A stretch of 22,526 nt of DNA from a virus: positions 1 through 22,526 of the IMG/VR virus record IMGVR_UViG_3300027721_000081. One strand, given 5' to 3'. The notes beneath the pieces were generated by a model. The model was given only the letters and a program-made list of their open reading frames with translations, had not been told where the DNA came from and searched no databases. Positions 1 to 22,526 of this stretch are shown here, one piece after another (the first letter of the stretch is position 1; the number at the start of each line of letters is the position of its first letter). Made by a program: the position numbers and the translations under genes.

Positions 1-191
1 CAGTTCAAATAAGTGGATTGTCCCCAAGAAAAATATCAATAGGGGCGAATAGACAAGACACAGGTGTTTTTGAATATTCACCACGTCAATATGCCTTCGC
101 TTCAATAGGTGACGGACTAACAGACACCGAAGCGGCTAACTTTTACACAGCAGTACAAGCATTCCAAACAACCTTAGGACGTCAAGTATGA
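1..191 (+). CDS. C-terminal end of a tail fibre-like virion protein (partial)
   Basis: The reading frame is open from the left edge (first whole codon at base 3) to TGA at 189-191, giving 62 residues. It contains ISGLSPRKISIGANRQDTG and ends AFQTTLGRQV. I recall this kind of ending, with an 'xDGLTDxEAxNFYTAVQAFQTTLGRxV' pattern, at the C-terminus of large tail or fibre proteins of Bacteroidota phages. The bulk of the protein lies outside the window. The next gene starts inside its stop codon (ATGA), so the two are translationally coupled. The family resemblance is from memory; the exact structural role is inferred. Confidence 0.6.
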   Translation, partial: VQISGLSPRKISIGANRQDTGVFEYSPRQYAFASIGDGLTDTEAANFYTAVQAFQTTLGRQV

Positions 192-439
192 AACTAACAC
201 AACTAACAACAGAACAAAAGTTAACCTATGTAGGTTTATTAACAGAGGTACAAAAGAATGAGATAGTAGGTCAGTTATATGCACCAGATAGCTACTTTAA
301 TCCTATTCAGGACTTGAATGATAATTGGATTATTTCAGTTGAGGAGATGGAGCAGTGTGTAAATCCTGATTATCTTTGGGTAAAAGACCTTGACTTAATA
401 CCATACGAACCAAAACCAACACCCCCACCTTTTGACTAA
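188..439 (+). CDS. Small conserved phage protein, function unknown
   Basis: 83 residues. The ATG overlaps the upstream TGA as ATGA, and the stop overlaps the next start as TAATG, so it sits in a coupled three-gene run at the end of the tail module. The protein is acidic, has no predicted membrane segment, and ends in a proline-rich stretch (YEPKPTPPPFD). It includes the phrase NDNWIISVEEMEQC. I recognise no enzyme motif. Position between a fibre-like protein and another conserved virion-region protein suggests a small structural or assembly role, but nothing in the sequence demonstrates that. Confidence 0.65.
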   Translation: MKLTQLTTEQKLTYVGLLTEVQKNEIVGQLYAPDSYFNPIQDLNDNWIISVEEMEQCVNPDYLWVKDLDLIPYEPKPTPPPFD

Positions 440-891
440 TGGCAAGATACGCTAACACTGGAGAGTTTAATGTCCTTTATCCCACAAGGAGAAGGATGGC
501 TACGATATTGAAACGTATTATAAGGAATGATGTTGTTGATGGTCAGGGCACATTGGTAGAGTCTATCAGAATCAATGCTAAGATTACAAGTTTTGAGAAG
601 CTTGAGATACAGATTATAGCAATGTATTACTTTATTTTCCTTAATAATGGTGCATTCTTATGGAACGGTGGTGTAATTACACCCAGAGACTACGTTGCCA
701 CGTTCACACAGGAGCTGAATGCAGCAGGTATCACAGCTGAAATATACTCACAGTACACTGAGTGGTTGGCAAAGAGATTTCCTATCTTAGAAGTGGCTGA
801 GATACTTGAAAAAAATCAGAGAATCACTTATACCTTTGAGGCATTAGACCCACCTGCTGGCTTCCAGGTAGGCTTTCCTTTAGACGTTTAG
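439..891 (+). CDS. Conserved Bacteroidota phage protein of the tail region, function unknown
   Basis: 150 residues, starting at the TAATG overlap with the preceding gene. Features are a basic N-terminal part (YPTRRRMATILKRIIRND), a central hydrophobic stretch (IIAMYYFIFLNNGAFLWNGG, about residues 66-85) and a C-terminus ending DPPAGFQVGFPLDV. The whole sequence resembles a hypothetical protein I recall repeatedly beside tail genes in Bacteroidota phages. The hydrophobic stretch contains several polar residues and glycines and is more likely a buried core than a transmembrane helix. It is the last gene of the plus-strand run and its last 12 bases overlap the end of the convergent minus-strand gene. 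No function can be assigned. Confidence 0.65.
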   Translation: MARYANTGEFNVLYPTRRRMATILKRIIRNDVVDGQGTLVESIRINAKITSFEKLEIQIIAMYYFIFLNNGAFLWNGGVITPRDYVATFTQELNAAGITAEIYSQYTEWLAKRFPILEVAEILEKNQRITYTFEALDPPAGFQVGFPLDV

Positions 892-1614
892 TTCTTTCTT
901 CATACCTAACATATTAAAGGTCATGATTAGCGATAGGTTAGTCACCTCATTAAACTTAGTCAAGTCCTCATTGCAGAGGCTGTAGATTAGTCTCTCCCAA
1001 CCCCATTTTTTTTCACTCTTTTTCAAATCTACTGCCTTTGCCTCATCAGATGTAACGGGCACCTCATCCTCATCCTCCTCACTTCCATCCTCATCTGTGA
1101 ATAGATTAGCATAGGTGGTCATGAATGAGTCTCTGTAAGCAAGATACTCAGGCAGGATACCATAGATATCATTAATACACACCTCATCAAAGATACTGCA
1201 TCTTAGACTTGGCTTGAACTCATACGGCTCAAAGACTATCTCTCCCCACTCATTGGTCATCACCTTCCTATAGATAATAGATGCAATGTGGCCAACGTGC
1301 TGATTATAGTCTTTAGAGAAGTAGTGCTCAAGGTCAATGAACTCACCTACAGTAAGGGTGTTCAATGGCTTATAGTGATACTCTCCTATCACGTGCTTAT
1401 AGTTCTTGGATGGCTCAGAGTTTATGAAGGTAATCTTAGCCAGCATCTCACTGACCTCACTTATGTCAAGGTCTTCTAAGTCATCAGATGGGATATCAGC
1501 CAGGGCAGAAAGTATCTCTATCTCCCTGGTGAACACCTCTTGTATAGAATACAGCTCTCTAATCTCTTTGAACTGTAATACATCTATCTCACTCCACGAC
1601 TTCGGTAGGTACAT
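880..1614 (-). CDS. Reverse-strand phage protein, paralogue of its upstream neighbour; possible tail assembly factor
   Basis: 244 residues read on the minus strand from ATG at 1614. The N-terminus (YLPKSWSEIDVLQFKEI, then EILSALADIPSDDLEDL) matches in pattern the N-terminus of the gene just upstream at 1589-2134, so the pair looks like an ancient duplication. Further along are LTVGEFIDLEHYF, an acidic stretch EDGSEEDEDEVP (about residues 175-186) and a C-terminal helix-rich part. Its start overlaps the neighbour's end by 26 bases in a different frame. I recall similar proteins beside tail genes in Bacteroidota phages, and a tail assembly chaperone role is conceivable, but that is inference. 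It is one of only two reverse-strand genes here. Confidence 0.7.
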   Translation of the reverse strand: MYLPKSWSEIDVLQFKEIRELYSIQEVFTREIEILSALADIPSDDLEDLDISEVSEMLAKITFINSEPSKNYKHVIGEYHYKPLNTLTVGEFIDLEHYFSKDYNQHVGHIASIIYRKVMTNEWGEIVFEPYEFKPSLRCSIFDEVCINDIYGILPEYLAYRDSFMTTYANLFTDEDGSEEDEDEVPVTSDEAKAVDLKKSEKKWGWERLIYSLCNEDLTKFNEVTNLSLIMTFNMLGMKKELNV

Positions 1615-2134
1615 CCTTAGGCATTTGTTTAGCTAACTTCTGACCTACCTCAACTAAGTAAGGAACGGCAATCTCTGCCTTGAGCTCTCTGATTATCTTT
1701 GCTTTGAGCTTAATGTGTGCATCTGCATAGTGCTCAGCCTTTGTCAAGTCAGTACGTTTGAACAGGATGGCCAGCATCTCTGAGATGTATCCCTTATGTC
1801 TTGAGTGCATAACCTTATCAATGTGCTTTGTATCCCTAACAGATAGCTTGAAGGTGTCCTCAAAGGCGGTGTAAGTGTAGTTCATGTGCTCAAAGGACGG
1901 TTGTAACTCTGGCTTACCACTAAGGTTGTTGAACTCCTTAACACATTCCTTGAACTCCTCAATAGATACATCATCCCAATCTGCCTCTGGCACTCCTAAC
2001 ATAGTGAACACGTCAATGTGTTTCTCAATAGCATCCAGCTCTTGATTTGCATGGATTGTTGTGATGTCCTCGAACTGTTGCACCGTCAACTCATTCAATT
2101 GGTTGGGTACTTCTTTACCTAAAATTGTTACCAT
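1589..2134 (-). CDS. Reverse-strand phage protein, first of a paralogous pair
   Basis: 181 residues if started at ATG 2134 (MVTILGKEV). The frame is open back to a TTG at 2152, but that TTG lies inside a TATATTTG promoter-like box, so the ATG is preferred. The N-terminal pattern VPNQLNELTVQQFEDI followed by DVFTMLGVPEADWDDV parallels LPKSWSEIDVLQFKEI and EILSALADIPSDDLEDL of the downstream gene. The middle contains SRHKGYISEMLAILFKRTDL and the C-terminus is rich in Lys and Glu. It is transcribed divergently from the protease-capsid operon, with only 43 bases between the start codons. Function is unknown; an accessory assembly role is a guess from position. Confidence 0.7.
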   Translation of the reverse strand: MVTILGKEVPNQLNELTVQQFEDITTIHANQELDAIEKHIDVFTMLGVPEADWDDVSIEEFKECVKEFNNLSGKPELQPSFEHMNYTYTAFEDTFKLSVRDTKHIDKVMHSRHKGYISEMLAILFKRTDLTKAEHYADAHIKLKAKIIRELKAEIAVPYLVEVGQKLAKQMPKDVPTEVVE

Positions 2135-2146
2135 AAATATAATTTT

Positions 2147-2177
2147 TAACAAATATAATACTTTTTACAATATAGGC
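2147..2177 (+). promoter_or_regulatory. Late-type start signal, copy 1 (TAACAA-N13-TACAATATAGGC)
   Basis: TACAATATAGGC at 2166-2177 directly abuts the ATG of the protease gene. It differs in its final base only from the three other copies in this window (4747, 18533, 20599). TAACAA lies 13 bases upstream at 2147-2152. TACAAT resembles a -10 element placed so that transcription would begin at or near the ATG. See findings. Confidence 0.6.
2150..2157 (-). promoter_or_regulatory. Candidate -7 box (TATATTTG) of the reverse-strand pair
   Basis: Reading the minus strand, TATATTTG is an exact match to the Bacteroidota -7 pattern TAnnTTTG and lies 15 bases upstream of the ATG at 2134. No convincing TTG/TTTG sits about 19 bases further upstream, so the -33 half is missing or degenerate. 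In so AT-rich a gap a chance match is possible. The box overlaps the upstream AACA element of the plus-strand late-type signal, so the two directions could interfere with each other. Confidence 0.35.
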
Positions 2178-3149
2178 ATGGACAGACCAGTTTACAAGAT
2201 CACTATTGATGAGGCCTACTCAGATGGGGAGGACTTAGGTATGGAGATGATTGCCTTCACCAACAAGCCTGCTATCAAGGTTAAAGGTATGGCATTCAAT
2301 TCTCATGTTGCTCCTATGACATTCAGTGACTCAGTTAAGATGCGTATTGTTGCACCTGCCATGATACCAATGAACATCTATAGACAAGATGAGGATGGTG
2401 AAGAGTATGACGTTCAATTTACTGCAGAGGTGATTGAGCAGATACACGCTAAGTTTATGCTTAACCTTAGCAATAAGAACATCTTTAACCTTGAGCACGA
2501 TCAAGATGAGAAAGTGCCAGCATACATCCTTGAGGCTTGGATAGTAGACAGCCCAGAGACTGACAAAGCATTCACAACATACGGCATTGAAGTACCTAAG
2601 GGCACTCTAATGTTGACAAGCCAGATCACTGACAGAGAATACTATGATGCACTGGTTGAGTCTGGTCAAGTAGGTTACTCTATTGAGGGATTCTTAGGCA
2701 TGAAATTATCGGAACAATTAAAATTAAATACAATGAAGTTACCAGATGGAGAACACATGATTGAGGATAAAATCTACGTTGTTAAAGACGGAGAAGTTAT
2801 TGAGATCAAAGAAATGCCTACAGAGATGGAAGCAGAAATGGCTGCTGACCCAGTAGCAGAAGAGGAAGCTGAAGTTGCAGCAGAGACCCCTGAGGCAGAG
2901 GAAGAGGATGCAGCAGCAGACTCAGAGGTTGCAATGGCTATTGACCCTGCAGTTGATACAGAGGCTATCCTTGCTATCGTAGCACCAATGCTTGAGGAAC
3001 ACATGAATGCAGTGATTAGAATGATTGCTGACTTAAAGAACCAACTTGAGGAGAGTCTTGCTGTTGAGACTGAAACAGAAACAGAGAGTGTGGAGTTGAC
3101 TTCACATGAGAAATTTAAAGAATTTGTAAAATTTTCAAAAACCAAATAA
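2178..3149 (+). CDS. Prohead protease, XkdF/peptidase S78_2-like, with fused scaffold-like C-terminus
   Basis: 323 residues from ATG 2178; the frame extends further upstream, but this ATG is chosen because TACAATATAGGC abuts it and the protein homology begins here. Residues 1 to about 190 resemble the XkdF-type serine protease of phage capsid maturation: NLEHDQD places a likely catalytic His at residue 107, and VGYSIEGF places a likely catalytic Ser at 168. Residues about 205-290 are an Ala/Glu-rich acidic region, followed by a helical segment (MLEEHMNAVIRMIADLKNQL) and a Lys-rich end. That layout suits a protease fused to an internal scaffold which is cleaved on maturation. The major capsid gene follows after one base, with no separate scaffold gene between. 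Confidence 0.8.
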   Translation: MDRPVYKITIDEAYSDGEDLGMEMIAFTNKPAIKVKGMAFNSHVAPMTFSDSVKMRIVAPAMIPMNIYRQDEDGEEYDVQFTAEVIEQIHAKFMLNLSNKNIFNLEHDQDEKVPAYILEAWIVDSPETDKAFTTYGIEVPKGTLMLTSQITDREYYDALVESGQVGYSIEGFLGMKLSEQLKLNTMKLPDGEHMIEDKIYVVKDGEVIEIKEMPTEMEAEMAADPVAEEEAEVAAETPEAEEEDAAADSEVAMAIDPAVDTEAILAIVAPMLEEHMNAVIRMIADLKNQLEESLAVETETETESVELTSHEKFKEFVKFSKTK

Positions 3150-3150
3150 C

Positions 3151-4083
3151 ATGAACCGTAATTTAAAATTCAATTTAGATATTGAAACAAACGCATTATT
3201 AGCTGCGAACCCAGAGGAGTTTTATTCAAAGGCTTATTTATCAAGCCCTGATATTCCTAACAACTTCCGTACTTTACCAGGTGTGAAGTCAAAAACAAAA
3301 TTGGCCAATGTAGTATTTGGACAGGTGTTGCAACCTTACAACTGTGCTTTCTCACCAAGTACTGACTTGTTAGATGCTATTGATATCGATGTATGTTCTT
3401 TGTCTGCAATGGCTGAGCTTTGTCAGTTCGATTTAGAGCAATCATTCTTAGCTTTGCAAATGACAAAAGGATCTAATGGTGACTTCACTGTTGCATCTTT
3501 CATGGCATACTACTGGAATGAGATGGCTTTGACTATTGGTCAAGACTTAGAGGTGTTGAGATGGCAAGGTAATGATGCATCTGAGGATCCATTGTTATCT
3601 TTGTGTACTGGATACTTATTCAAGATGTTCTATGATACAGATGTTATAGGTTTATATGATGGAGCTGTAACTACTGCAAATGTATTGACAGTTATGGAGT
3701 CTGTACTTAACGCTGCACCTGCATCTATAGTAAGACGTAAAGCTGACTTAAGATTCTACGTTTCAACAAACGTAGCTAACGCATATGAGTTGAAAGCAGC
3801 ATCTGGTAACACGCAGACATTCGTTACTTTACCATTAGGATTAACTTTCTTAGGTATCAATGTAGTGACTTGTGAAGGTATGCCAGATAACACTATTGTG
3901 TTGACATTGAAAAATAACCTTATCTATGCATTTGATGCAGAGGGAGATTCAAAAGCATTGAAAGCTATCAACTTATCTGACTCAGTTGCTGAGCCTGTAT
4001 TGAGAACTCGTGCGAACATGAAGGCTGGTTTCTTCTATACGAACCCTACTGAGATAGTTTTGTATAACGCATTCTACATCTAA
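3151..4083 (+). CDS. Major capsid protein, HK97-fold candidate
   Basis: 310 residues, starting one base after the protease stop. The position right after a prohead protease with scaffold-like tail, the length, and the strong terminator after it all fit a major capsid protein. Visible segments include a charged N-terminal arm (NRNLKFNLDIETNALLAANP), then SPSTDLLDAIDIDVCSLSAM, and a C-terminal part ending NPTEIVLYNAFYI. I recall closely similar capsid proteins in Bacteroidota phages. Codon choice looks more uniform than in the neighbours (many GCA, TTA, ATC/ATT), as expected of a highly expressed gene. The HK97 fold is inferred and not directly visible. Confidence 0.8.
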   Translation: MNRNLKFNLDIETNALLAANPEEFYSKAYLSSPDIPNNFRTLPGVKSKTKLANVVFGQVLQPYNCAFSPSTDLLDAIDIDVCSLSAMAELCQFDLEQSFLALQMTKGSNGDFTVASFMAYYWNEMALTIGQDLEVLRWQGNDASEDPLLSLCTGYLFKMFYDTDVIGLYDGAVTTANVLTVMESVLNAAPASIVRRKADLRFYVSTNVANAYELKAASGNTQTFVTLPLGLTFLGINVVTCEGMPDNTIVLTLKNNLIYAFDAEGDSKALKAINLSDSVAEPVLRTRANMKAGFFYTNPTEIVLYNAFYI

Positions 4084-4090
4084 ATATAAA

Positions 4091-4118
4091 GGGAGGTAGT
4101 AAGTGCCTCCCTATTTTT
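4091..4118 (+). terminator. Intrinsic terminator after the major capsid gene
   Basis: GGGAGG (4091-4096) pairs with CCTCCC (4106-4111) around a 9-base loop and is followed by TATTTTT. It lies 7 bases after the capsid stop, so the protease-capsid pair ends as its own transcript. Confidence 0.85.
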
Positions 4119-4139
4119 AACCTTTTAAAAAATATACCT

Positions 4140-4679
4140 ATGAGCTGTGAAGCACTAATAGCCATTGAAAAAAGCTGTGATAATAATAGCGGTGGCATCA
4201 AAAGAATTTATATCAATCTACAGGATAATGTAGACATGGATACATTAGCAGTGGTTGACCCTGTAGGTACACCTGCTGAGCAGTATGCTATTGGCACACT
4301 TGACTTAGTAGTTGCTGCTGACCCATTCACTGAGTTTGAGTTCAGACGTAATACATCTGGATACACAGAGGAGAGCAATATTGACTTAATCAATGGCTCA
4401 AGTTTTGTGACTCAGACTATCAACCTAATGTTCCACAGAAGAGAGGCAGCGAAGTCTAATGCAATCAAGGTACTTGGTTCTGGACAGCAGTACTTATCTG
4501 CAATAGTTGAGGATCAAAACGGCATCCTATGGTTCTTCCCATACTTGCAGTTGACTGCATCTGGAGAAGGCTCAGGTACAGCTCGTGCAGATGGTTCTAA
4601 ATATTCCGTTACACTTTTAGCGGAGAATGACCAGTTGGCCTATACAATGACTACTAATGTGTTGACTAGTTTACTATAA
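4140..4679 (+). CDS. Major tail tube protein candidate
   Basis: 179 residues. It stands alone between two intrinsic terminators, directly after the capsid gene, the pattern expected of a very abundant virion protein. The predicted content is mostly beta-strand, with phrases such as DNVDMDTLAVVDPVG, FVTQTINLMFHRREAAKSN and SKYSVTLLAENDQLAYTM typical of tail tube proteins of Bacteroidota phages as I recall them. The leader AATATACCTATG resembles, but does not match, the TACAATATAGGTATG start signal of neighbouring genes. It could instead be a head decoration protein; the tail tube assignment rests on position, length and strand-rich character. Confidence 0.65.
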   Translation: MSCEALIAIEKSCDNNSGGIKRIYINLQDNVDMDTLAVVDPVGTPAEQYAIGTLDLVVAADPFTEFEFRRNTSGYTEESNIDLINGSSFVTQTINLMFHRREAAKSNAIKVLGSGQQYLSAIVEDQNGILWFFPYLQLTASGEGSGTARADGSKYSVTLLAENDQLAYTMTTNVLTSLL

Positions 4680-4698
4680 CCCTATCATATCTATAAAC

Positions 4699-4727
4699 AG
4701 CCTCACTACTTAGTGGGGCTTTTTTTT
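4699..4727 (+). terminator. Intrinsic terminator after the tail tube candidate
   Basis: A ten-base-pair stem, AGCCTCACTA (4699-4708) with TAGTGGGGCT (4711-4720), has a two-base apical gap in the DNA (the innermost pair probably opens to give a four-base loop) and one G-T pair. It is followed by eight T residues. The end of the T run flows into TAACAA, the upstream element of the next start signal. Confidence 0.85.
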
Positions 4728-4758
4728 AACAATTATTTTTTAGTAGTACAATATAGGT
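4727..4758 (+). promoter_or_regulatory. Late-type start signal, copy 2 (TAACAA-N14-TACAATATAGGT)
   Basis: TACAATATAGGT at 4747-4758 directly abuts the ATG at 4759, with TAACAA at 4727-4732. Because a strong terminator lies just upstream, a new transcript has to begin here, which supports a promoter reading of the motif. Confidence 0.65.
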
Positions 4759-5094
4759 ATGATATATCTTGAGAAAGACACAGTCAACTTGTTTGTGCTG
4801 ACCTTAACAGAGGTTACAACCATCCCAGACGCTTACTATTTATTTGAGTTTGAGGATGAGTTCAACACTGCACCAGACCCTATATACTGGGAAGGTACAG
4901 ATACTTCTGTATATCCCTCAAGATTTAACCTATTCACACTTGATGAGCCAACAGATATTGACTTCGTAAAGGGTCAGTATAGATACAAGGTGTATCAGAG
5001 CTCAGAACCCACAAACGACCCTACTGGCTTGACCATGATAGAAGAGGGCAGGATGGTAGTGGCAGGTGTAACACTTAACTCAATATATGACTAA
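4759..5094 (+). CDS. Small virion-region protein, probable beta-sandwich
   Basis: 111 residues, ATG directly behind the TACAATATAGGT box. The protein begins MIYLEKDTVNLFVLTLTEV and continues with a strand-rich pattern (YYLFEFEDEF, SRFNLFTLDE, GQYRYKVYQS), like a family of small proteins I recall near the head-tail genes of Bacteroidota phages. It leads the operon that continues with the portal through a TAATG overlap. The fold and a virion role are inferred from context; no enzymatic motif is present. It could be a decoration, neck or stopper protein. Confidence 0.65.
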   Translation: MIYLEKDTVNLFVLTLTEVTTIPDAYYLFEFEDEFNTAPDPIYWEGTDTSVYPSRFNLFTLDEPTDIDFVKGQYRYKVYQSSEPTNDPTGLTMIEEGRMVVAGVTLNSIYD

Positions 5095-6380
5095 TGGCAT
5101 GGTATAGTAGATTCGTAGGCAGTAAGCCTAAAGCAACAGAAGTAGTGGAAGGATATCAATCTTTTAGCACTCCATTTGGTAACGTAGGCAACGCCAACTT
5201 ATCACTGCCTTATGTCAATGGTAGATATCAGATAGCTGGATATATACCATTTGGCCAGGATAATATGTTCCCTGAGCTACTTAATCAGCTATACTACACA
5301 TCACCTTTACATGGTGCAATAGTGGACTTCAAGACCAATGCAACAGTCGGAGGAGGATATACTCTTGAGACTGCTAAGATGTCCAATGAGGATAAGCTCA
5401 AGCTATATACCTTTGAGAAAAAAATGAAGCTCAACAAGACCAGCAAGGCTATAGCTCAACAGTTGATAGTACACCACAGAGTTTACTTTAAACTTTGCTA
5501 TAATAAGAAAGGTGAGCTGTACAAGATAGAGAATGTATCACCTGAGAAGGTGAGAGTGGCAAGAGATAAGATAACATACTTCTTGTGCGACGACTGGTCA
5601 GCTCGTATTGATATAGTATCTATCAAGAAAGCACATCCTGCTAACACTGACCTTGAGCAGTTATATGTTTATGAGATAATGACCTTGGGCCAGGAGTGGT
5701 ATTCTTTACCACAGTATACATCTGCTTTGAACTTTGCCTTCCTATCTGGTGAGCTATCATATTTTGCTAAGAGTAACATCCAAAACTCAGTCTTTCCTTC
5801 CTTTGCTATGATGTTCCCTAAGAGACCACAGTCAGAAGAGGAGAAACACATGATTAAGCAAACCATTGATAGGTTGAAAGGTGCAGCGAATGCTGGTAAG
5901 GCTGTTGCATTCTTTGCTAACTCAGCTGACCAACTACCAAAGATAGAGGCATTGCCTACCAATAGCAATGATAAGCTCTTCCATGAAGCCTCTGCACTCA
6001 ATACTGAGCAGATATGTTTCTCACACACTATAGATCCTATCTTGATGGGAGTACGTACTACAGGTTCTCTTGGCGGTGGAGCTGATATCAAGCAGGCATA
6101 CGTTGTATTTGAGAAAAATGTAGTAATGCCATTGAGAGACCAGGTTGAGGAGATAGTGAACGAGCTATTGGCACTTGCTAAGATACCAGGTGTGTACATG
6201 ATTAACAACTTCCAGATAATCAATGAGACTATTGTCGAGATAGATGACAATGTATCTAAGATATCTGATATTATTAATTCTGTTAATCCTGTACTGGCTG
6301 CTAAAATAATTGAATCTATGACTCAAAATGAGTTAAGGGAGTTGATACACTTACAACCTATTGAAACACCTGCACCATGA
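5094..6380 (+). CDS. Portal protein
   Basis: 428 residues. Length, position and motifs fit the dodecameric portal through which DNA enters the head. Near the N-terminus are IPFGQDNMFPELLNQLYYTSPLHGAIVD split over about residues 51-78, followed by VHHRVYFKLCYNKKGEL and ENVSPEKVRVARD, typical of portal wing strands. The region around 290-330 (FHEASALNTEQICFSHTIDP then MGVRTTGSLGGGADIKQAY) matches the pattern of portal stem and clip sequences in Bacteroidota phages. A helical C-terminus follows. The start overlaps the previous stop as TAATG and its own stop overlaps the next start as ATGA-type coupling (4 bases). It is separated from terminase, which lies about 13 kb downstream. Confidence 0.8.
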   Translation: MAWYSRFVGSKPKATEVVEGYQSFSTPFGNVGNANLSLPYVNGRYQIAGYIPFGQDNMFPELLNQLYYTSPLHGAIVDFKTNATVGGGYTLETAKMSNEDKLKLYTFEKKMKLNKTSKAIAQQLIVHHRVYFKLCYNKKGELYKIENVSPEKVRVARDKITYFLCDDWSARIDIVSIKKAHPANTDLEQLYVYEIMTLGQEWYSLPQYTSALNFAFLSGELSYFAKSNIQNSVFPSFAMMFPKRPQSEEEKHMIKQTIDRLKGAANAGKAVAFFANSADQLPKIEALPTNSNDKLFHEASALNTEQICFSHTIDPILMGVRTTGSLGGGADIKQAYVVFEKNVVMPLRDQVEEIVNELLALAKIPGVYMINNFQIINETIVEIDDNVSKISDIINSVNPVLAAKIIESMTQNELRELIHLQPIETPAP

Positions 6381-6943
6381 TATACTTTATAACAGAGACA
6401 TACCTCAAGACTAACACACCTATCACAGCTAATGTGGATGTGACTGATGTTACTCCATACATAGCTACACAGGCTCAACTTAGAGTGATGCCTATCTTAG
6501 GAACAACATACTACAACTATCTACTGGCAGCATACAACGGTCAGACGTTGACAAATGATGAGGAGGCACTTGTTGCCTTCATACAGCCAGTGATTGCATG
6601 GAGGTCAGCAGAGGATGCTGTGTTTGGCTTGACATACCAACTTAAGAACAAAGGACTACAGACTCAATTCGGAGACTTCTCTGCATCTGTTAGTCGTAGT
6701 GAGGTAGCCTTTGGGATGGAGCACTATGCACAGAAGGCTTCATTCTTTGAGCAACGGTTGATTAGGTACTTGATAGCTAATAAGGACTTATATCCTGGCT
6801 TCACTTCACCTACCAACAGAGATACTGACTTAAGACCTATGATTGACAGATGCGATTGTGACTGTGTAGGCCAATGCCATAGTGGATGCCCATGTGGTGG
6901 GATGAGAGAGAACGGATACAACAACTCAATACTGATATTATAA
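6377..6943 (+). CDS. Head-tail connector/adaptor candidate with Cys-rich C-terminal tail
   Basis: 188 residues overlapping the portal stop by 4 bases. The N-terminal two-thirds is helical (YFITETYLKTNTPITANVD, QLRVMPILGTTYYNYLLAAY, VIAWRSAEDAVFGLTYQL), resembling the small all-helical adaptor proteins that dock under the portal, and similar to a family I recall directly after portals in Bacteroidota phages (possibly DUF6712). Near the C-terminus the run CDCDCVGQCHSGCPCGG (residues 159-175) holds six Cys and one His in fifteen residues, which suggests metal binding or disulfide linkage. A short hydrophobic end, NNSILIL, follows. Adaptor function is inferred from neighbours. Confidence 0.6.
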   Translation: MIYFITETYLKTNTPITANVDVTDVTPYIATQAQLRVMPILGTTYYNYLLAAYNGQTLTNDEEALVAFIQPVIAWRSAEDAVFGLTYQLKNKGLQTQFGDFSASVSRSEVAFGMEHYAQKASFFEQRLIRYLIANKDLYPGFTSPTNRDTDLRPMIDRCDCDCVGQCHSGCPCGGMRENGYNNSILIL

Positions 6944-7233
6944 TGGACTTTAATGAAATAGCCTTCACGATTATAACAATACTTATCTCTGGTGTAGCAT
7001 ACTTCTTGAAAGGGGTACACGCAGACATCAAAGCACTTGCAGAAGAGCAGAAGAGAATTATTGAGACTCAAGGAAGACTCAAAGGTAAGATTGAACTGGT
7101 TGACAATGAGTCCAGGTTCAAGTATGAAGCCATTGAGAAGATGACTCAGCTTGAGATTAAGCACCTGGCAGAACAAATCAGTGAGCTAACTCAGTCAGTA
7201 AAGAAACTAATAGAAGTACAATTAACAAGATGA
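6943..7233 (+). CDS. Membrane-anchored coiled-coil protein of the lysis cassette
   Basis: 96 residues from the TAATG overlap at 6943; an in-frame ATG lies further upstream at 6886, but the overlap and the immediate N-terminal hydrophobic helix favour 6943. One transmembrane segment (IAFTIITILISGVAYFL, about residues 6-22) is followed by a long charged heptad-like helix (DIKALAEEQKRIIETQ through QISELTQSVKKLIEV). This layout resembles spanin-like or holin-accessory proteins and haemolysin XhlA-type proteins next to phage holins. Its stop overlaps the next gene, a holin candidate. The assignment to lysis is from context and topology. Confidence 0.6.
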   Translation: MDFNEIAFTIITILISGVAYFLKGVHADIKALAEEQKRIIETQGRLKGKIELVDNESRFKYEAIEKMTQLEIKHLAEQISELTQSVKKLIEVQLTR

Positions 7234-7445
7234 GTATGAAAGAAAGATGGTCAGCAAAGACTCCTAAGTTTTGGAAGAGAGTACAAAAAATAGCAATTAC
7301 AGTAGGTGCTGTAGCAGGTGTTATCATTGCTGCACCTATCACATTGCCAGCAGCAGTAGTAACTGTGGCAACATACGCTATCACAGCAGGTACTGTAGCG
7401 GCAACCTTATCACAATTAACAATAGAAAGCAATGAGCAACGTTAA
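7230..7445 (+). CDS. Holin candidate
   Basis: 71 residues, ATGA-coupled to the preceding membrane protein and overlapping the lysin start by 14 bases. A basic N-terminus (KERWSAKTPKFWKRVQK) is followed by a nearly continuous hydrophobic stretch rich in Ala, Val, Ile and Thr (about residues 21-62), which can form one or two transmembrane helices separated by the proline at about 41. Small size, membrane character and location directly before a cell-wall enzyme fit a holin. Sequence alone cannot prove pore formation. Confidence 0.6.
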   Translation: MSMKERWSAKTPKFWKRVQKIAITVGAVAGVIIAAPITLPAAVVTVATYAITAGTVAATLSQLTIESNEQR

Positions 7446-7980
7446 GAGCTACACTGATAAGCAACTACTTGATAGAGTCAAGTCACTACCTACCTATAAG
7501 AACATACCAGCTGATATGTGGCTGTTGTTTGTTAGGTCAAATGAGGACGGTAACAACATATTTGATGACAAAGTATATATATTCAAGGGCTCAGCCTTTC
7601 AATATGTAACATCTTGCACCACAAACAAAGGCAACAAAGGGACTGCTGTAATGGAAGCAGACCAATGGAACTATGAATCGTATGCATACGGCAAGCACAG
7701 AGGCAAAATGGAGGCTCTTAGACAGATTAAAGGCGTTCCATATAGGCGTGATTATACCAATGATGGTAAAACCAACCCCACAACGGCTGTAATGAATGAT
7801 TTGATATTCCTTAATATCCATGGAGCGACATATAACAAGGGCTCACAACAAGTAGCAACACAAATTGGCGGCTGGTCAGAGGGATGTTTAGTCCTTAACA
7901 ACAACCCAGAGTATGAACGCATGGTAAAAATGGCAAAGGATCAACCCAGAGTATCAATAGTTTTATTAAATGAGTTCTAA
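7432..7980 (+). CDS. Endolysin candidate with L,D-transpeptidase (YkuD-like) active-site motif
   Basis: 182 residues. The key region reads LNIHGATYNKG then GGWSEGCLVLNN, giving His130, Ser149 and Cys152 in the arrangement H-G-x17-S-x-G-C used by L,D-transpeptidase-fold enzymes, in which Cys is the nucleophile. No signal peptide is visible, as expected for a protein released by a holin; the N-terminal part (KSYTDKQLLDRVKSLPTYK) is unassigned. It overlaps the holin candidate and is followed two bases later by a small basic gene. A peptidoglycan-cleaving carboxypeptidase or endopeptidase role is inferred from context; cross-link formation, the usual activity of this fold, is less likely in a lysis cassette. 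Confidence 0.7.
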   Translation: MSNVKSYTDKQLLDRVKSLPTYKNIPADMWLLFVRSNEDGNNIFDDKVYIFKGSAFQYVTSCTTNKGNKGTAVMEADQWNYESYAYGKHRGKMEALRQIKGVPYRRDYTNDGKTNPTTAVMNDLIFLNIHGATYNKGSQQVATQIGGWSEGCLVLNNNPEYERMVKMAKDQPRVSIVLLNEF

Positions 7981-7981
7981 T

Positions 7982-8224
7982 ATGGCAAAGAAAGTAGGCA
8001 GACCTAAGAAAGTGGATCTAATCATAGAGACCAACAAGGCAGAGATAGAATACCACAAGGATGGCACTAATCATGACCTTAAGTATGACGGCAAGAAGGT
8101 AGATGTGCACATCACAAAGGATGAGACTGGCACTAAGGTAGAGGTAGTATCTGAGAATAAGTTTCTCAAAGCTCTTGCAACCTTAGCCTCTAAATTCATA
8201 GTCAAAAGATTCAAGAAAAAATAG
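7982..8224 (+). CDS. Small basic protein with AT-hook-like N-terminus, function unknown
   Basis: 80 residues from ATG 7982 (MAKKVGRPKKVD); another in-frame ATG at 7970 would add four residues and overlap the lysin. KKVGRPKK carries the GRP core of an AT-hook, which suggests DNA binding, though such short motifs occur by chance. The middle is strand-rich (HDLKYDGKKVDVHITKDETG then KVEVVSENKF) and the C-terminus is amphipathic and strongly basic (FIVKRFKKK). It is the last gene before the terminator that closes the late region on this side. No family is recognised. Confidence 0.55.
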   Translation: MAKKVGRPKKVDLIIETNKAEIEYHKDGTNHDLKYDGKKVDVHITKDETGTKVEVVSENKFLKALATLASKFIVKRFKKK

Positions 8225-8270
8225 TACCTGCATACTTACCATAAGAACAGTTAGCAGGTCACTCTAATAC

Positions 8271-8313
8271 ACCTCCTATGCCTATCAATGATGCACACTT
8301 AGGAGGTTTTTCT
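8271..8313 (+). terminator. Terminator closing the lysis operon
   Basis: ACCTCCTA (8271-8278) pairs with TAGGAGGT (8300-8307), followed by TTTTTCT. The 21-base loop contains a further TGC/GCA pairing. A second, weaker ACCTGC/GCAGGT stem (8226-8231 with 8254-8259) precedes it without a T run. Confidence 0.7.
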
Positions 8314-8375
8314 ATGTCTAAAGTACGTCTAAAAATCGACAGAGATAGATGTAATGTTTATTAAATAGACATACA

Positions 8376-8394
8376 TTATCCCGTTTTATCCCGT
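8376..8394 (+). repeat. Tandem TTATCCCGT pair upstream of the early promoter
   Basis: TTATCCCGT occurs at 8376-8384 and again at 8386-8394, one helical turn apart (10 bases). It lies about 50 bases upstream of the -33 element of the early promoter, in the 272-base gap between lysis and early genes. It may be a binding site for a regulator; no protein can be named. Confidence 0.45.
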
Positions 8395-8441
8395 CCAGAC
8401 CTGATATTCTTATTTAGAATGAATATAAATTACATTAATTA

Positions 8442-8473
8442 TTTGCACGAATGAAAAAAGTTATCTACATTTG
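8442..8473 (+). promoter_or_regulatory. Host-type (Bacteroidota) early promoter
   Basis: TTTG at 8442-8445 and TACATTTG at 8466-8473 match the TTTG / TAnnTTTG pattern with a 20-base spacer. The gene at 8497 begins 23 bases after the -7 box. This is the probable promoter for the small-gene run 8497-10278. Confidence 0.7.
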
Positions 8474-8496
8474 TAAGGTAATCAATACGGAAAAAT

Positions 8497-8838
8497 ATGA
8501 AAAAGTTTATTAAAGAATGTACCACCTGCTACGGCACTGGTAAAATGGGTAGCAATAACTCATGGGATAACCATCCATCAAGAGATGAGTCTTGGCCTTG
8601 TGACTATTGTGAGGAAGGTCAAGTACACGATCAAGAGGCACTCAATGAAGCCATTGAGGATGCAGAGAATATGATTGAGGGTATGATTGACCGTATCAGA
8701 TTGACATCAGACAACATCATGTTATGTGCTAAATTAGACTGCACTAACCTTGTTTCAAGATACAAAAAAATACTGCACACACAAGCACGTGCACTTGCAA
8801 GACTTGAGATGTACAAAGCTAACCTTCAAAACTTATAA
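8497..8838 (+). CDS. Early protein with DnaJ-like CxxCxGxG zinc motif and helical C-terminus
   Basis: 113 residues, first gene behind the host-type promoter. The motif CTTCYGTGKMG (from residue 8) and CDYCEEGQV (from residue 35) form a pair like the zinc-binding repeats of DnaJ, CxxCxGxG plus CxxCxxG. The rest is helical and charged (NEAIEDAENMIEGMIDRIRL; KKILHTQARALARLEMYKA). No J-domain is present, so it is not a DnaJ chaperone. Small proteins with one such zinc knuckle are common in phage early regions, and the partner is unknown. Zinc binding is well supported by the motif; anything further is open. Confidence 0.7.
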   Translation: MKKFIKECTTCYGTGKMGSNNSWDNHPSRDESWPCDYCEEGQVHDQEALNEAIEDAENMIEGMIDRIRLTSDNIMLCAKLDCTNLVSRYKKILHTQARALARLEMYKANLQNL

Positions 8839-8840
8839 TC

Positions 8841-8939
8841 ATGACAGAGAATCAGAAAGCAATACGTGATACCCTTATCATGGGTGCACTATTTATGGTA
8901 GTTACTATAGTATTAACTATCATAGGAGTTATAGGATGA
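8841..8939 (+). CDS. 32-residue single-span membrane microprotein
   Basis: ATG at 8841, two bases after the previous stop, and TGA at 8937-8939 overlapping the next ATG (ATGA at 8936). The protein has a short polar N-terminus (MTENQKAIRDTLI) and one hydrophobic helix (MGALFMVVTIVLTIIGVIG). Precise coupling on the downstream side supports translation. Function unknown; superinfection exclusion or membrane regulation are typical possibilities for such early phage proteins, not shown here. Confidence 0.5.
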   Translation: MTENQKAIRDTLIMGALFMVVTIVLTIIGVIG

Positions 8940-9148
8940 TTAATTTAGCATACATCAACGGCTGGGATAGGTTCAATGAGAGCCTGTACTACCGTTACCT
9001 TAAAGCAATAAACAATGTGGACAGTACACTATCGAGTATTCACTCAAGGAGCCTGGAGGAGAACCAGCAAGATCGTAGAAGCAGACTCATCTGCTCAAGC
9101 AAGGCAAAGAGCCGATGTGTGGGAGGGATTAATAATCAAAGTAAGTAA
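8936..9148 (+). CDS. Small ORF, ATGA-coupled; C-terminal half overlaps another gene
   Basis: 70 residues, start overlapping the microprotein's stop. The first about 25 residues (INLAYINGWDRFNESLYYRY) look protein-like. The rest (SLEENQQDRRSRLICSSK and onward) is rich in Ser/Arg/Lys and overlaps, in another frame, the convincing small ORF at 9015-9155. Either this is a genuine out-of-frame overlap, or the second half is only tolerated read-through, or a single-base change broke an earlier stop. I recognise no family. Confidence 0.4.
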   Translation: MINLAYINGWDRFNESLYYRYLKAINNVDSTLSSIHSRSLEENQQDRRSRLICSSKAKSRCVGGINNQSK

Positions 9149-9155
9149 GATATGA
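9015..9155 (+). CDS. 46-residue protein overlapping the preceding ORF
   Basis: ATG 9015 to TGA 9153-9155, and the stop overlaps the ATG of the next gene (ATGA at 9152). The translation includes VHYRVFTQGAWRRTSKIVEA and ARQRADVWEGLIIKVSKI. The ending resembles a small phage protein pattern I recall, in which a strand-helix-strand unit finishes with an alternating hydrophobic tail. It reads more like real protein than the overlapping frame, and the coupling to 9152 supports it. A TAA stop lies at 9009-9011 just upstream, so it cannot be longer. Function unknown. Confidence 0.55.
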   Translation: MWTVHYRVFTQGAWRRTSKIVEADSSAQARQRADVWEGLIIKVSKI

Positions 9156-9397
9156 AGACAGCAGTAGAATGGTTGGTAGAGCAATTTAATACTACAATTA
9201 ATTATACATTAGAAGAGTATGAAAAAAAAGTTGAACAAGCCAAAGAAATGGAGAAAAAACAATTATTTTTAGCTTCTAATATTTCAGCAAAAGAAGCATA
9301 CAAAGCAGGGCAACAAACAATGCATTGTGGGTGTTATGAAATATCTGATGCAACTACTTATAAAGAGTGGTTATATGAACAATTTAAATCAGAATAG
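9152..9397 (+). CDS. Small conserved phage early protein
   Basis: 81 residues. MKTAVEWLVEQFN, then VEQAKEMEKKQLFLAS, then KEAYKAGQQ and YKEWLYEQFKSE follow the pattern of a small helical protein that I recall many times in phages of Flavobacterium and relatives, always without known function. It begins at an ATGA overlap and ends one base before the next start. The gene is visibly more AT-rich than its neighbours. No signal, membrane span or catalytic motif. Confidence 0.7.
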   Translation: MKTAVEWLVEQFNTTINYTLEEYEKKVEQAKEMEKKQLFLASNISAKEAYKAGQQTMHCGCYEISDATTYKEWLYEQFKSE

Positions 9398-9398
9398 A

Positions 9399-9569
9399 AT
9401 GACACCAAAAGACAAAGCAACAGACATCTACACCAGGTCAATTAGGCTGCATGGTTTAATAGAAGGCAAGCAACACGCTATTGACTCAGCTGTGGCAATC
9501 CAAACATTGGCCGCATACGATCAGCAGAAGTACTGGCAGGAAGTGATAACACTAATACAAAGCAAATGA
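9399..9569 (+). CDS. Small helical early protein, function unknown
   Basis: 56 residues from ATG 9399 (MTPKDKATDIYTR), one base after the previous stop. An open frame extends upstream to 9327, but that part overlaps the previous gene and adds nothing protein-like. The sequence (LIEGKQHAIDSAVAIQ, then YWQEVITLIQSK) has the look of a two-helix phage protein, with the conserved YWQEV ending that I recall from other Bacteroidota phages. The stop overlaps the next tiny ORF as ATGA. Confidence 0.65.
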   Translation: MTPKDKATDIYTRSIRLHGLIEGKQHAIDSAVAIQTLAAYDQQKYWQEVITLIQSK

Positions 9570-9634
9570 CAAGAACAATGACAACCTTAGTACTGGCTTA
9601 TAAAGCTATGTATTATACAACAAGATATTCATGA
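9566..9634 (+). CDS. 22-residue microprotein bridging two coupled genes
   Basis: ATG at 9566 overlaps the preceding TGA, and its own TGA (9632-9634) overlaps the ATG of the HTH gene at 9631. The product would be MTRTMTTLVLAYKAMYYTTR plus two residues. Double coupling suggests that ribosomes pass through it; the peptide itself may be dispensable and serve only to carry ribosomes to the HTH gene. Confidence 0.35.
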   Translation: MTRTMTTLVLAYKAMYYTTRYS

Positions 9635-9822
9635 ATCAGCTTAAAATGTACAGGTGTATAAAACTAATGGAGCTCCTGCAAGATACTCCCAGACAAATCT
9701 ACACCATTGCAAGGTACTTGGGAGTGACTGATAGGACAGTGTACAGATACTTTGACTTGTTTAAGCAGTTAGGGTATACACTTGAGAGGGATAGTAATAA
9801 TAAATATAAATTAACGAAATGA
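9631..9822 (+). CDS. Small helix-turn-helix (HTH_11/DeoR-like) DNA-binding protein
   Basis: 63 residues, consisting almost wholly of a winged-helix-like unit: KLMELLQDTPRQIYTIARYL, then GVTDRTVYRYFDLFKQLGYT, then a short strand ERDSNNKYKL. The spacing IYTIARYLGVTDRTVYRYF is a classic HTH with recognition helix TDRTVYRYFDLF, as in the N-terminal domain of DeoR/YafY-type regulators. With no effector domain it probably acts as a simple repressor or activator of the early genes. It is coupled on both sides (ATGA at 9631 and at 9819). Confidence 0.75.
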   Translation: MNQLKMYRCIKLMELLQDTPRQIYTIARYLGVTDRTVYRYFDLFKQLGYTLERDSNNKYKLTK

Positions 9823-9908
9823 AAGAGCTCGCAATGATAACTTGGGCAGCTGCCATGATAATGATTCTAATCAGACTAATAAACAGATACAATGGACGAA
9901 ATAATTGA
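9819..9908 (+). CDS. 29-residue single-span membrane microprotein
   Basis: ATG 9819 overlaps the HTH gene's stop, and the TGA at 9906-9908 lies inside the next gene, which begins at 9892. The sequence has a hydrophobic helix (AMITWAAAMIMILIRLI) followed by a short basic end. The 17-base overlap with the next gene and the coupling upstream support translation; function is unknown. Confidence 0.4.
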   Translation: MKELAMITWAAAMIMILIRLINRYNGRNN

Positions 9909-10278
9909 ATACATCCAGCTCAACCAACTGGATAAGAAAGGGCGGCATAGACAACACGCTTACAGAAGGTACTACCTTTACAATCTACTCAGAAACCAGG
10001 GCATACCTTATGCAAGTATTGGTGATATGTTTAACAGAGATCATGCATCGATAATGCATGGCATCAAAGTACATAAAAACTACACCTCTATCAATGACAA
10101 CATGTATGACTTTTACACAATGGAAGAGCAACTCAAGTTCACTGGGTTCACCATTGAGCGAAGCCTGGTGCAAGACATCTTGAGCTGCACCAACACTGAT
10201 CAGTTGAAACTTATACAATTTAAGTTGAAAAATAATCAGTACAAAGTGCATCCAGATACAACAAATGAAGTATCTTAG
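9892..10278 (+). CDS. DnaA domain IV-like DNA-binding protein
   Basis: 128 residues. The core YRRYYLYNLLRNQGIPYASI followed by GDMFNRDHASIMHGIKVHKN resembles the DNA-binding domain IV of DnaA, whose signature is an 'IGxxFxxRDHSTVxHAI' segment: here IGDMFNRDHASIMHGI. No AAA+ ATPase part is present, so it is not a full initiator. The C-terminal half is unassigned. It is the last gene before the terminator and iteron cluster at 10351-10595, so a role as the origin-binding or iteron-binding protein, or as a regulator of the primase promoter, is plausible. The domain resemblance is clear; the origin role is inference. Confidence 0.7.
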   Translation: MDEIIEYIQLNQLDKKGRHRQHAYRRYYLYNLLRNQGIPYASIGDMFNRDHASIMHGIKVHKNYTSINDNMYDFYTMEEQLKFTGFTIERSLVQDILSCTNTDQLKLIQFKLKNNQYKVHPDTTNEVS

Positions 10279-10310
10279 CTCTGCTTTTACCTGATTGATT
10301 ATCCGAAAAG

Positions 10311-10341
10311 ACCCCCTCCTTGACTGGCTGGGGGTTTTTTT
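10311..10341 (+). terminator. Intrinsic terminator ending the early small-gene run
   Basis: A CCCCC run at 10312-10316 pairs with GGGGG at 10330-10334 (ACCCCC/GGGGGT), followed by seven T residues. It lies 33 bases after the DnaA-like gene and only 10 bases before the first iteron, shielding the origin from upstream transcription. Confidence 0.9.
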
Positions 10342-10350
10342 GTGTATTTT

Positions 10351-10595
10351 TGCAAGGGTAGAATATTTTGTAACTAATTGATAATCAAATGTTGCAAGGG
10401 TAGCAAGGGTAAACAGACATTCTTTTGAAACTTCAAATACAAATAATAAAATATTTTATTTCTAAAATTAAATATAATGTATCTCATATATAATTAAATT
10501 TTTTACCCTTGTATCCCTTGCAACCCAGTGTGGCATTGACTTTCTACCCTTGCTGTACCCTTGCAAAAATCATTTTTACCCTTGCACCCCTTGCA
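10351..10595 (+). repeat. GCAAGGGT iteron cluster around an AT-rich core; candidate replication origin
   Basis: Nine copies of a 10-base unit, TGCAAGGGTA or a one- to three-base variant. Three are in direct orientation: 10351-10360, 10393-10402, 10402-10411. Six are in inverted orientation: 10504-10513, 10513-10522, 10545-10554, 10556-10565, 10577-10586, 10586-10595. Neighbouring copies are 9 or 11 bases apart, about one helical turn. Between the two groups lie about 92 bases of very AT-rich DNA (10412-10503) with a perfect 16-base palindrome, AATAAAATATTTTATT, at 10445-10460. Iterons plus an AT-rich unwinding region beside a DnaA-like gene and a primase-helicase gene are what an origin looks like. 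An operator cluster is the main alternative. Confidence 0.7.
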
Positions 10596-10620
10596 GATAT
10601 GTTTTTTATTGTTATCTTTG
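10591..10620 (+). promoter_or_regulatory. Host-type promoter of the primase operon
   Basis: TTG at 10591-10593 and TATCTTTG at 10613-10620 are separated by exactly 19 bases, a full match to the Bacteroidota TTG-N19-TAnnTTTG promoter. The -33 TTG is part of the last iteron (10586-10595). The primase ATG lies 94 bases downstream of the -7 box, leaving an untranslated leader of about 85-90 bases. Confidence 0.85.
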
Positions 10621-10714
10621 CAGAGGGGTTGTTGGTTAGCTGCCACATAAAAGGTTTACACTTGTCCTTTCCCCTCTTTTTATTTTACAAGTGGACTTAA
10701 AACAAGAACAAAAT

Positions 10715-12841
10715 ATGATTAGTTATTGGATCAGTGTCAAAGACACAAACAAAGATTTTCAACGCACATCAGTTGATGAGCTTTTGGAACACATTAAAAA
10801 TGGTAAATGGAAAGACCAGGTTGAGCTGGTTAGATCTGCACCAGATGAAGATACAAAGAAAAAACAAAAACTTGTCCTTCCAAGTGTAACGGTTGGCGGT
10901 GTATTCTCTGAAAGAAATGAGAAATCACTTGAAAAACATTCTGGTTTTATCTGTATTGATGTTGACAATTACACAGACCGTTCTAAAATCAATGATGACC
11001 CGTACACATACGCATCATTCAGCTCAGTAGGTGGTAATGGATTTGCAGTAATTTGCAAGGTTGACCCATCAAAACATAAAGAGTCTTATAATTTCATTGC
11101 TGAGTACTATTTTTTAAATTACGGCATAACAGTTGACCCAGCTCCAAAGAATGTTGCCAGCTGTAGATTTGTAAGTTATGATCCTGATTTGTTTTTGAAT
11201 CCAAAATCTAAGAAAACAAAGTACAAAGTAGAAAAAAAGAGGCTGCCTAAAAACATTTCAATAATAGTACCCAAAACTGATATTGGTGACCTGGTGAATC
11301 AAGTGACAAAATCAGTTGCAGATGAGTATTCTGATTATATAGCTTTGTCTTTCTCTATAGCTGTAGGTTTTGGTATTGAAGGACGTGAATATTTCCACAA
11401 ACTTTGCAGTTTTTCTGATAAATATGATTATGATCAAGCAGATAAGCAGTACAATATTGCCTTAAAAAGGACTGGCAATGGCATTACAGTAGGAACATTC
11501 TATTATTTTCTTAAGCAAGGAGGTGCAGACCTAACAAAATACAACTCAGATAAGGCAATTTCAAGTGTGAAACTTGCTAAGAGAATGAATACTCCAAAAC
11601 TTGAAGTAGTAAAAGAGCTGGCAAAGGAGAAAAACATTGATGAGAATGAAGCTCTTGAGATAGTAAATGAAATTTTTGACCGTAATGACATGGACATTCG
11701 CCATGAAGGAGGTGCTGAAAATATGATTATCAACTGCTCAAATTTCATCTTGAAAAGGTTTAACATCAGAAAGAATCTAATCACCAGAAAATATGAGTGG
11801 AATGGTGTATCAATGTATGACAAAGAATTTAATACAGTTTTTCTTGAATGCAGAATGACATTTGATGATAAGTCTATCACATTTGATATTGTTAACCGTA
11901 TAATTCAATCAGTTGCCATACCTGAGTACAATCCATTTTTTGAATATGTTGAGGCAAACAAGCATAAAATTTCCAATGGCAACATTCAGAAATTATGTGA
12001 CTCAATAAAAAGCAACACACCATTAAAGGATAGATTTATCAGAAAGTGGATGATAGGAATTGTGGCTTGTATCTATGGCAATCCAGTACGATCTGTTTTA
12101 TCATTAACAGGTGGTCAGAATACAGGAAAAACAGAATGGTTCAGAAGGTTATTACCAAGTGCACTACAACCTTACTATGCTGAGTCCAATTTGGATAGAG
12201 GTAAGGATGATGAGTTGTTGATGTGTGAGAAACTTATTGTGATGGATGATGAGATGGGAGGAAAGTCAAAGCAAGATGAAAAGAAATTTAAGGAATTGAC
12301 ATCTAAAAATTACTTTTCCCTTCGTGCATCTTATGGCAGATATAATGAAGACTACAAAAGGCTGGCTATTTTATGCGGTACATCCAATGATCATCAGTTA
12401 ATAAATGACTCAACAGGTAACACAAGAATATTGCCTATTGAGGTTGTATCCATTGACCATGCAATATACAACTCAATTGATAAGGATGATTTGTTTATGG
12501 AATTACATCGTGCCTACACAAGTGGAGAGTCATATCAATTGGTTGAAACTGAATTGAGCATCTTGAATGAAGTAGGTAGGTCATTTGAATCCATACCATT
12601 TGAAAGAGAGTTGATATTGAAATTCTTTAATTTGCCAGACAATAGAGGTGAATGGCTAACAGCTACAGAAATCAAAGATATAATTGAATCACATTCAAAG
12701 CAGCGTATCTTATCCATGAAGAAGTTAGGCAGTGAATTAAAGCAGACTTTTGGCAATCCATTATTCAAGGATAGGTCAAACAAATACTATGTGCAAAGAA
12801 AGTCGGAGATTATGGAACAAATTAATCCCTTTGCACTATGA
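10715..12841 (+). CDS. Primase-helicase: BT4734-like primase domain plus VirE-type helicase
   Basis: 708 residues from ATG 10715; a GTG at 10691 would add eight residues. The N-terminal domain carries FICIDVDNYTDR (Asp82, Asp84) and SVGGNGFAVICKV (about 104-116), which fit the metal-binding and conserved Gly motifs of archaeo-eukaryotic-type primases, as in the BT4734-like family. A C-terminal VirE-type P-loop domain has Walker A GGQNTGKT at 466-473, Walker B-like EKLIVMDDEM and an arginine-rich stretch ending STGNTRILPIEV. Such proteins make primers and unwind DNA at the fork. It lies directly after the candidate origin and its promoter, and its stop overlaps the next gene as ATGA. From here to about 14600 the DNA is visibly more AT-rich than the structural genes. 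Confidence 0.85.
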   Translation: MISYWISVKDTNKDFQRTSVDELLEHIKNGKWKDQVELVRSAPDEDTKKKQKLVLPSVTVGGVFSERNEKSLEKHSGFICIDVDNYTDRSKINDDPYTYASFSSVGGNGFAVICKVDPSKHKESYNFIAEYYFLNYGITVDPAPKNVASCRFVSYDPDLFLNPKSKKTKYKVEKKRLPKNISIIVPKTDIGDLVNQVTKSVADEYSDYIALSFSIAVGFGIEGREYFHKLCSFSDKYDYDQADKQYNIALKRTGNGITVGTFYYFLKQGGADLTKYNSDKAISSVKLAKRMNTPKLEVVKELAKEKNIDENEALEIVNEIFDRNDMDIRHEGGAENMIINCSNFILKRFNIRKNLITRKYEWNGVSMYDKEFNTVFLECRMTFDDKSITFDIVNRIIQSVAIPEYNPFFEYVEANKHKISNGNIQKLCDSIKSNTPLKDRFIRKWMIGIVACIYGNPVRSVLSLTGGQNTGKTEWFRRLLPSALQPYYAESNLDRGKDDELLMCEKLIVMDDEMGGKSKQDEKKFKELTSKNYFSLRASYGRYNEDYKRLAILCGTSNDHQLINDSTGNTRILPIEVVSIDHAIYNSIDKDDLFMELHRAYTSGESYQLVETELSILNEVGRSFESIPFERELILKFFNLPDNRGEWLTATEIKDIIESHSKQRILSMKKLGSELKQTFGNPLFKDRSNKYYVQRKSEIMEQINPFAL

Positions 12842-14259
12842 TAAATTTATATGATTACCAGGAGCAGTATATTTCAGAAATCAAAAAACACTTTGCTAAT
12901 GGCAAAAAACGTTTGATATTATGCTCTGCAACTGGAAGTGGCAAAACAGTTATGTTCAGCTACATGACAAAGCAAGCCTTTGACAAAGACAAAAGGATTT
13001 TGATATTAACAGATAGAAAGGAGTTATTTAGTCAGTCAAGCGGTGCACTGGTTGAAATGGGATTGCATTGCAATGAAATTAAGCCAAATAAAAAGGTTGA
13101 CTTTTCACATTCTTTGTATGTTGGTATGATTCAAACAGTGACACGTAGAATAAAGAATGTAGAATATCAAGAGCTGATTAAGTCTTTGGATTTGATTATC
13201 CTGGATGAGGCTCACAAATCAATTTTTGACCCTATTTTTGAATACATATCAGATAATACATTTGTAATTGGTGCAACTGCTACACCTCATCGGGAAGGAA
13301 AGCAACAATCACTTGAGAAATTTTATGATGAGATAGTCCAGGTGATAGACACACCCGATTTGATTATTAAAGAAAAGCTATCACCTTGCAAAACTTATGG
13401 TGTGAAAGTAGATTTGTCTGGCATCAAAACTAAAAGTGGTGACTACGATGAGAAATCTATGGCTGATAAATTCAGTGAGATAAAGTTGTTTCATGGAGTG
13501 TATGAAAATTACATAAGAATCTGCAACGGTAAAAAAGCAATAGTCTTTGCTCCAAATGTAGAAAGCAGTCGAGAGCTTGTGGATGACTGGCAAGATGCCG
13601 GCCTTCCAGTTCAACACGTAGATTGTTATATGTCAGATTTGGAACGCAAAGAAATTATTGACTGGTTCAAAAATACTGATGGTGCAATAATTTCAAACTA
13701 TGGAATTTTGACTACAGGATTTGATGTTCCTAACATTGAGGTGGTGATACTCTATAGAGCAACAAAATCCCTTCCTTTATTTTTGCAGATGGCTGGAAGG
13801 GGATCAAGAATATCAAGCGGAAAATCTGATTTTACTTTACTTGATTTTGGCAACAATGTCAAAACTCATAACTATTGGGAACACCCCAGGCAATGGTCAT
13901 TAAAGAAAAAAGAAAAGAAAGAAGGATCTGCACCAATTAAAGAATGTCCAATGTGTTCCTTCCTCCTTCATGCACGCATCATGGTGTGTCCTGAATGTGG
14001 ACATCAATTTGAAAAGTCTGAGAATGAAAAAGAAAATCAAGTAATTGCTGAATTGGTTTTGATGAGTGGTGTTGACATTAAAAAACTTGCAGAAAAATCT
14101 TCAATAAAAGAACTTATCCAAATTCAAACAGCAAGAGGATATCAAAAGAGCTGGATTTTTCACTACTTAAAAACAGCTAATGACTTCAAAGAATATGGTA
14201 AAATAATGAAGTATCATTACAAATGGGCTCAACATCAAATTCAACTTAGACACTTATGA
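12838..14259 (+). CDS. Superfamily 2 DNA helicase (DEAH) with C-terminal zinc ribbon
   Basis: 473 residues. Motifs appear in order: Q-like YDYQEQYI (residues 5-12), Walker A SATGSGKT ending at 37, motif Ia ILILTDRKEL, motif II DEAH (123-126), motif III GATATP (145-150), motif IV-like KAIVFAP, motif V TTGFDVPNIEVVI and motif VI QMAGRGSR. A C-terminal zinc ribbon has C370-x2-C373-x10-C384-x2-C387. This fits the phage DEAD/DEAH-box family resembling RecG/UvsW/SSL2-type translocases, which remodel forks or recombination intermediates. It is ATGA-coupled on both sides, between primase-helicase and a VRR-NUC nuclease, making a replication-recombination unit. Confidence 0.85.
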   Translation: MINLYDYQEQYISEIKKHFANGKKRLILCSATGSGKTVMFSYMTKQAFDKDKRILILTDRKELFSQSSGALVEMGLHCNEIKPNKKVDFSHSLYVGMIQTVTRRIKNVEYQELIKSLDLIILDEAHKSIFDPIFEYISDNTFVIGATATPHREGKQQSLEKFYDEIVQVIDTPDLIIKEKLSPCKTYGVKVDLSGIKTKSGDYDEKSMADKFSEIKLFHGVYENYIRICNGKKAIVFAPNVESSRELVDDWQDAGLPVQHVDCYMSDLERKEIIDWFKNTDGAIISNYGILTTGFDVPNIEVVILYRATKSLPLFLQMAGRGSRISSGKSDFTLLDFGNNVKTHNYWEHPRQWSLKKKEKKEGSAPIKECPMCSFLLHARIMVCPECGHQFEKSENEKENQVIAELVLMSGVDIKKLAEKSSIKELIQIQTARGYQKSWIFHYLKTANDFKEYGKIMKYHYKWAQHQIQLRHL

Positions 14260-14600
14260 AAAATGAATCAGCAATCCAGCAGGAATGTTTTATCTGGTTT
14301 AACAATACATTCTGCTTAAAACATCATGACCCAAGATTTATAATGTTCAGCATCCCAAATGAGGGCAAAAATGCAATTGAACAAATCAGAAAAAAACAGA
14401 TAGGAATGTTACCAGGTGCATCTGATACAATCATAGTATTGGATGGTCAAGTAATATTCTGCGAGTTTAAGGATGAGAAAGGAAGGCAATCAGATAAGCA
14501 AAAAGATTTTGAGCAGAGAGTTGAATCATTGAATCATAAGTACTGGGTAGTACGATCACTTGAAGAATTTAAAACAAATATAGAATATCAACTACTATGA
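14256..14600 (+). CDS. VRR-NUC domain nuclease
   Basis: 114 residues, close to the minimal VRR-NUC length. Motifs are FSIPNEGKN, GMLPGASDTIIV (Asp in the first metal-site motif) and VIFCEFKDEKGRQSDKQKDF, where the E-x-K of the PD-(D/E)XK core is CEFK. The end WVVRSLEEFK matches the usual VRR-NUC finish. In phages such proteins act as structure-specific endonucleases, including Holliday-junction resolution. It is ATGA-coupled after the SF2 helicase, so the two may process the same branched intermediates. Confidence 0.85.
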   Translation: MKNESAIQQECFIWFNNTFCLKHHDPRFIMFSIPNEGKNAIEQIRKKQIGMLPGASDTIIVLDGQVIFCEFKDEKGRQSDKQKDFEQRVESLNHKYWVVRSLEEFKTNIEYQLL

Positions 14601-14698
14601 GAATCAAACTAAAAATGCCAAAGTTCAACGTCAAGCTAAAGCATCTGAGAAAAAAGTACAAATGTGCTGTTAAGGGTATAAATAACGAAATAGATTAA
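14597..14698 (+). CDS. 33-residue basic microprotein
   Basis: ATG 14597 overlaps the nuclease stop as ATGA, and TAA ends at 14698, three bases before the next gene. The product is very basic (MRIKLKMPKFNVKLKHLRKK at the start) and ends GINNEID. It could contact nucleic acid, but this is only a charge argument. Confidence 0.45.
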   Translation: MRIKLKMPKFNVKLKHLRKKYKCAVKGINNEID

Positions 14699-14701
14699 AT
14701 T

Positions 14702-15052
14702 ATGACATTAGACTCACACGAGATTAGATTAGGTAACACCTACAAAGTAGAGATGGGAGATGGCACTTATAAGAGTGACCTCATCAATTTAGAAGACCTT
14801 AGAAACTTATTAGATGATGAGATTGATGACTTTTATCAGGCAATGGAGATAAGTGAAGAGTGGCTGATTAAATTAGGTTTTATTCATAAAGGCAATTTTC
14901 ATAATTGTATTAACTATCAATTAAATGGTATAGATATATGGCTTTATGCTAATAATGAAATTGCCTTTGGTAAATGGGATCTCAAATACGTTCATCAACT
15001 TGAAAATCTATACTTTGCACTGACTGGAGAGGAATTAAAATACATAATATGA
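14702..15052 (+). CDS. Conserved Bacteroidota phage protein, function unknown
   Basis: 116 residues. It has a HEIRLGNTYKVEMGDGTY start and an ending LKYVHQLENLYFALTGEEL. Both are signature phrases of a small family I recall widely in Bacteroidota phages and prophages (usually beginning 'xELRIGNxY' and ending 'KYVHQLQNLYFALTGEEL'). Its function is unknown. The central part is acidic (RNLLDDEIDDFYQAMEISEE). It sits in the middle of the replication-recombination operon and is ATGA-coupled to the following small gene. Confidence 0.75.
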   Translation: MTLDSHEIRLGNTYKVEMGDGTYKSDLINLEDLRNLLDDEIDDFYQAMEISEEWLIKLGFIHKGNFHNCINYQLNGIDIWLYANNEIAFGKWDLKYVHQLENLYFALTGEELKYII

Positions 15053-15207
15053 AAGCAAAAAAAGAAGAGCTAATTAAGGCTGCAACATTCTTGAGATGTG
15101 CTGCAGCAATATTTGGAGAGCTGTGTGCAAATGAGATTAACCTATTGGAACAGGCACTAAATGAGGTGCATGAGGATAAGGATGAAGAGCTAACAGATAA
15201 TTGTTAA
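15049..15207 (+). CDS. 52-residue acidic helical protein
   Basis: ATG 15049 overlaps the preceding TGA and TAA ends at 15207. The sequence is helical: KKEELIKAATFLRCAAAIFG, then a strongly acidic end NEVHEDKDEELTDN. It contains three Cys (residues 17, 26 and 52) without a zinc pattern. It precedes the ERF gene by 18 bases. Family not recognised. Confidence 0.5.
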   Translation: MKAKKEELIKAATFLRCAAAIFGELCANEINLLEQALNEVHEDKDEELTDNC

Positions 15208-15225
15208 TAACTTTATTTTGTATAT

Positions 15226-15825
15226 ATGCAAAACTTTATTAACTTTGACGAAAATAATCAATTTATGGAAAAGCAATTAATCAGCTCATCTGAGAAAATC
15301 AGACAGGCAAACGAAGAGGCAACACTGTCCTTCCACCAAAAACTCCACAGAGCTAAGTTAGCAATCGGTAAGGTTACTAAGAATGCTACAAGTCATCATT
15401 CTAAGTATGCCAACTTAAATGCAATCATTGAGGCAGTTGAGCCAATCTTACTTGAGAACGGTTTACTACTGTTGCAACCTATACAAGGCAATAGTGTCTG
15501 CACTCAGATAATAGACATTGACTCAGGTGCAAAGGTTGAGTCTTGCATGGAGCTGCCAGCAGGCATGAACCCACAGCAGCAAGGTAGTGCCATCACTTAC
15601 TACAGACGTTACACCTTGCAATCTACTCTATCATTACAGGCAGTAGATGACGATGGTGAGGCGGCAAGCAAGCCATCACCTGTTAAGTCAGCACCAACCA
15701 AGCATCCAATACAAGATGAGAGACTGCAAGCAGCACTTGATTTTATTGCATCTGGTGGTGACTACTCAATAGAGAGGTTAAAAAATGAATTCTCACTTAC
15801 TAAAGAACAGGAGGCAAGACTATGA
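15226..15825 (+). CDS. ERF-family single-strand annealing protein
   Basis: 199 residues from ATG 15226; an in-frame ATG at 15265 (MEKQLISSSEK) is an equally good start and begins closer to the conserved part. The core FHQKLHRAKLAIGKVTKNAT, then HHSKYANLNAIIEAVEPILL, then GSAITYYRRYTLQSTLSLQA and DDDGEAA matches the ERF signature: 'KYAxLxxIxxxVxPxLxxxG' and 'GSAITYxRRYxLxxxLgixxxxDDDG'. ERF proteins anneal complementary single strands in phage recombination. The following genes, a PD-(D/E)XK exonuclease and an SSB, complete a Red-like recombination module. The C-terminus is a linker plus a short helical tail. Confidence 0.85.
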   Translation: MQNFINFDENNQFMEKQLISSSEKIRQANEEATLSFHQKLHRAKLAIGKVTKNATSHHSKYANLNAIIEAVEPILLENGLLLLQPIQGNSVCTQIIDIDSGAKVESCMELPAGMNPQQQGSAITYYRRYTLQSTLSLQAVDDDGEAASKPSPVKSAPTKHPIQDERLQAALDFIASGGDYSIERLKNEFSLTKEQEARL

Positions 15826-16442
15826 AGTGGAGAGCATCACAACTCGGCAACCTAATGACCAACTCAAGGAGTAAGTCAGAGGTACTATCTGAGACTACTA
15901 AGTCAGAGATACGTAAGATAGCTAAGCAGGACTTCTATGGCTACACCACAGAGATCAAGACTAAGCCAATGATCAAGGGTACTGACTGGGAGCAGGAAGG
16001 TATTGACCTACTGAACTCAGTTAGGTTCACTCAGTACACTAAGAACGAAGAGAGAGTATCTAATGAGTACATGACTGGCTGCTGTGACATCATAACAGAT
16101 GACAGCATCATTGACATCAAGTCTTCCTGGTCATTAGAGACCTTCCCTGCTACACCATCAGAAGGTGATGCAAGTGGATACGAGTGGCAAGGTAGGGCTT
16201 ACATGTGGCTGTATAATAAACCAGCATTTGAGTTAGTCTACACCATGTACACAACACCAGATGAGCTACTGACTGAGTGGGATAACCTATCCATACATAG
16301 AGTTGACCACATTGATCCAGCCAAGCGTATCACAGTAGTGAGATATGAGAGAGACCAGGCACTTGAGGAGCAGATTAAGGAACGGTTGATCCACTGCTCA
16401 GAATACTATTCACAATATATAAATCTTTTAAACAATAAATAA
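15822..16442 (+). CDS. YqaJ-like PD-(D/E)XK exonuclease of the recombination module
   Basis: 206 residues. MKWRASQLGNLMTNSRSK is the usual N-terminal pattern of YqaJ/lambda exonuclease-like proteins in Bacteroidota phages. The catalytic core shows an early Glu (DWEQEGIDLL), GCCDIITDDSIIDIKSSW with Asp89, Asp98 and Lys100 (D-x8-D-x-K), and YEWQGRAYMWLY with Gln123, the usual trailing motif. The enzyme would resect double-strand ends to feed single strands to the ERF protein encoded just upstream (ATGA-coupled). It could also act as RecB-type nuclease for host DNA degradation. Confidence 0.8.
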   Translation: MKWRASQLGNLMTNSRSKSEVLSETTKSEIRKIAKQDFYGYTTEIKTKPMIKGTDWEQEGIDLLNSVRFTQYTKNEERVSNEYMTGCCDIITDDSIIDIKSSWSLETFPATPSEGDASGYEWQGRAYMWLYNKPAFELVYTMYTTPDELLTEWDNLSIHRVDHIDPAKRITVVRYERDQALEEQIKERLIHCSEYYSQYINLLNNK

Positions 16443-16762
16443 TGTCAGAATTAACAATGAAAGGAGCTATCAAGCTCATCAACCCAGTCAAAGTCATTAG
16501 TGACAAGTTCTCAGTGAGAGAGTTTGTTATCACTACAGCAGACAAGTACCCTCAAGAGGTAATCTTCCAGACAGTCAATGACAAGATGGATATCATAGCA
16601 CCATATGGACAGGGTCAAGAGGTCACAGTGTCATTCAATGTAAGAGGCAGAGAGTACAACGGTAAGTACTACAACACACTTGATGCATGGAAGGTGCAAG
16701 GTGAGGCAGCTGCTCCAAGTCAACAACCAATAGAGGAGACAGATGACTTTCTTCCGTTCTAA
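16442..16762 (+). CDS. Single-stranded DNA-binding protein candidate (DUF3127-like, acidic SSB-type tail)
   Basis: 106 residues, starting at a TAATG overlap. The body (MKGAIKLINPVKVISDKFSV, REFVITTADKYPQEVIFQTV and VSFNVRGREYNGKYYNTLDA) has the OB-fold-like layout of the DUF3127 family, which I recall standing in for SSB in Bacteroidota phages. It ends ETDDFLPF, very similar to the DDDIPF-type tail by which bacterial SSBs recruit partner proteins. Together with ERF and the exonuclease it makes a complete recombination set. ssDNA binding is strongly suggested by the tail and context, not by a recognised catalytic motif. Confidence 0.75.
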   Translation: MSELTMKGAIKLINPVKVISDKFSVREFVITTADKYPQEVIFQTVNDKMDIIAPYGQGQEVTVSFNVRGREYNGKYYNTLDAWKVQGEAAAPSQQPIEETDDFLPF

Positions 16763-16961
16763 GACCGTTTATCTCAAAGAAGGTCAAACACTAACCGACT
16801 GGATGAGAAGTGAGCTTAAAGACAAGCTAAACAGCAGAAACAGGGCTGTACATATGGCAGAGGATATCGGAGTGGTGAACGCAACACTGCACCGCTTCCT
16901 TCAAGGTGGTGAGGCACGAGGTAAGTTCTATGATAAGGTGTTTAATTACTTGATGAAATGA
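16743..16961 (+). CDS. Small HTH-like protein overlapping the SSB tail
   Basis: 72 residues; its first 20 bases encode the end of the SSB tail in another frame. The region RAVHMAEDIGVVNATLHRFL followed by QGGEARGKFYDKVFNYL looks like an XRE-type helix-turn-helix, the recognition helix probably being NATLHRFLQGG. A basic N-terminal part precedes it. It is ATGA-coupled to the next small ORF. A DNA-binding regulatory role, perhaps shutting down early genes, is inferred from the fold alone. Confidence 0.6.
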   Translation: MTFFRSKTVYLKEGQTLTDWMRSELKDKLNSRNRAVHMAEDIGVVNATLHRFLQGGEARGKFYDKVFNYLMK

Positions 16962-17059
16962 ATTACTTAGTACAGATAATGATTGACATCGAAGGGCAGT
17001 ACTACACCCCTCAAGAGGTGCTTGATAATACAATACCATCAAATGAACAAGATACATAA
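16958..17059 (+). CDS. 33-residue small protein
   Basis: ATG 16958 overlaps the previous TGA, TAA at 17057-17059, overlapping the next gene (17043) by 17 bases. The sequence MNYLVQIMIDIEGQYYTPQE then VLDNTIPSNEQ is acidic and shows no motif. The strict coupling and sensible composition support its being translated. Confidence 0.4.
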   Translation: MNYLVQIMIDIEGQYYTPQEVLDNTIPSNEQDT

Positions 17060-17189
17060 AGTAGGCGACAAAGTCCAATACAATAAGAACGAGATAGTAG
17101 AGATTCTACAAATACAAGGTAAGTACTGTTTAATACTATTCTCAAGTGGCACTAAGATATGTACAACGCTAAGTACGTTTGACAACTGA
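17043..17189 (+). CDS. 48-residue KOW/SH3-like small protein
   Basis: From ATG 17043 (MNKIHKVGDKVQYNKNEIVE); an open frame upstream to 16983 overlaps the previous gene and looks like a shadow. The pattern KVGDKVQYNKNEIVEILQI then GKYCLILFSSGTKICTTLS is five short strands as in KOW or SH3-barrel proteins. It is the last gene of the long replication-recombination operon, 17 bases before a terminator-like hairpin. Function unknown. Confidence 0.55.
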   Translation: MNKIHKVGDKVQYNKNEIVEILQIQGKYCLILFSSGTKICTTLSTFDN

Positions 17190-17202
17190 GGCTCGGCAGC
17201 CA

Positions 17203-17232
17203 AACAGGGGAGTATAATAGCTCCCCTTTGTT
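17203..17232 (+). terminator. Terminator-like hairpin ending the replication operon
   Basis: GGGGAG (17207-17212) pairs with CTCCCC (17221-17226), extended by AACA/TGTT-type outer pairing. The T tract is short and interrupted (TTTGTT), so termination may be incomplete. Confidence 0.6.
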
Positions 17233-17252
17233 AGCACCAGTTATTTATTATT
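17230..17252 (+). repeat. Imperfect 23-base direct repeat, left copy
   Basis: GTTAGCACCAGTTATTTATT plus ATT, matching 18 of 23 positions with 17588-17610. The two copies flank the single gene 17274-17549. Confidence 0.5.
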
Positions 17253-17273
17253 CACTTTTAAAACAAACATAAA

Positions 17274-17549
17274 ATGGCAAAATTTAGAAAAAAACCAGTA
17301 GTTGTTGAAGCATTTCAATACGGAGTAGATGCAAGACCTGATTGGTTTTGCGATAAAGTAACCACTAATGAGATTATTACGCATTGGGGAAATGATTTAA
17401 GGCAACCAGAATACTATTACTGCGAAATTAAGACACTCGAAGGAGTAATGAGAGGTGATTGTTACGACTATATTATTCAGGGCGTAAAAGGAGAAATATA
17501 TCCTTGCAAACCTGATATCTTCTTAGCGACCTACGAGGCTGTCTTATAA
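17274..17549 (+). CDS. Small conserved phage protein ending in a 'YIIQGVKGEIYPCKPDIF' pattern
   Basis: 91 residues. It begins MAKFRKKPVVVEAFQYG and ends DYIIQGVKGEIYPCKPDIFL then YEAV. This is the pattern of a very widespread small phage protein of unknown function, found in phages of many phyla ('KFRKKPVxIEAxQ ... GDYIIxGVxGExYPCKPDIFxxTYE'). It stands alone between a terminator-like hairpin and the next operon, with its own upstream and downstream gaps, and is flanked by an imperfect direct repeat. Its base composition is more AT-rich than its right-hand neighbours, suggesting separate acquisition. Confidence 0.75.
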   Translation: MAKFRKKPVVVEAFQYGVDARPDWFCDKVTTNEIITHWGNDLRQPEYYYCEIKTLEGVMRGDCYDYIIQGVKGEIYPCKPDIFLATYEAVL

Positions 17550-17587
17550 TTGTTTATAACATAAAGCTAAAAGCCGTTTCAATGTCT

Positions 17588-17610
17588 GTTAGCAACTGTT
17601 ATAAATAATT
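17588..17610 (+). repeat. Imperfect 23-base direct repeat, right copy
   Basis: GTTAGCAACTGTTATAAATA plus ATT, the partner of 17230-17252, 15 bases before the next gene. A TATCTTAG at 17613-17620 is one base off a TAnnTTTG box, but no TTG is correctly spaced. Confidence 0.5.
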
Positions 17611-17625
17611 ACTATCTTAGCACCC

Positions 17626-17859
17626 ATGATAATCACATACCTAACTCCCTTAGTAGTCTCATGGTGGTTTACCCACTTCGAGCCTATCCAGGACTACATA
17701 GACAATACACTGATACTACCAGACTGGCTACACACCGCACTCGGTTGCTGGAAGTGTCTCTCCTTCTGGTCAACCTTAGCCTACTCACAATCATTCACTG
17801 TGGCCTGTGCCACATCACTCACAGCGGTATGCTTGAACAAACTGATATACAACTCATAG
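17626..17859 (+). CDS. Small membrane protein with CWKC motif
   Basis: 77 residues. The N-terminus (MIITYLTPLVVSWWFTHFEP) is hydrophobic and can form a membrane helix, and a second span lies near the C-terminus (QSFTVACATSLTAVCLNKLI). Between them is DWLHTALGCWKCLSFWSTLA with a Cys-Trp-Lys-Cys pair reminiscent of small membrane proteins I recall in Bacteroidota phages just before the terminase region. Disulfide or metal binding is possible. The next gene begins 31 bases before its stop. Confidence 0.6.
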   Translation: MIITYLTPLVVSWWFTHFEPIQDYIDNTLILPDWLHTALGCWKCLSFWSTLAYSQSFTVACATSLTAVCLNKLIYNS

Positions 17860-18032
17860 AGACCATTCTCAACCTACCAGAGGAGCAGACAATGACAAAG
17901 AGCTCACTGGTTAAGCTCAGAGCAGTCAAGCAACAAGTGACAGGCATACGTGACAAGGAGTGCTTCTGCTCTGGAGTACGTAGGAAGGTATGGTATAAAG
18001 ACTTCCTTACATGGTATGAAGCTAATACTTGA
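17829..18032 (+). CDS. Small conserved phage protein with CFCS motif
   Basis: 67 residues from ATG 17829; an in-frame ATG upstream at 17661 would run through the membrane protein gene and looks like a shadow. The sequence TDIQLIETILNLPEEQ, then LVKLRAVKQQVTGIRDKECF, then CSGVRRKVWYKDFLTWYEAN resembles a family I recall in Bacteroidota phages next to a sigma-like gene, with the ECFCSxVRRKxWYKDFxxWY ending strongly conserved. Function unknown. It overlaps the following gene by 17 bases. Confidence 0.65.
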   Translation: MLEQTDIQLIETILNLPEEQTMTKSSLVKLRAVKQQVTGIRDKECFCSGVRRKVWYKDFLTWYEANT

Positions 18033-18558
18033 CCAATATATCAGCCGTAACTATGAAGAGGTGCTCAAATATACTAAGCACTTCCTCAAGCGACTCAATA
18101 TACCAAGCTCAATAGATGCAGATGCAGTCATCAACAACGCTTACTTACACTGTGTGAAGGTCAACATACCAGATATGACCCAAGACAAGGCAAAGAGCTA
18201 CCTGCTCAACACGATCAAGTATGAGCTCATATGGACTCAAGGCTCCAGGACTAAGAAAGATGACATCTACAGATCACAAGAGTACCTAACAGATTGCATT
18301 GATGACCCCACAGAGATAGAGCACAAGATAAGACTTGAGAATGACCACAACTTTAAGAAGGCAATGGTTGAGATATACAGGAACAACTTGGACGATAGGA
18401 TAAAAAGGATTATATTTGAAGCATACTATGACAAAGGTCACTCAACTCAGACTGCACTGGCTCAGTACTTTGACATCAACAGTACATCTGCATACTTTCT
18501 GATACGAGAAATAAAACAAAATATAAAAGAAATACAATATAGGTATGAAGAGTGTTGA
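18016..18558 (+). CDS. Sigma-70-like factor candidate (regions 2 and 4 pattern)
   Basis: 180 residues from ATG 18016. The N-terminal helical part (YEEVLKYTKHFLKRLNIPSS, then DADAVINNAYLHCVKVNIPD, then KSYLLNTIKYELI) follows a sigma region 2 pattern: a membership signal like 'DadDVvndvflkv' followed by an arm leading to a long helix. The C-terminal part (RIKRIIFEAYYDKGHSTQTA then LAQYFDINSTSAYFLIREIK) fits the helix-turn-helix of region 4. Diverged phage sigma factors of this size occur in Bacteroidota phages. It overlaps the preceding gene, and its final codons contain the TACAATATAGGT box of the next gene, directly before the packaging genes. A role in late transcription is inference. Confidence 0.6.
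   Translation: MKLILDQYISRNYEEVLKYTKHFLKRLNIPSSIDADAVINNAYLHCVKVNIPDMTQDKAKSYLLNTIKYELIWTQGSRTKKDDIYRSQEYLTDCIDDPTEIEHKIRLENDHNFKKAMVEIYRNNLDDRIKRIIFEAYYDKGHSTQTALAQYFDINSTSAYFLIREIKQNIKEIQYRYEEC
18514..18544 (+). promoter_or_regulatory. Late-type start signal, copy 3 (AAACAA-N13-TACAATATAGGT)
   Basis: TACAATATAGGT at 18533-18544 abuts the ATG at 18545, with AAACAA at 18514-18519. The whole element lies inside the end of the sigma-like gene. The motif is therefore conserved even where it has to encode protein. Confidence 0.65.
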
Positions 18559-18709
18559 CATCATAGGACTAATCACTTACATCCTGGCTTGGGGTGTGGT
18601 GCTGGCACTGTTCAATGAGAATATGTACCTGCTGTATAAATTTGCAGGTGCAACATTAGCTGCTTATCTAATATTCATAATAATACAACAAAATGAACTA
18701 CAAAATTAA
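18545..18709 (+). CDS. 54-residue two-span membrane protein
   Basis: ATG 18545 directly behind a TACAATATAGGT box; TAA at 18707-18709. Two hydrophobic helices (IIGLITYILAWGVVLALF, then FAGATLAAYLIFIII) are joined by a short polar loop NENMYLLYK. Its end overlaps the next gene by 17 bases. Being the first gene of the packaging region and having the strong start signal support its being real. Function unknown; a holin-like or exclusion role is possible. Confidence 0.6.
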   Translation: MKSVDIIGLITYILAWGVVLALFNENMYLLYKFAGATLAAYLIFIIIQQNELQN

Positions 18710-18965
18710 AGACGAATTTATTGGCAAGACTATCAAAGTCTACAATAAGCACACAGGAACAAAGGCAGTATCTATTGCCAGCCTTGACATGAGTAAAGTA
18801 GAGTATTATATCACAACAGGACTTAAGCACATCTTTGAGGAGGTAGTCACTACGACTGCACCTGAGGTTGTTGTGATAGAGTATAAGGCTGTAGATGGTC
18901 CAATACCAGAGTCAACTGCTAAGCCTAAGAAAAAACGTAAACCAAAGGCGGATGCCAAAGCATAA
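18693..18965 (+). CDS. Conserved phage protein beside TerS, basic C-terminal tail
   Basis: 90 residues. The first half, NYKIKDEFIGKTIKVYNKHT then SLDMSKVEYYITTGLKHIFE, follows a pattern I recall from small proteins next to the terminase small subunit in Bacteroidota phages. The C-terminus is low complexity and strongly basic (PKKKRKPKADAKA) and may bind DNA or simply be a disordered tail. It overlaps the TerS start by 14 bases. No function is assigned; a connector or packaging accessory is possible. Confidence 0.6.
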   Translation: MNYKIKDEFIGKTIKVYNKHTGTKAVSIASLDMSKVEYYITTGLKHIFEEVVTTTAPEVVVIEYKAVDGPIPESTAKPKKKRKPKADAKA

Positions 18966-19365
18966 ACACATAGAGACCCCAGAGGCAATGTGGGAGCTAT
19001 TCGAGAAGTACAAAGAATGGACTAAGAACAACCCACGTTATCAATACTCACTTTCTAATAAGACAGGTGAGGCAACTGCTGTGCCTTTGGAGAGACCAAT
19101 GACTCAAGTAGGTTTTAGATGCTTTGCTGCTGATATGAATAGTTCAGTGCAGGATTACTTTGCTAATACGGATGGGAGATATTCAGCGTATACGACAATC
19201 TGCACACGCATAGAGGAAGCAATCAGACAAGATCAGATAGAGGGAGGGATGACAGGCCAGTATAATGCCTCCATCACTCAGCGACTAAACAACCTAACTG
19301 AGCGAGTTGATACAACCACTCAAGGTCAGGCTATAAATGATATTAAGGTTACTATTATTAAATAG
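18952..19365 (+). CDS. Terminase small subunit
   Basis: 137 residues from ATG 18952 (MPKHKHIETPEAMWELFEKY). An in-frame ATG at 18895 lies inside the previous gene and is not preferred. The start pattern, the phrase TGEATAVPLERPMTQVGFRC and the later YTTICTRIEEAIRQDQIEGG followed by MTGQYNASITQRLNN match the TerS family I recall in Bacteroidota phages. It would recognise phage DNA for packaging and hand it to TerL, encoded 64 bases downstream. The HTH and oligomerisation parts cannot be separated by eye. Confidence 0.8.
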   Translation: MPKHKHIETPEAMWELFEKYKEWTKNNPRYQYSLSNKTGEATAVPLERPMTQVGFRCFAADMNSSVQDYFANTDGRYSAYTTICTRIEEAIRQDQIEGGMTGQYNASITQRLNNLTERVDTTTQGQAINDIKVTIIK

Positions 19366-19367
19366 TG

Positions 19368-19375
19368 TATCTTTG
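19368..19375 (+). promoter_or_regulatory. Isolated TAnnTTTG box between TerS and TerL
   Basis: TATCTTTG is a perfect -7 match in the only sizeable gap of the packaging operon, but no TTG is found about 19 bases upstream. It could give TerL an extra, weak host-type promoter. Confidence 0.35.
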
Positions 19376-19387
19376 ACATAAATCTTA

Positions 19388-19412
19388 CTATACTACTAAA
19401 TAAGTGGTATAG
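19388..19412 (+). other. Hairpin in the TerS-TerL gap
   Basis: CTATACTACT (19388-19397) pairs with AGTGGTATAG (19403-19412) over ten base pairs with one G-T pair and a five-base loop AAATA. No T run follows, so it is not a standard terminator. It ends 17 bases before the TerL ATG. Confidence 0.55.
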
Positions 19413-19429
19413 CTCAACTATTGCACACT

Positions 19430-20581
19430 ATGGAGATAAAGAGCACAGTAATATTCGAGAGGAACTTTGAAGCTCTCAACAGTCCAGACAATAGATTCAT
19501 TATCAATGAGGGCGGCTCAAGGTCATCTAAGACTTACAGCCTATGCCAGCTGATAATAGTCTACTGCCTACAGAATAGAGGCAAGGTGGTGAGCATCATA
19601 CGGAAGACCTTCCCTGCACTCAGAGCTACAGTGATGAGAGACTTCCTTGAAATCATGAAGGACTTAGATATCTACGAGGTAAGCAAGCACAATAAGTCTG
19701 AGCACATCTATACCTTTGACAATGGCTCTATCGTGGAGTTCTTCTCAGTGGATGATGAGCAGAAGATACGAGGTAGGAAGAGAGACCTTGCCTGGTGCAA
19801 TGAAGCCAATGAGCTATACTACGATGACTTCACTCAGCTCAACATGAGAACAGAGGGTAAGCTCATCTTTGACTACAACCCATCAGAAAGCAACTCATGG
19901 CTGTATGAACTACCAGTTGAGGAGAGCATCCTCATCAAGTCAACGTACAAGGACAACCCGTTCCTACCTGAGAGCATCAAGAGACAGATAGAGGATTTGA
20001 AGAGGACAGATGAGGCACAGTATCAGATATACGCCTTGGGAGAGAAAGCCATCTCTAAGAGCAACATCTACAGTAACTGGTCATTTGTCAAGCATAGGCC
20101 TGCTAAGTTCACATCCTTCGTATATGGCCTTGACTTCGGATACAACCACCCTACTGCACTGATACGGGTGTACTGGCGTGACAAGGACATCTACATTGAG
20201 CCAGTCATCTATGAGAGCTACTTGACCACCACTGACCTCATCGCTCGTATGGATCAGTTAGGTATAGACAAGAGTGTCAACATCCTGGCTGACTACTCAA
20301 GACCAGAGACCATAGCAGAGATAGATAGGGCAGGGTATTACATTGAGAATGCCAACAAGGTAGTCAAGAAAGGGATAGATAACATCAAGACATTTGGTGT
20401 GATCTGTGAGGAGCACCCTGCACTCAAGAAGGAGTATGAAAACTATAAGTGGAAAAAGATAGGTGACCAGATAACAGATGAACCAGTCAAGCTGTGGGAT
20501 GATGCTATGGATGCCATCCGATATGCAGCGACCTACATCAAGCAGGAGTACTACACTGATGACAGTTACTTAGCCTTCTAA
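19430..20581 (+). CDS. terL: Terminase large subunit (packaging ATPase-nuclease)
   Basis: 383 residues from ATG 19430; a TTG at 19421 is in frame but not needed. The Walker A variant GGSRSSKT lies at 28-35 and a Walker B-like segment DLAWCNEANE at 119-128 with catalytic Glu125. The nuclease domain has YGLDFGYNHPTA (Asp235), ILADYS (Asp288) and DDAMDAIRYA (Asp357 or Asp361). This is the Terminase_3 (PBSX/XtmB-like) layout with ATPase followed by RNase H-like nuclease. The enzyme pumps DNA into the prohead through the portal and cuts it. The upstream gap holds a hairpin, and the downstream gene has its own TACAATATAGGT box. Confidence 0.93.
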   Translation: MEIKSTVIFERNFEALNSPDNRFIINEGGSRSSKTYSLCQLIIVYCLQNRGKVVSIIRKTFPALRATVMRDFLEIMKDLDIYEVSKHNKSEHIYTFDNGSIVEFFSVDDEQKIRGRKRDLAWCNEANELYYDDFTQLNMRTEGKLIFDYNPSESNSWLYELPVEESILIKSTYKDNPFLPESIKRQIEDLKRTDEAQYQIYALGEKAISKSNIYSNWSFVKHRPAKFTSFVYGLDFGYNHPTALIRVYWRDKDIYIEPVIYESYLTTTDLIARMDQLGIDKSVNILADYSRPETIAEIDRAGYYIENANKVVKKGIDNIKTFGVICEEHPALKKEYENYKWKKIGDQITDEPVKLWDDAMDAIRYAATYIKQEYYTDDSYLAF

Positions 20582-20610
20582 CAGGATTCGCTTCAAGATA
20601 CAATATAGGT
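20579..20610 (+). promoter_or_regulatory. Late-type start signal, copy 4 (TAACAG-N14-TACAATATAGGT)
   Basis: TACAATATAGGT at 20599-20610 abuts the ATG at 20611. TAACAG lies at 20579-20584 and includes the TerL stop codon. Confidence 0.6.
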
Positions 20611-22107
20611 ATGGCAACAACAATCATAGCACAGCCTCAAGACTTCACGCCTGCATACAATGAGTGCAAGTTCATAGTGAACTCAACCAATGTGAACAAG
20701 GCAGGCTTCAGATATATCTTTGAGGTATACGAGTCAGGAACGGCAACAAGGATAGGATACTACAAGGCACTGCCAACATTCGGCACTGGATATGGTGAGC
20801 AGGACTTATCTAAGCTACTCAGTAACATGGTGAGCTTTGACTTCAACCCGTACATCACAACCTTCTATGATGCTGCCAACTCATACTATAACTACGACAT
20901 CAAGATAGGCGAAGAGTATATCTTTGACCTAAGCTATACAGCCTCACTGGTTGACAATGCGGGTAACGTTCGCATCACAGCGACTCATCCCTTCCAAGTA
21001 GGTGACCAGGTGAACATCACACAAGCTGACTTAGGTGTAGCCAACCCAGGAGTGGAAGGTCTGCATACAGTGATTGCCATCACAGGCACAACTAACTTCA
21101 CCATCAACGCTCTATGGGCTGATGTGACTGATGCAACTATCAACGGCTCAGTGGAGTATGCTGATAAGAGAAAGACAATATCCTTGAACATAGTGAGCAC
21201 ACTTGACAAATATGTGTTCAACGGTGTGCAGCCATGGATTGATATGCCGTACTGGGATGAGACTAACTATGTGCTTGACAATGTTAATGGCCAATGGCTC
21301 ACTGACCAGCCTACAACGTTCAGCTGTACACTTGGTCAGGACTTATGGCTCAACCTTAAAGACCCAGGCATAGCACCTACCAACAAGAGGGTGTACTTTG
21401 AGAATGATAACGGTGACCTGTTCTATAAGGCTGTGAGTGGAGCTGACTACATTAAAGGTGTGGCTGTTGGTGTGAACAACTACGGCTCACTTACAGTGGT
21501 GAGTGGCACTGCTCCATTGGTCAAGCCAACTACTAAGAGTTACGAGATATGGTACAGTGACGGTGTGTTCAACCCTGTGAAGTCACTTAAGTATAAGATC
21601 AACATAGATAGAAGGATACTAATCTCTGAGAGTCACATCTTGTTCCTTGACCGTATGGGTTCATGGAGTAGCTTTGCCTTCCAGCTCAAGAGCTATGAGA
21701 AGTTAAACATCAAGAGAGAGACATACAACAAGGATGTACCTGGCAGCGTGGTTGACTCACAATGGCAGTATAAAAGTTATGAACAAGGCACTGTTAATTT
21801 CAACACCCAAGTGAGTAAGACCATTGACCTCAACACCAACTGGATGACTGAGAGTGCAGGTGTGTACTTCCAGCAGTTGGTAACATCACCACAGACTTAC
21901 ATTAAGAATGTAGTGTATCACATCACAGAGGAGGGAGCACCACTCTATGATGAGGATGGCTGCATCATACATATACCTGAGAGCACTGAGTACATCAGCT
22001 GCAACGTTGTGAACAACACCTTTGACATACAGAGAGAAAGGAACAAGCATCTGATTAGACAACAGCTACAAGTTAGGTTATCAAACAACGATATAATCAA
22101 TGGTTAA
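20611..22107 (+). CDS. Large virion structural (tail) protein
   Basis: 498 residues. The composition is strand-rich with many Asn, Thr and Tyr, typical of tail or baseplate proteins. Residues 1 to about 107 form one strand-rich part. Residues about 108-188 look like an inserted beta-module (FQVGDQVNITQADL, PGVEGLHTVIAITGT and TINGSVEYADKRK), of a type I recall in several Bacteroidota phage structural proteins. The C-terminal half contains ESHILFLDRMGSWSSFAFQL, a conserved phrase of a tail-tip-like family in these phages. The start is fixed by the abutting TACAATATAGGT. It is coupled to another structural gene by an 8-base overlap. Confidence 0.65.
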   Translation: MATTIIAQPQDFTPAYNECKFIVNSTNVNKAGFRYIFEVYESGTATRIGYYKALPTFGTGYGEQDLSKLLSNMVSFDFNPYITTFYDAANSYYNYDIKIGEEYIFDLSYTASLVDNAGNVRITATHPFQVGDQVNITQADLGVANPGVEGLHTVIAITGTTNFTINALWADVTDATINGSVEYADKRKTISLNIVSTLDKYVFNGVQPWIDMPYWDETNYVLDNVNGQWLTDQPTTFSCTLGQDLWLNLKDPGIAPTNKRVYFENDNGDLFYKAVSGADYIKGVAVGVNNYGSLTVVSGTAPLVKPTTKSYEIWYSDGVFNPVKSLKYKINIDRRILISESHILFLDRMGSWSSFAFQLKSYEKLNIKRETYNKDVPGSVVDSQWQYKSYEQGTVNFNTQVSKTIDLNTNWMTESAGVYFQQLVTSPQTYIKNVVYHITEEGAPLYDEDGCIIHIPESTEYISCNVVNNTFDIQRERNKHLIRQQLQVRLSNNDIING

Positions 22108-22526
22108 GATAGTACTATCAACAGGGGTGCTGGATGTCGCTGACAACGTATCTTTGCCTATAACATTTAACATAGGAGATATCAGAGACCTATCCTCTCG
22201 CAAGGGAACGTTCTCCAAAACCATTGTGCTTGAGGGCACTAAGAACAACAATGAGCTGTTAGGTCATTACTACGATGTGAACATCCAAGCAGGCACATTC
22301 AACATCAACACCTTGACTAAGTGCCAGGTGATTCAGAACGGAGTGCCAATCTTAGATGAGGCATTGCTTCAGTTGGTAAGCGTGAACAAAGTGCAGTCTA
22401 ACAACAGCTATGAGGATGAGGTAACATACAGCGTATTGATTAAGGATAGCAGAGCTGAGTTCTTTACAGCCATCACTAATGCCTATCTCACTGACTTAGA
22501 CTTTAGTGATCTAAACCATGCCTTTG
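22100..22526 (+). CDS. Tail-region structural protein (partial, runs off the window)
   Basis: 142 residues are visible from ATG 22100, overlapping the previous stop by 8 bases. The start MVKIVLSTGVLDVADNVSLP continues with RDLSSRKGTFSKTIVLEGTK, NNNELLGHYYDVN, CQVIQNGVPILDEALLQLVS and YEDEVTYSVLIKDSRAELFT. This follows a pattern I recall in Bacteroidota phage structural proteins downstream of terminase. The reading frame stays open to the right edge, so the protein is longer than seen. Confidence 0.65.
   Translation, partial: MVKIVLSTGVLDVADNVSLPITFNIGDIRDLSSRKGTFSKTIVLEGTKNNNELLGHYYDVNIQAGTFNINTLTKCQVIQNGVPILDEALLQLVSVNKVQSNNSYEDEVTYSVLIKDSRAEFFTAITNAYLTDLDFSDLNHAF

Follow-up and report, generated by a model that had tools for sequence, protein, structure and literature searches.

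Positions 10351-10595 of a viral DNA fragment are likely to be a phage replication origin, at which, judging from comparison of related sequences, the adjoining VapE-type primase-helicase rather than a DnaA-like protein would act as the initiator. The fragment is IMG/VR record IMGVR_UViG_3300027721_000081, a linear stretch of 22,526 bases that was analysed over its full length and is referred to here as the window. Among its products are a DnaA domain IV-like protein, a primase-helicase, a second helicase, an ERF recombinase, a DUF3127 protein and a terminase large subunit. The closest relatives with names are Bacteroidota phages (of Nonlabens, Cellulophaga and Flavobacterium), with primase identities of at most 34%, and further relatives occur in bacterial assemblies of Chitinophaga, Pedobacter, Pontibacter, Mucilaginibacter and similar. 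The genes on either side of the proposed origin are as follows.

9892-10278, + strand: DnaA domain IV-like protein (Bac_DnaA_C; E 2.2e-7, 31.2 bits, slightly below the cut-off of 31.5), probably not the iteron binder
10715-12841, + strand: primase-helicase (BT4734-like N-terminal, PriCT_2 and VapE domains, from a domain match), the proposed origin-binding initiator, whose gene the iteron sequence tracks in relatives

Conservation places the primase start at the ATG of 10715 rather than at the GTG of 10691.

The intergenic region 10279-10690 contains nine copies of GCAAGGGT with no more than one mismatch, three direct copies on the left (+ strand, 10352, 10394 and 10403) and six inverted copies on the right (- strand, 10505, 10514, 10546, 10557, 10578 and 10587), as the first-pass annotation had described. 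Six of the nine are exact, and the others have one mismatch each, at 10505 (ACAAGGGT), 10514 (GCAAGGGA) and 10587 (GCAAGGGG). Shuffling the region gives a mean of 0.4 copies, with a maximum of 3 in 2000 shuffles. A scan of all 8-mers likewise picked out one with seven exact copies in 250 bp, compared to at most four in 200 locally shuffled windows. The conserved iteron core is 10 bp rather than 8 (TACCCTTGCA / TGCAAGGGTA). Successive copies are spaced by 42, 9, 102 (across the centre), 9, 32, 11, 21 and 9 bp, mostly near whole helical turns, which bears out the earlier remark that neighbouring copies lie about one turn apart. The two blocks face a centre that was put at roughly 92 bases and measures 94 bp. 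The cluster is bordered by a terminator and by the primase promoter, both of them present on inspection, again as first described.

About 10312-10341, + strand: intrinsic terminator of the DnaA domain IV-like gene (CCCCC ... GGGGG, then T7), by inspection; kept in L004-L009
10351-10360, + strand: left iteron 1, TGCAAGGGTA (this and the other iterons from the repeat scan)
10393-10402, + strand: left iteron 2, TGCAAGGGTA
10402-10411, + strand: left iteron 3, AGCAAGGGTA, 9 bp from iteron 2
10411-10504, no strand: AT-rich centre, 94 bp, 87% AT, probable unwinding element, from its composition and from comparable gaps in 20 related origins
10504-10513, - strand: right iteron 1, TACCCTTGTA on the + strand
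10513-10522, - strand: right iteron 2, ATCCCTTGCA on the + strand
10545-10554, - strand: right iteron 3, TACCCTTGCT on the + strand
10556-10565, - strand: right iteron 4, TACCCTTGCA on the + strand
10577-10586, - strand: right iteron 5, TACCCTTGCA on the + strand
10586-10595, - strand: right iteron 6, ACCCCTTGCA on the + strand
10613-10620, + strand: TATCTTTG, probable Bacteroidota-type -7 element (TAnnTTTG) of the primase gene, by inspection, with a presumed promoter role

The TTTGCA part of the -7 element is nearly invariant among relatives. The perfect 16-bp palindrome noted previously in the centre is indeed present, at 10445-10460. However, a palindrome of equal length arises in about 2% of shuffles of the same AT-rich stretch, and it is missing from several relatives that share the iterons. 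It is therefore probably incidental, and was set aside as a key element. GC skew, which had been suggested as a check, is uninformative on the origin across the window, and in the complete phage FPSV-S1 it makes no turn at that phage's origin.

The layout recurs in relatives. Of 20 close relatives, 17 have an iteron cluster upstream of the primase, and the other three carry a nuclease insert (discussed below). In these phages, as in the window, the origin lies 5' of the primase-helicase and beside its promoter. In VapE primases of about 50% identity the cluster is just 3' of the gene, and the repeats have another sequence. Among 58 distant VapE loci, 38 have such a downstream cluster and 13 have no clear adjacent cluster. 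By comparison with both sets of loci, only 0.25% of 1620 control segments have one. The cultured Flavobacterium phages vB_FspS_mymlan6-1, mumin and FPSV-S1 carry this module too, with iteron clusters directly 3' of VapE. The repeats at distant primases include CCTATTAAG, which occurs in L042, together with AGGTTGTAAG, AGGTAGTAAG, AGGTTACA, CCCTTTACA, CCCGTTACA and TCCTACTACA, and more besides. Twenty loci were examined closely: oppositely oriented blocks face an AT-rich gap, of 153 bp in one locus and 83-112 bp in the others, and the arrangement is constant across some ten or more iteron sequences, whether it stands 5' or 3' of the primase gene. An iteron-type origin, as first suggested, is thus the best reading of the region. 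Triplets of CCCTTGC upstream of the primases of L074 and L078-L080 were also considered; these have no two-block layout, the main cluster of L074 is 3' of the gene, and they are probably coincidental.

The repeats could instead be a cluster of operators for the primase promoter rather than an origin. Their position between the terminator and that promoter would suit such a role, and since initiators often autoregulate, one site could serve as both origin and operator. However, where the two-block layout recurs in distant relatives it is 3' of the primase and so cannot be its operator there, nor would one expect an operator to have opposed blocks with a conserved AT-rich gap of about 95 bp between them. 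We regard an operator in place of an origin as improbable.

The first-pass annotation had further proposed that the DnaA domain IV-like protein binds the repeats. Two natural exchanges allow this to be judged. L022-L031 share 91-99% primase identity with the window but only 36-44% identity in the DnaA-like protein, and the iterons are the same in all except L028, which has a nuclease insert. In L004-L009 the DnaA-like protein is 95-98% identical and is followed by a nearly identical terminator, but the primases are others, GCAAGGGT has gone, and different repeats stand in its place. The terminator at 10312-10341 is the left border of this exchangeable block, all sequence to the right of it being different in L004-L009. 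The repeats are thus absent from relatives that share the left flanking gene alone and present in those that share the primase, which goes against a link to the DnaA-like gene and in favour of one to the primase. A third case is L037, whose primase is 76% identical. It has an iteron changed by one base (GCAAAGGTA), and its origin follows a DUF3127-like gene; a DnaA-like gene is neither beside the origin nor found elsewhere in its 23-kb record.

It follows from the two exchanges that it is the primase-helicase, rather than the DnaA-like gene, to which the repeats belong: the sequence comparisons show that the iteron sequence tracks the former. A real origin with the DnaA domain IV-like protein (9892-10278) as its iteron-binding initiator therefore seems as improbable as the operator. 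This protein has a DnaA-type HTH and is encoded directly upstream of the repeats, and similar small proteins are frequent in these phages, being present in 8 of 15 related records (for example L034:3781-4209). Nevertheless, nearly identical copies stand before entirely different repeats under another primase, while the same or a one-base-changed iteron occurs, under the same or a close primase, with strongly diverged copies or with none adjacent. Nor are there DnaA boxes in the origin. TTWTNCACA occurs twice in the window as a whole, which is less than expected by chance, and not at all in 10279-10690; the only one near the origin, at 10111, is inside the DnaA-like gene itself. The cluster of DnaA boxes typical of a DnaA/oriC-type origin is thus absent from the window.

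As an aside, in L004-L009 the whole replication module, repeats and primase-helicase together, has been swapped between phages whose sequences are nearly the same as far as the terminator, and four types of primase-helicase are involved. The next large gene encodes a Prim-Pol type primase-helicase in L004, BT4734_N with PriCT_1 in L007, Prim-Pol with DUF3987 in L008, and BT4734_N with DUF5906 in L009.

A conserved RNA leader separates the origin from the primase in the window and in L003, L007-L009 and L022-L038.

10621-10714, + strand: structured leader of the primase mRNA, with a terminator-like stem 10622-10628/10671-10677

Its apical loop at 10659-10665 (CACTTGT) is complementary to 10687-10693 (ACAAGTG), just before the primase start codon. 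The complementarity of loop and tail is kept across six different loop sequences, and the true assignment of loops to tails is the best of all 720. There are two types of leader, the tail is sometimes present twice, and among the loci fetched the leader is found only before replication primases. A search of Rfam with the origin and leader region gave nothing credible up to E 10. One may speculate that the leader attenuates primase expression, or acts on the mRNA that carries it in the way of a small RNA. Its type switches independently of the iterons, and because it lies between origin and primase, the coupling of iterons to primase is not merely physical linkage.

Arrays of iterons are also known from partition, incompatibility and packaging sites, and the repeats could in principle be one of these. 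However, they travel with the primase-helicase when replicons are exchanged, no neighbouring partition gene was recognised, and the terminase gene, at 19421, is about 9 kb away. We consider this the least probable of the alternatives, and very improbable.

On the reading of the region as an origin served by the primase-helicase, iteron binding, melting, helicase loading and the start of replication would all take place at 10351-10595. The primase-helicase would bind the iterons through a C-terminal winged-helix domain, assemble on both opposed blocks and melt the AT-rich centre of about 95 bp. It would then load as a helicase, plausibly with one ring per block, to give two diverging forks, and its N-terminal primase domain would prime DNA synthesis. 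Origin and primase-helicase would together form one portable module of initiator plus site.

12587-12838, + strand: C-terminal winged-helix domain of the primase-helicase, proposed iteron reader (AlphaFold model, H-E-H-H-E-E, mean pLDDT 80)

The C-terminal 84 residues of the window primase are predicted by AlphaFold to form this domain. A Foldseek search of the model against the PDB gave no significant match (best E 0.18), most of the top entries being winged-helix DNA-binding proteins. Iteron similarity correlates with identity over the whole primase (Mantel rank r 0.15-0.23), and covariation specific to the C-terminal domain was not seen beyond that of the whole protein (partial r 0.05, p 0.2). 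Since this test does not single out the C-terminus, its probable role as the iteron binder rests on the fold, on analogy and on the nuclease fusions described below. The analogy is with the SaPI Rep helicases, which recognise their origins by a C-terminal domain (PMC7581432). As a separate observation on C-termini, many of the distant VapE primase-helicases (L041-L100) end in an acidic D-x-PF tail that resembles the C-terminal tip of SSB. The window primase-helicase has no such tail, and the DUF3127 protein of the window (16442-16762) ends in TDDFLPF.

It is useful to compare the proposed origin with known systems. In the origins of phage lambda (O protein) and of iteron plasmids, short repeats adjoin an AT-rich melting region, as they do in the window. 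They differ in that the repeats are usually arranged in one direct series, and that the initiator loads a helicase which is a separate protein or comes from the host. A closer likeness is to the PICI origins, where an AT-rich region invariably lies between two iteron sets, a layout reported from no other known bacterial replicon (PMC6092414). The window has the same arrangement, which the first-pass annotation had called unusual; it is instead the rule, both in the VapE-linked origins described here and in PICIs (PMC6092414). A further likeness is that a PICI origin is specific to its initiator (PMC6092414; for SaPI Rep, PMC7581432). By analogy, we propose that the window origin works like a PICI/SaPI origin. 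There are also differences. The PICI origin is immediately 3' of the initiator gene, whereas that of the window is 5', although other VapE phages have it 3' as in PICIs. PICIs are satellite replicons, whereas the window carries a terminase large subunit gene and other long phage-type ORFs. Moreover, the system belongs to tailed phages of Bacteroidota, and its VapE-type helicase is fused to a BT4734-like primase. The window being a phage, with its origin 5' of the gene, we do not class it as a PICI/SaPI origin. The putative origin of SCCmec Cch2/CCPol-MP is similar in that a helicase binds direct repeats adjoining its own gene, but there the helicase is of D5 type, the A-family polymerase is separate and only three iterons are present; the available part of the report describes no opposed blocks around an AT-rich centre (PMC7581432).

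A T5orf172 nuclease is inserted in the right iteron block at L028:1172-1726 and L038:3226-3780. Most of the right-block iterons have gone in both, yet both persist, a point against the origin reading. The C-terminal domain of these nucleases is 45-49% identical to the C-terminus of the primase, that is, to the VapE-like winged helix. A search with the L028 nuclease as a single protein returned only itself, and an alignment search was required to find relatives. This gave about 20 related T5orf172 nucleases, nearly all of them beside a primase-helicase of VapE, DUF3987 or DUF5906 type, often with adjoining iterons. They include L117-L133 (where the T5orf172 gene mostly starts at 3501) and L110:4678-5241, from the cultured Flavobacterium phage mymlan6-1. 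In hhalign comparisons the C-terminal domains match the type of the neighbouring initiator (VapE type, E 1.7e-15; DUF3987 type, E 3.5e-14), while mismatched pairs of nuclease and initiator reach probabilities of only 23% and 0.6%. The more distant nucleases L135-L140 have no C-terminal match to an initiator. That the nuclease C-termini match the adjacent initiator type supports the C-terminal winged helix of the primase as the binder.

These proteins resemble the origin-directed nuclease Odn of phage ICP1, in which T5orf172 is joined to a RepA-like domain and which cleaves the origins of satellites (PMC8263062); related nucleases are known in E. coli phages (PMC10448857). The likeness is the fusion of T5orf172 to a DNA-binding domain resembling that of an initiator, as in L028, L038, L110 and L117-L133 (PMC8263062, PMC10448857); the window encodes no such protein. 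Odn differs in having a RepA_N domain and in attacking the origins of satellites, whereas the nucleases here resemble the C-termini of VapE or DUF3987 primases and lie at the origin of the phage that carries them, either next to it or within it, with cleavage putative. On these grounds we offer a broader proposal, for which the balance is about even. Replication modules of Bacteroidota phages, each an iteron origin with its primase-helicase, would be swapped as units. The small T5orf172 nucleases located at origins would repeatedly have acquired the C-terminal DNA-binding type of the local initiator, of which two or more are unrelated (VapE and DUF3987), and would drive replicon switching and iteron change by cutting the origins of competitors or by homing.

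Phages and islands widely carry VapE-type primase-helicases, and in the literature found no origin is named for them. With some ten or more iteron sequences paired with their cognate initiators, initiator specificity can be tested directly. A layout published as peculiar to PICIs also occurs in ordinary phages. Finally, nucleases that mimic the DNA-binding domain of an initiator suggest that origins are a battleground of co-infecting phages, beyond the known cases in Vibrio and E. coli.

Follow-up and report, generated by a model that had tools for sequence, protein, structure and literature searches.

The window analysed here comprises 22,526 bases, which make up an entire IMG/VR virus record and are a fragment of a genome. 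It includes a previously unannotated open reading frame on the plus strand, which starts with an ATG at 18016, ends with a stop codon at 18558 and encodes 180 amino acids, exactly as reported in the original prediction, where the product was taken for a sigma-like factor. A longer frame starting from a GTG at 17950 exists, but the alignment of the family starts with the ATG at 18016, M1, K2, L5 and D6 of the protein being invariant in 33 sequences. The features of the window are listed in Table 1.

Table 1. Predicted genes, promoters and hairpin in the 22,526-base window.
Feature	Position	Strand	Remarks
Putative late promoter Pd	2143..2177	+	TTTTTAAC; spacer one base shorter; box TACAATATAGGC at 2166-2177; ATG at 2178; in a divergent gap
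Putative host-type -7 box TATATTTG	2150..2157	-	Would serve the divergent minus-strand gene; flanked by the two Pd elements
Gene d, XkdF-like protease	2178..3149	+	Peptidase_S78_2, E 2.9e-8; behind Pd, before the 310-aa gene (3151-4083)
Terminator-like hairpin	4699..4728	+	9 pairs and a T run; ahead of Pe; conserved in relatives
Putative late promoter Pe	4723..4758	+	TTTTTAAC; box at 4747-4758; ATG at 4759; terminator-like hairpin before it
Gene e, 111 aa	4759..5094	+	Behind Pe, before the 428-aa gene (5094-6380)
Putative host-type early promoter	8442..8473	+	TTTG ... TACATTTG at 8466-8473; TTG 23 bases upstream
Putative host-type early promoter	10591..10620	+	TTG 22 bases upstream ... TATCTTTG at 10613-10620; before a VapE-type helicase/primase gene
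Sigma-like gene, 180 aa	18016..18558	+	Helical 2-76, region-2-like; helical ~98-179 with helix-turn-helix, region-4-like
Putative late promoter Pa	18510..18544	+	Within the 3'-terminal part of the sigma-like gene; -35-like AATAAAAC is weak; box TACAATATAGGT at 18533-18544; ATG at 18545
Gene a, small hydrophobic protein, 54 aa	18545..18709	+	First gene behind Pa
Terminase small subunit	18952..19365	+	phrog_606, E 2.5e-13; Pfam GP3_package; without a box of its own
Terminase large subunit (TerL)	19430..20581	+	Pfam Terminase_3, E 4e-31; without a box of its own
Putative late promoter Pb	20576..20610	+	TTCTAA at 20576-20581 overlaps the TerL stop codon; box at 20599-20610; ATG at 20611
Gene b, 498 aa	20611..22107	+	Behind Pb

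The sequence TACAATATAGGT, referred to here as the box, has three exact copies (4747, 18533 and 20599), and a fourth copy, at 2166, differs from it by a single mismatch. At this tolerance the four sites compare with 0.21 expected and none of 100 shuffles reaches four, whereas with two mismatches there are eight sites against 3.6 expected, and hence only the four closer copies are regarded as meaningful. Every one of the four abuts an ATG (2178, 4759, 18545 and 20611), a point missed by the original prediction. As had been stated there, the last codons of the sigma-like gene hold the third copy of the box, which falls in codons 173 to 177 and runs up to the ATG of the following gene. The four boxes head the gene for the head-protease-like product, the gene before a 428-aa gene that probably encodes the portal protein, a small gene before the terminase and the gene after TerL, in agreement with the earlier observation that the box precedes structural genes and the packaging region. 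A promoter matrix scored the four sites at 22.9-31.8, as compared with 10.6 for the next site in the window, 9.6 on the other strand and at most 17.6 in shuffles; the training data of this matrix included the four sites themselves. The -35 part of Pa is poor.

A second conserved terminator-like hairpin was found at 4090-4112, after the 310-aa gene, and is perhaps a partial terminator. The gene that follows it, at 4140, has no box, so that a terminator alone is no proof of a new transcription start. A sigma70-type promoter scanner applied to the first half of the window returned 34 promoters, against 34.1 in shuffles, and its output was therefore not used.

AlphaFold2 models of the 180-aa protein were built from alignments of 20 and 33 sequences and had pLDDT values of 75 and 78, respectively, with a pTM of only 0.41-0.43. 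They place a disordered loop at residues ~77-98, between the two helical domains. Sigma factors ranked first when either model was compared with the PDB by Foldseek, and with the second model each of the first 28 rows is a sigma factor or a chain from a complex that contains one; for neither model was there a PDB row under E 0.001. The top row was 9n9q_C (E 1.2e-3), from an entry entitled RNA-guided transcription complex, chain C of which we take to be the sigma factor of that complex. Residues 105-180 matched sigma-H of Fusobacterium (3mzy) with a Z score of 8.6 over 73 residues at 2.3 A, and a Z score of 7.8 was obtained with region 4 of E. coli sigmaE on -35 DNA (2h27; 69 residues, 2.8 A). 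Residues 2-83 matched the N-terminal (sigma2) part of RpoE in 5uxx with a Z score of 6.8 over 75 residues at 3.3 A. As the structure tool itself warns that middling Z scores are easily reached by helical models, the region-2 half is the weaker half of the fold match. Among viral models (BFVD), six Foldseek rows were found at E<=0.001, two of which bear the name sigma-70. The models thus support a fold like that of sigma factors composed of region 2 and region 4. At the level of predicted fold only, the protein has the ECF-type (group 4) architecture, with the two regions joined by a linker and neither region 1.1 nor region 3.

The earlier description of a region 2-like part and a region 4-like helix-turn-helix is therefore upheld by the predicted fold but has no counterpart at the sequence level, and in the sigma-70 profile search suggested at that time no sigma region was matched. 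The window protein alone gave no useful Pfam or PHROG family match, the 33 family members gave no sigma match in Pfam and PHROGs, the Sigma70_r2 profile matched in 0 of 10 records, and a sequence search of the PDB matched no sigma factor. Comparison with nine ECF-type sigmas by hhalign gave a probability of 0.2%, within the range of shuffled controls. Given this lack of significant profile similarity to Sigma70_r2/r4, the protein is called sigma-like by its fold and is not filed in the family. The best regulator-type match was to the PHROG 'HTH DNA binding protein' (4 of the 33 members, E 0.00043), and no convincing named regulator family was found in Pfam or PHROGs. In tblastn searches of 50,697 phage records, phiEco32 included, the window protein had no match, and neither it nor one protein each from clades II and III (see below) matched gp36 or gp47.

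Such results could also be expected if the box is a late promoter used by the host holoenzyme with the aid of the 180-aa protein, which would then be a helix-turn-helix activator and not a sigma factor. ArpU and RinA of Gram-positive phages are small helix-turn-helix late regulators encoded just before the terminase, where the sigma-like gene is also located, the likeness being one of general description. ArpU and RinA are not known to have a region-2-like domain. An activator would agree with the absence of a sequence-level sigma match and with the top structural scores falling in the region-4 half. However, the whole chain was aligned with whole sigma factors by Foldseek, the match of residues 2-83 to the sigma2 part of 5uxx extends to the other half, and the box has -35 and -10 parts of its own that replace, rather than flank, the TAnnTTTG element of the host. 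An activator is therefore considered unlikely, and the protein is treated below as a candidate sigma factor.

A pattern search of IMG/VR yielded 140 relatives, 80 of which were kept. Searches with more distant queries brought in further clades, which share ~52% (clade II), 44-48% (clade III), 46-47% (clade IV) and 40% (a single locus, L324) identity with the window protein. A search of 84,980 bacterial and archaeal genomes produced 221 pattern-matching stretches, none of them encoding a relative of the sigma-like protein. Among 80 loci selected by TerL, 15 with <3.5 kb of upstream DNA were left out, and the sigma-like gene was found in all of the remaining 65 (>=3.5 kb). Its location, following the early genes, is conserved. 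It is present in 12 of 12 genomes compared, while other early DNA-binding genes are found in 5, 5 and 3 of the 12. The HTH_11 gene at 9631, the DnaA-C-like gene at 9892 and the HTH gene at 16743 were considered as sources of the late factor and rejected, each being absent from some box-bearing genomes. A small open reading frame (17661-18032) that ends 17 bases inside the sigma-like gene and encodes a C-F-C cysteine motif near its end has a homologue in all 12 genomes, and its product could be a partner or a cofactor for the sigma-like protein.

The codons of the sigma-like gene were compared in 82 distinct clade I genes at 108 positions where the amino acid is conserved in >95%, M and W being omitted. 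Only ten positions use a single codon throughout: the five codons of the box (173-177, ATA CAA TAT AGG TAT; 82/82 genes each), two at the -35 part (165 and 167) and three elsewhere. Up to residue 170, by comparison, codon entropy averages 0.89 bit. As judged by this comparison, the copy of the box inside the sigma-like gene is under selection at the DNA level, where it is fixed.

All of 20 related records carry the box in 3-6 copies each, nearly all on one strand, and the sites sort into five gene classes, a to e. In the clade I loci compared at this stage, the box has 84 distinct sites (<=1 mismatch), with ATG following at 68 of them, ATA at 11 and other sequence at 5. Alignment of 27 representatives of the five classes revealed a second element, TTnTAA, at positions -35 to -30 (T in 22, T in 23, any base, T in 23, A in 24 and A in 27 of 27), the conservation of which was matched by 1 of 1000 class-wise circular shifts. 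Counted from the ATG, the clade I layout thus comprises TTnTAA, a 17-base spacer, TACAAT at -12 to -7 and the end of the box adjoining the A of the ATG; in class d, TTnTAA lies one base closer to the box. In the 12 genomes, which represent three clades, the core AATAT[AT][AG] is present at 42 of 49 orthologous starts, in 41 of these 42 sites it follows AAC or AAT by 17-20 bases, and it is separated from the start codon by 2 (32 sites), 3 (2), 4 (6) or 6 (2) bases. All seven starts without the core are class b starts in clade III; there, gene c has replaced gene b behind TerL and is the one with the promoter. In class b of clade IV, the start codon is 14 bases beyond the core. Class e genes start with ATG or GTG, and the hairpin with T run conserved ahead of them is a supporting point only. 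Class d sites occupy a short gap flanked by divergent genes. Since the plus and minus genes are both present in 12 of 12 genomes, the plus gene needs a start of its own there.

An unbiased search for 8-mers before ATG recovered the box from the window and from L208, which belongs to record G011, but no comparable motif from nine clade II-III loci; the boxes of these clades were missed because their positions vary, and were revealed by orthologue-guided alignment. A strict promoter pattern proved too strict, matching none of 12 records. A two-part regular expression gave a strand bias of 45 to 10, with 33 of the 45 at named orthologous starts, figures that are descriptive only as the expression was drawn from such sites. 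In four clade III genomes (L277/L278, L287/L288, L281/L282 and L283/L284, in records G026, G028, G029 and G030, respectively), an extra two-part site was observed ~1.7 kb upstream of class d, before a gene whose product starts with MPD.

Bacteroidota ribosomes make little use of Shine-Dalgarno sequences, and the box, a fixed sequence of 12 bases ahead of the ATG that abuts it exactly in 68 of the 84 clade I sites, might be seen as an element for translation initiation. This is hard to reconcile with a second element at a fixed upstream distance, with core-to-start distances of 2-14 bases between clades, or with the ATA clade, where ATA stands in place of the ATG in 27 contexts and the box is kept. 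In the single genome of that clade that was read, gene a is missing, and 15 bases separate the box from the start of the gene that follows. Furthermore, F. johnsoniae is described as preferring A at -3 (PMC6847099), where the box has G. A role in translation therefore appears very improbable, and the comparative data support the box being a late promoter and not a ribosome signal. The putative late promoters constitute a phage-wide element, unlike host promoters, ahead of late genes.

Published promoters of the Bacteroidota primary sigma factor are given as TTTG / TAnnTTTG (PMC7366714, PMC6847099, PMC9723704). The two early promoters of the window and, apparently, that of the minus-strand gene at 2157 are of this type, whereas the late box breaks the TTTG half: at the place of the -7 box, TACAATAT keeps three of the six positions of TAnnTTTG, and the box is not assigned to the primary sigma factor by this comparison. 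TAnnTTTG occurs 44 times in the window (22 expected), and combined with TTG 22-25 bases upstream it is also found at 10345 and 15240, on the early side, and inside genes. Thus, host-type promoters do precede the early regions at 8442-8473 and 10591-10620 as originally described, but their restriction to early regions is approximate, given the copies inside genes and on the minus strand at 2157. The latter apparently serves two adjacent minus-strand genes (880-2152) that lie inside the late region and are conserved in every one of the 12 genomes. The complement of this minus-strand box, CAAATATA, can be seen at the class d sites of these genomes. At the divergent site (2134-2178), TATATTTG is flanked by the two elements of Pd, so that binding of the late holoenzyme and of the host holoenzyme could be mutually exclusive. 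From the early promoter type and the leading TerL matches, which are to phages of Bacteroides, Parabacteroides and Flavobacterium, all at <60% identity, the phage probably infects Bacteroidota.

Words resembling ACCCTTGCA (<=1 mismatch) occur 14 times in the window against 5.1 expected. Nine of them, three on the minus and six on the plus strand, are clustered at 10351-10595, just before the VapE-type gene, and are possible origin iterons or an operator.

The box varies between clades. It is TACAATATAGGT, with TACAAT, in clade I, TTTAATATAGTT, TATAATATAGTT or AATAATATAGTT in clade II, and of TTTAAT, ATTAAT or AATAAT form in clade III; clades II and III mostly have TTTAAT, TATAAT, ATTAAT or AATAAT in place of TACAAT. 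The boxes of one genome change together, and the variants largely track the clade of the sigma-like protein. The class a boxes of clade II (TTCAATATAGTT) and of clade IV (TACAATATAGTT, again with TACAAT) are exceptions, and the split between box and clade is therefore not absolute. The five clades amount to few independent events, in which clade and host are confounded, as hosts may differ by clade.

These variants bear on whether the box could be read by the host polymerase with its own primary or an alternative sigma factor, with the phage protein doing something else. In F. psychrophilum, the -7 box of sigmaA occupies the place of TACAATAT at -12 to -5, and the cited account also describes several ECF sigmas in this species (PMC9723704). 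The two sequences have T-12, A-11 and T-7 in common. Yet the conserved -7 positions differ at three of six in clade I and at four of six in TTTAATAT, and the boxes within a genome change together, largely with the sigma clade. Recognition by a host sigma factor is on these grounds regarded as decidedly improbable. From the co-conservation and co-variation of gene and box, we infer that the sigma-like protein reads the box. The earlier proposal of a phage sigma factor that reads the late box and acts in an early/late switch is supported in this form, with recognition of the box as its inferred link.

Since TACAAT is located at -12 to -7 when the A of the ATG is +1, late mRNAs would start at the start codon or within a few bases of it. 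As transcripts begun any further downstream would no longer include the ATG, the leader in clade I would be at most a few bases. The promoter geometry therefore points to late mRNAs that are leaderless or nearly so. Such mRNAs are rare in Bacteroidota according to the figures given for three species: 5.5% of mRNAs are leaderless in F. psychrophilum (PMC9723704), 3.7% of 5' UTRs are <10 nt in B. thetaiotaomicron (PMC7366714) and 87% of leaders are >10 nt in F. johnsoniae (PMC6847099).

Taken together, it is likely that the host polymerase with the sigma-like factor transcribes five late units with leaderless or near-leaderless mRNAs. Host-type TAnnTTTG promoters would lead to production of the small factor, with its region 2 plus region 4 (ECF) architecture, at the end of the early phase. 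The factor would join the host core RNA polymerase and guide it to the late promoters, of which each genome would have five: four lie in the window and the fifth, of class c, in the part of the genome missing from the record. In clade I, the late promoter would consist of TTnTAA (-35), 16-17 bases, TACAATATAGGT and the ATG. As the sigma-like gene contains the first late promoter in its 3'-terminal part, late transcription would begin where the early region ends. With about even confidence, we regard the system as a self-contained early/late switch of a large uncultured phage group, which would combine an undetectably divergent sigma factor, a +1 at the start codon, a leaderless late programme among hosts with few leaderless mRNAs, co-evolution of factor and promoter in at least four clades, a first late promoter embedded in the final codons of the sigma gene, and a class d late promoter that overlaps, and possibly displaces, a host-type promoter on the opposite strand.

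The closest known counterparts are the sigma factors of phages 7-11 and phiEco32, and the present system would work like that of 7-11 without being a member. SaPh711_gp47 of phage 7-11 is a proven late sigma factor that has 15% identity to phiEco32 gp36 and directs the host core to the bipartite late promoters GTAAtg-(16)-aCTA (PMC8948821). A very divergent phage-encoded sigma-like factor, here recognised by predicted fold, and bipartite promoters ahead of late genes are shared with 7-11. In contrast, the host of 7-11 is Salmonella, its promoter sequence is different, and the main text of the report has no mention of leaderless messages (PMC8948821). The phage sigma factor gp36 of phiEco32 is associated with middle/late promoters whose short AT-rich element, tAATGTAtA, lies 6-8 bases before the start and which control structural genes (PMC4331800, PMC4281155). 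This promoter has a single element, which is tied to the lack of region 4 homology (PMC8948821), unlike the two-part promoter described here. In phage AR9, the late promoter AACA-(6N)-TA/G is common to many late genes and is likewise phage-specific, but AR9 encodes two multisubunit polymerases and its reported 5' UTRs, of 26-491 nt, are not leaderless (PMC5312081), as opposed to the near-leaderless messages predicted here.

No papers on late promoters or sigma factors of Bacteroidetes or Flavobacterium phages were found in the open-access literature. Late regulation in such phages is hardly studied, and the present finding provides a testable pair of factor and promoter, from which late units could be predicted simply in many metagenomic phages. 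The pair may also be of use for orthogonal expression in Bacteroidota, independent of TAnnTTTG. If transcripts start at the AUG, this would also be an unusual example of an entirely leaderless late programme, and it would test the uptake of leaderless messages by ribosomes that use Shine-Dalgarno sequences little.

A further observation concerns genome ends. Record G011 (L208 and L209; 29,204 bases) has a box of class a at both ends, ~29.08 kb apart, which suggests a complete, circularly permuted genome of ~29 kb.
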